Source: Burkholderiaceae bacterium (GTDB taxonomy: Bacteria > Pseudomonadota > Gammaproteobacteria > Burkholderiales > Burkholderiaceae_C). From it: DNA of 64,000 bases. Location: positions 1-64,000 of the forward strand of contig SCQQ01000074.1 of NCBI GenBank assembly GCA_004299095.1. The letters run 5' to 3'. Below the pieces are notes generated by a model. The model had not been told where the DNA came from, made no database searches, and worked only from the letters and a program-made list of their open reading frames with translations. Below, piece by piece: positions 1-64,000 of this stretch. Both the position numbers and the translations under genes were made by a program. Each line of letters opens with the position of its first letter. The first letter of the stretch is position 1.

Positions 1-1
1 C

Positions 2-1327
2 GATGCCAGCTACAAGTTGGCCGATGAAGACGAGGACGAGACCACCGTCACGCGGCGCAGCAACGAACCCACGAACCGCCAACAGCCCGTGATCAAGGGC
101 GTGATTCGCGATACGCCCGTGCCCCAGGCAGCCGAGCCGGCGCAAGCGGCTCCCGCACCAGCGGTTGCCGTACCTGCTGTGGCACCGGTGGCCGCACCGG
201 TTCAGGCGCAAGCGCCCACCCCGGCCCCCGGGTTTGTCGGCTGGCTGAAGGGACTGTTCAGCGCCCCAACTCAGCCTGCCCAAAAACCGGCCGCAAGCAC
301 CCCAGCCGTAGAGCCGCAACCTCAACCCGCCTCGTCCAACCGGGCAAGCGGCAACAGCGGCAGCGGCCACAACCGCCGGCGCGGCGGGCGCTCCGGCGGC
401 CGTGGCGGCAACGGTGCGCGCGGGCGCAATGGCGATCGTCCCTTCAATGGCCAACCCCGGTCCGAAAACACTGCGCGTTCCTCGTCGCCGGACACAACGC
501 GCGATCGCGCGAATGCGGCCGAAGGCCCAGACACGCCGCGCACCGAAGGCCGGCCGGAGGCTGATGGTGGCAACGGAAATGGTCCGCGCCGCGACGCCAA
601 CCGCAGGCCGCGTGGCAATGGTCGACGCCCGAACCGGCGTGACGAAGGCGACTTCCGTGCTCGCGACGAGGCACCGGCACAACCCGGCGCCGATCAGCCC
701 GAAGGCATGCATGCCGCCGATGAAGGCCAGGAACGCAGCGCACGCGATGGGCGCAATGGCCACCGTGAACGGCGCCGCCGCAATCGCGACGACTACGCTC
801 GCCCCATCGAGCACGACGCTCCGATGAAGGAAGCGGATGTTGAACGCGAAGCCGAATCGGCGCCAACGCCGGAAACGCATGAAGGCCGCTCCTATTTCGA
901 CCGCAGTGCCGGTACTCCATCGCCCGCGCACGACGAGACGCGAGGCCCGCGAGCGGAATCCGCAGCTCCGGCACCGCGTACGCCGGAGAACGATACCGCC
1001 CGTCATCACACGGATACTCCGCCGGTGCGCTCGCCCGCCGCGGCACCCACCACGGTGGAAGCAGCCGAAACTGCGGCGCCTTACGTTTTGCCAGTGAGCA
1101 ACCTGGCGCAATTGGCCGATTCGGCCGGATTGCAATGGGTAGGCTCTGACGCCGACAAGGTGGCCGCTGCCCAGGCTGCCATTGCGGCCGAAGCGAACCC
1201 GATCCACGTGCCGCGCAAACCGCAAGCGGCGCCCGTGCTGGATGAAAGTGCGCTGATCCTGGTCGAAACCGCGAAGGACCTGGGCGCAGTCAAGCTGCCG
1301 TTCGAGCAAGGTAGCAGCGCGCATTGA
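2..1327 (+). CDS. rne: Ribonuclease E, C-terminal part (5' end outside window)
   Basis: The reading frame is open from the first bases, so only the last ~441 residues are present and the catalytic S1/DNase I-like half lies upstream. What remains is the disordered degradosome-scaffold half: Pro/Ala-rich linkers, a long Arg/Gly/Asn-rich RNA-binding tract (about bases 350-820), and a conserved-looking C-terminal block with the motif LILVETAKDL near base 1255. A short amphipathic stretch, GFVGWLKGLF at about bases 230-262, resembles the membrane-targeting helix of E. coli RNase E. RNase E starts mRNA decay and processes rRNA and tRNA. Identification comes from the overall C-terminal architecture and the terminal motif, because the catalytic domain cannot be seen. 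Confidence 0.85.
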   Translation, partial: DASYKLADEDEDETTVTRRSNEPTNRQQPVIKGVIRDTPVPQAAEPAQAAPAPAVAVPAVAPVAAPVQAQAPTPAPGFVGWLKGLFSAPTQPAQKPAASTPAVEPQPQPASSNRASGNSGSGHNRRRGGRSGGRGGNGARGRNGDRPFNGQPRSENTARSSSPDTTRDRANAAEGPDTPRTEGRPEADGGNGNGPRRDANRRPRGNGRRPNRRDEGDFRARDEAPAQPGADQPEGMHAADEGQERSARDGRNGHRERRRRNRDDYARPIEHDAPMKEADVEREAESAPTPETHEGRSYFDRSAGTPSPAHDETRGPRAESAAPAPRTPENDTARHHTDTPPVRSPAAAPTTVEAAETAAPYVLPVSNLAQLADSAGLQWVGSDADKVAAAQAAIAAEANPIHVPRKPQAAPVLDESALILVETAKDLGAVKLPFEQGSSAH

Positions 1328-1504
1328 CGGTGCCCGCGCAGCCCATGCGGTGCCACGGTTACCGCATGGCTGCACTCCAGCGGCTGAACCGGCCCGGCGC
1401 TCCCTGAAGCGAAGCCTGTCGTCCGCGCAGCCGCCCCGTTCCGGGCTGCCGCGGCGGGCGAAAGATCGCATTCCGCTTCGCGGCGTCACAGAAGAAGATG
1501 ACGG

Positions 1505-1531
1505 AAACGCCAGGGGTGCATCCCGGCGTTT
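1505..1531. terminator. Candidate bidirectional terminator between rne and hemX
   Basis: An inverted repeat with arms AAACGCC and GGCGTTT, extended inward by GGG/CCC with one bulged base, leaves a loop of about six or seven bases. It lies between the convergent 3' ends of rne and hemX, 177 bases after rne and 43 after hemX. The arms supply a short T-run on either strand (four T on the plus strand), so it could stop transcription from both sides. Nothing else of note is seen in the 246-base gap from 1328 to 1573. Confidence 0.5.
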
Positions 1532-1573
1532 TCGAGGCTGCAGCTCTCCTCCACGGTGCCCGGCAGCGTGCGC

Positions 1574-2623
1574 TCAATCGTTGCCGGTCGACTCCAGCTT
1601 CCTGAGCGCCGCCAAGGTGTCGCTCACATCCGGCCAATCGGGCGCGCGCACCAGGTCTTGCGATTCGGACAGCGTTTTGACCACCGCCTGCGTGCGCGGC
1701 GAAGTCGGGTCAAACCAGTTTTGCACCAGCACCAGAGCAGCTTCCAGATCGGTCCTGGACGAGGCGTATTGGCGTGCCAGCAGGCCCAGGCGCGCGCCTT
1801 CCAGCCGAAGACGCAGGTTTTGCCGGATCAGCATGACTTGATCCGGCCGCAAGGCTTGAAGATCGACGACATTGCCGGAGCAGCGCACGATACGGCAAAA
1901 CCCGTTCGAAATCGACCGGCGCACGCGCGCCCACCAAGATGCGTTCGCAGGCGCAGCCGGCTGCTCTGGCGGCGAAGTGCCAGCCCCCCCCCGCGCTTTG
2001 CCCAGCGGCAACGTATCCACCTCGCGCTGCACTTGGTCGATCCGGACGAGCAGCCCCGCCGTGTCCGGAAAGCGGGCGTGCTGAATGCGCTCGAGATCGC
2101 GCGCGACGGCCTGCGACACCGGCGCGAGCCGCGGATCAACCCCTTGGCTCAAGCGCGCTTCTGCCGTATGCAACGCGGCCAGCAGGGGTCGGGGGCTGCC
2201 CGTCAGTTGCGCCTGATCCTGTGCAAAACGCAATGCGGCTTCGAGTTCCACCACGACGTTCTCGTCGCGCGCACGCACTACCGACTGCACCAGCGTTTCC
2301 ATCTTGTCGCGATACGCCATCAAATCGCCCACCCGACCTTCGAGGGCAGCCACTTTCGCGCTGGTACTTTGCACCTGCTCGTCGGCGTGCCGCGCCAGCG
2401 TGCGCGCCTCGACCGAGGTCTTCATGGCATCGGCCGTCTGGCGGGCCAACTGCTCCTGCAGGTTGCCAACGCGCTGCGACAGCGTCACCGCCATGAACAG
2501 CGCAACGAGCGCCAGCGCCCAAGCGAACCCCAAGCCCCACCATGCGCCACGCGACAAGCGCGCTGCAGAGTGGACCACGGTCGCGTCGGACACCGGCTGC
2601 TCGGGCGCAGCAGGCTGGATCAC
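1574..2623 (-). CDS. hemX: HemX, membrane-anchored uroporphyrinogen-III methyltransferase-like protein
   Basis: Predicted 349 residues from a GTG at 2623 whose last bases overlap the hemD stop (GTGA), indicating translational coupling. One membrane segment (WWGLGFAWALALVALFMAV, about residues 27-45) is followed by a long coiled-coil-like helical region with heptad-type Leu/Val/Ala spacing, the HemX architecture. HemX is encoded after hemCD in many proteobacteria; its biochemical role in heme synthesis is not settled. The usual downstream partner hemY is absent: the next gene is the convergent rne. The frame can be extended 26 codons upstream, but this would overlap hemD in another frame and is unlikely. 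Confidence 0.8.
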   Translation of the reverse strand: MIQPAAPEQPVSDATVVHSAARLSRGAWWGLGFAWALALVALFMAVTLSQRVGNLQEQLARQTADAMKTSVEARTLARHADEQVQSTSAKVAALEGRVGDLMAYRDKMETLVQSVVRARDENVVVELEAALRFAQDQAQLTGSPRPLLAALHTAEARLSQGVDPRLAPVSQAVARDLERIQHARFPDTAGLLVRIDQVQREVDTLPLGKARGGAGTSPPEQPAAPANASWWARVRRSISNGFCRIVRCSGNVVDLQALRPDQVMLIRQNLRLRLEGARLGLLARQYASSRTDLEAALVLVQNWFDPTSPRTQAVVKTLSESQDLVRAPDWPDVSDTLAALRKLESTGND

Positions 2624-3411
2624 GCCAATGCCTCCGCGGTGGCGATCACGTCGGCCAAAGCCGGCCGCGCCTCGCCCACCACCCGGAAGCCCAGCTTGCA
2701 CGCCGCATCGCCAATGCGCTCATGGGTCACGATGGCGCGTGCGCGCGACCAGCGCTGCTGCGGCGCCAGTGCGCTCAAGTGCGCGATCGCCTCGGCGCTG
2801 CTGAACAGCCAGACACTGTTGTCTTCGCAAGCCGTCACCAGCAGGGAACGCTGGGCTGCAGTCAGTTCCGGCGCGCGGCGGCGGTAGGCCACCACCTGCT
2901 CGACCGCGCCACCGGCCGCCTCGATCTGCTCAGCCAACCAGTTGCGGCCGGCCACGCGCCCCGCCGCGTCGCCACCGCGGACGATCAGCACCCGCGTTCC
3001 GGGTTGCACTTGCGATGCGGCCTGTGCCCAGAGGGATTCGGATTCAAACTGGTGCGCTGTCTTCACCGGACTGTCGATGCGCGCCTCGGGCCAACCAGCA
3101 CGGATCAGCGCGGCGCGCGTACCGCTTCCCGGCGCCCACGCGCGCGTTGCTGCGCCGGCACCACGCGCTGACACAGCGTCCGGCGCAGCCCCGAAAAAGC
3201 AACGCACAGCGTTGCCGCTCACGAACATGACAACCGGCCATTCAGCCAGATGGTCGCGCGCCTGGCGCAAGGCGCCCCGCATGGGTTCGGGCACGATCTC
3301 GATCAGCGGCATGCTGCACGCGTCCATTCCATGCGCACGCAACGCATCGACCCACGACGCAGCCGTGAGCGCCGGACGGGTCACGATGAAACGCGGCGCC
3401 ATGCCATTCAC
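2620..3411 (-). CDS. hemD: Uroporphyrinogen-III synthase
   Basis: Cyclises hydroxymethylbilane to uroporphyrinogen III in the tetrapyrrole pathway, in the cytosol. About 263 residues, with the two-domain HemD pattern: N-terminal VTRP and later segments such as [12 protein letters not shown] and [12 protein letters not shown]. Two starts are possible: GTG at 3411, overlapping the hemC stop as GTGA, and ATG at 3402, three codons inside. I chose the GTG because the same GTGA coupling is used at the hemD-hemX junction. HemD sequences are poorly conserved, but position between hemC and hemX supports the call. Confidence 0.88.
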
Positions 3412-4331
3412 TCGTGCGCGCCGCGGGCACGCAAAAGGCCGGCCACCTGCTGACCCAGGGCCTGCGCTGCGGCCACGTCGCGCACTGCCGCTGCGCCTTC
3501 GGCCATAACCAATTCGGCCGATCCGTCGACCTCGCCCCAGGCCGCGTGCACTTGCATGTGATCGCCATCCAGCGTGGCATGCGCGGCCAACGGCATGGAG
3601 CAACTGCCGCCCATGGCGCGGCTCACGGCGCGCTCGGCCGCGGTGGTGAGGGTGGTCTCGCGGTCCGCCAGGGGCGCGAGCAATTCCACCAGATCGCGGC
3701 GTTCGGAGCGAATCTCGATGCCGAGCGCACCCTGCCCCGCTGCTGGAATCATGTCGCTCGGATCGAAGACCTTGCGAATGCGCGCGCCAAGCCCGAGCCG
3801 CGTGAGTCCGGCTGCGGCCAGTACGATGCCGGCGTACCGACCCTCGTCCAGTTTGCGCAGCCGGGTGTCCAGGTTGCCACGCAACGGTGCGATGCTCACA
3901 TCCACCCGCTGCAAACGCCGCAACAAGGCGCGCAGCAACACGGTGCGGCGCAAGCTGGACGTGCCGATCACCGCGCCGTGCGGCAGGGCCTCTAGGCCGG
4001 CAAAGCGCGGCGACACCCAGGCATCGCGTGCGTCCGCCCGCACTGGAATGCAAGCCACGTCGAATTCCGGCAACACGTCCATCGGAACATCCTTGAGCGA
4101 ATGCACCGCCAGGTCGGCGCGGCCATCGGCCAGCGCTTTTTCCAGCTCCTTGACGAACAAGCCCTTGCCGCCCACTTTGCTGAGCGAGCGGTCGAGAATC
4201 TGATCGCCACGGGTGGTCATGCCGAGCAGCTCGACGCGCGCGCCGCGTGCCTCCAGGAGGTGCTGGACGTGCTGGGCCTGCCAAAGCGCGAGACGGCTCT
4301 CGCGGGTGGCAATCGTGATGTGTGCCGACAT
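3408..4331 (-). CDS. hemC: Porphobilinogen deaminase (hydroxymethylbilane synthase)
   Basis: Polymerises four porphobilinogen molecules into hydroxymethylbilane. The 307-residue length is normal. Visible signatures are the N-terminal [19 protein letters not shown] in the active-site region, the [14 protein letters not shown] motif, and GGSCSMPL, where Cys244 should carry the dipyrromethane cofactor. It is the first gene of a hemC-hemD-hemX run with overlapping junctions. It begins 29 bases downstream of the AlgR-type regulator gene on the same strand, so it may also be transcribed from the promoter of the two-component pair. Confidence 0.97.
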
Positions 4332-4360
4332 GGCGCCAATCCTACCCGCAACACGCCGGG

Positions 4361-5113
4361 CTATTCAGGCGAATGACCGAGCGTCGCGCGCACCGCTGCC
4401 ACCTGGCGTCGCGAAACACTGAACGCTTCATCGACGCCGCTCAGGCGCACCACCCAACACTCGTTGCCATCGTTATCGATCCGCCGTTGCAGGGCCCGAA
4501 TGGCGCGCTTGACGACCAGGGTATTGCGGTGCACACGCAGGAAGTAGTCCGGGTAATCCGCTTCCAACTGGTTCAGGCTGCCATCGAGCACGTAGCTCTC
4601 ATGCGCGGTGCCCACGGTCACGTATTTGAGTTCGGCCTTCAGATACAGCACCTCGGACAGCGGCACACGCTTGACCAACCCCGAGGCGGTGATCAGCAGC
4701 GAGTCGCCCGTGCCCGCATCGGCCTTCGGGCTGCGCGCCCGGATCAGGCGCCATGCTTTTTCCAGCGCCGCCTGCAGGCGCTCCCGTCGCACCGGTTTGG
4801 TCAAATAATCGGCGGCGTCCAGCTCGAAGGCTCGCAATGCGTGCTCGGCGTGGGCCGTCACAAAAACGACCACCGGTGCATTCGGTCGCGTTTGCAAGCG
4901 CTCCGCCACGCTCATGCCGCCCACACTTGGCATGGCGATGTCGAGCAACAGCACGTCGAACGGCGCACGGCCGATCTGTGCCAGCACCTCGGCACCATCG
5001 GCCGCTTCGCCCAGCGTGAGCGCCTCGGGATTGCGGCACGCCGCCAGCAGGCGTCGCATACGGGCACGCGCGAGCGGCTCATCGTCGGCCACCAGAACGC
5101 GCAGCGCCGTCAT
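4361..5113 (-). CDS. LytTR-family (AlgR-type) response regulator
   Basis: 250 residues. An N-terminal receiver domain carries the acidic pair at D10/D11, the phospho-acceptor D58 in LLLDIAMP, and K106 in YLTKP. A C-terminal LytTR DNA-binding domain spans about residues 145-245, with the typical [11 protein letters not shown] and [10 protein letters not shown] segments. The start ATG overlaps the stop of the upstream kinase gene (ATGA), so the two are co-translated partners. Regulators of this kind beside hemC resemble AlgR of Pseudomonas, also linked to hemC, but the target genes here cannot be read from sequence. Confidence 0.93.
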
Positions 5114-6150
5114 TTGACGGGGTCCGGAAGCGGGACCTCGATGCACGCGCGGTAGATACCGCCGCGCAGGCCGGATCTGAAGCCCCCTTCGACATCGTGC
5201 AGCAGGCGCACGCGATCGCGCACGTTGGCCGTCGCCATGCCTTGGCCGGCGGGCCCTGGTCCCGCTGGACAACTGTTGGTGACTTCGACCGACGCCATGC
5301 GCCCGCGCACCCAGGTGTGAATGGCCAGATCCGCGCCATCGGCGCTGGGCTCGACCCCATGCCGAATGGCGTTCTCCACCAGCGGCTGCAACACCAGCGA
5401 TGGAACGTGCGCGTCCCCGGCGCGATCGTCCAGTTGCCAGCGCACGCGCAGCCGGCCGCCGAAGCGCAATTGCTCGATTTCCAGGTACTGGCGCGCCAGA
5501 GCGATTTCCTGAGCCAGGGTGGATTGCTCGCGCGGATCCGTGAGCGCGCCGCGGAACAGGTCGGACAGATCTTCCAGCACGCGTTCGGCCCGATCGGGCT
5601 CTTCACGCACCAGCGCAATCGCCGTGTTCAAGGTGTTGAACAGGAAATGGGGGTGAATGCGAGATTGAAGTTCGGCCAGGCGCGCCACGGTCGTGGCCGG
5701 CGCGCGCCCGCGAACGCGCCAGATCAAACCGGCAACCAGCCCGGCGGCGAGCAGGGTGCCGGTCGCCGCGCCTGCGAGCCAATGGACCGTGGCCTCCGGC
5801 ATCACCATCATGAGCGCGGCACAGGCGAACAAGCCGGCGAGCGCGCCCAGCGCCATGCCAGCCGCCACCTGCACGGACCACGACAGGCGGCCCATCAGGG
5901 ACTTCAAGCTGCAGCCCACCACCAGCCAAAGCAGCGTGGCCGGCAAGGCACCGCCAGTGACGAACGCAAAACGCGCCAGCCAACCGGCGAAGTGATCGGA
6001 CACGTACATGAGCCCCACCCCCAGGACGCCCAGCACGTACAGCACGGCGCGCAGCACCACGCCGACCCGGCACGCGTCGAACACCAGCACCGGACGCACC
6101 GCATCCGCCGCCGGATGGCCGTCGCCCGATAAAATTTGCCTCTCCTGCAT
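5110..6150 (-). CDS. LytS/AlgZ-type membrane sensor histidine kinase
   Basis: 346 residues from ATG 6150, chosen because GAGGGGG lies just upstream; the open frame extends 23 codons further. About four hydrophobic segments (about residues 31-50, 60-81, 93-117 and 124-144) form a membrane domain without an obvious periplasmic sensor. Then come the H-box IHPHFLFNTLNT (H166/H168), an N-box PLVENAIRHGVEP, and a late G-box-like GQGMATANVRDR. This is the short HPK8-type kinase architecture that pairs with LytTR regulators, such as the one encoded immediately downstream with a 4-base overlap. The signal is unknown. It diverges from argH across 98 bases that must hold both promoters. Confidence 0.92.
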   Translation of the reverse strand: MQERQILSGDGHPAADAVRPVLVFDACRVGVVLRAVLYVLGVLGVGLMYVSDHFAGWLARFAFVTGGALPATLLWLVVGCSLKSLMGRLSWSVQVAAGMALGALAGLFACAALMMVMPEATVHWLAGAATGTLLAAGLVAGLIWRVRGRAPATTVARLAELQSRIHPHFLFNTLNTAIALVREEPDRAERVLEDLSDLFRGALTDPREQSTLAQEIALARQYLEIEQLRFGGRLRVRWQLDDRAGDAHVPSLVLQPLVENAIRHGVEPSADGADLAIHTWVRGRMASVEVTNSCPAGPGPAGQGMATANVRDRVRLLHDVEGGFRSGLRGGIYRACIEVPLPDPVK

Positions 6151-6248
6151 GACCCCCTCTTGAGACCCGACCGCCGGACACGCCCGGGCGCCGCAAGCGC
6201 CGGGCTCACCGGTCATCACAGGTCCGGCCGCGTTTCAGTTCTACTCTT

Positions 6249-7694
6249 ATGTCCGCCAACCAACTCGACAACAAATCCCACGCCTGGTCCGCACTGTTTT
6301 CCGAACCGATGAGCGAGCTGGTGCAGCGCTATACCGCAAGCGTTTCGTTCGACCGCCGCCTGGCCGCGGTGGATATCGAAGGCAGCCTGGCGCACGCCGA
6401 AATGCTCGCGGCGCAGGGGATTATTTCAGAACCGGACGCCGAGGCCATCGAACGCGGGTTGAAGCAAATCAGCCAAGAAATCGAGCGCGGCGCCTTTGAA
6501 TGGCAATTGGTGCTGGAAGACGTGCATCTCAACATCGAGGCTCGCTTGACGCAACTGATCGGCGATGCCGGCAAGCGCCTGCACACTGGGCGCAGCCGCA
6601 ACGACCAGGTTGCTACCGACATCCGCCTCTGGCTGCGCGGCGAAATCGACGGCATTTCGACGCTGCTGCGCGAACTGCAACGGGCGCTGGTCGACGTGGC
6701 GGCGCAGCACGTCGAAACGGTGATGCCTGGTTTCACCCACCTGCAAGTGGCGCAACCGGTGAGCTTTGCGCACCACCTGCTCGCTTATGTGGAAATGTTT
6801 GCGCGCGATGACGCGCGCCTGGCCGACGTGCGTCAGCGCGTGAACCAACTGCCGCTCGGCAGCGCGGCGCTGGCCGGCACCACCTATCCGCTGGATCGGG
6901 AGCACGTGGCGCGCACGCTGCACATGGACGGGGTCTGCCAGAACAGCCTGGACGGCGTGAGCGACCGGGATTTCGCCATCGAGTTCTGCGCGGCCGCCAG
7001 CCTCATCATGGTGCACGTCTCGCGCTTGGCCGAAGAGCTGGTGCTGTGGATGAACCAGAACTTCGCTTTCATCCGCATTGCCGACCGCTTCACCACCGGC
7101 TCGTCCATCATGCCGCAGAAGAAAAACCCCGACGTGCCCGAACTGGCGCGCGGCAAGACCGGGCGCGTGGTCGGCCACCTGATGGGCCTGATCATGCTCA
7201 TGAAAGGCCAGCCGCTCGCCTACAACAAGGACAACCAGGAAGACAAGGAGCCGCTCTTCGACACCGTGGACACGGTGCGCGACACGCTGCGTATCTTCGC
7301 GGAAATGATCGGTGGCCAGTTGAACCCGGCCACGGGCGACCGGGAAGGCGGCATCCGCGTCAACGCCGACGCCATGCAGGCCGCGGCGCAAAAAGGCTAT
7401 GCGACCGCGACCGACCTGGCCGACTACCTGGTGAAAAAAGGCCTGCCGTTCCGCGATGCGCACGAAACCGTGGCGCGCGCCGTCAAGACCGCCCAAGAGC
7501 GCGGTTGCGACCTGTCGGAATTGCCGCTGGACGTGCTGCAGGGTTTTCACGCCGCGATCGAGCGCGATGTCTATGACGTGCTCAGCCTGCACGGCAGCCT
7601 GAACGCGCGCAACACCCTGGGCGGCACGGCGCCCGCCCAAGTCAAAAAGCAGATTGCGCGGCACCGCGCACGTCTGGCGTCGGCCGGTCACTGA
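6249..7694 (+). CDS. argH: Argininosuccinate lyase
   Basis: Splits argininosuccinate into arginine and fumarate, the last step of arginine synthesis. The 481 residues begin with [20 protein letters not shown], followed by [13 protein letters not shown] and the fumarase/aspartase-superfamily signature [12 protein letters not shown] (residues 284-295), which contains the mobile-loop serines 285/286 and the Lys-Lys pair. Length and motifs are normal. It stands alone on the plus strand, divergent from the LytS-type kinase and convergent with pncA (17 bases apart). Confidence 0.98.
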
Positions 7695-7711
7695 ACGGCT
7701 TGCGCCGCAGC

Positions 7712-8329
7712 TCAGATCCGGTCGGATCGGATGCGGCGCACGCCGGCGGCCGCCATGTCGGCCCAGGCACGCGCGAGCGATCCGCCCCCGTCGATGGCAC
7801 GGCAGGCGTCTTCGATCACCGTGACCTCGAAGCCGGCGGCGCGTGCATCCAGCGCGCTCCACGCCACGCAGAAATCGGTCGCCAACCCGCAAACGTAAAG
7901 CGCATCGATGCCGCGAGCGCGCAAGTACGCCGCAAGCCCGGTGGTCGTGCGACGATCCGCTTCCATAAACGCCGAATAGCTGTCGACCTCCGGGTGGAAG
8001 CCCTTGCGAATGATCAGTTGCGCCTGCGGGACGCACAAGTCGGCGTGCAACTCGGCATCGTGCGTGCCCTGCACGCAATGCACCGGCCACAGCACCTGTT
8101 CGCCATAAGGCAGCGTGAGGGTTTCGTACGGCCTGCGCCCCGGGTGGTTGGCGGCAAACGAAACGTGATCGCGCGGGTGCCAGTCCTGTGTCAGCACGAC
8201 GTTGGCAAAGCGCGACGCGACGCGGTTGATGACCGGCACGATGGCATCGCCATCCGCCACGGCCAGGTTGCCACCGGGCATGAAGCCAACCTGGGCGTCG
8301 ACGACGAGAAGTGCGGTGTTGCCATTCAT
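7712..8329 (-). CDS. pncA: Nicotinamidase (pyrazinamidase)
   Basis: Deamidates nicotinamide to nicotinate for NAD salvage. 205 residues from ATG 8329. The isochorismatase-fold catalytic triad is complete: D11 (VVDAQVGF), K109 (IIRKGFHP) and C154 (CGLATDFCVAWSA). Metal ligands D49, H51 and H84 (TQDWHP, PVHCVQ) are also present. The open frame continues upstream of this ATG into the kinase-like gene region, but homology begins here. It lies 43 bases downstream of the kinase-like gene on the same strand; a functional link between the two is not evident. Confidence 0.96.
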   Translation of the reverse strand: MNGNTALLVVDAQVGFMPGGNLAVADGDAIVPVINRVASRFANVVLTQDWHPRDHVSFAANHPGRRPYETLTLPYGEQVLWPVHCVQGTHDAELHADLCVPQAQLIIRKGFHPEVDSYSAFMEADRRTTTGLAAYLRARGIDALYVCGLATDFCVAWSALDARAAGFEVTVIEDACRAIDGGGSLARAWADMAAAGVRRIRSDRI

Positions 8330-8372
8330 GCCGCCATTGTGGGGCGTGGCGCCATGCCACGGGATTGACCGG

Positions 8373-9194
8373 TCAAACGGCCACGGCGTCCTGCCGATGG
8401 CGCCCAACCCACCGGTGCGCGGCCGCGGCCACGGCCTGGACGGCAATGGTGTCACGCCCGAAAATACGGCTTTCGGGCAGTATCCGCAGCCAGCCCAGGC
8501 GCTTGCAGGCCAGCGCGAACAAGGCGCGCACCTCCGCGCGCTCGGTGGCCATCAGGCGATCCAGCACGGCATCCACCTGCTCGCGCGGCGCGTGCAAGTC
8601 CCACAACGTGCTTTGCAAATAAATCAGCCAATCGTGCACCTGCGCTTCAGGCAGGCTCATGATTTCGAGCGGATCGTCTTCGAAGTCGATCAACCCGGCG
8701 ATCACGGGCGGATCGGGTTCGGCATGGACGATGATGTTGCGGCCGAAACACTGACTCAGGTACTGGCCGGCCGCATGCACGCCAACCAGGGCTTCGGCCG
8801 CGTCGCGCCAGAGTGCGAACGCGTGCGGATGGCGGCGGTGCAGCACCTCGGCCAGGTGGTCGCCCCCGAGCCACGTCATGACGAAGAAATCCGTCGCCAC
8901 GTGCAGCACTTTCGGCACCGGAATGCCGGCCGCGCGCAGCGCACGCAACCGGCGGATTTCGATTTCCTGCGAACGCGCACCACCGTGCACGATGGGCGCG
9001 CGCAGGAACGGCACGCGGACCAGTCGCGCGAGCCACGCCAGAACGCGCTGCGGCGCCGGGCTGCGCGTGGGGCGGTGTCCCTTGGCAATCACGCGGCCGA
9101 GGGACGTCTCGAAGACCTCGACGCGATCGCGGCGCCATCCGGCGGAAGTATGGATGCGGCGCAGTTCGGATTCGGTCAACGCCGGCGCGCTCAT
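8373..9194 (-). CDS. Protein-kinase-fold protein (RIO/BUD32-like), atypical catalytic loop
   Basis: About 273 residues from ATG 9194; the frame stays open to 9392 but the added segment is low-complexity. A kinase-like outline is visible: VIAKGH (K38) as the ATP-binding lysine, EIEIRRLRAL around residues 77-86 as the helix-C glutamate region, a hinge-like FFVMTWLGGDHL, and LIDFEDDP (D170) in the DFG position. The catalytic loop reads HAAGQYLSQCFGRNI (about residues 140-154): the conserved Asn is present (N153) but the catalytic Asp is replaced. It could be a pseudokinase or a small-molecule kinase of the lipopolysaccharide-kinase type. Substrate is unknown. Confidence 0.6.
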   Translation of the reverse strand: MSAPALTESELRRIHTSAGWRRDRVEVFETSLGRVIAKGHRPTRSPAPQRVLAWLARLVRVPFLRAPIVHGGARSQEIEIRRLRALRAAGIPVPKVLHVATDFFVMTWLGGDHLAEVLHRRHPHAFALWRDAAEALVGVHAAGQYLSQCFGRNIIVHAEPDPPVIAGLIDFEDDPLEIMSLPEAQVHDWLIYLQSTLWDLHAPREQVDAVLDRLMATERAEVRALFALACKRLGWLRILPESRIFGRDTIAVQAVAAAAHRWVGRHRQDAVAV

Positions 9195-9415
9195 CGGGCC
9201 ACCGGCGATAGCAGGCGTTGGCGCTTCGGAAGGTGCGGCGTCGCGCTTCGACTGCGCAGGGACGTGGGTGTCGCCGAACAACTGATCCGAGGCGCCCTCG
9301 CACCCCCATGCGTCCACACGCAAACCTCCGTCATCGTTGCACGCGTTTTCATTGTTGGCCACGTTCTTCAGAATGCGCCGATGATCGCACACTGGCGTCC
9401 GTGGGAGATTCCGCG

Positions 9416-10261
9416 ATGATCAGGTCGGTTGCCCCGCAATGCACGACGCAGCCTCATCCGAATCGATCACGCGCAGCCGGTCGAACCGGGTTGGTCCGAC
9501 CCATGGCGCAGGTGCCGCTCGACGACATGACATTCACGCTCCTTCACGATTCCGCCATTGTTCCCGATCCGATCGCCGTCGATACCCGTCTGATGCAGCG
9601 GGCGAGCAGCCCTGTCGCGCAAATCTGGGGAACCTCCAGGGCGCTGGTGATGCCACGCGCGTATTCACGCTACCCCAACGTGGACGCGGTGCGCGGGCGC
9701 TTGGCCGCACGCGGGTTGCCGGTGTACGTACGTGCCTCCGGGGGCGGACTGGTGCCCCAAGGGCCGGGCATCCTGAACGTGAGCCTCGCCTATCCGTTGC
9801 CGGGGCCCGTCGGTCATTGGGTGGAACCCATTTACCGGCACCTGTGCGCGCTGCTGAGCCTGGCGCTAGCGCCGTTTGGAATCGATGCGCGTCCGGCCGC
9901 GGTCACCGGATCGTTTTGTGATGGCCGCTTCAACCTGGCGCACGGGAGAGGCACAGACGTCCGCAAGATCGCCGGCACCGCACAGTATTGGCGCCTCAAC
10001 GCGGCGCGTGACTCAGGCTATACGGTGCTGGCCCATGCGCTGTTGCTGGTGCAGCCGGACCTCGCCGCCATCCACCGCGACTTGAACGCATTTGAACACG
10101 CAATCCATTCAGGGCGTAGCTACGACGCGGGCAAGACCACGTCCGTCGCCCAGTTGACTGCTGTGGATTCGGCCGGTGATTTGATGCAGCGCGTGCGCGG
10201 CAACCTGAGCACGGCCATCGAACGCGCGGAGCCGCCGCGAATCACGTGCGCGAGCAATTGA
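9416..10261 (+). CDS. Lipoate/biotin protein ligase family protein (LplA-like)
   Basis: Up to 281 residues. ATG 9416 is preferred because GGGAG precedes it at normal spacing; ATG 9503 (252 residues) begins nearer the conserved core. The core carries LplA-family signatures: VRASGGGLVPQGPGILN, then TGSFCDGRFNLA and, a little later, the Lys-containing RKIAGTAQYWR, the lysine expected to contact the acyl-adenylate. The C-terminal accessory domain of long LplA proteins is missing, as in LipM/LipL-type transferases. It converges on the pyruvate dehydrogenase operon, which encodes three lipoyl domains, so lipoyl transfer to those domains is a reasonable inference. Biotin or octanoyl specificity cannot be excluded. 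Confidence 0.72.
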   Translation: MIRSVAPQCTTQPHPNRSRAAGRTGLVRPMAQVPLDDMTFTLLHDSAIVPDPIAVDTRLMQRASSPVAQIWGTSRALVMPRAYSRYPNVDAVRGRLAARGLPVYVRASGGGLVPQGPGILNVSLAYPLPGPVGHWVEPIYRHLCALLSLALAPFGIDARPAAVTGSFCDGRFNLAHGRGTDVRKIAGTAQYWRLNAARDSGYTVLAHALLLVQPDLAAIHRDLNAFEHAIHSGRSYDAGKTTSVAQLTAVDSAGDLMQRVRGNLSTAIERAEPPRITCASN

Positions 10262-10320
10262 TGGCCCGCCGGCCATCCGACTGACGTCGTGAAAAAATCG
10301 ACCGCCGCGCGGCCCGAGAG

Positions 10321-12114
10321 CTACTTCTTGCGCTGCGGCGGCACGTCGGTGCACGAACCGTGCGCCATCTCCGCCGCCATGCCGATGCTTTCGCCCAGCG
10401 TGGGATGCGGATGAATGGTGCTGCCGATATCGACCGCGTCGGCACCCATTTCGATCGCCAGCGCCACTTCGCCGATCATGTCGCCGGCGTTGGTGCCGAC
10501 GATGCTGCCGCCCATGATTTGGCCGGACACATCGTCGAACAGGAGTTTGGTCATGCCTTCGTCGCGGCCATTGGCGATCGCGCGGCCCGAAGCGCTCCAC
10601 GGGAATGCGGCCTTCTTGACCTTGACACCCTGCTCCTTGGCCTGGTCTTCGGTCAGGCCCACCCACGCCACTTCCGGGTCGGTGTAGGCCACGCTCGGCA
10701 CCACGCGCGCGTTGAAAGCGCTGCGCGCGAGCGCGTCATCGCCGAGGCGCTCGCCCGCCACCACTTCAGCGGCCACGTGACCTTCGTGCACGCCCTTGTG
10801 CGCCAGCATGGGCTGGCCCACGATGTCGCCAACGGCAAAGATGTGCGGCACGTTGGTGCGCAGTTGCGCGTCGACCTGAATGAAGCCGCGATCCGTCACG
10901 GCCACGCCGGCGTTTTCGGCGGCGATCTTCTTGCCGTTGGGCCTGCGGCCCACCGCTTGCAGGACCAGATCGTAGGTTTGCGGCGCCGGCGCGCCGTCGC
11001 CTTCGAAACTGACTTCGATGCCTTTCTTGCTGGCCTTTGCGCCCACCGTCCTGGTATTCAGCATGATGTGGTCGAAGCGCGGCGCATTCATTTTTTGCCA
11101 AACCCGCACGAGATCACGATCGGCGCCGTTCATCAGGCCCGGCAGCATTTCCACCACGTCCAGGCGCGCGCCCAGGGTGGAATACACCGTCCCCATTTCG
11201 AGGCCGATGATGCCGCCGCCCAGAATCAGCATGCGCTTGGGTACGGACTTGAGCGCCAGCGCGCCGGTGGAATCGACCACGCGTGGATCGTCGGGCATGA
11301 ACGGCAAATGCGCCGCTTCGGAGCCGGCTGCGATGATGCAACGCTCGAAAGAAACCGTCTGCTTTTTTCCGGTCTTTTCCCAGCCGTCGCCACCCGTTTC
11401 CTCCACCGTGACGCGGTGCGCGTCGGCAAACGTGCCATAACCGCGCACGACGGTGACCTTGCGCATTTTGGCCATCATGCCGAGGCCACCGGTGAGCTTG
11501 CCGACCACTTTGTCCTTGTGCGCGCGCAAGGTGTCGAGGTTGACCTTGGACGCGCCGAATTCGACGCCGGCGGCAGCCAGGTGATGCGCTTCGTCGATCA
11601 CCGCCGCCACGTGCAGCAATGCCTTGGACGGAATGCAACCGACGTTGAGGCACACGCCGCCGAGCGTCGCGTAGCGCTCCACCAAGATCACGTTCAGACC
11701 CAGGTCGGCCGCACGGAACGCCGCCGAATAGCCGGCGGGGCCCGAGCCCAGCACCAGCACGTCGCAATCGTAGGCACTGCTGCCTGCGCTGGCCGCCACC
11801 GGCGCACCGGCAGGCGCGGCAGCGGGAGCCACTTCAGGCGCTGGCCCGGTAGCCGGTTTCGCGGCAGCCTCGGCACCCGCGGTTTCCAGGGTGAGGATCA
11901 CCGAACCCCGGTTGACCTTGTCGCCCAGCTTGACGGCAAGCGACTTGACCACGCCGGCGTGCGTGGACGGGATTTCCATCGACGCCTTGTCGGATTCCAC
12001 GGTGATCAGGCCCTGTTCCTCCTTCACCGCATCGCCAGGCTGCACCAGAACTTCAATGACGCCCACATCCTTGAAATCGCCGATGTCGGGTACCTTGATT
12101 TCGACTGTACTCAT
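10321..12114 (-). CDS. lpdA: Dihydrolipoyl dehydrogenase (E3) with N-terminal lipoyl domain
   Basis: Reoxidises dihydrolipoamide with NAD+ in the pyruvate dehydrogenase complex. 597 residues instead of about 470, because residues 1-78 form a lipoyl domain (lipoyl-lysine K43 in ESDKASME) joined by an Ala/Pro linker. The flavoprotein part follows: FAD-binding VLGSGPAGYSAA (121-132), redox-active C155/C160 in GGVCLNVGCIPSK, an NAD-binding LGGGIIGLEMGTV, and the C-terminal HPHPTLGE with the catalytic H570/E575 pair. Lipoyl-bearing E3 subunits are known from Neisseria and several betaproteobacteria. ATG 12114 is preceded by GGAGAC. Last gene of aceE-aceF-lpdA, 13 bases after aceF. Confidence 0.96.
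   Translation of the reverse strand: MSTVEIKVPDIGDFKDVGVIEVLVQPGDAVKEEQGLITVESDKASMEIPSTHAGVVKSLAVKLGDKVNRGSVILTLETAGAEAAAKPATGPAPEVAPAAAPAGAPVAASAGSSAYDCDVLVLGSGPAGYSAAFRAADLGLNVILVERYATLGGVCLNVGCIPSKALLHVAAVIDEAHHLAAAGVEFGASKVNLDTLRAHKDKVVGKLTGGLGMMAKMRKVTVVRGYGTFADAHRVTVEETGGDGWEKTGKKQTVSFERCIIAAGSEAAHLPFMPDDPRVVDSTGALALKSVPKRMLILGGGIIGLEMGTVYSTLGARLDVVEMLPGLMNGADRDLVRVWQKMNAPRFDHIMLNTRTVGAKASKKGIEVSFEGDGAPAPQTYDLVLQAVGRRPNGKKIAAENAGVAVTDRGFIQVDAQLRTNVPHIFAVGDIVGQPMLAHKGVHEGHVAAEVVAGERLGDDALARSAFNARVVPSVAYTDPEVAWVGLTEDQAKEQGVKVKKAAFPWSASGRAIANGRDEGMTKLLFDDVSGQIMGGSIVGTNAGDMIGEVALAIEMGADAVDIGSTIHPHPTLGESIGMAAEMAHGSCTDVPPQRKK
11966..12000. repeat. Lipoyl-domain DNA repeat, copy 1 (in lpdA)
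   Basis: A 35-base stretch encoding the lipoyl-lysine loop (ESDKASME and flanks) is identical to 13278-13312 in aceF. Its first 25 bases also match 13626-13650. Confidence 0.85.
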
Positions 12115-12127
12115 CGGTTGTCTCCGG

Positions 12128-13774
12128 CTACAGCAGCACGCGACGAAAGTCGCCGAGCAGGTCGACCAGATAGGCGTTGAAGCGCGCCGCCGCCGCGCCA
12201 TCGATCACGCGGTGGTCGTAGCTGAGCGACAGCGGCAGGTACAGCCGCGGCACGAACTGCTTGCCGTCCCAGAACGGCTTGGTCTGGTTCTTGGACAGGC
12301 CCAGGATGGCCACTTCGGGCGCGTTGATGATGGGCGTGAAGTGCGTGCCGCCGATGCCGCCGAGCGAACTGATGGAGATGCAGCCGCCCTGCATGTCGGC
12401 AATGCCGAGCTTGCCGTCGCGCGCTTTCTTCGCCAGTTCGCTCATTTCGCGGCTGATCTGCAACACGCCTTTCTTGTCGGCATCCTTCAGCACCGGCACC
12501 ACCAGGCCATGGGGCGTATCGGCCGCAAAGCCGACGTGGAAGTAACGCTTGTAGACCAGCGCATCGCCATCGAGGCTCGCATTGAATTCGGGATACTTCT
12601 GCAGCGCCACCACCACCGCCTTGATGACAAACGCCAGCATGGTCACCTTGACGCCCGATTTTTCGTTGGCCTTGTTGGTGGCCTTGCGGAACGCTTCGAG
12701 TTCGGTGATGTCGGCTTCGTCGTTGTTGGTGACGTGCGGAATCATCACCCAGTTGCGCGCCAAGTTGGCGCCGCTCAGCTTCTTGATGCGCGAGAGCTCC
12801 TTGCGGTCGACCGGGCCGAACTTGGCGAAATCCACCTTGGGCCACGGCAACAGATCCAATCCAACCCCGCCTCCGCCTTGCGGTGCGCGCGTCTGACCTG
12901 ACATGATGGCCTTGGTGTAGCCCTGCACGTCGGCCAGCAGGATGCGACCCTTGGGTCCGCTGCCTTTGACCTGCTCCAAGGGTACGCCCAGTTCGCGGGC
13001 GAACTTGCGCACCGAAGGGCTCGCATGCGGCAGGCCGACGGGCGAACGCGTGGGATCGTGCGGCGCAACCGCCACGACAGGTACTGGAACCGATACCTGC
13101 GCTTGCTGCGCCACGGCTATAGGTGCGGGTGCCGCCGGTGTAGTTGCCGCAACGGCCGCCGGCGCCGGTGATGCCGCAGCCGGCGCCGCGGCACCTTCCA
13201 GCAACGCGATCAAATCGCCCGCGTTGATCTTGTCGCCCAATTTGACCCTGAGTTCTTTCAGCGTCCCCGACGCGCTCGACGGGATTTCCATCGACGCCTT
13301 GTCGGATTCCACCGTGACCAAGCTCTGCTCGGCCTTCACCGTGTCGCCCGGCTTGACCAGTACCTCGATCACGCCGACGTCCTTGAAGTCGCCGAGGTCG
13401 GGCACCCGGATTTCGACGATGCCGGCTGCGACAGGCGCCGCCGGGGTTGCGTGCGCAGCCGGCGCCGGGCTGACCACTTTTGCGGGTGCCGGCGCAGGTG
13501 CGGCCTTATTGACCTTTGCGGGTGCCGCTTTTTCGCCAGCCGCTTCCACGGTCAGCAAAACCGAACCCTTGCTCACCTTGTCGCCCAGCTTGACCTTGAG
13601 CTCCTTGACGGTACCGGCCTGGTCCGACGGGATTTCCATCGACGCCTTGTCCGACTCGACCGTCACCAGGCTCTGTTCGGGCTTGATCGAATCGCCCGGT
13701 TTGACCAGGATTTCGATCACGCCAACGTCTGCAAAATCACCGATATCGGGAACCTTGACTTCTGTGACTGCCAT
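12128..13774 (-). CDS. aceF: Pyruvate dehydrogenase E2, dihydrolipoyl acetyltransferase
   Basis: Transfers acetyl groups from lipoyl arms to CoA and forms the PDH core. 548 residues: lipoyl domain 1 (1-78, K43), Ala/Pro linker, lipoyl domain 2 (about 118-195, K159), a second linker, a peripheral-subunit-binding domain (about 253-290, PSVRKFARELGVPLEQVKG), and a catalytic domain ending with DHRVIDGAAAARF, where H521 and D525 are catalytic. The start is unambiguous: GGAGGAGG lies just upstream of ATG 13774. It sits 15 bases after aceE in the same operon. Confidence 0.97.
   Translation of the reverse strand: MAVTEVKVPDIGDFADVGVIEILVKPGDSIKPEQSLVTVESDKASMEIPSDQAGTVKELKVKLGDKVSKGSVLLTVEAAGEKAAPAKVNKAAPAPAPAKVVSPAPAAHATPAAPVAAGIVEIRVPDLGDFKDVGVIEVLVKPGDTVKAEQSLVTVESDKASMEIPSSASGTLKELRVKLGDKINAGDLIALLEGAAAPAAASPAPAAVAATTPAAPAPIAVAQQAQVSVPVPVVAVAPHDPTRSPVGLPHASPSVRKFARELGVPLEQVKGSGPKGRILLADVQGYTKAIMSGQTRAPQGGGGVGLDLLPWPKVDFAKFGPVDRKELSRIKKLSGANLARNWVMIPHVTNNDEADITELEAFRKATNKANEKSGVKVTMLAFVIKAVVVALQKYPEFNASLDGDALVYKRYFHVGFAADTPHGLVVPVLKDADKKGVLQISREMSELAKKARDGKLGIADMQGGCISISSLGGIGGTHFTPIINAPEVAILGLSKNQTKPFWDGKQFVPRLYLPLSLSYDHRVIDGAAAARFNAYLVDLLGDFRRVLL
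13278..13312. repeat. Lipoyl-domain DNA repeat, copy 2 (aceF domain 2)
   Basis: 35 bases identical to the lpdA copy at 11966-12000, in the second lipoyl domain of aceF. Confidence 0.85.
13626..13650. repeat. Lipoyl-domain DNA repeat, copy 3 (aceF domain 1)
   Basis: 25 bases identical to the first part of the other two copies, in the first lipoyl domain of aceF. The sequence then diverges at synonymous positions. Confidence 0.8.
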
Positions 13775-13789
13775 GTTCTCCTCCTCCGA

Positions 13790-16495
13790 TCACGCGTGGA
13801 GCGGGTCGATTTTGTCGGCTTTGATCGCGTACTTCTTGATCGCTTCGGCCACTTGCGAGGCGTCCACCTTGCCCTCCGCGGCCAGCGCGTGCAGCGCCGC
13901 GACGGTGATGTAGTGCCGGTCGATTTCGAAGTGCTCGCGCAAGCGGAAGCGGAAGTCGCTGCGGCCGTAGCCGTCGGTGCCCAGCACCGTGTAGCTGCGC
14001 CCTTCGGGAATGAAGTCGCGGATCTGGTCGGTGTAGGACTTGACCCAATCCGTGGAAGCCACCACCGGCCCCGCGTGATCCCTCAGTTGCTGCGTGACGA
14101 ACGGCACCTGCGGCTTGTCTTTCGGGTGCAACATGTTCCAGCGTTCGACGCCGCGGCCTTCGCGTGCCAGCTCGGTAAAGCTCGGGCAGCTCCAGACGTC
14201 GGCCTGGACCCCCCAGTCGGCAGCCAGCAGCTTCTGCGCTTCAAGCGATTCGAGCAGGATCGTTCCGCTGCCCAGCAGTTGCGCGTGCAGCTTGCCCTTG
14301 GCCCCAGGCTTGCACAAATACATGCCCTTCAGGATCTGCTCTTCGGTTCCCGGAATCAGCCCCGGCATCGCGTAGTTTTCGTTGTGGACGGCGATGTAAT
14401 AGAAGACGTCTTCCTGCTTTTCAATCATGCGGACCGTGCCGTCGTGCAGGATCACGGCCACTTCGTGCGCAAACGCCGGTTCGTAGCTCTTGCAGGCCGG
14501 GACGGTACTTGCCACCAGCATGCTGCTGCCGTCGGCGTGCTGCAGGCCTTCGCCATTCAGCGTGGTGCGCCCCGCCGTGCCGCCGAGCAGGAAGCCGCGC
14601 GCGTGCATGTCGCCCGCCGCCCAAGCCAAGTCGCCGAAGCGGTTGAATCCGAAGCACGAATAGAACACGTAGAACGGCACCATGATGCGGTTGCTCACGC
14701 TGTAGCTCGTCGCCGCAGCCAGCCAACTGCTCATCCCGCCCGCTTCATTGATGCCTTCCTGCAGCACCTGGCCGTCCTTGGCCTCCCTGTAGTAGGCCAC
14801 TTCACCCTTGTCGACCGGCTCGTAGAGCTGCCCCTTCGGGTTGTAGATGCCGATCTTGCGGAACATGCCCTCCATGCCAAAAGTGCGCGCCTCGTCGACC
14901 ACGATGGGCACCACGCGCGGCGCCAACGCCTTGTCCCGCAGGAGCTGCGTGACGAAGTGAACGTAGCCCTGGGTGGTGCTGATTTCGCGTCCTTCGCGCG
15001 TCGGCTCGAGGATGGACTTGAAGGCGTCCAGCGCCGGCACCGTGAAACTTTCATCGGACTTCATGCGCCGGCTCGGCATGTACCCGCCGAGCGCCTCGCG
15101 GTGCGCATGCAGATACTTCATTTCGGGCGTGTCTTCCGCCGGTTTATAGAACGGCAAGCTCGGGATCTGGTCGTCCGGAATCGGGATGTTGAACCGATCG
15201 CGGAACGCCTTGACCGCATCGTCCGACATCTTCTTGATCTGGTGCACCGGCATCTTCGCCTGCCCGGCTGCGCCCATGCCGTAGCCCTTGATCGTGCGCA
15301 CCAGGATCACCGTCGGCTGCCCGGTGTGCTGCGACGCGGCATAGAACGCGGCGTACACCTTCTGCGGATCGTGGCCGCCGTGGCGCAATGCCCAGATGTC
15401 GTCGTCGCTCATCTTGGACACCATCGCGAGCGTGCGCGGATCACGGCCGAAGAAACGTTCGCGGATGTATGCGCCGTCGTGCGCGCGGAACGTCTGATAG
15501 TCGCCGTCCAGCGTGTCCATCATCACTTTCTTCAGCGCACCGTCCTTGTCACGCGCCAGCAGCGGATCCCAGCTGGAACCCCACAGGCACTTGATCACAT
15601 TCCACCCTGCGCCGCGGAAGTCACCCTCCAACTCCTGGATGATCTTGCCGTTGCCGCGCACCGGCCCATCGAGGCGCTGCAGGTTGCAATTGATGATGAA
15701 AATCAGGTTGTCCAGGTTCTCGCGCGCCGCCAGGCTGATTGCGCCCCGACTTTCGGGCTCATCCATTTCGCCGTCGCCCAGGAACACCCAGACCTTGCGG
15801 CCTTCGGTGTTGGCAAGGCCGCGCGCCTGCAGGTACTTGAGGAAGCGCGCCTGGTAAATCGACATCAGCGGCCCCAGCCCCATGGATACCGTCGGGAAGC
15901 GCCAGAAATCAGGCATCAGCCAAGGGTGCGGATAACTCGGCAGACCCTTCTTGTAGCCCACTTCCTGGCGAAAATGCACCAGTTGTTCTTCGGTCAGGCG
16001 CCCTTCCATGAAGGCGCGCGCATAGATGCCAGGCGAACTGTGGCCCTGAAAGTACACGCAGTCGCCGCCGTGCTCGGGGGTTTCGCTGTGCCAGAAATGG
16101 TTCAAGCCGGTTTCGAACATGGTCGCCACCGATGCGTACGAGCCGATGTGACCCCCGAGCGATCCGCCATCTTCCGGGTGCATGCGATTCGCGCGCACCA
16201 CCATGATCATGGCGTTCCAGCGCATGTACGCGCGCAGGCGTTTCTCGATTTCGATGTTGCCGGGGCTGCGCTCTTCCTGATCGGCCGCGATGGTGTTGAT
16301 GTAGCCCGTGGTGGCGGAGAACGGCATGTCGATCGAGTTCTCGCGCGCATGTTCGAGCAACTGTTCCAGCAAATAGTGCGCCCGCTGGGGGCCCTCGCGT
16401 TCAATGACCGCCGAGAGCGCGTCCTGCCACTCGCGCGTTTCCTCGATATCGATATCGGCCGCGCCGCTGAACGGTGTATTGGGCATTTTGGACAT
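13790..16495 (-). CDS. aceE: Pyruvate dehydrogenase E1 component (homodimeric type)
   Basis: Decarboxylates pyruvate with thiamine diphosphate and reductively acetylates the lipoyl arms of E2. 901 residues, close to the 887 of E. coli AceE. Features include the long N-terminal segment, GGHIGSYASVATMFE, the ThDP-binding GDGEMDEPESRGA extending to INCNLQRLDG, and transketolase-type central and C-terminal domains. ATG 16495 was chosen over an upstream in-frame codon because AAGGAGA at 16504-16510 is correctly spaced. It heads aceE-aceF-lpdA and diverges from a histidine kinase gene across 396 bases. Confidence 0.98.
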   Translation of the reverse strand: MSKMPNTPFSGAADIDIEETREWQDALSAVIEREGPQRAHYLLEQLLEHARENSIDMPFSATTGYINTIAADQEERSPGNIEIEKRLRAYMRWNAMIMVVRANRMHPEDGGSLGGHIGSYASVATMFETGLNHFWHSETPEHGGDCVYFQGHSSPGIYARAFMEGRLTEEQLVHFRQEVGYKKGLPSYPHPWLMPDFWRFPTVSMGLGPLMSIYQARFLKYLQARGLANTEGRKVWVFLGDGEMDEPESRGAISLAARENLDNLIFIINCNLQRLDGPVRGNGKIIQELEGDFRGAGWNVIKCLWGSSWDPLLARDKDGALKKVMMDTLDGDYQTFRAHDGAYIRERFFGRDPRTLAMVSKMSDDDIWALRHGGHDPQKVYAAFYAASQHTGQPTVILVRTIKGYGMGAAGQAKMPVHQIKKMSDDAVKAFRDRFNIPIPDDQIPSLPFYKPAEDTPEMKYLHAHREALGGYMPSRRMKSDESFTVPALDAFKSILEPTREGREISTTQGYVHFVTQLLRDKALAPRVVPIVVDEARTFGMEGMFRKIGIYNPKGQLYEPVDKGEVAYYREAKDGQVLQEGINEAGGMSSWLAAATSYSVSNRIMVPFYVFYSCFGFNRFGDLAWAAGDMHARGFLLGGTAGRTTLNGEGLQHADGSSMLVASTVPACKSYEPAFAHEVAVILHDGTVRMIEKQEDVFYYIAVHNENYAMPGLIPGTEEQILKGMYLCKPGAKGKLHAQLLGSGTILLESLEAQKLLAADWGVQADVWSCPSFTELAREGRGVERWNMLHPKDKPQVPFVTQQLRDHAGPVVASTDWVKSYTDQIRDFIPEGRSYTVLGTDGYGRSDFRFRLREHFEIDRHYITVAALHALAAEGKVDASQVAEAIKKYAIKADKIDPLHA

Positions 16496-16891
16496 TTTTA
16501 GCGTCTCCTTTCGACTACCGCAGACGAATCCAAGCAAACGTCAACGGTTTGTATCTTCGCACACAACCACAAGCCTTTGACGGCAGCAACGGCTCTCTCA
16601 ACCGCGCCTCGCAACAGCAGAAAAAGCCCTGGGGTGATTCGGAACGTGCGCCCTCGCCCGACCGATCAACAGACGAGATGCGCATGAAAAGCGACGCGAA
16701 ACAGGTCACGATTCTGCGACCACAACACGCTCGTCGCGCCACGACACCCACGGTCGCGAAAACGTGCGCGCACCGGCTCGCGCACGAGGCTCTACACTGG
16801 CGTCCCGAAGTCTCCGATGCCGGCCAAACGGATGGGCACCGCGGGCCACGGCGCGTGAGATCCGACGCCACGGACGTCCGTCCGCGACACC
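16496..16891. promoter_or_regulatory. Divergent intergenic region between aceE and the PAS histidine kinase
   Basis: 396 bases without a supportable gene. It must contain the aceE promoter, reading left, and the kinase promoter, reading right. On the minus strand TTGACG and an AT-richer patch (GATACA) lie within about 60 bases of aceE, but I cannot align a convincing sigma70 pair. The aceE ribosome-binding site is at 16504-16510. No clear operator palindrome was recognised. Confidence 0.4.
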
Positions 16892-18130
16892 ATGAACGAT
16901 TCCACCATACCCACCCGAATCGCGCGCCAACTGGCGGCGGCACAGGAACGCTTCCGAACGGTCCTGGACGCGCTGGACGCTTCGGTCTCGGTCGCCCCCA
17001 TCGGCAGCGTGGAACTGCTGTTTGCCAACCGGCGCTACCGCCAGTGGTTCGGCGAAACCACCGATGGCCACCTGGCCCTGTTGGCGCAGGGCGGTGCACC
17101 CCAAACCAACGCGACGGATGAAAGCGTGGATGCCGTCGACTCGTTCGTCGGCCTGCCGCTGGACGACCTGACGCATTCGTTTGCGCCCGATCACACCGAC
17201 ATCTATGTGCAACAACTGGGCCGCTGGGTGGAGCTCAAATCGCGTTACCTCACTTGGGTCGACGGACGGCTGGTGCAAATGGTGATCGCGGTGGACGTGA
17301 CCGCACGCCACGACGCCGAAGAGCGCGCCGCGGCGCAAGAAGAACATACCCAGGCTGTCGGTCGCCTGATCACCATGGGCGAGATGGCGTCCAGCGTGGC
17401 GCACGAACTGAATCAGCCGCTGGCCGCGATCAGCAACTATTGCGCCGGCATCATCTCGCGCAGCGACAGTGCCCGCCTGGATGCCGCCGAACTGCACGAC
17501 GTTCTCGAAAAAATCGCGCACCAGGCGCAACGCGCCGGGCAAATCGTGCAGCACATCCGGGCCTTCGTGAAACGCAGCGCACCGCAGTTGCAAGTCGCCA
17601 ATCCGCGTGAACTCATGGACCAGGTCACGGAACTGGCTGAAATCAGCCTGCGCCGCCGCCACATCACCTTCGAATCCCTTGTCGACGACGACTTGCCGGA
17701 TCTTTGCATCGACCCGGTCCTGGTGGAACAAGTGCTGCTCAATCTCATCAGGAACGGCGCCGATTCCGTCGACAGCGCCGAGCGCCCGAGCGATCGGCGC
17801 AGCGTCAAGGTGTGCGTTCGCGCACGCGGCTGCGGCTGCGAACCTGCCGCCATTGAATTCCGGGTGACCGACACCGGTGCCGGCTTTGCTGCCGAAAACG
17901 CCAATCGACTCTACGAGGCCTTCTTTTCGACCAAAAGCGATGGCATGGGCATGGGCCTCAATTTGTGCCGCTCAATCATCGAAGCCCACCGCGGCCGGAT
18001 CAGCGCGACGAACCTTTACAATGACGGTGAAGTCGTGGGCTGCCGCTTCACATTCTGGATTCCGGTCAGTGCGCGCTCGGCACCCCACCCCGGCAGTCAG
18101 GCGGGCTCCTACAGCAATTCGATTGGATGA
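16892..18130 (+). CDS. PAS-domain sensor histidine kinase
   Basis: 412 residues with no membrane segment, so a cytoplasmic sensor is likely. A PAS-like domain occupies about residues 15-135 (FRTVLDALDASVSVAP to MVIAVDVTARHDAEERAA). It is followed by an H-box GEMASSVAHELNQPLAAISNYC, an N-box LLNLIRNGADSV, and ATP-lid motifs DTGAGF and GMGMGLNLCRSI. The 'AHELNQPL' form is typical of FixL/DctB/TtrS-type kinases. Its stop overlaps the start of the FixJ-type regulator (ATGA). Divergence from aceE makes pyruvate or redox metabolism a plausible signal, but that is inference from position only. Confidence 0.9.
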   Translation: MNDSTIPTRIARQLAAAQERFRTVLDALDASVSVAPIGSVELLFANRRYRQWFGETTDGHLALLAQGGAPQTNATDESVDAVDSFVGLPLDDLTHSFAPDHTDIYVQQLGRWVELKSRYLTWVDGRLVQMVIAVDVTARHDAEERAAAQEEHTQAVGRLITMGEMASSVAHELNQPLAAISNYCAGIISRSDSARLDAAELHDVLEKIAHQAQRAGQIVQHIRAFVKRSAPQLQVANPRELMDQVTELAEISLRRRHITFESLVDDDLPDLCIDPVLVEQVLLNLIRNGADSVDSAERPSDRRSVKVCVRARGCGCEPAAIEFRVTDTGAGFAAENANRLYEAFFSTKSDGMGMGLNLCRSIIEAHRGRISATNLYNDGEVVGCRFTFWIPVSARSAPHPGSQAGSYSNSIG

Positions 18131-18750
18131 GTCAACTCCAAAAGCGCGGAATCGTGTACGTCGTCGACGACGACGAGGCCATTCGGGATTCGGTGCGATG
18201 GCTGCTCGAAGGACACGGTTTCTGGGCACGCTGCTTCGACTCCGCAGAAACCTTTCTGGCGCGCTACGACCCAGACGAGATCGCTTGTTTGCTGGTGGAC
18301 GTGCGCATGAGCGGCATGAGTGGCATCGAGCTCCAGCGCCATCTCGTTGCGCAAAGTTCGCCGCTGCCGCTGGCTTTCGTCACCGCACACGGCGACGTTC
18401 CGATGGCGGTCAGTACCATGAGGGATGGCGCCGCCGATTTCATCCAGAAGCCTTTCAAGGAAAGCGAATTGATCCAGCTCGTGCGTCAAATGCTGGTACG
18501 AGCCGAGTCGACGTTTTCCAATCACCGGAAGCAAATCGAACGCAGCGCCCTGCTTGCGCGCCTCACGACGCGCGAGGAACAGGTGCTGGAACGCATCGTC
18601 GCCGGCCGCCTGAACAAGCAGATCGCCGACGATCTCGGCATCAGCATCAAGACCGTGGAAGCGCATCGCGCCAGCGTCATGGACAAGTTGGAAGCCAACA
18701 CCGTGGCCGATTTGCTGCGCATCGTGCTGGGCGACGTCGACGCTGCCTGA
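18127..18750 (+). CDS. FixJ/NarL-type response regulator
   Basis: 207 residues. The receiver domain has an acidic cluster in VYVVDDDEAIRDSVR, the phospho-acceptor aspartate in LLVDVRMSGMSG, and the lysine in FIQKPF. A LuxR-type helix-turn-helix follows at about residues 143-205 (LTTREEQVLERIVAGRLNKQIADDLGISIKTVEAHR, quoted in part). This FixJ/TtrR organisation pairs with the upstream PAS kinase through a 4-base overlap. It probably activates sigma70 promoters; the targets are unknown, although the divergent aceE operon is the first candidate to test. Confidence 0.94.
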   Translation: MSQLQKRGIVYVVDDDEAIRDSVRWLLEGHGFWARCFDSAETFLARYDPDEIACLLVDVRMSGMSGIELQRHLVAQSSPLPLAFVTAHGDVPMAVSTMRDGAADFIQKPFKESELIQLVRQMLVRAESTFSNHRKQIERSALLARLTTREEQVLERIVAGRLNKQIADDLGISIKTVEAHRASVMDKLEANTVADLLRIVLGDVDAA

Positions 18751-18828
18751 AAGCCGGGTCGGGCGCGTTCTCTCTCAATTCAATCCGGCGCGATCTGGCG
18801 AACGCGCTGCAATGCCTGTATTTCACAC

Positions 18829-19677
18829 ATGACCGCACAACTCATCGATGGCAAGGCGCTGGGCCTGCGAATCCGCGCACAGATCAAGGTACGCACCGAG
18901 GCGCTCAAGCGCACCGGCATCACGCCTGGCCTGGCTGTGGTGCTGGTGGGCGGCGATCCGGCCAGCCAAATCTATGTGCGCAACAAGATGAAAGCCTGCG
19001 CCGAAGCCGGCATCCACTCGACGTTCGCGCACTACGAAAGCACCCTCGGCGAGGCAGAGTTGCTGGACCACATTCGGGCACTGAACGAGAACCCGGCAGT
19101 GCACGGCATCTTGGTGCAACTGCCGCTGCCGCCGCAGATTCACGTGGGGCGCGTGATCGAGTCGATCGCGCCCGCCAAAGATGTAGACGGTTTTCACCCC
19201 GTCAATGTCGGCGCACTGGTCGCCGGGGCGCCTGGCTTCCGGCCCTGCACGCCACTCGGCTGTATGAAGATGCTGGAGTCGATCGGCCTCACTGATCTCG
19301 CGGGCAGGAAGGCGGTCGTGATGGGGCGTTCGAACATCGTCGGCAAGCCGATGGCGCTGCTGCTGCTGGCGGCCAACGCCACGGTCACGGTGTGCCACAG
19401 CAAAACGCCCGATGCAGCGCACTTCACGCGCGAGGCCGACATCGTGGTCTGCGCCGTGGGGCGGCCGGGCACGCTCACGGCCGACATGGTGAAGCCGGGC
19501 GCCGTTGTCATCGACGTTGGCATCAACCGCAACGCGGCCGGCAAACTGTGCGGCGACGTGGACTTTGAATCCGTACGGCAAGTTGCCGGCCACATCACGC
19601 CGGTCCCGGGCGGTGTGGGCCCGATGACGATTGCCATGCTGCTGTCCAACACGCTCGACGCAGCCGCACACTTGTAG
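18829..19677 (+). CDS. folD: Bifunctional methylenetetrahydrofolate dehydrogenase / methenyl-THF cyclohydrolase
   Basis: Interconverts 5,10-methylene-, methenyl- and 10-formyl-THF with NADP+ in one-carbon metabolism. The 282 residues match the family. Signatures: [14 protein letters not shown] with the catalytic lysine, [20 protein letters not shown], and the Rossmann segment [14 protein letters not shown], ending with [15 protein letters not shown]. It follows the response-regulator gene by 78 bases and precedes prlC. Confidence 0.98.
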
Positions 19678-19750
19678 CTTGTGGCGACGGTCTGGAATTG
19701 AACCGGTCGCGGCCCCATGTGGGTGTGAATCTTCTCTTGCAAACACCTCC

Positions 19751-21793
19751 ATGACCACTGCTGCAACCAACCCCCTGCTCGCTTCCTCGCCGCTGCTGGC
19801 ATTCGACCAGATCCGACCGAAGCATGTGAAGCCCGCCATCGAGCAATTGCTGGCGCAGGCCAACCAAGCGCTGGAAAAAGTCGTGGCGGCCGATTTCCCG
19901 AACGACTGGCTTGCGCTCTCGGGCACGCTGGACGTGGCGACCGAGCGTTTCGGCCGTGCTTGGGGCGCGGTGTCGCATTTGAAAGCCGTGCTTGATACGC
20001 CCGAGCTGCGCACCGCCTACAACGCGGTGCTGCCTGAAGTGACTGAATTCTTCACGCGCCTGGGATCGGACGAACGGCTATACGCCAAGTACAAGGCGAT
20101 CGACCCGGCCACGCTCAATGCGGAACAACGCCAAGCGCTGAAGAACGCGCTGCGCGGCTTCGTGCTGGACGGCGCGGAGTTGCATGGCACGGACAAAAAA
20201 CGCTTTGCCGACATCCAAAAGGCGATGTCGGAGCTGACGCAAAAGTACGGCGAAAACGCACTCGACGCCACCGACGCGTACGCCTATTTCGCGACCGAAG
20301 CCGAGCTTGAAGGCGTGCCGGAGGACGTGAAACACACCGCGCAGGCAAATGCGCAAGCCGAACACAAGGACGGGTTCAAGCTCACGCTCAAGCTGCCGTG
20401 TTACCTGCCGGTGATGCAGTTCGCCAAAAGCGGCGCGCTGCGCGAGCGCCTGTACCGCGCCTACAGCACGCGCGCCAGCGACCAGGCGGACAGCGACGCC
20501 CGGAAATACGACAACACGCCCGTCATGCACAACATCCTGGCACTGCGGCGCGAAGAAGCGCGGTTGCTCGGCTACGCCAACTTCGGCGAGTTGTCGCTGG
20601 TGCCGAAGATGGCGACGTCACCGGCGCAGGTGATCGAGTTCCTGCGCACGCTGGCCACCAAGGCGCGGCCGTATGCCGAGCGCGATCTGGCCGACCTTCG
20701 GGCGTTCGCTGCCGAGCACTTGGGGTTACAGGACCCGCAACCTTGGGATTGGACCTACATCGGCGAAAAGCTGAAGGAGTCGCGTTACGCCTTCAGCGAA
20801 CAGGAAGTGAAAGCCTATTTCACGGCGCCCAAAGTGCTCGCCGGCCTGTTCCATATCGTCGAGACGCTGTTCGAAGTACAGATCCGCAGGGATCAGGCGC
20901 CGACTTGGCATCCGAGCGTCGAGTTCTACCGCATCGAGCGCGCCGGCAAGCTGCTGGGCCAGTTCTACCTGGACCCGGGCGCACGCGACGGCAAGCGCGG
21001 CGGCGCCTGGATGGACGATGCACGCGCTCGCTGGCTGCGCCCCGACACGCACGAGCTGCAAACGCCGATCGCCTATCTGGTGTGCAACTTCGCCGAAGGC
21101 GTGAACGGCAAGCCGCCGCTGCTCACGCACCAGGACGTGCAAACCATCTTCCACGAGTTCGGCCACGGACTGCACCACATGCTCACGCAAGTGAACGAGC
21201 ACGACGTGTCCGGCATCAACGGCGTGGAATGGGACGCGGTCGAAATGCCCAGCCAGTTCATGGAAAATTTCTGCTGGGAGTGGGAGGTATTGCGGCACAT
21301 TTCGGCGCACGTCGATACGGGCGAACCGCTGCCCAAAGCCCTGTTTGAAAAAATGCGCGCGGCCAAAAACTTTCAGGCCGGCTTGCAAACCTTGCGCCAA
21401 GTCGAGTTTTCATTGTTCGACATGCGGCTGCACACCGAACACGACCCGAAGGCGAACATTCAAGAACTGGCGGAGACGGTACGCGACGAAGTGGCCGTGC
21501 TCAAACCGCCCGCGTTCAACCGCATGGCCAACACCTTCAGCCACATTTTTGCCGGCGGCTACAGCGCCGGCTACTACAGCTACAAATGGGCCGAGGTGCT
21601 GTCTGCGGATGCCTACGCGGCCTTCGAGGAAACAGCGCTTCCGGGCGGCGGGCCCAACGTCGAAACCGGGCGGCGCTATCGCCAGGAAATCCTCGAAAAA
21701 GGCGGCAGCCGGCCGGCCATGGAATCATTCCAGGCGTTCCGCGGCCGGGCGCCCCAGATCGACGCCCTTCTGCGGCACGAAGGAATGGCGTAA
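19751..21793 (+). CDS. prlC: Oligopeptidase A (M3 metallopeptidase)
   Basis: Cytoplasmic zinc endopeptidase that degrades short peptides, including cleaved signal peptides. 680 residues, equal to E. coli OpdA. The zinc motif HEFGHGLHH begins at H468 (H468/H472), with the third ligand expected in the segment WDAVEMPSQFMENFCWEW. The family C-terminus SAGYYSYKWAEVLSADAY is present. ATG 19751 gives the expected N-terminus (NPLLASSPLLAFDQIRPKHV); the frame is open 40 codons further upstream but overlaps the end of folD. Confidence 0.96.
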   Translation: MTTAATNPLLASSPLLAFDQIRPKHVKPAIEQLLAQANQALEKVVAADFPNDWLALSGTLDVATERFGRAWGAVSHLKAVLDTPELRTAYNAVLPEVTEFFTRLGSDERLYAKYKAIDPATLNAEQRQALKNALRGFVLDGAELHGTDKKRFADIQKAMSELTQKYGENALDATDAYAYFATEAELEGVPEDVKHTAQANAQAEHKDGFKLTLKLPCYLPVMQFAKSGALRERLYRAYSTRASDQADSDARKYDNTPVMHNILALRREEARLLGYANFGELSLVPKMATSPAQVIEFLRTLATKARPYAERDLADLRAFAAEHLGLQDPQPWDWTYIGEKLKESRYAFSEQEVKAYFTAPKVLAGLFHIVETLFEVQIRRDQAPTWHPSVEFYRIERAGKLLGQFYLDPGARDGKRGGAWMDDARARWLRPDTHELQTPIAYLVCNFAEGVNGKPPLLTHQDVQTIFHEFGHGLHHMLTQVNEHDVSGINGVEWDAVEMPSQFMENFCWEWEVLRHISAHVDTGEPLPKALFEKMRAAKNFQAGLQTLRQVEFSLFDMRLHTEHDPKANIQELAETVRDEVAVLKPPAFNRMANTFSHIFAGGYSAGYYSYKWAEVLSADAYAAFEETALPGGGPNVETGRRYRQEILEKGGSRPAMESFQAFRGRAPQIDALLRHEGMA

Positions 21794-21823
21794 TCTTCGC
21801 TTTTCTGCGCTTGGCTCAAAAAG

Positions 21824-22384
21824 ATGAGACAACGGATCTGGATTACCTTCGTTCTGGCTGCCAGCGCCCTGCTGGTCGCGGGCAGCGCGTCGGCACAAAC
21901 CGGCAACAACGCGGGTAACGGCCCGCTCCCCTACGCGGTGGCGCAGGCTGCGCAGCGCTATCCGGTCACGCTTTACGCGTCCAGCAATTGTTCGCCGTGC
22001 GACAGCGCGCGCGCGTTCTTGAACCAGCGCGGCATTCCATTCGTTGAAAAGACCATCAGCAGCAACGCGGACCTGGCCGCGCTGAAAGATCTGACCCACG
22101 CCACGAACGTGCCCGCGTTGACGATCGGCACGCAATCGCTCGATGGATTCTCGAGTTCGGCCTGGTCGCAATATCTCGACGCCGCAGGCTACCCCAAAAC
22201 ATCGCAGCTTCCCGCAGGTTGGCAAAACGGCGCGGCCAGCCCGCTTGCACCGTCACAACCGGCCGATGTCACACCCGGTGCAAATGCCACGCAAGCCGCT
22301 GGCGCCGACAACGCGCCGGCCACGACCGAGCCGCCGGTCAAACCCGAACCCAGCGCAACCAACCCGGCAGGCATCCGCTTCTGA
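21824..22384 (+). CDS. Exported glutaredoxin/thioredoxin-like protein
   Basis: 186 residues. A signal peptide is evident (about residues 1-25, hydrophobic core plus SASAQ cleavage site). A glutaredoxin-like domain follows (about 48-120) with YASSNCSPCDSARAFL supplying a CxxC redox site, and VPALTIG in the cis-proline position. The C-terminal ~60 residues are a Pro/Ala/Thr-rich disordered tail. The likely site of action is the periplasm, as a thiol oxidoreductase of unknown partner. It starts 30 bases after prlC and ends before a strong terminator shared with aceA. Confidence 0.72.
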   Translation: MRQRIWITFVLAASALLVAGSASAQTGNNAGNGPLPYAVAQAAQRYPVTLYASSNCSPCDSARAFLNQRGIPFVEKTISSNADLAALKDLTHATNVPALTIGTQSLDGFSSSAWSQYLDAAGYPKTSQLPAGWQNGAASPLAPSQPADVTPGANATQAAGADNAPATTEPPVKPEPSATNPAGIRF

Positions 22385-22422
22385 ACGCCGCCGGTGCGCC
22401 ATCCACCGCGCACATGGAACAA

Positions 22423-22450
22423 AAAAGGCCACCGCATGCGGTGGCCTTTT
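22423..22450. terminator. Bidirectional terminator (perfect 28-base palindrome)
   Basis: A perfectly self-complementary 28-base sequence, with arms AAAAGGCCACCGCA and TGCGGTGGCCTTTT, ends in A/T runs on both sides. It sits 38 bases after the glutaredoxin-like gene and 40 bases after aceA, which converge here, so it is a textbook intrinsic terminator for both strands. Confidence 0.92.
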
Positions 22451-22490
22451 CAATGGCGGGTCTCGTGTGCCGGCTGCACACGAGCGACCA

Positions 22491-23819
<1,329 letters not shown>

Positions 23820-23979
23820 AAATGCTCCCAAGGTAAGGTCAAAGAAAAACCGGTGCTACGTGCCGAAAGCGCGATGCGTTGCGCACTGCGATCGGCGGGA
23901 CCAGCGCACATGCCTGGCGCCTGTCAAATCGATGGAAGCTCGCCATTTTAGCGGCGTTTGAGACGCCGCTGGCGATTCC

Positions 23980-25275
23980 TCAAGGGTAGAGCCCGCGGAC
24001 TTCGCGCGCTTCCAGAATGCGCGTGCACCCCAGAATGAACGCGGCCGTCCTGAGCGACACATGGTGCTCCGCCGCGGATTGCGTCACCGCTTTGTACGCC
24101 GAGCGCATCACGTCTTCCAGGCGGTGGTTGATGGTGTTTTCATCCCAGAAGAAGCTCTCGAGGTCCTGCACCCACTCGAAGTAGCTCACGGTGACGCCAC
24201 CTGCGTTGGCGAGCACGTCGGGGACGACCGGAATGCCGTTTTCCGCCAGGACGTCGTCGGCTTCAGGCGTCGTCGGGCCGTTGGCACCCTCGATCACCAG
24301 CTTGGCTCGGATAAGGCCGGCGTTGTCCTTGGTGATCTGGCCTTCGAGCGCTGCCGGAATCAGGATGTCGGTCTTGAGCGACCAGAACTCTTTCGGCTTC
24401 AGCGTCGTCACGCCCGGGGCGCCTTTTACGCCACCGCCGTGCTCGTGCGCATAATTGAGCAGGGCCTTGACGTCGAGGCCTTGCTCGTCGTAGACGATCC
24501 CCGTCTGGTCATAGATGGCGATCACCTTGGCACCGGCCTCCTGGAACAGCCGCGCCGCCGTTCCGCCGACGTTCCCAAAGCCTTGAATGGCAATGCGCGC
24601 GCCCTTGAGCTGCATGCCGAACGTCTTCACCGCTTCGGTGGCAATCACGTAAATGCCACGACCGGTGGCTTCGACGCGGCCGAGGCTGCCGCCCAGCGCC
24701 ACCGGCTTGCCAGTGACCGCTGCCTTGACCGAATAGCCCTTGCTGATGGAATAGGTGTCCATCATCCACGACATGACCTGCGCATTGGTGTTGACGTCGG
24801 GCGCCGGAATGTCCTGCTCGGGCCCGATCACCTGGATGATTTCGCTGGTGTAGCGGCGCGTCACGCGCTCGAGCTCGGCCATCGAGTACTTCCGCGGGTC
24901 GATACGGACACCCCCCTTGGCGCCACCGAAAGGCAGGTTGACCACAGCGCACTTGGTCGACATCCACGCTGCCAGCGCCATCACCTCCGGCAGCGACACC
25001 TGCGGGTGGAAACGCACGCCGCCCTTGCCTGGCCCGCGCGAGACGTTGTGCTGCACGCGATAGCCTTCGAAATGGGTAACGGTGCCGTTGTCGAGCCGAA
25101 TGGGAATGTCGACGATCAGAATCCGCTTCGGGTGCCTGAGGGTGTCGGCCCAACGCGTGAGCGACCCGAGATACGGCGCCGTCCGATCCACTTGGCGCAG
25201 ATACATTCCCCACGCACCGACCTCATGTGGGTCGATAAACGAAGGGATATTCGACTGTTCAACGTTCGTGTTCAT
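23980..25275 (-). CDS. gdhA: Glutamate dehydrogenase (Glu/Leu/Phe/Val dehydrogenase family)
   Basis: Interconverts glutamate with 2-oxoglutarate and ammonia. 431 residues, hexameric small type. The substrate region [12 protein letters not shown]108, and catalytic K120 in [14 protein letters not shown] are present. The Rossmann segment [15 protein letters not shown] lies mid-protein, and the C-terminus contains [17 protein letters not shown] 25275 (MNTNVEQ) is preceded by a GGAGCAG site. Similarity to catabolic GDHs suggests NAD dependence, but cofactor use cannot be read with certainty. It is expressed toward aceA, 160 bases away, from the AT-richer region upstream. Confidence 0.95.
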
Positions 25276-26140
25276 AATATGTCTGCTCCGCATCACACAA
25301 AAACCAGTTAAAAAGCAGCGCGTACTATTTAACTTCGTGTCTTATCCATATAACAGACGCTTTTAACAGCACATTGGCAGGCAAAACAACCTGCCCACCA
25401 TTCTCGCGCCGCACGTTTCGCTTCTACCGCGAGAGCCCTGAAAGACTCACTCGCCAAATTGAATTGTCCGTTCTGACCCGCAGCGCCATGCGGTTACGCG
25501 CCACTGCAGTCACAGTACTCCAATGACGTGAGGTTCGCATTGCACCTGGGAATCAGACGATTCAATGTCAAGCTTTGTGTGCACGACCAATCGTCTTGTC
25601 TTCAGCCATAAATTCAGATCCACGGCGAAAAACCGTGCGCGCATATGGATTTCAACGCCGCACGATACCGGCTATCTCGACTTCTGCTTTCGATTGATTG
25701 GCCTAACTGCTTTCACACGATGGGTGTTCGGCCGTGTCGCACCAAGCTTCGGTTCGCGGCGGCAATCGCTTCGCGGCGGGCGACGCGACGCACGACGCCT
25801 CTTGAGGCCAAACACCGGCCTTCCTTCAAGGTCCGTTCAGCCGTTATGGCCAAGTCGGCACTGCGACCCGAACGACGATCAAATGCCACGAGCGCGCGAT
25901 CCTGGGCAGCGTTCTCATCGAGACCGTGCGCAGACGTGCGAACTCGAAAAACCCAGGCGCGCCCAGTGCGGACTTGCCATGTCTTGAGCGCTCGCTTCCG
26001 TCATCCTTGAACAGACTCGAAACCCGTGTTCCGGCCGGCCGGCGCACTCGGTGGCTCTGATGCCGATCAACAGCGTCGTTCGAACCGAAAGGCGTCGACC
26101 TGCCGACCACAAACTGTCACCGGCCGCCCGCCGGCGACCG
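25276..26140. other. 865-base stretch without a convincing gene, upstream of gdhA
   Basis: The part nearest gdhA (about 25276-25420) is clearly AT-richer than the rest of the window, with runs such as TTAAAAA and TTATATGG on the minus strand, and probably contains the gdhA promoter and leader. I cannot fix a -35/-10 pair. From about 25560 to 26110 there are open frames on both strands of up to 140 codons, but they encode Arg/Ser/Pro-rich sequences with no recognisable motif and no ribosome-binding site. It could hold a small RNA or a decayed gene; neither is shown. Confidence 0.55.
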
Positions 26141-26641
26141 TCAGATCAGCGGACGCGCTGAAACCACGATGCCGTCTTCGTCGGCGTAGAGCCAGTCCCC
26201 CGGATTCACGCGCACGCCACCGATGCGCACCGGCAAGTCCACCTGCCCCTCACCCCGCTTGACGGAGCGCATGGGGGCGCTCGCCAGCGCCCGAATCGGG
26301 ATACCAGCGGCCCGCAACTCCGCGCGGTCGCGGACGCAACCGTCGACCACCGCGCCGGCCCAGCCATTCTTGGCGGCAGCGGCCGCCAGATTGCCGCCCA
26401 TCAGCGCCACACGCAAAGAGCCGCCGCCGTCGACCACCAGCACCCGTCCGGCGCCTGGGCTGTTGACCGCTTCGCGCACGCGCGAGTTGTCTTCTGGCGC
26501 GCGGACGGTAAAAACCGCACCGCAAAAGGCACGTGCGATGCCCATGTCGACCAGTCCCGAAGACAGCACGCGGAACGCACCGGACGCGTCGCTCTCGTTC
26601 GCATCACACAGGTCGCAGGTCGAAAAAGCAGGCTGGCTCAT
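26141..26641 (-). CDS. rraA: RraA family protein (ribonuclease E inhibitor-type / 4-hydroxy-4-methyl-2-oxoglutarate aldolase-like)
   Basis: 166 residues, matching the RraA/MenG-like fold. The diagnostic motif GGNLAAAAAKNGWAGAVVDGCVRD (quoted across residues ~82-105) contains the Arg-Asp pair that in class II aldolase relatives binds substrate and metal. E. coli RraA binds the RNase E scaffold and slows mRNA decay; related proteins instead act as HMG/oxaloacetate aldolases, and the two cannot be separated here. The rne gene lies 25 kb away in this window. It stands alone, 204 bases downstream of the antiporter gene on the same strand. Confidence 0.88.
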   Translation of the reverse strand: MSQPAFSTCDLCDANESDASGAFRVLSSGLVDMGIARAFCGAVFTVRAPEDNSRVREAVNSPGAGRVLVVDGGGSLRVALMGGNLAAAAAKNGWAGAVVDGCVRDRAELRAAGIPIRALASAPMRSVKRGEGQVDLPVRIGGVRVNPGDWLYADEDGIVVSARPLI

Positions 26642-26845
26642 AGCAGGGTCTCATGGGTTGGGGGACCGCGCCGATCAGCGGATCGCCATTCGAGCGCGCG
26701 TTCGGGAAAGCGGTCGGATTTTCCCATACGGCAGATGTCGCAAATGCGTGACGTTTCACCAGCGCGCGCCAACTCGGAACCAGTCGCTGCATGCGATCCA
26801 GCACAAGTGCCGCATGCGGCACGAACGCAGTCGACCGCCCGCCCC

Positions 26846-28492
26846 TCACCGATACAGCGTCTCGAGCAAATCAATCCGGCGCACCATCCGGCGCGACGTC
26901 TCGTCGGAAATCTGGCGCGCGCGCGCCAGACGCAGAATCGCCTCGCGCTCCGCCTGAAAGCCCGCGAGGCGCAGTTTGCGTTCGACCAAGTCGGCTTGCC
27001 GCAGACGCGCCGCCCCGGTTTCGTCGACGTCTTTGCCGTGGGCGTTCAGACGGTCTTGGTAGGCCGCGATCACGCGGTTTTCCGCCGCAGCGCAGACGTC
27101 GGCATCGAGATGGCTGCCCACACGCCGAATGGTGTCTGATTCCCGCTGTACCGACTGAATCGCCGCTTCTGCGGCTGCCGTCTGTGCCCGATCGGCTTCA
27201 AGTTCCGCGGCCGGTTCGAGCTGCTGCGCCATGCCGCGCAACAACAGCGGCAAGCCGACGCTGCCCGCCGCCAGCGACAGCAATATCACCGCGGCAGCCA
27301 GAAAAATCACCAGCCCGCGCGCCGGAAAGTGCGAGCCGTCGGGCATCAGCAGCGGCAACGTCAGCACGCCGGCCAGCGTCACCGCACCGCGCACGCCCGC
27401 GAGCGACGTGACGGCGACCACGCGCCAACTGCCGCTGCGCGGCAACTTGGGGTCGGCGCGATGGTGCCAGAGGTACACGCGCAGCGATATCCAGACCCAG
27501 ACACAGCGCAGCGCCGCCAGCCCGCAGGCAATCACCACCGCATACAGCAGCAGCCACCAGGAGTTGAAGTGACCGCTCTCGCCCACGGCAGCGACGGCGT
27601 CGCGCAGGATGCTCGGAAGCTGCTCGCCCAGCAGCACGAACATGATGCCGTTCAACGTGAACTGAATGGTGTCCCACACGGCGTTGCGCTCGATCCGCGT
27701 CTCGGCCATGCTGCGGCCGCTCAATTCCACGTAACTCATCGTTACGCCCGCCGCCACGGCTGCCAGAATGCCGGAGGCGCCCAACTGCTCGGCCAGCAGA
27801 TACGCGCCGAAGGGCGTGAGCAGATTGACCAGGATGGGCGATCCACCCTCGGCGCCAAAACGACGGGTCAGCCACTGCTGCACCAGCGCGACACCGAGCG
27901 TGAACGCCACGCCGCTGAGCAGGCCAATAGCCACCAGCCAGGCAAACGTGACCGCGGCCTGGTTCAGCGAAAACGAGCCCGTCAGCGCTGCCACCACGGC
28001 GAATTGAAAACACACCAGGCCGGACGCATCGTTCAGCAGCGATTCGCCTTCGAGCACGTGCATCAGCCGCCGCGGGATGGGCGTGCTACCCGCAATCAAA
28101 GAAACCGCCACCGGATCCGTGGGCGAAATGATCGCCGCCAGCGCAAACGCCACCGCCAGCGGCACGGCGGGAATCAGCCAATGGATCAGGTAGCCCGCGC
28201 CCACCACGGTAAAAATCACCAAGCCGAACGCCAGCTGCAGGATGGCGCGCCGGTCGCGCATCAGGCCATCTTTTGGAATGCGCCAGCCGTCGAGAAACAG
28301 CAGCGGCGGCAGAAACAACAGGAAGAAGACCTCGGGCTGCAGCGCCACGCCGTGGTGAAAAACCCCAGCGATCACGCCTCCGAGCGCAATCTGGACGATA
28401 GGCAGCGGCAGCGCGACCGGCAGCGCACGCACCAGATAGCCGCTGGCAAGCACCGCCAGCAGCATCCCCAGAACGAGCTCAATGGACGCCAC
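26846..28492 (-). CDS. CPA1-family Na+/H+ antiporter (YjcE/NhaP-like)
   Basis: 548 residues with about 12 hydrophobic segments over residues 1-420, then a ~120-residue cytoplasmic helical tail rich in Ala/Arg/Glu. The core motif SPTDPVAV contains the ion-binding aspartate, and GESLLNDASGLVCF is the second CPA1 signature. YjcE of E. coli has nearly the same length and layout. The start is a GTG at 28492 without a clear ribosome-binding site; an ATG lies nine codons inside. Inner-membrane sodium or potassium/proton exchange is inferred from the family. Confidence 0.9.
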   Translation of the reverse strand: MASIELVLGMLLAVLASGYLVRALPVALPLPIVQIALGGVIAGVFHHGVALQPEVFFLLFLPPLLFLDGWRIPKDGLMRDRRAILQLAFGLVIFTVVGAGYLIHWLIPAVPLAVAFALAAIISPTDPVAVSLIAGSTPIPRRLMHVLEGESLLNDASGLVCFQFAVVAALTGSFSLNQAAVTFAWLVAIGLLSGVAFTLGVALVQQWLTRRFGAEGGSPILVNLLTPFGAYLLAEQLGASGILAAVAAGVTMSYVELSGRSMAETRIERNAVWDTIQFTLNGIMFVLLGEQLPSILRDAVAAVGESGHFNSWWLLLYAVVIACGLAALRCVWVWISLRVYLWHHRADPKLPRSGSWRVVAVTSLAGVRGAVTLAGVLTLPLLMPDGSHFPARGLVIFLAAAVILLSLAAGSVGLPLLLRGMAQQLEPAAELEADRAQTAAAEAAIQSVQRESDTIRRVGSHLDADVCAAAENRVIAAYQDRLNAHGKDVDETGAARLRQADLVERKLRLAGFQAEREAILRLARARQISDETSRRMVRRIDLLETLYR

Positions 28493-28530
28493 GCGCCACG
28501 CTTACGGTTGCTTTGGGCGCGATGCCGAAA

Positions 28531-29082
28531 TCAAACGTTCGCGACTCCGCCCATGGCCTCGGTGGCGAAAAGAGACGGCTCGCGGCCTCGCTCCAGATCG
28601 AGCAGCCATTCCTTGCGCGGCAGCCCGCCGCCGTAGCCCGTCAACTTGCCGTTGCTGCCAATCACCCGGTGGCACGGCACGACGATGCTGACCTTGTTGC
28701 TGCCATTGGCGGCAGCCACCGCGCGCACTGCCGTCGGGCGACCGATGAAAGCCGCTTCTTCGGCATAACTCCACGTCTTGCCGTACGGGATCTGCAACAG
28801 CGCGCGCCATACCGACCGCTGGAATGGCGTGCCAACCAGATCCAGCGGGACGTCGAAAGTACGCAGCCGGCCGGCGAAATAACGCCCCAGCTGCGCGCCA
28901 AGACGACCGATCAGCGCGCCGTCAGGCCGCTCGGGCGCGCCGGCGCGGGCCGCCTCCACCTGGGCCAGCTCGCGCTCCACGCCTTTCTGCCCGACGAACT
29001 CCAGCAGGCACAGTCCGCGCGGCGAAAAAACCGCACGGAGCGCGCCAATGGGCGTGGGATAAACGTGAGAAACCAGCGACAT
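28531..29082 (-). CDS. ogt: Methylated-DNA-protein-cysteine methyltransferase
   Basis: Suicide repair enzyme that moves the alkyl group from O6-methylguanine to its own cysteine. 183 residues. The acceptor is C137 in IVVPCHRVIGSNGKLTGYGGG, preceded by the helix-turn-helix segment FQRSVWRALLQIPYGKTWSY. ATG 29082 follows a GAGGTGG site; a longer frame reaches 29133 but lacks one. The 39 bases to the antiporter start suggest possible co-transcription. It lacks an Ada-type N-terminal domain, so it resembles Ogt rather than Ada. Confidence 0.95.
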   Translation of the reverse strand: MSLVSHVYPTPIGALRAVFSPRGLCLLEFVGQKGVERELAQVEAARAGAPERPDGALIGRLGAQLGRYFAGRLRTFDVPLDLVGTPFQRSVWRALLQIPYGKTWSYAEEAAFIGRPTAVRAVAAANGSNKVSIVVPCHRVIGSNGKLTGYGGGLPRKEWLLDLERGREPSLFATEAMGGVANV

Positions 29083-29320
29083 GACGTACCACCTCGAATG
29101 ATGGAATAAGCGACCAAGCCCGGGCCGTGCCAATCGATTCTAGTGCGCGTCAACCGAAGCTTCACGCGCATTCCGGGCCACCTTTTCCGATCGTTTTTTA
29201 ACCCGATGGTTTCACGGTGACGCTCATGGGCCGACACGAGAATACGCAAACACTGCATCTAAATCACGCACCACGCGCTCGCGTGTCCAGCACGCGGAAA
29301 ATGCGTGCTGCTCGAAGCGC

Positions 29321-30055
29321 TTACCCGCGCTGCCGGCGTGCTTCATACAAACACACGCCGCTGGCAACGGAGACGTTCAGGCTTTCCACTGCGCCGTGCA
29401 TGGGAATGCGCAGCAGTTGATCGCAGGTCTTGCGCGTCAGTTGCCGCAAGCCGCTGCCCTCGGCACCCAGCACCAGCGCCAGCGCGCCTTTCAGGTCGGC
29501 GGCGTAGAGCGTGGCGTCGGCATCGTCGCTGGCGCCGGCGATCCAGATGGCGCGCTCCTTCAGTTCGCCCAGCGTGCGCGCCAGATTGGTCACCATGAAA
29601 TACGGCACGGTGTCGGCCGCGCCGCTGGCCGCCTTGGCGGCGACAGCGTTGATGCCCGCGGCGCGGTCGCGTGGCGCGATCACGGCGTGCGCGCCAGCGC
29701 CGTCGGCCGCACGCAGGCAAGCGCCCAGATTGTGCGGGTCGGTCACGCCGTCCAGCACCAGCAGCAGCGGCGGCTCGATCAAGCCGTCCAGCAAGTCGTC
29801 GAGCGAATGCTCCATCGGCCTGGGCTGCACGCGCGCCACCACGCCTTGGTGGCGTTGCGAGCCGGCCAGATGCGAGAGCCGGGCCGCGTCGGCCTGGATC
29901 GGCCGCACGCCAGCCAACTGGGCGCGCGCCAGGAACTGGCGCATGCGCGCATCGTGGCGCGCCGGGTCCACGTACAGTTCGACGATGGATTGCGGCGCGA
30001 TTTTCAGGCGCACGTCCAACGCGTGGAAACCGAAAAGGACCTGGAGTGACGGCAT
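29321..30055 (-). CDS. rlmB: 23S rRNA (guanosine-2'-O-)-methyltransferase RlmB
   Basis: SPOUT-class enzyme that methylates the ribose of G2251 in the peptidyl-transferase centre (E. coli numbering). 244 residues. An N-terminal L30e-like substrate domain (1-75) is followed by the trefoil-knot motifs: LDGVTDPHNLGACLRAADGAG, VLGAEGSGLRQLTRKTCD, and IPMHGAVESLNVSVASGVCL. ATG 30055 (MPSLQVLFGF) matches the family N-terminus; longer upstream frames are noise. It diverges from mnmH across 185 bases. Confidence 0.95.
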   Translation of the reverse strand: MPSLQVLFGFHALDVRLKIAPQSIVELYVDPARHDARMRQFLARAQLAGVRPIQADAARLSHLAGSQRHQGVVARVQPRPMEHSLDDLLDGLIEPPLLLVLDGVTDPHNLGACLRAADGAGAHAVIAPRDRAAGINAVAAKAASGAADTVPYFMVTNLARTLGELKERAIWIAGASDDADATLYAADLKGALALVLGAEGSGLRQLTRKTCDQLLRIPMHGAVESLNVSVASGVCLYEARRQRG

Positions 30056-30240
30056 GGGGCCGATTATCGACTCGGCCCATGTCCGCGCCCCTCTTGCGCT
30101 CCGTGGCGCGGCGCCTGCGCAAGGGCGAAAGACGTTCGGTATCCGCGTTCCGCGCCATCGGCGTGCGGCGGCGGTTTCCGGATCGAAGCCGCGGTTGGCG
30201 AAAATGTCCCGATGAACTCCCGAACCATCGCGCGCTGACC

Positions 30241-31407
30241 GTGCTAGACCCCCAAGCTTCCACACCCCGATCTGGCAAGGCGACACGGGCCGCCAGTCCA
30301 CCCCTCGACATCAACGTGCGCCGCGTGGCGGCCACGGACGCGTTGCAGCGGTTGGATGGGTTCGACGCCGTGATCGACACGCGCAGCGAAAGCGAATACG
30401 CACTCGACCATCTCCCGGGCGCGCTGAATTGGCCCAGCCTGCGCGATGCCGAACGCGCCCGCGTTGGCACGCTGTACGCGCAAGTGAGCCCGTTCGACGC
30501 ACGCAAACTGGGCGCCGCCCTGGTGGCACGCAACGTGGCGCAATTCATCGAACAGGAACTGGCGGACACGCCGCGCACCTGGCGGCCGCTGCTCTATTGC
30601 TGGCGCGGCGGCCAGCGCAGCCGCTCGTTCGCGCACATCCTGGGTCAGATCGGCTTCCGCGTGCAGGTGGTCGAGGGCGGCTACAAGGCGCTGCGTGCCG
30701 CGCTGCTGGCCGATCTCCCCGAACAGGCGACGCGCCTCAGCTATCGCGTGTTGTGCGGGCCTACCGGCTCCGGCAAGACGAGGCTCCTCGGTGCGCTGGC
30801 GCAGGCCGGCGGGCAAACACTCGACCTGGAAGCGCTGGCGTGTCACCGTGCGTCGGTGCTGGGCTCCATTCCTGGCCAGCCGCAGCCGACGCAAAAGCAC
30901 TTTGAAATGCAGCTCTGGGACACGCTGCGCAAGCTGGACCCCACACGCCCCGTTTTCGCCGAAGCCGAAAGCAAGAAGGTGGGTGACCTGACGTTGCCGG
31001 AAGCGCTGATCCAAACCCTGCGCGCCAGTCCCTGTTTACGGGTCGATCTGGCCGACCGGGAACGCGTGGCATTGCTGATGGAAGATTACCCGCAGTTCGT
31101 GAACGACCCTGAGTTGTTCTGCGAACGCCTGGATGCCTTGGTCAGTTTGCTCGGTCATGCCATGATCGGGCGCTGGCAAGAGCTGGCGCGCGACGGGCAG
31201 ACCGCCCAAGTGGTGCAGGAATTGCTGGAACAGCATTACGACCCCGGTTACGCGAGTTCCACTCGGCGCAATTTCAGCCACTTTGCCGATGCGCGCGTGA
31301 TCACGCTCGCGGACCGGGGCGCCGCAGCTTTGGCGCGTGCAGCCAGGGACATCCTGGCGCACGCCAGCGGCGCAGCGGATTCCCTTGCTGCGCCACCCGG
31401 CCGCTGA
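30241..31407 (+). CDS. mnmH: tRNA 2-selenouridine synthase
   Basis: Converts 2-thiouridine to 2-selenouridine at the wobble base of Lys, Glu and Gln tRNAs, using selenophosphate. 388 residues from GTG 30241. An N-terminal rhodanese domain holds the catalytic C120 in LLYCWRGGQRSRS, followed by a P-loop GPTGSGKT (173-180) and the C-terminal SelU-type segment ending STRRNFSHFAD. No ATG occurs near the homologous start and the frame is open for 190 codons upstream, so the exact start is uncertain. Neither selD nor other selenium genes lie in the window. It converges on metC. Confidence 0.92.
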   Translation: MLDPQASTPRSGKATRAASPPLDINVRRVAATDALQRLDGFDAVIDTRSESEYALDHLPGALNWPSLRDAERARVGTLYAQVSPFDARKLGAALVARNVAQFIEQELADTPRTWRPLLYCWRGGQRSRSFAHILGQIGFRVQVVEGGYKALRAALLADLPEQATRLSYRVLCGPTGSGKTRLLGALAQAGGQTLDLEALACHRASVLGSIPGQPQPTQKHFEMQLWDTLRKLDPTRPVFAEAESKKVGDLTLPEALIQTLRASPCLRVDLADRERVALLMEDYPQFVNDPELFCERLDALVSLLGHAMIGRWQELARDGQTAQVVQELLEQHYDPGYASSTRRNFSHFADARVITLADRGAAALARAARDILAHASGAADSLAAPPGR

Positions 31408-31425
31408 CGGCGACCGCGATTCGGT

Positions 31426-32640
31426 TCAACGCGGCAACGCGCGCGCCAGCGCCTGCGCCAGGTCGGCCTGCAAATCCGCCTCGGCTTCCAGCCCGGCGAC
31501 CAGCCGCACCACGGTGCCATGCCGGATGTGTTCGGGCCAGCCGCGGCGCATGCTGGCCAGATCGTAGGGAACCACCAGACTCTCCGGGCCGCCCCAGCTA
31601 TAGCCCAGCTTGAAGAACTGCAGCGCATCGCAGAACGCGTCCACCTGCGCGGACGGGTAGCGTGCATCGACCACCACGCTGAAAATGCCGGCCGCCGCGC
31701 CCTGTCCGCGCGCATCGGCCGCGCCGCACACCTGCTGCCAGTGCGCGTGCCCCGGCGCACCCGGCAGCGCCGGATGCAGCACTTGCACGAACTGGGGTTG
31801 CGCGGCACACCAGCGGGCCAGGGCGCGTGCCGTGTGGTCCTGATGGCCGTAACGCAGCGCCAGGCTCGGCAGCGAGCGCAACACGGCCTCGGCATCGTTG
31901 GCGCCGATGTTGATCCCCAGGCGCATATGGCAGAGCTGGATTTTCCGGTGCAACGCCGGATCGCGCGTCACCACGCTGCCCATGAGAACGTCACCGCCGC
32001 CGCTCGGGTACTTGGTGATGGCGTGCGCCGCCACGTCCACGGCCAGCCCTTTGCCATCCAGGTCGAACGCATCGAACGCCAAGCCCGCAGCCCACGTGGT
32101 ATCCAGCGCGCACGTCACGTTCTGCCGGTGGCACAGGCGCATCTGTCCGATCAAATCGGGAAATTCCATCGTGACCGAGCCCGGCGCCTCCAGCCAAACC
32201 AATTTGGTGCGCGAGCTCATGCGCGCGGCCAAGTCGTCCACGCTCACCGGGTCGTAATACTGATGCGTCACACCCCAGCCCACCAGTTCGCCTTCGGCCA
32301 GCGCCTTGTTCGGGCCATACACGTTATCCGGCAGCAACACCTCGTCGCCCGACTTGAGCAGCGCCAGATCCACCAGCGCCAGCGCGGCCAGGCCGCTGGG
32401 CGCCAGCACGCAATGCAGCCCGCCTTCCAGCGTGGCCAGGCGTTCTTCCAGCGCGTAGGTGGTGGGCGTTCCGTGCAGGCCGTAGGTGTAGCTGGACTTG
32501 TCCGTCCACTGGCGCGAACGCAGCGCGGCCACGTTGGGAAAAATGACAGTGGACGCCTTGAACACGCCCGCTTGGGGTGCGGCGAAACCCTCAGGCGGTT
32601 GGTAGGGGTGGTGAATGAGAACGGTGGTCTTGTCAGTCAT
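31426..32640 (-). CDS. metC: Cystathionine beta-lyase
   Basis: PLP enzyme of the Cys/Met-metabolism family; cleaves cystathionine to homocysteine, pyruvate and ammonia in methionine synthesis. 404 residues. The PLP lysine is in AHAITKYPSGGGDVLMG; the family usually has a Gly-His-Ser-Asp at the second half, here Gly-Gly-Gly-Asp. Other marks: YTYGLHGTPTTYALE near the N-terminus and VRLVAGLEAEADLQADL at the C-terminus, the conserved glutamate-rich end. ATG 32640 fits family length. It converges on mnmH, 18 bases apart. Confidence 0.9.
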   Translation of the reverse strand: MTDKTTVLIHHPYQPPEGFAAPQAGVFKASTVIFPNVAALRSRQWTDKSSYTYGLHGTPTTYALEERLATLEGGLHCVLAPSGLAALALVDLALLKSGDEVLLPDNVYGPNKALAEGELVGWGVTHQYYDPVSVDDLAARMSSRTKLVWLEAPGSVTMEFPDLIGQMRLCHRQNVTCALDTTWAAGLAFDAFDLDGKGLAVDVAAHAITKYPSGGGDVLMGSVVTRDPALHRKIQLCHMRLGINIGANDAEAVLRSLPSLALRYGHQDHTARALARWCAAQPQFVQVLHPALPGAPGHAHWQQVCGAADARGQGAAAGIFSVVVDARYPSAQVDAFCDALQFFKLGYSWGGPESLVVPYDLASMRRGWPEHIRHGTVVRLVAGLEAEADLQADLAQALARALPR

Positions 32641-32852
32641 GCAGGGATGGTATTGCAGTTCCGGCACCCTACTCGGCGCGATCCAGCCACCCTGTCGCAA
32701 TCAACGGTTTTTCGTACCCGCAAGACGAGAAAGCCGGCGTTCCGTTCTCAGATGCGATAGGACTGAGCACCCACGGATCCGCAATTTGCGACGTCGGGTG
32801 CGTTGACTTTGCGAGCCGATCGACGCCACTGGCAGCCGCCAGTATCCGCCGC

Positions 32853-33377
32853 TCAAATCGCCCACTTGGCGAGCAGCTTCTCGGGCGGCAGCGCCTCGTA
32901 GTTCTCGAACGGCTGATGAATCCACGGATTGGTGGGCAACTGCTCGGCGACGTAATCCACCGTGAAGCTCGACGAGCCCTTGGCCCAGATCACCGCCGTG
33001 CGCAGCTCGGTGATGGGCTTGTAGCTGGTGCGCAGGCGCTCCACCACGGCGTCCAGCGTGACCCCGGTATCGGCCAGGTCGTCGACCAGCAGCACCTTGC
33101 CGGCAATTTGCCCCTGGGGCGTGGTGATGTAGTGGGCAATGTCGAGATGCCCCTGGATCTTGCCGCCTTCGGAGCGGTAGCTGCTGGTCGACATGATGGC
33201 CAGAGGCACATCGAAAATTCGGCTCAGGATGTCGCCCGGCCGCATGCCGCCGCGGGCCAGGCACAGGATGGTGTCGAATTCCCAGCCTGACTGGTGGATT
33301 TTGATGGCCAGCTTTTCGATCAGGTGGTGGTAGTCGTCATAGCTCACGTACAGATGTTTGCCGTCTGGGGTCAGCAT
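32853..33377 (-). CDS. Purine phosphoribosyltransferase (xanthine/hypoxanthine type)
   Basis: 174 residues, type I phosphoribosyltransferase fold. The PRPP-binding motif VLLVDDLADTGVTL is complete, and an earlier CLARGGMRPGDIL segment supplies the pyrophosphate loop. Close to the Gpt/Hpt-like proteins found beside purA in Burkholderiales. It probably salvages hypoxanthine, guanine or xanthine to the nucleotide; base preference is not visible. It follows purA by 61 bases on the same strand, consistent with joint purine metabolism. Confidence 0.88.
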   Translation of the reverse strand: MLTPDGKHLYVSYDDYHHLIEKLAIKIHQSGWEFDTILCLARGGMRPGDILSRIFDVPLAIMSTSSYRSEGGKIQGHLDIAHYITTPQGQIAGKVLLVDDLADTGVTLDAVVERLRTSYKPITELRTAVIWAKGSSSFTVDYVAEQLPTNPWIHQPFENYEALPPEKLLAKWAI

Positions 33378-33438
33378 GGGGGAACGCTCCTCGGTCGACG
33401 TTCAATGAACAAATCACACGGTACCGCCGCGCGAGCAC

Positions 33439-34866
<1,428 letters not shown>

Positions 34867-34886
34867 CTACCGTCAACCGCCCGGTT

Positions 34887-36065
34887 TCACGTGGCCGGTT
34901 CCAGCGCCACCACGTCCCAATGCGCGCCCGATCCGACCAGTTCGCGATCGAAATCGTATTCACCCGCGCCGCGCACTTCGTCGGCATCCATGCGCACCAC
35001 GGTCTCGCCCCGCCGCCGCAATGCCGCAATGGCGTCGTTGAGCGCGGGCGCATCGGCCCAGGGTGCACGGATGGCGGCGCGGCGCGGCGTGGGCCGCAGA
35101 ACGCCCGCCAGATACTTGAGATCCAACGTAAAGCCCGCAGCCGGCCGGCCGCCGTCCTGCTGTCCGCCAAACGCCGCGCCCACGCCGTCGTAGCGGCCAC
35201 CGCGCAACAGCGCGTTGCCCACGCCTGCCGCATAGACCGCAAAGCGCGGGCCGGTGTAGTAATCCCAGCCGCGCGCATCCGCCAGGTCGAACGTGACACG
35301 GATGCCGCCTCCGCCCAGATGGCGCGAGAGCCATTGCAAATCATCGAGCGCGACCGAGACCCCTGCGACCTCGCCCAGCTTCTTGCGCGCGGCGTCAAGC
35401 ACTTCGGCGCCGCCGTACAAGTCGACCAGCGCCATCAGGTGTTCGACTATCGACTTGCCGAGTCCGGTGCACGCCGCGTGCAGCGCCACCGCATCCTTCA
35501 CCACCAAAGCGCGATGAATGGCCGCGCGCCGGACCTCGCCGGGGTCCACCTCGGCCAGCAAGGCCGAGACGATGCGCGCGTCAGCCAGATCGACCACGCA
35601 TTCGGTCACGCCGGCAGCACGCAGGCAATCCAGCGCCAGCTTGAGAACCTCGAGATCGGCGCGGCGCCCTTTCTCGCCGTAGATCTCGGCACCCAATTGC
35701 AGCAGCTCGCGCGTGGCCTGGGCGCGTTCCGGCCGGGTGTGCAGCACCGGCCCGCAATAGCACAGCCGGGTGACGCCGGGACGCCTGAGAAAGTGGGTGT
35801 CGATGCGCGCGACCTGGGGCGTGGTGTCGGCCCGCACGCCAAGCGTTCGCCCGGAGAGTTGATCGACCAGCTTGAACGTCTGCAGCCCCAGCGCCTCGCC
35901 GGTGCCGGTCAGCAGCGATTCCAGATGCTCGACCAACGGCGGAATGACGAGCTCGTAACCGTAGCCACGTGCCGTGTCGAGCAGGCGTGTGCGCAATTCT
36001 TCGATATGGCGCGCCTCGGGCGGCAGAACGTCGGCAATGTAGTCCGGCAGGAGCCAAGGGGACAT
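34887..36065 (-). CDS. hisZ: ATP phosphoribosyltransferase regulatory subunit HisZ
   Basis: 392 residues, a histidyl-tRNA-synthetase-like fold without aminoacylation function. HisZ activates the short form of HisG in the first step of histidine synthesis. HisRS-like motifs are visible: [25 protein letters not shown] (motif 2 region) and [12 protein letters not shown] with [18 protein letters not shown], but the C-terminal anticodon-binding domain is missing, which separates it from HisS. ATG 36065 matches the family start ([18 protein letters not shown]). No hisG is in the window. Confidence 0.94.
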
Positions 36066-36150
36066 GGGATGAAGCGCGCGAACTCGTGGGAAAGGGACGA
36101 TTCTACTCAGCGACCCGCGATCGCCCGTCGGCATGCAGGTCAGGGATTGC

Positions 36151-36336
36151 TCAAGTCGCCAACCAGAGAAGAAGGAGTCCCAGCGCGGCGCTGACGAGGC
36201 CGTAGAAGCGGATTTGCCCGTCCTTCAAACTGAGGAGTTGCGCCATCACGCGGCGCCACGCAGCCGGCACGAGCAGCGGCAGTGCACCTTCCAGGATCAA
36301 CGCCGCACCGAATGCGGCCCAAAGCAGATCACTCAT
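36151..36336 (-). CDS. DUF2065 small membrane protein (YjeT-like)
   Basis: 61 residues with two hydrophobic segments (about 2-22 and 42-60) flanking a short polar loop, [20 protein letters not shown]. This is the DUF2065/YjeT family, encoded just after hflC in many beta- and gammaproteobacteria, as here (144 bases after hflC). Function is unknown; conservation of position suggests involvement with the HflKC-FtsH membrane quality-control complex. ATG 36336 is chosen because upstream residues are polar and not family-like. Confidence 0.85.
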
Positions 36337-36480
36337 GGCATCGAGAAAGTCAGCCCGGCCGCGCCCTTCGGACGTGCCATTGATACGCCTGCCCAAGGTC
36401 GAGGTGCGCCGTCAGCACGTCCCGTGGATCCAGCGCAGGCGCGCGGTCGATCTCAAGCGCGAAAAACGAATGGCGCCAAT

Positions 36481-37377
36481 TCAGCGCGCCGGCGCCGGTG
36501 TGAAGCCTTTGCGGAAATCATTGAAGAACTGCGACGAGGCCGGATCAACCACCAGGAAGTCGCCTTTTTTCCCGATGCTTTCCTTGTATGCCCCCAAGCT
36601 GCGGTAGAACTCGGCGAACTGCGGATCCTGATTGAACGCATCGGCGTAAATCTGATTCGCTTGCGCGTCCCCTTTCCCACGGACCTCCTGCGCCGCCCGA
36701 TAGGCATCCGCCACGATCACTTCGCGCTGGCGATCGGCATCTGCGCGAATCTTTTCGCCATCGGCCACCCCGGTCGAACGCAGTTCGTTCGCCACGCGCT
36801 GGCGCTCGGCCTGCATGCGCTTGTAAACCGACTCGGTAATCGATGCGACGTAATCGGCGCGCGTGATGCGCACGTCGACCACTTCAATACCCCACGGCTT
36901 GCTGCCATTGATGGCCTTGGTGACGTCGCTTTTCACGTCCGCCATGAGCGAATCACGCTGCCGCGCGATGATTTCGCCCACGGTTCGGCGATTGATTTCG
37001 TCCTGCACGGCGTTGCGCATCACGCGATCGAGCTGTTGTGCCCCGGCGTCGCTGTCCAGGCCGACGTTGCGGATGTATTCCAGCGGGTCGGTAATGTGCC
37101 AGCGCACGAACCACTCGATCACGATGCGCTGCTTCTCCGCCGTCAGGAGCGGCTCGATATCGCGGCTTTCCAGCGTGAGCAGCCGCTTGTCGAGATAGGT
37201 CACGTTCTGGAATGGCGGCGGGAACTTGAAATACAGCCCCGGCTGCGTGATCACGCGTTGCACTTCGCCAAACTGATTGACGACGCCGAACTGGCGCTGG
37301 TCCACCACGAACATGGTGGAATTCAGGATCGCCAGAAGGATGACGATCGTCGCTCCGATAAATCCAATTCTGTTCAT
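36481..37377 (-). CDS. hflC: HflC, SPFH-domain regulator of the FtsH protease
   Basis: 298 residues. One N-terminal membrane anchor (about 4-25) precedes an SPFH/prohibitin domain (about 25-190; VDQRQFGVVNQFGEV, GLYFKFPPPFQNV) and a coiled-coil region rich in Arg/Glu/Ala. With HflK it forms a large periplasm-facing cage around FtsH and limits its access to membrane substrates. ATG 37377 lies 18 bases after the hflK stop. The C-terminal tail after residue 270 ends PAPAR. Confidence 0.96.
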   Translation of the reverse strand: MNRIGFIGATIVILLAILNSTMFVVDQRQFGVVNQFGEVQRVITQPGLYFKFPPPFQNVTYLDKRLLTLESRDIEPLLTAEKQRIVIEWFVRWHITDPLEYIRNVGLDSDAGAQQLDRVMRNAVQDEINRRTVGEIIARQRDSLMADVKSDVTKAINGSKPWGIEVVDVRITRADYVASITESVYKRMQAERQRVANELRSTGVADGEKIRADADRQREVIVADAYRAAQEVRGKGDAQANQIYADAFNQDPQFAEFYRSLGAYKESIGKKGDFLVVDPASSQFFNDFRKGFTPAPAR

Positions 37378-37395
37378 TGCAGTCGCTGCTTTCAA

Positions 37396-38793
37396 TCAAC
37401 GAAAGTCGCTAAAGCGGGTGCGCGAGTCGGAGCGGCTGCGGCCGCTGCCGGCGGTGCTGTCGGTGTCGGTCGTCGGCTTGGTCGGCACCGAACTGGGCGT
37501 TGCCGGCGTCTCGGTGTCGGGCTTGGTCGATTTGGCGCTGCCCGCGCCTTCGCCTGCGGCGGCCATCAGCTTGTCGAGCGGCAGGTACAGCAAATTGCCG
37601 CCGGCCCGGCTGTCGATGATGATCTTGTTTACGCCGCTGTAGATGTTCTGCATGGCGTCGATGTACATGCGGTCACGCGTGACCTTGGGCGCCTTTTCAT
37701 ACTGGGGCAGGATCGACAGGAAGCGCTGCGAATCACCTTGCGCCTGTGCCACCACCCGCGCCCGATAGCCTTCTGCCTCTTGCGTGAGGCGTGCGGCGGT
37801 TCCCTTGGCGCGCGGCACCACGTTGTTGGCGTACGCCTGTGCCTCGTTCTTGGTGCGTTCGGCCTCCTGACCCGCCTTGAGCACGTCGTCAAATGCATCC
37901 TGCACTTGTTCCGGAGGCCGCGTACCGCCCTGCTGCATGTTGACGGCCACCACGTCGATGCCGACCTTGTAGCGGTCCAGAATCGACTGCATCAAATTGC
38001 GAATGCGCGGCGCAATCTGGTCGCGCCCTTCGGCCAAGGCGGTGTCCATCGTCATCTTGCCGACCACTTCGCGCACCGCGCTTTCGGCCACCTGAACCAC
38101 AGCGGTGTCGGGATCCTTGGTGTCGAACAGGTAATCGCGCGCGTTGTTGAGCCGATACTGCACCGAAAACTTGGCTTCGATGATGTTTTCGTCTTCGGTC
38201 AACATGCCCGATTCGCGCAGGCCGGTGTTCTTGATCACGCTGTCACCCCCCACGTCGACGGATCGGATCTGCGAGAAATGCACGATCTCGTCGCGCTGTA
38301 TCGGATAGGGCATGCGCCAGTTCAAGCCGGGGGTGCGGACACCATCGAACTTGCCGAACGTGGTGACCACGGCGCGATCGCCTTCGCGCACCATGAAGAA
38401 GCCCGACGCCAGCCACAGCGCAATGACCGCGGCCACGACCAGTGCAATGATCCTGGGCGCGTTTTTCATGTCGGGATAAAACCCGCCATGACCGCCGCCG
38501 CCACCGACCGGACCTCCGCCGCCGCGCCTGCTGCCGCGGTTCTGCCCCAGCAGGCGGCCGAGCTTGCGGTTGAAATCGCGCCACAGTTCGTCCAGGTCGG
38601 GAGGCCCCTGATGCGAGCCCGAAGGTTGCGTTGGTGTCGGATTTTGCGGGCGCTGCTCGGGCTCCGAGGGCTTTGCGTCCGGCGGCTCCCCGGCGCCGTC
38701 CGGGCGATCGTTCTGCTCCAGATGCCAATCACCCAGTCCCGTGGCCGATGCAGGGGCACCCCTCAGTCGCCGCGACCAGTTAAAGCGGTTCAT
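37396..38793 (-). CDS. hflK: HflK, SPFH-domain regulator of the FtsH protease
   Basis: 465 residues. A Pro/Gly-rich cytoplasmic N-terminus (1-95, with a glycine-rich run near 80-95) leads to one membrane segment (IIALVVAAVIALWLASGFFMV), then the SPFH domain beginning REGDRAVVTTFGKFDG and a long coiled coil. The C-terminal ~45 residues are Thr/Ser/Pro-rich. Partner of HflC, immediately downstream. Two adjacent ATG codons (38796 and 38793) are possible starts. It follows hflX by 45 bases on the same strand. Confidence 0.96.
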   Translation of the reverse strand: MNRFNWSRRLRGAPASATGLGDWHLEQNDRPDGAGEPPDAKPSEPEQRPQNPTPTQPSGSHQGPPDLDELWRDFNRKLGRLLGQNRGSRRGGGGPVGGGGGHGGFYPDMKNAPRIIALVVAAVIALWLASGFFMVREGDRAVVTTFGKFDGVRTPGLNWRMPYPIQRDEIVHFSQIRSVDVGGDSVIKNTGLRESGMLTEDENIIEAKFSVQYRLNNARDYLFDTKDPDTAVVQVAESAVREVVGKMTMDTALAEGRDQIAPRIRNLMQSILDRYKVGIDVVAVNMQQGGTRPPEQVQDAFDDVLKAGQEAERTKNEAQAYANNVVPRAKGTAARLTQEAEGYRARVVAQAQGDSQRFLSILPQYEKAPKVTRDRMYIDAMQNIYSGVNKIIIDSRAGGNLLYLPLDKLMAAAGEGAGSAKSTKPDTETPATPSSVPTKPTTDTDSTAGSGRSRSDSRTRFSDFR

Positions 38794-38838
38794 CATTCGT
38801 TCGATTCTCAACACTGCAAGCGCCGATTGTGCCCAAAC

Positions 38839-40014
38839 TCAGGCGGCGCCTTCGAAACCCGCCTCGGGATGGACCGGGTCCGCGCGGGGTGATGTGGCAC
38901 GCGCGGCCAAGGCCGCACGCAGAAGCGGCACGCCCTCGCCCGTAATCGCGCTCAGGAATACGCGCGGCACCACGCGGCGCTCCAATTCGACCTGGTCCTG
39001 AAGAAGCCGTGGCCGGCGCGCCTCCGGTAACGTGTCCAGCTTGTTGAACACCAGTATTTGTGGGATGTCCGCTGCACCAATCTCGCCCAGAACCCGCATC
39101 ACTTCCTGGGTTTGCTGCGACCACTGGGTGCTGGCTGCATCGACCACGTGCAGCAGCAAGTCCGCATCCACGGCCTCTTGCAGCGTCGCCTCGAACGCCT
39201 GCACCAGCGTGTGCGGCAAATCGCGGATGAATCCGACGGTGTCCGACAACGCCACCGAACGTTCGGCCGATTCCAGGTAAAGCTGCCGGGTGGTCGTATC
39301 GAGCGTGGCAAACAACTGATCCGCGGTGTAAGTCCCGGCCTTGACCAGTGCATTGAACAGCGTGGATTTGCCGGCGTTGGTGTAGCCCACCAGCGCCACA
39401 CGGAAAACGCCGCGGCGCAAGCGCTGCTGGCGCTGCGTTTGGTGCTGGCGCTTGACCTTGACCAAGCGCTGCTTGGTGCGCTTGATCGCGTCGCCGATCA
39501 TGCGACGGTCGAGTTCGATCTGGGTCTCGCCGGGTCCGCCGCGCATGCCGATGCCGCCGCTTTGCCGTTCGAGGTGCGACCAGCGGCGCACCAGGCGCGT
39601 GCTGAGGTATTGCAGGCGCGCCAATTCAACCTGAAGCTTGCCCTCGTGGCTGCGCGCGCGTTGCGCAAAAATCTGCAGGATCAGGAAGACGCGGTCGTTC
39701 ACCGGCAGGCCGATCTCGCGCTCCAGGTTGCGCTGCTGAACCGGCGAAAGCGCCTGGTCGAACAGCACTTCACTCGCGCCCTTGTCCAGCGCCAGCGCCT
39801 TGATCTCGTCGACTTTGCCGCGACCCACGAAAAACGCCGCGTCGGGCGCCTTGCGCTTGCAGGTCAAGCGAACCACCGGCCGCAGTCCTGCGGTCAGCGC
39901 AAGTTGCGCCAGTTCGTCCAGCTCGTGGTCGAACGTGGGCTGCGCAAAATCGACGCCAACCAGAACGGTTGCCGGCGTCAGCACCTGTGCCGCTGCGTGC
40001 AATGAAGAATTCAA
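38839..40014 (-). CDS. hflX: GTPase HflX
   Basis: Ribosome-associated GTPase that splits stalled or heat-damaged ribosomes. N-terminal HflX domain (glycine-rich GGIGMRGGPGETQIELDRR) followed by G motifs: G1 GYTNAGKST, G3 DTVGFIRDLP and G4 NKLDT. No ATG or GTG occurs near the homologous beginning except a GTG at 39984; I give TTG 40014 (391 residues) as a provisional start. The frame is open upstream into hfq, ending at 40131, and the extension is not family-like. It follows hfq by at most 79 bases. Confidence 0.9.
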   Translation of the reverse strand: MNSSLHAAAQVLTPATVLVGVDFAQPTFDHELDELAQLALTAGLRPVVRLTCKRKAPDAAFFVGRGKVDEIKALALDKGASEVLFDQALSPVQQRNLEREIGLPVNDRVFLILQIFAQRARSHEGKLQVELARLQYLSTRLVRRWSHLERQSGGIGMRGGPGETQIELDRRMIGDAIKRTKQRLVKVKRQHQTQRQQRLRRGVFRVALVGYTNAGKSTLFNALVKAGTYTADQLFATLDTTTRQLYLESAERSVALSDTVGFIRDLPHTLVQAFEATLQEAVDADLLLHVVDAASTQWSQQTQEVMRVLGEIGAADIPQILVFNKLDTLPEARRPRLLQDQVELERRVVPRVFLSAITGEGVPLLRAALAARATSPRADPVHPEAGFEGAA

Positions 40015-40093
40015 AGATGTCGCGCTTGCGACCCGGCAGCCGGCGCTGACGCGCGAGCCACGCCAGATCGGCCGCGCGGCGCCCGCAACGCCA

Positions 40094-40351
40094 TTACTCG
40101 GCTTCCGCTTCAGGCGCAGGCTCGCCCGCAAGCGCCGCGAAATTCACCGGTCGTCCAGGGACGACCGTCGAGATCGCATGCTTGTAGACCATTTGCGTCA
40201 CGGTATTGCGCAACAGCACGACGTACTGATCGAACGACTCGACCTGTCCCTGGAGCTTGATGCCATTGACCAGATAAATCGACACCGGAATGTGTTCACG
40301 CCGCAGCGTGTTCAAAAACGGGTCTTGTAGAAGCTGCCCTTTGTTGCTCAC
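40094..40351 (-). CDS. hfq: RNA chaperone Hfq
   Basis: 85-residue Sm-like protein that matches small RNAs to their mRNA targets. The sequence from [19 protein letters not shown] through Sm1 ([20 protein letters not shown]) and Sm2 (KHAISTV) is near-canonical, with Q8, D9 and F42/Y25-type RNA-contact residues present. The start is GTG 40351, with GGAG seven bases upstream; no ATG is available. The Glu-rich C-terminal tail (EPAPEAEAE) is short. First gene of hfq-hflX-hflK-hflC, downstream of tRNA-Asn and its terminator. Confidence 0.98.
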
Positions 40352-40567
40352 GATATTCTCCGTGTTCGAGTGAGAGAAGAAGAGATGAAGCCGTCCGCGT
40401 ATCTCGGGGCAACCCGCAGGTTTGCAAGAGATTGCACCGAAATCGGTGGAGACGGAAATCGCACCACTCGTTGATCGGCGACGCCGCCGAATCGTTCCGC
40501 TCGCAGTGCCCGGCTGAGTCCCGTCACGATGGTCGGCCTCGCAAATCCAGGACTGGATGGATCCCCC

Positions 40568-40601
40568 AAAAAACAAAAGCGCCAGTCGCAGAAACCGGCG
40601 C
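40568..40601 (-). terminator. Intrinsic terminator after tRNA-Asn
   Basis: On the minus strand a 7-bp stem (GCGCCGG / CTGGCGC, one G-T pair) with a nine-base loop is followed by TTTTGTTTTTT. It begins 17 bases after the tRNA CCA end, so it separates the tRNA transcript from hfq. Confidence 0.9.
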
Positions 40602-40617
40602 CCATTCTTGATTTCAT

Positions 40618-40693
40618 TGGCTCCTCGACCAGGGCTCGAACCTGGGACCCACGGATTAACAGTCCGTTGCTCTACCGACTGAGCTATCGAGGA
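40618..40693 (-). tRNA. tRNA-Asn(GTT)
   Basis: 76 bases including an encoded CCA. The acceptor stem pairs TCCTCGA with TCGAGGA; the D arm (GCTC...GAGC), anticodon arm (ACGGA-CTGTTAA-TCCGT, anticodon GTT), five-base variable loop and T arm (CCAGG-TTCGAGC-CCTGG) all fold cleanly. Discriminator base is G. Confidence 0.98.
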
Positions 40694-40704
40694 ATGAGCC
40701 GCGG

Positions 40705-40710
40705 ATTATA
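40705..40710 (-). promoter_or_regulatory. -10 element of the tRNA-Asn promoter
   Basis: A perfect TATAAT on the minus strand lies 11 bases upstream of the mature tRNA 5' end, in the short gap after rlmD. The -35 region is not close to consensus. Confidence 0.65.
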
Positions 40711-40735
40711 GCGGGTGCGCTGCTGTCGACGGCCA

Positions 40736-42217
40736 TCAGCGACCCTCGGACGGCAGCACGGAGACGACCTCCGCGGCAGGATCGAGATCGAACACGGCCA
40801 TGCTTTCCACGTGCGAGGTATGTGGGAACATGTTGACCACGCCCGCGGCCGCGCAGCGGTAGCCGGCGCGATGCACCAGCAACCCCGCATCCCGCGCCAG
40901 CGTGGCCGGGTTGCAGCTTACGTAGACGATGCGCTTGGGCGGCTGCCATGACGAATCGACGGCCGCCGCCACCTCACTGCCCTGCCCGCCTTGCCGCGCG
41001 CGCAAATCGGCCAGTGCCTTGACCAGCGCGAATGCGCCTTCGCGCGGCGGGTCGATCAGCCAGCGGACGGCAGTGCCGTCGCGCAGCAATTGTTCCGGCG
41101 TCATTTCAAACAGATTGCGCACGGCAAACGTGCAGTCGGCCAATGGTTCGCGGCGCCCCGCGACATTCTGGTTAGCTTCGTAGTTCTGACGCGCTCGCGC
41201 CACCAGCGCCGCACTGCCTTCGATCCCGAACACTTCGCCGGCACGCGTGGCCATGGGCAGACTGAAGTTACCGATGCCGCAGAACCAGTCGATCACGCGC
41301 TCCTGGCGCGTGGCTTCCAAAAGGCGCATAGCGCGCGCCACCAACACTCGGTTGATGGCGGCGTTGACCTGAGTGAAATCGGTGGGCCGAAAACGCAGCG
41401 TCACGCCGAATTCGGGCAAGGTGTAGGACAGGCTGTCATCGCCCGGCACCAGCGGATGGGCGCTGTCGGGGCCGCTGGGCTGCAGCCACCAATGCACGTC
41501 GTGCGCGCGGCCGAAATCGAGCAGCTTCTGCCGGTCACCCCCGGATAACGGCTCCAGATGGCGCAGCACCAGCGCCGCCGTGTCCTCGCCGCAGGCCAGC
41601 TCGATTTGCGGACAGGTGTTGCGCGCGTCCATGCTGCCGATCAGCGCGCGCAGCGGCAGCAGCATGGCGCTGACCTTGGCTGGCAGGATGGAGCACTCGC
41701 GCATGTCGGCCACGTAGCGGCTGTTGCGTTCGTGGAAACCCACCAGCACCGTGCCTTTTTTCAGAACATTGCGCACCGACAGGCGCGCGCGCAAGCGGTA
41801 GTTCCACGTTGGGCCATGGATCGGCCGCAGGATCATGTCCGGCTTGACTTTGCCGAGGTGCCAGAGCTGGTCTTCGAGCGCACGCTGCTTCACTGCCACT
41901 TGCGCAGCCGCGTCCAGGTGCTGCAGTGTGCAGCCGCCACAAGCGCCGGCATGCAGGCCAAAGTGCGGGCAGCGCGGCTCGACCCGCTGGCTGGACGCCT
42001 GCCCCAACTCCTCGATGCGCGCGGCTTCCCAGTTGTTTTTCTTGCGGTAGACGTTCGCGGTAACGCACTCGCCCAGCAAGGCGCCTTCGATGAAGACGAC
42101 CTTGCCGTCGGCTCGCCGCGCCACGCCCTTGTCCATGTCCATGGCGGCAACTTGCAGCCATTCCGCACTGGGGCGCGCGGTCGGTGTGTCCGCCGCAAGG
42201 GAATCGTCAGCAGCCAT
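40736..42217 (-). CDS. rlmD: 23S rRNA (uracil-5-)-methyltransferase RlmD
   Basis: Makes m5U1939 in 23S rRNA (E. coli numbering). 493 residues. An N-terminal TRAM-like domain is followed by the iron-sulfur cluster cysteines in [19 protein letters not shown] and DMRECSI, and a SAM-binding domain with [14 protein letters not shown]. The catalytic cysteine lies in [16 protein letters not shown] 42217 starts the family-like region. It follows nlpD by 127 bases, in the position where rpoS would normally separate the two. Confidence 0.95.
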
Positions 42218-42344
42218 GGGGATGGATAGTGTCAACCAACAGGAAATGCACGCCGTTGCAATGCACGACGCATGACCAAGACGGCCTGCCCGCCATCATG
42301 AACGGCACCCGGCCATCAAGCAGGCGCCCAGCTCAAATCACGCC
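42218..42344. other. nlpD-rlmD gap where rpoS is expected
   Basis: 127 bases between the nlpD stop and the rlmD start. In many Burkholderiales this interval contains the ~1-kb rpoS gene. Here no sigma-factor sequence or fragment is visible on either strand. Confidence 0.7.
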
Positions 42345-43148
42345 TCAGCGCGGGGGCAAATAGCTGAGCGGATCGACCGGTTTGCCCGAGCGGCGAACCT
42401 CGAAGTGGAGCTTTACGCGATCAGCGTCGCTGGAGCCCATTTCCGCGATCTTCTGGCCTTTCTTGACTTCCTGGTCCTCTTTCACGAGCAGCTTCTGGTT
42501 GTGCGCATAAGCCGTCAGGAACGTGTCGTTGTGCTTGATGATGACCAGGTTGCCGTAGCCGCGCACGCCCGATCCCACATAGATCACGCGCCCGCCGGCT
42601 GCCGCCACCACCGGTTCGCCCGCCTTGCCGGCAATATCGATGCCTTTGTTGGTCGCGCCGTCGAATTTGGTGATGACCTGGCCTTGCGCCGGCCAGATCA
42701 ACTGGATGCTGCTTGCCGCAGCGCCAGCCACCGGCGCCGGTTCGGGCTGGGATGCCGGCGCTGCAGCGGCCACGCCCGGCGTCGTTTGAACCGCTACCGG
42801 TGCGCCCGTCGGCGCACCACCCTCCGGCGGCACGACGCGCAGCACTTGCCCAACCTCGATCACGTTCGGATTGCTCAGGTTGTTCCAGGCAACGATGTTG
42901 TGCCACGACTGGCCGTTGTTGCTGGCAATCCGGTAGAGCGTATCACCGGGTTGCACCGTGTAATAGCCCGGTTTCCCGGCGTTTTCGGCACCCGGCAGCG
43001 TGGCCGGATTGACTTGGCCCGCGGACGCGGAGCCGACCACGCCACTGTCGCTCACGGGTGCGCGGTGGGTTGACGTGGTGGAACAACCCGCCACCAGCAA
43101 TGCCGCCAAAACGATGCCGAACCCAGTCGTGCGAAGCGAAAACTGCAT
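42345..43148 (-). CDS. nlpD: NlpD-type LysM/M23 lipoprotein
   Basis: 267 residues. A lipoprotein signal peptide ends at LLVAGC (lipidated C22). A LysM peptidoglycan-binding domain covers about 61-107 (YYTVQPGDTLYRIASNN), then a Pro/Ala linker and a C-terminal LytM/M23 domain (about 160-265). That domain has NKGIDIAG where active peptidases have a metal-ligand histidine, as in E. coli NlpD, so it should activate an amidase (AmiC) rather than cut peptidoglycan itself. ATG 43148 is preceded by AGGAAAG. It follows pcm by 26 bases. Confidence 0.93.
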   Translation of the reverse strand: MQFSLRTTGFGIVLAALLVAGCSTTSTHRAPVSDSGVVGSASAGQVNPATLPGAENAGKPGYYTVQPGDTLYRIASNNGQSWHNIVAWNNLSNPNVIEVGQVLRVVPPEGGAPTGAPVAVQTTPGVAAAAPASQPEPAPVAGAAASSIQLIWPAQGQVITKFDGATNKGIDIAGKAGEPVVAAAGGRVIYVGSGVRGYGNLVIIKHNDTFLTAYAHNQKLLVKEDQEVKKGQKIAEMGSSDADRVKLHFEVRRSGKPVDPLSYLPPR

Positions 43149-43174
43149 GAATTCTTTCCTGAGAGAGCCCCTGA

Positions 43175-43990
43175 TCAGGCCTTGCCGGATTTTAAAGGGA
43201 CAAAGTTGACGGTTTCGAGGGCGCGCCGCGCGATTCCAGCACGTGACTTGTCGACCACCATCAGCACCTGTTCCGTGCCGCTCGACACGGGCGCCACGAT
43301 GCGGCCACCATAGGCCAGTTGATCGATCCAGGCTTCCGGCACCTGCTCGCCGCCCGCGGCGGCAATGATGGCGGCATACGGCGCGCCGTCCGGATAGCCC
43401 TTCATGCCGTCGCCAAAGATGAGACGCACGTTGGCCACCCGCAGCGGCCGCAAATTGATGCGGGCGCGCTCATGCAGCGCGCGCAGGCGCTCGATGCTGT
43501 AGACCTCGCTGGCCACCTGCGCCAGCACCAGCGCTTGGTAACCGCAACCGGTGCCGATATCCAGCACGCGGCCAACCCGGCCGGTGGCATCGCGCGGCAA
43601 ACCCCGGATCAGCAACTCGACCATGCGCGCGATCACGCCCGGCTTGGAAATCGTCTGGCCAAGGCCGATCGGCAAGGCCGTGTCTTCGTAGGCCTGCGAC
43701 GCCAGCGCCGTATCGACGAACTGGCGCCGATCCACCGCTCCGAAAGCGCGCAGCACCTGCGCATCCTTGATCCCCTGGACCGCCAGCAGCTCGACCATGC
43801 GCGCCCGCGCCGGGATCGGGTCTTGGTCGATATCGGGCTTGGCGAGGTCGTGGCGCCCGCCGGCGCCCTGCCATTTGGTCGGCACCCCGCTTGCCCGTGC
43901 CGCTGCTTTGCGCGCAGTCACCGGAACAAGCGGCGCACGGCTGGAATTGATGTGCGCCGGGAAATGCGGCCGCTTCGGCGCTTGGGCCAT
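43175..43990 (-). CDS. pcm: Protein-L-isoaspartate O-methyltransferase
   Basis: SAM-dependent repair methyltransferase for isoaspartyl residues in aged proteins. 271 residues: ~60 extra basic N-terminal residues (KRPHFPAHINSSR), then the catalytic fold with VDTALASQAYEDTALPIGLGQTIS (quoted in part), LDIGTGCGYQALVLAQ as SAM motif I, and EVYSIERL. ATG 43990 overlaps the surE stop by one base (TGATG). The longer frame upstream lies inside surE and is discarded. Member of surE-pcm-nlpD. Confidence 0.94.
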   Translation of the reverse strand: MAQAPKRPHFPAHINSSRAPLVPVTARKAAARASGVPTKWQGAGGRHDLAKPDIDQDPIPARARMVELLAVQGIKDAQVLRAFGAVDRRQFVDTALASQAYEDTALPIGLGQTISKPGVIARMVELLIRGLPRDATGRVGRVLDIGTGCGYQALVLAQVASEVYSIERLRALHERARINLRPLRVANVRLIFGDGMKGYPDGAPYAAIIAAAGGEQVPEAWIDQLAYGGRIVAPVSSGTEQVLMVVDKSRAGIARRALETVNFVPLKSGKA

Positions 43991-44760
43991 CAACCCGCCG
44001 CGCTGGTCAGGATGCGGCCGAGTCCCTGCGACCAGTAGGTCAGCGCGCCATGGTCGGTCAAATCGATGGTCAACGGCGTAAGCGCCAGGTGGCCGTTGGC
44101 CGTGGCGTGGAAATCCGTGCCCTCGCTCGCATCCAGCGCCGCGCCGGCGCCGCCAATCCAGTACATGGTCTCGCCGCGCGGGCTTTGCATGGTGATGGCC
44201 TTCTGCGCCGAATGACGGCGCCCCAGTCGGCACACCTTCGGCGGTTTCAACTCGGCTTCGGGCAAATTCGGGATGTTGACGTTGAGCAGCCATGGCTTGC
44301 CCGCTTCCGCCCCGAAAGAGCCGATGCGCCGCACCAGATCCGAACCGACGCGGGCAGCGTCGTCCAGATAGCCCCAGCCTTTTTCCACTTGCGAGAAAGC
44401 GATGGCTGGAATGCCGAACAGATAGCCTTCCATGGCGGCGCCCACGGTGCCGGAATACACCGTGTCGTCGCCCATGTTGGCGCCGTTGTTGATACCGGAA
44501 ACCACCAGATCGGGTTGATACCCGAGCAACCCAGTGAGCGCGATGTGCACGCAATCGGCCGGCGTACCGTTGACATAGCGGAAGCCGTTGGCGGCGCGGC
44601 GCACGTACAGCGGCGAATCGAGCGTGAGCGCGTTGGAGCGCGCGCTGTTGTTGTGCTCCGGCGCGATCACCTCCACCTCGGCGAACGCCGCCAGTGCGTC
44701 ATGCAGCGCCACGATGCCGGGGGCCTGGAAACCGTCGTCGTTGCAAAGGAGGATTTTCAT
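43990..44760 (-). CDS. surE: 5'/3'-nucleotidase SurE
   Basis: Metal-dependent phosphatase of nucleoside monophosphates and short polyphosphates, linked to stationary-phase survival. 256 residues. The divalent-metal site is visible: D8/D9 in [13 protein letters not shown], the serine in [11 protein letters not shown], and the asparagine in [26 protein letters not shown] 44760 follows AGGAGG-like bases and matches the family start [10 protein letters not shown]. It begins the surE-pcm-nlpD run and diverges from the quinone oxidoreductase gene. Confidence 0.96.
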
Positions 44761-44961
44761 GGAGGGACCGCAGAAGCGAGGCCAATTGTAGGCAAGTCGA
44801 ATCGCCCTCTGACGCCCATCCGATTCGAGCGCCGACGGCGTCGAGCGGCGCGCAATAATGCCTCTTGTGCCACTGCGGTGCGGCGATTCCGCACCGTGTT
44901 GCCGCACTCGCGACGGCACACCCGTTGCCGCCCACTCTCACCATTGATCAAAGGATTCGCC

Positions 44962-45942
44962 ATGCACGCCTGGCTATGTGAACAAACCACCGGAGTCGAC
45001 GACCTGGCCTGGAAAGAACTGCCGACGCCCGAGCCCGGGCCCAAGGACGTGCGCATCCGCGTGCAGGCCGCGAGCCTCAATTTCCCCGATGTGCTGATCG
45101 TCCAGGGCAAGTACCAGACCAAGCCCGAGCTGCCGTTCGTGCCGGGCGCCGAATTTGCTGGCCTGGTCGAGGCCGTCGGCACCGACGTGAAACATCTGCA
45201 CGTCGGCCAAAAAGTGGCTTGCGTGGGCGCCACCGGCGGTTTCGCCACGCACGCCATCGCGCCGGCCGCCCTGTGCGTGCCGCTGCCCGAGAGCTTTCCA
45301 GCGACCGAAGCGGCCGCGTTCACGATGATTTACGGCACCAGCCACCATGCCTTGCTCGATCGCGGTCAATTGAAAGCCGGCGAGACACTGCTGGTGCTGG
45401 GTGCCGCCGGCGGCGTCGGCACCGCGGCCGTGCAGATCGGCAAGGCGGTGGGCGCGACCGTGATTGCGGCGGCGTCCACGGACGAAAAGTGCGCCTACTG
45501 CACGCAGCAGGGCGCAGACCACACCATCAACTACAGCCGCGAGGACTTGCGCGATCGCTTGAAGGAAATCACCCACGGCGCCGGGCCTGACGTGATTTAC
45601 GACCCGGTGGGCGGCCCATACACCGAGCCGGCGTTCCGCTCCATTGCCTGGCGTGGGCGCTTGCTGGTGATCGGCTTTGCCGCGGGCGAGATCCCGGCGC
45701 TGCGCCTCAATCTGGCGCTCGTGAAGGGCGCGAGCATCGTGGGCGTGTTCTGGGGCCGCTTTGCACAAAGCGAGCCCAAGGCCAACGCCGCCATGATGGA
45801 AGAGCTGGTGCGCTGGCACGCCGCCGGAAAAATTAAGCCGCGCCTGGACCGGACAATGCCCATGAGTGGGTTGAAAGCCGCCTACGCCGCCATGACGTTG
45901 CGCACCATCAAGGGCAAGCTGGTGCTGGTCAATCCGGATTGA
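44962..45942 (+). CDS. NADPH:quinone oxidoreductase-family (MDR) protein
   Basis: 326 residues, zinc-free medium-chain dehydrogenase/reductase. GroES-like N-terminal domain with SLNFPDVLIVQGKYQTKPELPFVPGAEFAG, then a Rossmann domain with LGAAGGVGTAAVQIGKAVGA. Zinc-ligand positions of alcohol dehydrogenases are absent, which fits the quinone-oxidoreductase/Tdr subgroup. ATG 44962 follows AAAGGA. Substrate is unknown; a quinone or enoyl-type acceptor is inferred from the family. Stands alone, divergent from surE. Confidence 0.88.
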   Translation: MHAWLCEQTTGVDDLAWKELPTPEPGPKDVRIRVQAASLNFPDVLIVQGKYQTKPELPFVPGAEFAGLVEAVGTDVKHLHVGQKVACVGATGGFATHAIAPAALCVPLPESFPATEAAAFTMIYGTSHHALLDRGQLKAGETLLVLGAAGGVGTAAVQIGKAVGATVIAAASTDEKCAYCTQQGADHTINYSREDLRDRLKEITHGAGPDVIYDPVGGPYTEPAFRSIAWRGRLLVIGFAAGEIPALRLNLALVKGASIVGVFWGRFAQSEPKANAAMMEELVRWHAAGKIKPRLDRTMPMSGLKAAYAAMTLRTIKGKLVLVNPD

Positions 45943-46093
45943 CGGGCCGCAACGGGCCAGCAGCGGCCTTGAAAGCTGCTGCCCTCCGGGGGCCGCAGCG
46001 GACACCGCCCTTTGTTTTCGGCGCAGCGGCCTTACATGGATTCCATGGCTCCGCGCCCATGCGTGCGCAGGGTCGAAAGGACGAGGTGAGACG

Positions 46094-46486
46094 ATGACGA
46101 CCACAGTACCCAGCAAGAACGTTTTCATCAAACGCGCGTACACGCCGGCTGCGCCGGACGACGGCGTGCGCATCCTGATCGACCGCCTGTGGCCGCGCGG
46201 CATCAAGAAGGAGGCCCTGGCGCTTTCAGAGTGGGAAAAGGAGCTGGCGCCGAGCAACGAATTGCGCCAATGGTTTGGTCACGAACCCGCCAAGTGGGAG
46301 GAGTTCCGGCGCCGCTATGCCGCCGAACTGCGCGACCACGGCAAGGAAGCGTTCAAGACGCTGCACGCCAAGGCGCAAGCCGGTGTCGTCACCCTCGTTT
46401 TCGGCGCACACAACGAGCTGCAAAACAACGCCGTGGCGATGCGCGAATTTCTGCTCAACCCGAAAGGGCTGGACGCCACGTATTGA
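46094..46486 (+). CDS. DUF488 family protein (YeaO-like)
   Basis: 130 residues. The family pattern is clear: VFIKRAYTPAAPDDGVRILIDRLWPRGIKKE followed by ALSEWEKELAPSNELRQWFGH and VVTLVFGAHNELQNNAVAM (each quoted in part). The conserved arginines and the RLWPRG motif suggest a nucleotide- or phosphate-binding pocket, but no activity is established. ATG 46094 follows GAGGTGAG at good spacing. It is 36 bases upstream of the AhpD-like gene and probably co-transcribed with it. Confidence 0.85.
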   Translation: MTTTVPSKNVFIKRAYTPAAPDDGVRILIDRLWPRGIKKEALALSEWEKELAPSNELRQWFGHEPAKWEEFRRRYAAELRDHGKEAFKTLHAKAQAGVVTLVFGAHNELQNNAVAMREFLLNPKGLDATY

Positions 46487-46522
46487 TCCGGCACGGCCAA
46501 CTGACAAAGGAATCAATCCACC

Positions 46523-46879
46523 ATGGACCATAAACCGATGTTTCCACCTCCCAGCGCGGAATCCGCGCGCAAGCGGCGCGAGCTGGCGCCCAAGCCATTG
46601 GAGGCGTTCAAGGCCTTCAGCGCCGCCGTATTTGCTGACGGCGCGCTGCCAGTCAAGACCAAGCAACTGATCGCCGTCGCGGTCGCGCACACCACGCAAT
46701 GCCCGTATTGCATCCGCGGCCACACCGAAGGCGCGCTAAAGGCCGGCGCCACGGAAGCTGAAATCATGGAAGCGATCTGGGTCGCCGCCGAGATGCGCGC
46801 GGGCGGCGCCTACGCGCACTCGAACCTGGCGCTGGAAGTCATGGCGGACCAAGAAGCCAAAGCCGCTACAACCAAATAG
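46523..46879 (+). CDS. AhpD-like carboxymuconolactone decarboxylase family protein
   Basis: 118 residues. The AhpD-core CxxC motif is in TTQCPYCIRGHTEGAL with the downstream histidine in the expected place, so a peroxidase/thiol-reductase activity is more likely than lactone decarboxylation. Upstream residues (KPLEAFKAFSAAVFADGALPVKTKQLIAVAVAH, quoted in part) match the family. ATG 46523 has an AAGGAA site about eleven bases upstream. It follows DUF488 and converges on parC. Confidence 0.88.
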   Translation: MDHKPMFPPPSAESARKRRELAPKPLEAFKAFSAAVFADGALPVKTKQLIAVAVAHTTQCPYCIRGHTEGALKAGATEAEIMEAIWVAAEMRAGGAYAHSNLALEVMADQEAKAATTK

Positions 46880-46950
46880 CGACAACCAAGGTGTGCTCGC
46901 CGCCGTGCCCGCAGAAACGCGGAGGACGGCGTAGCGATGCGCCAGTGCAT

Positions 46951-49371
46951 TCAGCCGATCCGCTCGATCCGCTCCGGCTTGAATCCAAGCCGGAGCTTCT
47001 TGCCCTTGCGCGCGCGCGCAGCGCGCAGACCGCTGATGGCCGCACCGTCCAGTTCGCGCGTGCGCAACGCACCGCTGCGATCGAGTCCCGAAATGCGCAC
47101 CCGGTTCGTGCAAGCTGCGGCGCCCACCAGTTCGTCCTTGTCGTCCAGGCTCATCAGCTTCAAGCCGCGGCCGCCGTTGCCCATGCGCCGGAGCTCCGCC
47201 AGATCGAAGCACAGCGCGTGGCCTTGGACTGACAGGCAAACGACCTGAGTCGCAGGCACGGCCGATCCCACAGCGCCGCCATCCACCCGTGATGGCCGAC
47301 AAACCGATTCACCCTTTTCCACGCTCAGGAACGTTTTGCCCGCCTTGAGGCGCGACGCCATGTCACCCGCCTGCGCAATGAAGCCATAGCCGCCTGAACC
47401 GGACAGCAGCAACGTGACATCCGCAGGGCCGGCAAAGAAATGCGCGGCGCGGGTACCCGCTTCCAGTTCGATCAGCGTGGTGATGGGTTGCCCATCGCCG
47501 CGCCCGCCCGGCAGACTGGCAACTGGCACGCTGTAGACGCGGCCCGTGGTGCCGAGAACCAGCAGAGTATCGACGCTGCGGCACTCGAAGGTGCCGTACA
47601 GGCCATCGCCCGGCTTGAACGCAAACACCGCCGGGTCGTGTCCCTGCCCCTGGCGCACGCGCACCCAGCCCTGTTCGCTCACCACCACCGTGACCGGCTC
47701 ATCGACGACGCGGACTTCGGTCGTGGTCTTCTCCTCGGCCTGGATCAAGGTGCGGCGCGGATCGGCGTAGTCCTTGGCGTCAGCCTTGATTTCGCTCACC
47801 ATCAGGTCGCGTAACGCGCGCTCGTCGCCCAGGATGCGTTCCAGTTCGCTCTGCCGGGTGCGCAACTCGGCCAGTTCCTGCCCGATCTTGATGGCTTCCA
47901 ACCGCGCCAGCTGGCGCAAGCGCAGGTCGAGGATATCGTCGGCCTGCCGTTCGCTCAAACGGAAACGCGCAATCAACGCGGCCTTGGGCTCGTCGCTGGT
48001 GCGGATGATCGCAATCACTTCGTCGATGTTCAGCAGGACCAGCTCGCGCCCTTCCAGGATGTGGATGCGATCCAACACCTTCTCCAGCCGATGGCGGCTG
48101 CGGCGCAGCACTGTGACTTGGCGGAACGCAATCCACTCCTGCAGCAACTGGCGCAGGTTTTTCTGCACCGGCTTGCCGTCCAGCCCCACGCCCGTGAGGT
48201 TGATCGGCGCCGACGTTTCCAGGCTGGTGTGCGCGAGCAGCGTGTTGATCAGCTCCTCCTGGCTCACCGCGCGGCTCTTGGGCTCGAACACGATGCGCAC
48301 GGCCGCGTCCTTGCTCGACTCGTCACGCACGCCGTCCAACACCGATAGCACCGAAGCTTTCAACTGCAACTGGTCCTGTGTGAGCGCTTTCTTGCCCGGC
48401 CTGACCTTGGGGTTGGTGGCTTCCTCGATCTGCTCCAGCACGCTGTGCGCCGAAGCGCCGGGCGGCAATTCGGTCACCACCAGTTGCCACTGTCCGCGCG
48501 CGAGGTCCTCGATCTTCCAGCGCGCCCGCACGCGCAGCGTGCCGCGGCCCTGGTCGTAGGCGTGCGCGATGTCGTCCGCCGAGCTGATGATCTGGCCGCC
48601 GCCGGGGTAATCCGGACCCGGCAGCAGCGCCAGCAGTTCACCTTCAGGTAAATCGGGCTTCTTGATCAGCGCGATACACGCGTGCGCCACTTCGCCCAGG
48701 TTGTGACTGGGAATCTCGGTCGCCAGCCCCACGGCGATACCGCTGGCGCCATTCAGCAGCGAAAACGGCAAGCGCGCCGGCAACTGCCGCGGCTCCTCGG
48801 TGCTGCCGTCGTAATTGGCCACGAAATCGACCGTGCCCTCGTCGATTTCATCCAGCAGCAGATGCGTGATCTTGGCCAGCCGCGCTTCGGTGTAGCGCAT
48901 GGCCGCCGCGCCGTCGCCGTCCAGACTGCCGAAGTTGCCGTGCCCATCGACCAGCGGATAGCGCTGGCTGAAGCCTTGCGCCATGCGCACCAGCGCATCG
49001 TACGCCGCCTGGTCGCCGTGCGGGTGGAAGCGGCCGAGCACGTCGCCCACCACACGCGCGCTTTTCACCGGCTTGGCAGGCACGTTCCCGTGCGCGCCGC
49101 CCCAGTCCAACCCCATGCGCTGCATGGCGTACAGGATGCGGCGCTGCACCGGCTTCTGGCCGTCGGCCACGTCGGGCAGCGCGCGGCCCTTGACCACGCT
49201 GAGCGCGTATTCGAGGTAGGCGTGCTGGGCGTATTCCGCGAGCGCCAGTGCATCGCCGGGGCCGTCGCCGCCATCGCCCCCGCTGCTGCCGGAGTCGCCG
49301 CCGCGCCCACCATTTCCGGCACCGCCCGTCGGGGGCATGGCGTTCCAATTCAAATCGATCTGTTCACTCAT
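46951..49371 (-). CDS. parC: DNA topoisomerase IV subunit A
   Basis: 806 residues. Decatenates daughter chromosomes together with ParE. The catalytic tyrosine is Y160 in [11 protein letters not shown]; the quinolone-determining segment reads [13 protein letters not shown], with Q121 at the position equivalent to E. coli Ser80, which appears usual for betaproteobacterial ParC. Winged-helix, tower and coiled-coil regions follow, then beta-pinwheel blades ([19 protein letters not shown] and later repeats). Residues 17-40 form an unusual Gly/Asp/Ser run absent from E. coli ParC. ATG 49371 gives the family N-terminus. Confidence 0.97.
46971..46996 (+). terminator. Strong hairpin inside the 3' end of parC, candidate terminator
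   Basis: An 11-bp perfect stem (GCTCCGGCTTG / CAAGCCGGAGC) with a four-base loop lies 92 bases after the plus-strand AhpD-like gene and within the last codons of the convergent parC. The trailing TTCTTG is a poor T-tract, so termination on the plus strand is possible but unproven. Confidence 0.4.
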
Positions 49372-49577
49372 AAATAAATCATCCAATGGGCAAACGCTGA
49401 GACTCCGCATATCGCCAACGTCCGTCGTGCCCGCATCTCACATCACAGCGCCGACTCACAGCCACGCCGCGATCCGGTCCCAACGTTTGTCTCGCACCCT
49501 CACGAAGCGACAGCACCCGCCGGACGGCCCGGCACGCGGATCGCCGATCCGCATCCGCCAAAATGATGCGCCGATGG

Positions 49578-49921
49578 TCACGCGACCTGCGCCAGATAGC
49601 GCGCGGGCGTGCCCATCGGAATGCCACGCCAGTCGCCCAGCGCCGGCAATCGGCGTCGCTGCGCACGCGGGTGCTTGCCCGTGCCGCGAGCGCCAGAAAC
49701 GGATCGTCGTCGGCATCGCGGCAGGCGCCGTGCGCGGCGAGGGGATCACTCGGTTTCACGGAGGCGAAGACGGCACGCGCACGAATCAGCGCTGGGATCG
49801 CAGCGCGTCGCAGCGGTGTTGCGAACCGGTCGAGTGTCGCCTGCATGAGCAGGGCGTCCAGTCCCGCAATGGATCGATCGCAAACCACCAGCGCGCCCAT
49901 CGTCGACGTACGGTCAAACAC
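49578..49921 (-). pseudogene. PIN-domain ribonuclease/toxin-like gene, frameshifted
   Basis: Read from GTG 49921, the frame gives VFDRTSTMGALVV, like the FDTS start of PIN domains, and later ACRDADDDPFLALAARAS and RSDAD, the conserved acidic motifs of the family. The expected ending is present but in another frame: after about 49650 the shifted frame reads LPALGDWRGIPMGTPARYLA and then stops at 49578. A single missing T near 49648-49651 explains the shift. The product would be ~114 residues, about 25-30 shorter than usual, so part of the middle is also lost. No antitoxin gene adjoins. It begins 21 bases after parE. Confidence 0.65.
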
Positions 49922-49941
49922 GTGCTTGACTCAAGTGGGTC

Positions 49942-51924
49942 CTACACATCGACTTCGATCTCAGCCCCATGCACTTCCATCAACTCGCGCCGGGCCGCGG
50001 CTTCGCCCTTGCCCATCAGGCGGGTCATCAGGCCCACGGTGTCTGCGAAATCCGCGCTGCCCACGTGCATCGGTTGCAAGCGGCGCGTGTCCGGGTTCAG
50101 GGTGGTGTCCCAAAGCTGCACTGCGTCCATTTCACCCAGGCCCTTGAAGCGGCTCACGCTCCATTTGCCTTCGGCGACGCCATCCTGGCGCAGCTTTTCC
50201 AGGATGGCGTCGCGCTCGCGCTCGTCCAGCGCATAGAGTTTGCTGGCCGGTTTCTTGCCGCGCGCGGGTGCGTCGATGCGAAACAGCGGCGGCCGCGCGA
50301 CAAACACGTGGCCTGCTTCGATCAGCCGCGGAAAGTGGCGGAAAAAGAGCGTGAGCAGCAGCACCTGGATGTGCGCGCCATCGACGTCGGCGTCGCTCAG
50401 GATGCAAATCTTGCCGTAGCGCAGGCCGCTCAGGTCGACCGAATCGCCCGGGCCGTGCGGATCGACGCCGATGGCCACGGCGATATCGTGGATCTCGGCG
50501 TTGGAAAACAAGCGGTCACGCTCGACCTCCCACGTGTTCAGCACCTTGCCGCGCAACGGCAGGATGGCCTGCGTCTCCTTGTCACGCCCCATCTTGGCGC
50601 TGCCGCCGGCGGAATCGCCTTCGACCAGGAAGACTTCGTTGACGTCGATGTCGCGCGATTCGCAATCGGTGAGCTTGCCCGGGAGCACCGCCACGCTGGA
50701 GGACTTGCGCTTTTCGATCTTGTGGCGCGCGCGCTGGCGGTTCTGCGCTGTCTTGATGGCCAGTTCGGCAAGCTTCTTCGATTCCTCCACATGGGCGTTC
50801 AGCCACAGCTCGAACGCCGGCCGCACGCTGCCGGAGACCAACCGCACGGCGTCGCGCGAATTCAGGCGTTCCTTGATCTGCCCCTGAAACTGCGGATCGA
50901 GCACGCGCGCCGACAGCACGAAGCTGGCGCGTGAAAACACGTCTTCGGACATCAGCTTCACGCCCTTGGGCAGCAGCGCGTACAGCTCGACAAAGCCCTT
51001 GACCGCCTGGAACAGCGCTTCGCGCAGGCCGCTTTCGTGCGTGCCACCGGCCGTGGTCGGAATCAGGTTGACGAAGCTCTCGCGCACCGGCGCGCCGTCT
51101 TCGGTGAAAGCCACGGCCCATTCGGCGCCCTCGCCTTCGGCGAAATCCTCGTCGTCGCCGCCCGCGTAGCTTGAACCCTCGAACACCGGGATCATGGGCG
51201 GCGCCGGCAGTTCCTGTTCGAGATAGTCACGCAAGCCGCCGCGGTAATGCCAGCTGTGCGTGCTTTTCTTGGCTTCGTCGATCAACTGGACCGTGAGCCC
51301 CGGCAGCAGGATGGCCTTGCTGCGCAGCAGATGCAGCAGCTGCGCGATCGGCCACTGCAGCGTGTCGAAATAGTGCGCATCGGGCCAGACGCGGATCGAA
51401 CAGCCGTGCTGGCGCGCGCTGCCGTCCTGCGGCGCAAGTTGCAGCGATTGCGCCACGTCGCCGCCTTCGAATGCCACGGTGGCGCGCTGGCCATCGCGCA
51501 AACTGATGACTTCCATGCGCCGGCTGAGCGCATTGGTGACTGACACGCCCACGCCATGCAGGCCGCCGGAGAAGCTGTACGCCCCTTTCACGCCCTTGTT
51601 GAACTTGCCGCCAGCGTGCAGGCGCGTGAACACCAACTCGATCACGGGCGCGTGCTCCTGCAGGTGCAGGCCAAACGGAATGCCGCGGCCATCGTCCTCG
51701 ACGGTTGCCGAGCCATCGGCGTGCAAGGTCACGCTGATTTTCTTGCAGGCGCCCGCCAGCGCCTCGTCGGCCGCGTTGTCAATGACTTCCTGCAGGATGT
51801 GCAGCGGGCTGTCAGTCTGGGTGTACATCCCGGGTCGCTGCCGGACCGGCTCCAACCCTTTCAGGATGCGAATGGAATCTTCGGCGTAAGTCACGCTCGG
51901 ACGTACGGATTCAGCGGTGGACAT
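49942..51924 (-). CDS. parE: DNA topoisomerase IV subunit B
   Basis: 660 residues. GHKL ATPase domain with EVIDNAADEALAG, DDGRGIP and SGGLHGVGVSVTNALS; transducer domain; then a TOPRIM domain with EGDSAGGSA and the metal-binding DADVDGAHI. The C-terminal RFKGLGEMDAVQLWDTT block is canonical. It supplies ATP hydrolysis for ParC, encoded 570 bases downstream with a broken PIN gene between them. ATG 51924 fits; an upstream frame to 51981 lacks a ribosome-binding site. Confidence 0.97.
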   Translation of the reverse strand: MSTAESVRPSVTYAEDSIRILKGLEPVRQRPGMYTQTDSPLHILQEVIDNAADEALAGACKKISVTLHADGSATVEDDGRGIPFGLHLQEHAPVIELVFTRLHAGGKFNKGVKGAYSFSGGLHGVGVSVTNALSRRMEVISLRDGQRATVAFEGGDVAQSLQLAPQDGSARQHGCSIRVWPDAHYFDTLQWPIAQLLHLLRSKAILLPGLTVQLIDEAKKSTHSWHYRGGLRDYLEQELPAPPMIPVFEGSSYAGGDDEDFAEGEGAEWAVAFTEDGAPVRESFVNLIPTTAGGTHESGLREALFQAVKGFVELYALLPKGVKLMSEDVFSRASFVLSARVLDPQFQGQIKERLNSRDAVRLVSGSVRPAFELWLNAHVEESKKLAELAIKTAQNRQRARHKIEKRKSSSVAVLPGKLTDCESRDIDVNEVFLVEGDSAGGSAKMGRDKETQAILPLRGKVLNTWEVERDRLFSNAEIHDIAVAIGVDPHGPGDSVDLSGLRYGKICILSDADVDGAHIQVLLLTLFFRHFPRLIEAGHVFVARPPLFRIDAPARGKKPASKLYALDERERDAILEKLRQDGVAEGKWSVSRFKGLGEMDAVQLWDTTLNPDTRRLQPMHVGSADFADTVGLMTRLMGKGEAAARRELMEVHGAEIEVDV

Positions 51925-52072
51925 GGCGGCGCATTGTAGCGAGCAGAGGCACCCCGCACTGGCTGTATTTACAGTATTCAATCACGCCGACCCACCGGCG
52001 CCCGCTCTGCCCGCGAATCGCAGGTTCGCATCACGCGGCCCAGAATGCGTTTTCCGTTGCCCTGAACCCGCC

Positions 52073-52630
52073 ATGCCTGATCACGCGCTGCCTTCACCCT
52101 GGATTCAACGCTTCACAGCGCTGATCGAACCGGGCGCCACCGTGCTCGATGTCGCCTGCGGGCACGGGCGACACCTGCGCTGGCTTGCGTCCCAAGGCCA
52201 TCCCACCGTTGGCATAGACCGTGACGCAGAAGCGCTCGCCGACGCGCCCAGCGGCAGCAACGTGCTTCAGGCCGACATCGAAAACGGGCCGTGGCCGCTC
52301 TCGGGCCGGTGCTTTGGAGCGGTGGTCGTGACCCATTACCTGTGGCGCCCGCTGCTGCCCGCGATCCTCGCCAGCGTGGCCGAAGGCGGCGTGCTGCTTT
52401 ACGAGACCTTCGCCTGCGGCCAGGAAACCGTTGGTCGTCCGAAGCGCCCGGAATTCCTGTTGCAGCCGGGAGAACTCCTGCAGCGCTGCGCCGCGCCGCA
52501 GTGGCGCGTCGTGGCTTTCGAAGATGGCTTTCTGACGGACCCCGAGCGCTTCGTCCAGCGCATTGCGGCTGTCAGAACGGCACCCGACAGCGAATCTGCA
52601 AACCCACCGAAGCGATACGTACTCGGCTGA
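52073..52630 (+). CDS. Class I SAM-dependent methyltransferase
   Basis: 185 residues. A Rossmann-type SAM site is visible: VLDVACGHGRHLRWLA (motif I), VGIDRDAEAL (motif II acidic end), LQADIENGPWPL, and FGAVVVTHYLWRPLL. Similarity is to small TehB-like methyltransferases; the acceptor is not evident. It is divergent from parE and 70 bases upstream of dapA. ATG 52073 begins just before the conserved segment; a longer frame to 51917 overlaps parE and is not used. Confidence 0.82.
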   Translation: MPDHALPSPWIQRFTALIEPGATVLDVACGHGRHLRWLASQGHPTVGIDRDAEALADAPSGSNVLQADIENGPWPLSGRCFGAVVVTHYLWRPLLPAILASVAEGGVLLYETFACGQETVGRPKRPEFLLQPGELLQRCAAPQWRVVAFEDGFLTDPERFVQRIAAVRTAPDSESANPPKRYVLG

Positions 52631-52700
52631 GGGAGAGGCCCGCCCATTCCCGGCCGGTCACACTAAAATGCCACGGTTTACATATCAACCGATCTGAACC

Positions 52701-53597
52701 ATGACTCCAATCACCGGCAGCGTGGTCGCGCTGGTCACGCCCATGCACGAGGACGGCGGCATCGACTACCCCGCGCTGCGCAAGCTGATCGACTGGCACG
52801 TCGAAGAAGGCACCGATTGCCTGAGCGTCGTCGGAACGACGGGTGAATCGCCCACGGTCACCGTGGAGGAACAGCATGAAGTCATCCGCGTATCGGTGGA
52901 ACAGGTGCGCAAACACAAGCGTCATGTGCCCATCCTGGCCGGCTGCGGCGCCAACTCCACCGCCGAAGCCATCGCGCTCGCGCAACATGCCAAGGCCGTG
53001 GGCGCCGATTTCCAATTGCAGGTAGTGCCCTACTACAACAAGCCGACGCAAGAAGGCCAGTACCAGCACTTCAAGGCGATCGCCGAAGCGGTCGGTGATT
53101 TGCCCATGGTGCTGTACAACGTGCCGGGCCGGACCACGGCCGATTTGCAGCACGACACGGTGCTGCGCCTGGCGCAAATCCCGGGCATCGTCGGCATCAA
53201 GGAAGCCACCGGAAATATCGCGCGCGCGCAGTGGCTGATCCGCGACGTGCCGAAGGATTTTTCGATCTACTCGGGCGACGACCCGTCCGCCGTGGCGCTG
53301 ATGCTGTGCGGCGGCAAGGGCAACGTGAGCGTGGTCGCCAACGTGGCGCCGCGCCTGATGCACGAGTTGTGCGTGGCGGCGGTCGCGGGTGACCGCGAGA
53401 AAGCCATGGAAATCCAGTTCAAGCTGATGCCGTTGAACCATTGGCTGTTCGCCGAAACCAACCCGATTCCGGTCAAGTGGGCGGTGGCCCGCATGGGTCG
53501 CTGCGGTGGCCATCTGCGCCTGCCGCTCACCCCACTGACCAAGGAATGCCAGCACGGGGTCGAGCAGGCCTTGAAAGATGCCGGCTGCCTGCCCTGA
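52701..53597 (+). CDS. dapA: 4-hydroxy-tetrahydrodipicolinate synthase
   Basis: Condenses pyruvate with aspartate semialdehyde, first step of the lysine/diaminopimelate branch. 298 residues. The Schiff-base lysine is K167 in VGIKEATGN, with Y139 (LYNVPGRT) and T46/T47 (VGTTGESPT) completing the active site and R144 at the substrate carboxylate site. Length is normal. It leads dapA-bamC-MBL hydrolase. Confidence 0.98.
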
Positions 53598-53698
53598 GCG
53601 TTCGCAAATCAACCCGGCACATGCCCGAAGTGCGTCACAATCGCGCGCCGGAGCGTCTGCCAACTCCATTGACTGGTTTCGTTAAAGGATCACCCAAC

Positions 53699-54811
53699 GT
53701 GAATTCCACTTTGCGCGCAGCGCGCATGTCCCTCGGCCTGGCGCTGTTGATCTCGGCGGCGGGGTGCTCCATCCTGCAATCGGACCAGATCGATTACAAA
53801 AGCGCGGGCCAGGGCGTATCGCTCGAGGTGCCGCCCGACCTCACGCAACTGCCGAATCAAACGGCCTACAACATTCCAGGCGGCCCGGTCACGGCCAGCG
53901 GCTATGCCGCCACGCGGAAAGCGGCAGCCAGCGCCACGTCGAACGTGGCGCCGAACAAGATCGCCGACGTGCAGTACATGCGCAACGGCGATGAGCGCTG
54001 GCTGCACGTGAACCGCCCGCCCGACAAGGTCTGGGGCGAAATCCGCGATTTCTGGGTTGACAGCGGCTTCCTGCTCACGATCGACAATCCGGCCACCGGC
54101 ATCATGGAAACCGATTGGGCTGAGAACCGCGCCAAGATTCCGCAGGACATCATCCGCCGCACCATCGGCAAGGTGTTCGATTCGCTCTATTCGACCGGCG
54201 AGCGTGATCGCTTCCGCACGCGCGTGGAGCAATCCGCCGACGGCGGCACCGACATCTACATCACGCACAGCGGGATGAAAGAGGTCTACACCAACCAGCA
54301 GCACGACAACACGGTGTGGGAGCCACGTCCGCGCGATACGGGCCTGGAAGCTGAATTCCTGCGCCGCCTGATGGTGAAACTCGGCGTTTCCGAAGAACAG
54401 GCCAAGACCATGGTGGCGCAGCAAAGCGCCGCCGCCAAGGTGGAGGAGCACACGCGCGTGGTCAACGTGGGCGGCGTGCCAGCGGTGCAAATGGATCAGG
54501 GCTTCGACCAAGCGTGGCGGCGCGTGGGGCTGTCGCTTGACCGCACCGGCTTCACCGTCGAGGACCGCGATCGCAGCAAGGGACTGTATTTCGTGCGCTA
54601 CGTCGATCCGAACGCGAAGAAGAAAGAACCCGGCTTCATCAGCAAGCTGTTTGGCGGCACGAGCGCGCCGCTGCCGACCGAGCAATACCAGATCCTGGTG
54701 CAATCGCAAGGCCGGACCAGCCTGGTGAAAGTGCAGAACCGCGACGGCACACCGGCTGCACTGGTCAACGCCGAGCACATCACGAAGGTGCTGGCAGACG
54801 ACCTGAAATAG
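53699..54811 (+). CDS. bamC: BamC, outer-membrane assembly lipoprotein
   Basis: Component of the BAM machine that inserts beta-barrel proteins. 370 residues from GTG 53699, chosen because AAAGGA lies ten bases upstream; an internal ATG at 53729 lacks a site. Signal peptide with lipobox ISAAGC (lipidated C23), an unstructured N-terminal segment containing YKSAGQGVSLEVPPDLTQLP, then two helix-grip domains. Its usual neighbours dapA and an MBL hydrolase flank it, with two bases to the next gene. Confidence 0.92.
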   Translation: MNSTLRAARMSLGLALLISAAGCSILQSDQIDYKSAGQGVSLEVPPDLTQLPNQTAYNIPGGPVTASGYAATRKAAASATSNVAPNKIADVQYMRNGDERWLHVNRPPDKVWGEIRDFWVDSGFLLTIDNPATGIMETDWAENRAKIPQDIIRRTIGKVFDSLYSTGERDRFRTRVEQSADGGTDIYITHSGMKEVYTNQQHDNTVWEPRPRDTGLEAEFLRRLMVKLGVSEEQAKTMVAQQSAAAKVEEHTRVVNVGGVPAVQMDQGFDQAWRRVGLSLDRTGFTVEDRDRSKGLYFVRYVDPNAKKKEPGFISKLFGGTSAPLPTEQYQILVQSQGRTSLVKVQNRDGTPAALVNAEHITKVLADDLK

Positions 54812-54813
54812 CG

Positions 54814-55587
54814 GTGTTGCGCTTTCGCAGCCTGGCCAGCAGCAGCGCGGGGAACGTGACGCTGGTCGAGGCAACCGACGGCGCCACGCGCACCCGGATC
54901 TTGATTGATTGCGGCCTGGGCCTGCGCCAGATGGAGGCTCGACTGGCGGAGGCGGGCGCTGCCGCCGACGATTTGGCCGCCATCTTCATCACGCACGAAC
55001 ACGGTGACCACGTGGGCTGTGTGCATGCGTTCGCGGCGCGGCACCGCATTCCGGTCTGGAGCAGCGCCGGAACCCGCGAGGAAATCGGCGCCGACAGCCC
55101 CGACGTCATTTTCAACACGGCGACCGACGGCGAATTCATCGCCGTAGGCGCCCTGCAGATTCGTCCCTTCACCGTACCGCACGATGCGCGCGAACCGCTG
55201 CAACTGACCTGCACCGACGGCGACCGCACGCTGGGAATCGTGACCGATCTGGGGCACGCCACGCCGCACATCCTGGACGCCCTGCGCGCCTGTCACGCGC
55301 TCCAGTTGGAGAGCAACCACGACCCAGCCATGCTGGCGCGCTCGGCCTATCCGGATTTCCTCAAAAACCGCGTCGGCGGGAGCCTCGGCCATCTGAACAA
55401 CGCACAAGCCGCGGAAATATTGCGCGCGCTGCGTTCGGACCGCCTTGGCATCGTGGTGGGGGCGCATTTGAGCGAACGCAACAACCGGCCCGACCTCGTG
55501 CGCACCGGGTTCGCCGAAGCCTTGGGGCGCGTCCCTGCGGACGTCCTGGTGTCGTCAAGGCACGGCCTCGGCTGGCTGCCGGTGTAA
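54814..55587 (+). CDS. MBL-fold metallohydrolase
   Basis: 257 residues from GTG 54814, two bases after the bamC stop, implying coupled translation. The metallo-beta-lactamase motif ITHEHGDHVG supplies H61, H63, D65 and H66, and IVTDLGHATPHIL and LESNHDPAML supply later ligands. It resembles YycJ/WalJ-type hydrolases. The substrate is unknown; similar proteins are linked to DNA-related exonuclease activity in Firmicutes, but that cannot be transferred here. It converges on the 168-residue unknown gene, two bases apart. Confidence 0.88.
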   Translation: MLRFRSLASSSAGNVTLVEATDGATRTRILIDCGLGLRQMEARLAEAGAAADDLAAIFITHEHGDHVGCVHAFAARHRIPVWSSAGTREEIGADSPDVIFNTATDGEFIAVGALQIRPFTVPHDAREPLQLTCTDGDRTLGIVTDLGHATPHILDALRACHALQLESNHDPAMLARSAYPDFLKNRVGGSLGHLNNAQAAEILRALRSDRLGIVVGAHLSERNNRPDLVRTGFAEALGRVPADVLVSSRHGLGWLPV

Positions 55588-55589
55588 CG

Positions 55590-56096
55590 CTACAGCCCCA
55601 GCACATCGGCGGGAAACGCCGGGCCTCCACGGCTTTGCAACGATTGCGCTCGCTGCGCCAGGGCGTTCAGCGTTTCCGCATCACTGGCACATTGCCCTGC
55701 CGAACGCAGCACGTCGTGGCGCTGCAGGCACCAGCGGGCCGACCAGAGAAAACTGGGCACGTCCGTGACGCCCAGATCGGACACTGCGAGGCATTCCACC
55801 CGGTGCGACCACTGCTGGCGCCAGCGCACGAAGAGCGGCGCATCGCGCTGCACGCCGTGATAGTCATGGGCCAGCATCAGAAGCCGGCCACCCCACAGCG
55901 CCCAGCGGGTCAAATCGTCCACCAGCGTCCGCTCCGCCAGCGGCCAATCAGAAAAGTCGACGTCACACACGACGATTTCACGCCAGCGCCCCTCCACGCC
56001 CTGCGCAAAAGCCTGCCGGATCAAATCGCGGAAGCTGGCGCGCCCCGCAAACGTGCCGGTGGCAGGCGGCAAAGGGTCAGGCGTCGTCGTCGACAT
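55590..56096 (-). CDS. Unknown conserved-type protein paired with a cupin oxygenase gene
   Basis: 168 residues, no signal peptide or membrane segment. I do not recognise a named family. Visible features are a central block with IVVCDVDFSDWPLAERTLVDDL, then WGGRLLMLAHDYHGVQRD, RWRQQWSHRVECLAVS and PSFLWSARWCLQRHDVLR, rich in Trp, Asp and Arg. A TPR, zinc or nucleotide motif is not evident. The start ATG 56096 overlaps the 3' end of the cupin oxygenase gene by 20 bases, so they are translated from one mRNA and probably act together. Confidence 0.7.
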   Translation of the reverse strand: MSTTTPDPLPPATGTFAGRASFRDLIRQAFAQGVEGRWREIVVCDVDFSDWPLAERTLVDDLTRWALWGGRLLMLAHDYHGVQRDAPLFVRWRQQWSHRVECLAVSDLGVTDVPSFLWSARWCLQRHDVLRSAGQCASDAETLNALAQRAQSLQSRGGPAFPADVLGL

Positions 56097-57216
56097 GCAG
56101 CCACCCCGCGCGCAGCCAATCGTCCACCGATTTTCTCGCGCTTCGGCCCAGCCGGTCGGAATCACGCGCATCCAGCCTGCGCTCGTCAGCCAGCCGCTGC
56201 AGCGCCGCACGGTCCCGTATGGCCACATCCACCACTTCACCGTTGATGAAGACGTGCTCACCGAGGTAGAGCATGCGGCTGCGCCGATCGAGCACGACAC
56301 CCCGGCCACCGGTCGCTGTGGCCGCGCCTTCTGGCAAAGGCTGGAACCAGACATTCGCCTTGGGCTCGGTCAACCACCGACCCAGCGCCACCGGCAACCA
56401 TTTGGGATCTGCCGTGGCGCGCGACAGCGCTCGTTGCGCAAATTGCACCAATCGCTCGGGAATGGCGCCGGGCGCTGGCACAGCGGGTTGCCCGGCGTCC
56501 TTGTACAGGGCAGAGTCGGCGTGTTCGCCCAGTTGCTCGGCCAGTCGATAGAGCAGTTCGCTCGCGAGACGGTCAGGCGCCGGTGACCGAAAACCGATCG
56601 AATACGTCATGCATTCGTCTACGGCGACGCCATCGTGCGCCCAGCGCGGCGGCAAATAGAGCATGTCGCCCGGCTCCAGCACCCAGTCGTGCTGCGGCTC
56701 GAAGTGCGCCAGGATCTTGAGCGGCAAGCCCGCTTTCAGCCGCAAATCGCGCTGCTGGCCGATGCGCCAGCGGCGCCGCCCCTTCACCTGCAGCAGAAAC
56801 ACGTCGTAGCTGTCGAAGTGCGGCCCCACGCCACCGCCCGGCGTGGCGTAACTGATCATCAGGTCGTCCAGCCGCGCGTCGGGGACGAAGCGAAAGCGTT
56901 CCAGCAGCGCCCGCGCACCATCGTGAAGTGCATCCACGCCTTGCACCAGCAGCGTCCAGTTCGGCGCCTTGATCGGCGGCAGCGCACGCCGCGGCAACGG
57001 ACCATGCGCCAGCATCCACTGGCCATGAGCGCGCTGCAGCAGGCGCGACTCGACGTCGTCCCGCGCCGCCAGCGCAAACAGCTCCGGCCGCTTGAGCAAT
57101 GGCTTGAAACCAGGAACCGCGGCGCGAATCAGCAAGGGCTTTTTTTGCCAATAGCCGCGCATGAATTGCGCGGGCGAAAGCCCGCCCAGCAACGGCGTGG
57201 ACTGCATGATTTCCAT
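56077..57216 (-). CDS. Cupin/JmjC-type 2-oxoglutarate oxygenase (RoxA/YcfD-like)
   Basis: 379 residues. The Fe(II) triad is visible: H133 and D135 in GPHFDSYDVFLLQ and H194 in LPPRWAHDGVAVD. A cupin_4/JmjC core (about 20-215) precedes a C-terminal winged-helix region, the layout of ribosomal protein arginine hydroxylase RoxA (YcfD) of E. coli, about 373 residues. Hydroxylation of a ribosomal protein is a family-based inference. ATG 57216 is preferred; a second ATG is at 57207. It diverges from the FKBP gene across 57 bases. Confidence 0.88.
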   Translation of the reverse strand: MEIMQSTPLLGGLSPAQFMRGYWQKKPLLIRAAVPGFKPLLKRPELFALAARDDVESRLLQRAHGQWMLAHGPLPRRALPPIKAPNWTLLVQGVDALHDGARALLERFRFVPDARLDDLMISYATPGGGVGPHFDSYDVFLLQVKGRRRWRIGQQRDLRLKAGLPLKILAHFEPQHDWVLEPGDMLYLPPRWAHDGVAVDECMTYSIGFRSPAPDRLASELLYRLAEQLGEHADSALYKDAGQPAVPAPGAIPERLVQFAQRALSRATADPKWLPVALGRWLTEPKANVWFQPLPEGAATATGGRGVVLDRRSRMLYLGEHVFINGEVVDVAIRDRAALQRLADERRLDARDSDRLGRSARKSVDDWLRAGWLHVDDDA

Positions 57217-57273
57217 GGCCCGCCAGCATAAACGAGCCACTCACGTGCACGCCGGCAATGCGACAATTGCGCC

Positions 57274-57801
57274 ATGGAAATCAGCCAGCCTTGCGTGGTC
57301 ACCCTGACCTGGACTTTGAAAGACAGTCTGGGTCGGCTGCTGGACGAGCTCGATCGCCCGGTGGAATTTCTGGTGGGCGGCGACGATCTGCTGCCGGTGA
57401 TCGAAGAAAAGCTCGAGGGCCGCAAAGTGGGCGCCGTGCTGGATCTCAACCTGGAGCCCGAACACGCGTTCGGCCATTACGACGAGCAATGGGTTTTCAT
57501 CCTGCCCAAGAGCAGCTTGCCCGACAGCGTGACCGAAGGCATGCTGATTGAAGCGCGCTCCCTGCCCGACGGCTCCACGCCGGGACTGGCCGCCGATCAT
57601 CTGCTCACGATCACCGAAATTTATCCCGAACACGTGGTGATCGACGGCAACCATCCGCTCGCCGGCATGGCGCTGCGCCTGCACCTGAAGGTGGTGCGCG
57701 TGCGTGCTGCGCAGCCGGCGGAAATCAAACGGAAAAGCGTGGGTGCCGGATTTTTCCGGCTCAAGGCATCACCGACAGGCCCGTCACGCGGGTTGCATTG
57801 A
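57274..57801 (+). CDS. FKBP-type peptidyl-prolyl cis-trans isomerase (SlyD-like)
   Basis: 175 residues. FKBP halves flank an IF insert: VTLTWTLKDSLGRLLDE, EFLVGGDDLLPVIEEKLEG, PEHAFGHYDE and NHPLAGMALRLHLKVVRVR. The insert and NHPLAG motif are typical of SlyD/FkpB proteins that combine folding and isomerase activity. The His-rich C-terminal tail that binds nickel in E. coli SlyD is absent; the tail here is basic (IKRKSVGAGFFRLK). Cytosolic, no signal sequence. It converges on the glycine-zipper lipoprotein gene, 28 bases away. Confidence 0.88.
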   Translation: MEISQPCVVTLTWTLKDSLGRLLDELDRPVEFLVGGDDLLPVIEEKLEGRKVGAVLDLNLEPEHAFGHYDEQWVFILPKSSLPDSVTEGMLIEARSLPDGSTPGLAADHLLTITEIYPEHVVIDGNHPLAGMALRLHLKVVRVRAAQPAEIKRKSVGAGFFRLKASPTGPSRGLH

Positions 57802-57829
57802 TGCGTTTGCGCCGCAGCGCGACGCCGCG

Positions 57830-58339
57830 TCAGCGAAAGAGCTGATTGCCGTCCGAGCGCACGCGATCGCCAATCTGCACGCTGGGCGGCTGCGCATAGT
57901 CGAACGCGCGCACCGAACCGTCGTCGAACTGAACGGTCACGCGGTACACGCCTTGCTGTTGCTGACCGGCGGTGGCGTTTTGCGCCAGCGCCTGTCCGAC
58001 CAACGCACCGCCGACGGCGCCAAGGATGGTTGCTGCCGTGCGGCCGCTGCCCCCGCCCACCTGGTGGCCGGCAATGCCGCCAATCGCGCCACCGGCAATC
58101 GTCCCGGCAATATTGGTCGCGCTGCTGTTGTTCGTGGCGGGGATGTATTGCACATTGGTGACGCGCCCCGATTCGGACTGCACCGCACCGCCCTGATACG
58201 CGCCCGTCGGTTGTTGATACACCGGCTGCGCTGGCTGCTGCTGGTAGTACGGGTACTGGCCCGGCACCGCACAGCCGGCAAGCGCCAGTACGCCCCCGAG
58301 TACAGCCAGGCGCGAAATGAATTGTTTTTGGGTTTGCAC
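57830..58339 (-). CDS. Glycine-zipper 2TM outer-membrane lipoprotein
   Basis: 169 residues from GTG 58339, preceded by a perfect AGGAGG seven bases upstream; there is no ATG choice nearby. Signal peptide with lipobox LALAGC (lipidated C23), a Tyr/Gln/Pro-rich stretch (PYYQQQPAQPVYQQ), then a glycine zipper (NIAGTIAGGAIGGIAGHQVGG and ILGAVGGALVGQAL, about 74-111), and a short beta-rich end (YRVTVQFDDGSVRAFDYAQP). It belongs with SlyB/PcP-type lipoproteins that stabilise the outer membrane; its exact role is unknown. Confidence 0.85.
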   Translation of the reverse strand: MQTQKQFISRLAVLGGVLALAGCAVPGQYPYYQQQPAQPVYQQPTGAYQGGAVQSESGRVTNVQYIPATNNSSATNIAGTIAGGAIGGIAGHQVGGGSGRTAATILGAVGGALVGQALAQNATAGQQQQGVYRVTVQFDDGSVRAFDYAQPPSVQIGDRVRSDGNQLFR

Positions 58340-58517
58340 CGAAATCCTCCTGATCGAACCAAACGGATTCGCTCGAGCGAATATCCGCAAAGGCGCGTTG
58401 TAGACCTTGCCGATCATAAAAAATTCCACATCGGCCCCGAACGGGGCGGGTAACGGAATGTAAAGATGGCGAGAAACCACCCACGAACGGGACGCCTCGG
58501 AAGCGCAGGCCACGCCG

Positions 58518-58960
58518 TCAAGCCCGGCCGGTCGATCCGTAGCCCGCCTGCCCACGATCCGACGGTGCGAATTCTTCCACGACGTTGAATTCTGCTTGCG
58601 CTACGGGCACGATGACCAGTTGGGCAATGCGCTCCATGGGTTCGATTGTGAACGCGGCGGCGCTGCGGTTCCATGTGCTGATGAGCAGTTCACCTTGATA
58701 GTCGCTGTCGATCAACCCGACCAGATTGCCCAGCACGATGCCATGCCGATGGCCCAAGCCGGAGCGTGGCAAGATCATTGCGGCGTAACCCGGATCGGCC
58801 AGATGGATCGCGATGCCGGTATGCAGCAACTCGCAGGCGCCCGGCGCCAACGCCAGCGGTCGACCGAGGCACGCGCGCAAATCAAGGCCCGCGCTGCCAG
58901 GCGTGGCGTAACTTGGCAAGTGGTCGCGCAGGCGTTCGTCCAGCAACCGGACGGCCACTT

Positions 58961-58964
<4 letters not shown>
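58518..58964 (-). CDS. dut: dUTP pyrophosphatase
   Basis: Removes dUTP and supplies dUMP for thymidylate synthesis. 148 residues, trimeric type. The five motifs are present: [10 protein letters not shown] (1), [15 protein letters not shown] (2), [11 protein letters not shown] (3), RIAQLVIVP (4) and AGYGSTGR (5, slightly divergent from the usual GGFGSTG). The start is GTG 58964, which overlaps the coaBC stop as GTGA, so dut is translationally coupled to coaBC. Confidence 0.96.
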
Positions 58965-62845
<3,881 letters not shown>

Positions 62846-62860
62846 CCCAAGGAACGCCTC

Positions 62861-64000
<1,140 letters not shown>

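Follow-up and report, generated by a model that had tools for sequence, protein, structure and literature searches.

As far as the available excerpts of the literature go, RpoS has been described as lost at the level of whole lineages in the alpha and epsilon classes of the Proteobacteria (Chiang and Schellhorn 2010, cited in PMC7527412). Acinetobacter baumannii is without RpoS, and DksA is reported to be a master stress regulator there (PMC10325922); rpoS loss-of-function alleles of Escherichia coli have been proposed to be favored under nutrient scarcity (PMC7527412; PMC2744996). Two further papers refer to RpoS of E. coli or to RpoS generally (PMC10052978; PMC10960890). Within open-licence PMC, which omits most subscription journals, we recognized no report on the distribution of rpoS in the Comamonadaceae, and this is no proof that there is none.

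The window (the whole stretch of 64,000 nucleotides analyzed here) carries on its minus strand, by its open reading frames and family searches, the gene order surE, pcm, nlpD, a 127-base spacer, rlmD, tRNA-Asn, and a putative hfq. The original prediction was that rpoS is missing between nlpD and rlmD, and this was borne out: the intergenic spacer at 42218 to 42344 is free of genes and of rpoS remnants, and it is the usual rpoS site in the RpoS-bearing relatives that we mapped. Its length of 127 bases presumes that rlmD starts at the ATG at 42217; the alternative TTG at 42235 would make it shorter. Family searches also confirmed the order surE, pcm, nlpD, and then rlmD, with NlpD below the cut-offs. 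The assignments were surE (5'/3'-nucleotidase; 43990 to 44760, minus strand; NF001489, 364.7 bits, cut-off 295), pcm (protein-L-isoaspartate O-methyltransferase; 43175 to 43990, minus strand; NF001453, 208.5 bits, cut-off 188), and rlmD [23S rRNA (uracil-1939-C5)-methyltransferase; 40736 to 42217, minus strand; NF009639, 582.5 bits, cut-off 458]. From gene order and homology, the gene at 42345 to 43148 (minus strand) was assigned to nlpD, its predicted product being a LysM-M23 amidase activator of the NlpD/ActS type that scores under both NCBIfam equivalog cut-offs (213 bits versus 311 for the NlpD model and 218 bits versus 375 for the ActS model). The downstream neighbor of rlmD is tRNA-Asn (40618 to 40693, minus strand), followed by a gene at 40094 to 40351 (minus strand) that, from its translation, we take to be hfq, encoding the RNA chaperone.

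A conserved element in the spacer was considered and rejected, since its one terminator-like site is within chance (1.4 expected across 42100 to 43300) and the sole promoter-like site of that interval (0.2 expected) falls outside the spacer. Several congeners (L284-L287, L289, L291, and L083) have ahead of rlmD a spacer motif resembling CTATTNAATTGATAGCTGC..GCGCTTG, some with a CAAGCGC partner, that looks like an intergenic repeat element. This repeat occurs in the window at chance level (three matches with three mismatches each, against 1.07 expected; 11 of 100 shuffles did as well).

The original prediction left open whether the gene had been lost or relocated in this lineage. A profile search of the whole genome, a draft of 3.14 Mb in 122 contigs that is 99.54% complete, returned no match over the TIGR02394 cut-off for RpoS (378.7 bits) with all 11 candidates scored, and relocation is thus not supported. 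The model matched four places, all under the cut-off: RpoD scored 279 bits and RpoH 146.5 bits, and the other two were ECF factors with weak scores. Searching with the sigma-70 region 2 domain (PF04542) yielded six proteins, which were RpoD, RpoH, RpoE, and three other ECF-type factors, with no FliA among the six. RpoD, RpoH, RpoE, and two proteins of the NF008888 family passed their NCBIfam cut-offs; the remaining protein, a small ECF factor, passed that of TIGR02937, the model for the ECF superfamily, but of no equivalog shown. The two NF008888 members lie on different contigs of the one genome (G000), at L296:1227-1922 (C50) and L297:1081-1992 (C54). Since no RpoS was found across a 99.5%-complete draft, these searches support the view that rpoS has gone from the genome and has not moved.

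The absence extends well beyond this genome. RpoS was found in 0 of 29 genomes of the genus (E ≤ 1e-95, all candidates scored), four of which are single-contig assemblies, and in 0 of the 17 with completeness of 90% or more and contamination of 5% or less. We compared rlmD neighborhoods from 140 genomes with 80 titled loci. Within the genus, eight of the nine genomes fetched have nlpD followed by rlmD, 166 to 307 bases apart (measured between ends of homology), without rpoS; in the ninth (G005), nlpD lies outside the fetched stretch. Three of the eight are single-contig assemblies (G011, G014, and G024). It is therefore scarcely credible that the gap between nlpD and rlmD is an assembly artifact, as the draft state of the genome might suggest: the junction lies inside a contig, and congeners that share it within about 310 bases already refute that explanation.

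Outside the genus, rpoS commonly sits at this position, as had been stated: in 51 of the 59 RpoS-bearing genomes mapped, including a genome of an outgroup family (G042), the gene separates nlpD from rlmD. In the other eight, nlpD is absent from the stretch fetched upstream of rlmD, and rpoS is elsewhere as far as the fetched sequence reaches. These eight, the 122 contigs of the draft, and a relative in which a cut or broken rpoS escaped the strict search (G108, below) could all be taken to mean that rpoS is present in our genome but moved, or that it has diverged past recognition. We consider this very improbable, given that the TIGR02394 candidates held nothing beyond RpoD, RpoH, and weak ECF matches, that every PF04542 protein could be named otherwise, and that the genus, with its single-contig genomes, has no RpoS; on the same grounds, a hidden paralogue was rejected.

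Among the 81 genomes counted as RpoS-lacking (G108 included), 38 have nlpD at most 350 bases from rlmD and 12 have more between the two genes; in the remaining 31, the sequence fetched upstream of rlmD does not include nlpD, and the empty site is not visible there. An exonuclease gene stands 3' of rpoS in some loci and directly 3' of nlpD, with rpoS missing, in others, a pattern expected if rpoS alone had been removed. One similarity cluster of reading frames from the gap comprised 21 loci with rpoS and 19 without it (titled loci included), and PF10108 matched both members tested, one with rpoS and one without it. An exonuclease gene of this family (DNA_pol_B_exo2) adjoins rlmD in many loci, whether or not they have rpoS (e.g., L095:5058-5840 and L076:5141-5926). 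At one locus (L188, in G089), the rlmD match is in two pieces with an alignment gap; that genome keeps rpoS.

The genomes of the family intermix on the tree with records titled Acidovorax, Comamonas, Hydrogenophaga, Ramlibacter, Rhodoferax, Variovorax, Rubrivivax, and others, indicating that the family corresponds to the Comamonadaceae and relatives. In an even draw, RpoS was present in 160 of 397 family genomes and 57 of 126 genera, and 69 genera had no drawn genome with a full RpoS; these counts require E ≤ 1e-95 among the best few candidates (up to about five per genome), so that cut or broken rpoS genes escape them. Across the order, again with just the top few candidates of each genome scored, RpoS was present in 126 of 300 genomes and in 68 of 140 genera. 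At least five genera were mixed for RpoS (g34, g42, g107, g108, and g132). Wherever an RpoS-bearing genome was inventoried for sigma-70 proteins, RpoS lay among the sigma matches listed, as judged by eye, and a typical RpoS in the other inventoried genomes should therefore show as well. In the same order, two genomes of family f34 (G451 and G494) and one of family f38 (G498) each had at least seven RpoS-level matches (E ≤ 1e-95; seven candidates scored), and these families may have more copies, an expansion of RpoS instead of a loss.

We also classified 40 sigma-70 candidates from RpoS-lacking family genomes, with nine real RpoS proteins as controls, all nine of which were called RpoS. The candidates comprised 29 RpoH proteins, five RpoE-like proteins, one second RpoD (G097), three long proteins matching MzaA, one protein without a match above 60 bits, and one piece of RpoS (G108). 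The three long sigma-70 proteins (G095, L305:263-3067; G153, L321:188-2905; G174, L325:810-3665; frames of 906 to 952 amino acids) match most of MzaA, a sigma factor belonging to an anti-phage system, at 491 to 518 bits (cut-off 800). The G108 piece, at the end of contig 16 (L303:8-574, minus strand), is N-terminal, has 189 amino acids, and covers profile positions 10 to 120 of 285; either the assembly truncated it there or the gene is decaying. Given this piece, the genera with RpoS may number 58, not 57, of 126; G108 was counted as RpoS absent throughout, except in one parsimony recount.

No credible remnant of rpoS was found in 76 gaps between nlpD and rlmD, the window's included, using a profile of 73 RpoS proteins and tblastn. 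The best scores (profile, 8.1 bits; tblastn, E value = 0.003) were both antisense and both in other loci; a few weaker tblastn matches were in sense (E values of about 0.02 and worse), and none of those listed was in the window's gap. As a control, 113 of 123 pieces of 127 bp taken from 19 real rpoS genes exceeded 10 bits against a profile built without those genes. The site thus holds no pseudogene or remnant that would mark the loss of rpoS, and none is required, as an old clean deletion need not leave one. Within the window's own genus, the spacers are too divergent for a deletion junction to be readable.

Next, we asked how the history of RpoS compares with that of its neighbors. RpoS distances correlated with those of the four flanking genes (Spearman coefficient = 0.86, 67 loci), a value reached in 0 of 999 permutations, and 16 of 20 supported RpoS splits were common to the flank tree, while two conflicted with it and leave some room for transfer. 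In mixed genus g34, the RpoS-less genome G061 keeps, directly behind nlpD, stretches resembling the spacer downstream of rpoS in four congeners (from an unscored alignment, by eye), suggesting that rpoS was once there and was then cut out. With rpoS at its usual site in 51 of 59 genomes, outgroup included, and an RpoS tree largely matching its neighbors, the rpoS-bearing locus looks ancestral, with rpoS repeatedly deleted in the family; on the tree of 146 loci, the nearest tips with rpoS are Variovorax and allies. The same data bear on the converse, that the family ancestor was without rpoS and some lineages gained it by homologous exchange at the nlpD-rlmD site. Drawn genera without RpoS slightly outnumber those with it, and the two tree conflicts would fit such exchange, but the shared site, the broad agreement of the trees, and the spacer that G061 seems to retain all point the other way, and we regard gain as improbable.

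Parsimony gave 22 state changes over 141 tips, compared with an average of 45 for shuffled labels, and these changes do not separate gain from loss. The number was 23 with G108 scored as present, 20 with treekit, and 22 on 146 loci (IQ-TREE), and it rose to 35 when only losses were allowed; it is a rough number because the backbone is weak (support of 0.499 on the larger tree; aLRT of 31 to 41 at three nodes of the 146-locus tree). That the absences are losses, and how many there were, is thus what we infer from these trees and from gene order.

The loss in the window's lineage could be placed on the tree of 146 loci, which is based on four genes, mostly complete, and in which titled loci give the state of the locus only and not that of the genome. 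A clade of the window's genus, two further records, Brachymonas, and G075 comprises 13 tips (aLRT = 100), and rpoS is absent from all of them. One node deeper (23 tips, aLRT = 99.6), the clade also takes in eight tips that have rpoS in its usual position (six titled Variovorax, one titled Proteobacteria, and one other genome) and two without it. On the larger tree, a 21-tip clade (support = 0.998) contains 14 genomes of known state, none with RpoS. This places the window's loss later than the divergence from Variovorax and no later than the divergence from Brachymonas. A loss private to this genome or species did not hold up, as the nearest relatives, the genus, and neighboring genera are likewise without rpoS; loss stood, and an event specific to this lineage proved too narrow a description. 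When the interval between nlpD and rlmD is compared in relatives, the gap is the ancestral state for the genus.

Following from this, the ancestor common to Variovorax and the window's lineage would have had surE-pcm-nlpD-rpoS-rlmD, the order that Variovorax kept, and deletion of rpoS at or before the split between the window's genus and Brachymonas would have left nlpD and rlmD as neighbors, a short spacer apart. Independent losses of rpoS would have recurred in other parts of the family. We hold this account of an ancestral order, an early deletion, and repeated independent losses to be very probable. Loss may have been tolerated or favored because RpoS is dispensable and trades stress resistance against growth, and regulation would then presumably fall to RpoD with ppGpp/DksA, RpoH, RpoE, and other ECF factors.

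We saw no replacement of RpoS by additional sigma factors. With one genome per genus (74 without and 52 with RpoS), the median number of other sigma-70 proteins was 8 in RpoS-lacking and 12 in RpoS-bearing genomes; after genome size was accounted for, RpoS-bearing genomes were still slightly richer in them (t = 2.1), and independent supported pairs leaned the same way (5.7 to 1.0, median P value = 0.125). RpoS-less genomes carry no surplus of other sigma factors, and there is thus no sign of a sigma substitute. Raw median genome sizes were 3.7 Mb without RpoS and 4.8 Mb with it, and 0 of 18 genera below 3 Mb had RpoS; a link between RpoS loss and small genomes was nevertheless rejected, as it vanished over 13 independent supported pairs (3.3 in the same direction and 2.8 in the opposite one). 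DksA occurs in RpoS-bearing bacteria too, E. coli included. In the window's genome, one DksA scored above the cut-off and a further relative scored more weakly, and a role for DksA in stress regulation here is a lead, not a result. Taken as a whole, the data incline us to the view that the Comamonadaceae and allies have undergone some 20 or more losses of RpoS, for the most part as clean deletions at a single conserved site, frequently separating neighboring genera or falling within a genus, and with no sigma compensation.

For this genome alone, the absence of rpoS is an ordinary inherited one, a solid case of ordinary lineage gene loss. The gap is an old and repeated loss, not an oddity of this genome, and an RpoS response is not to be assumed in this family. 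If repeated loss is true, the family would be a replicated natural experiment on life after losing the general stress sigma factor. The matched pairs of RpoS-bearing and RpoS-less relatives that it provides, at least five mixed genera among them, would allow one to follow the former regulon, stationary-phase survival, and the fate of the genome.

Compared with the systems described above, to the extent that the excerpts describe them, the window is one more lineage-level loss of RpoS, inside a family where loss recurs. As in the alpha and epsilon classes, a dispensable general stress sigma factor is missing from a whole lineage; here, however, loss is scattered across a single family, and even among members of a genus, and the site concerned is conserved and can be inspected. 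The window's genome resembles A. baumannii in being an RpoS-less proteobacterium with DksA, but a takeover of stress regulation by DksA is hypothetical here. With the E. coli alleles it shares the proposal that loss is favored under nutrient scarcity, and it differs from them in that the whole gene is missing across genera, whereas in E. coli the alleles are nonfunctional within a species.
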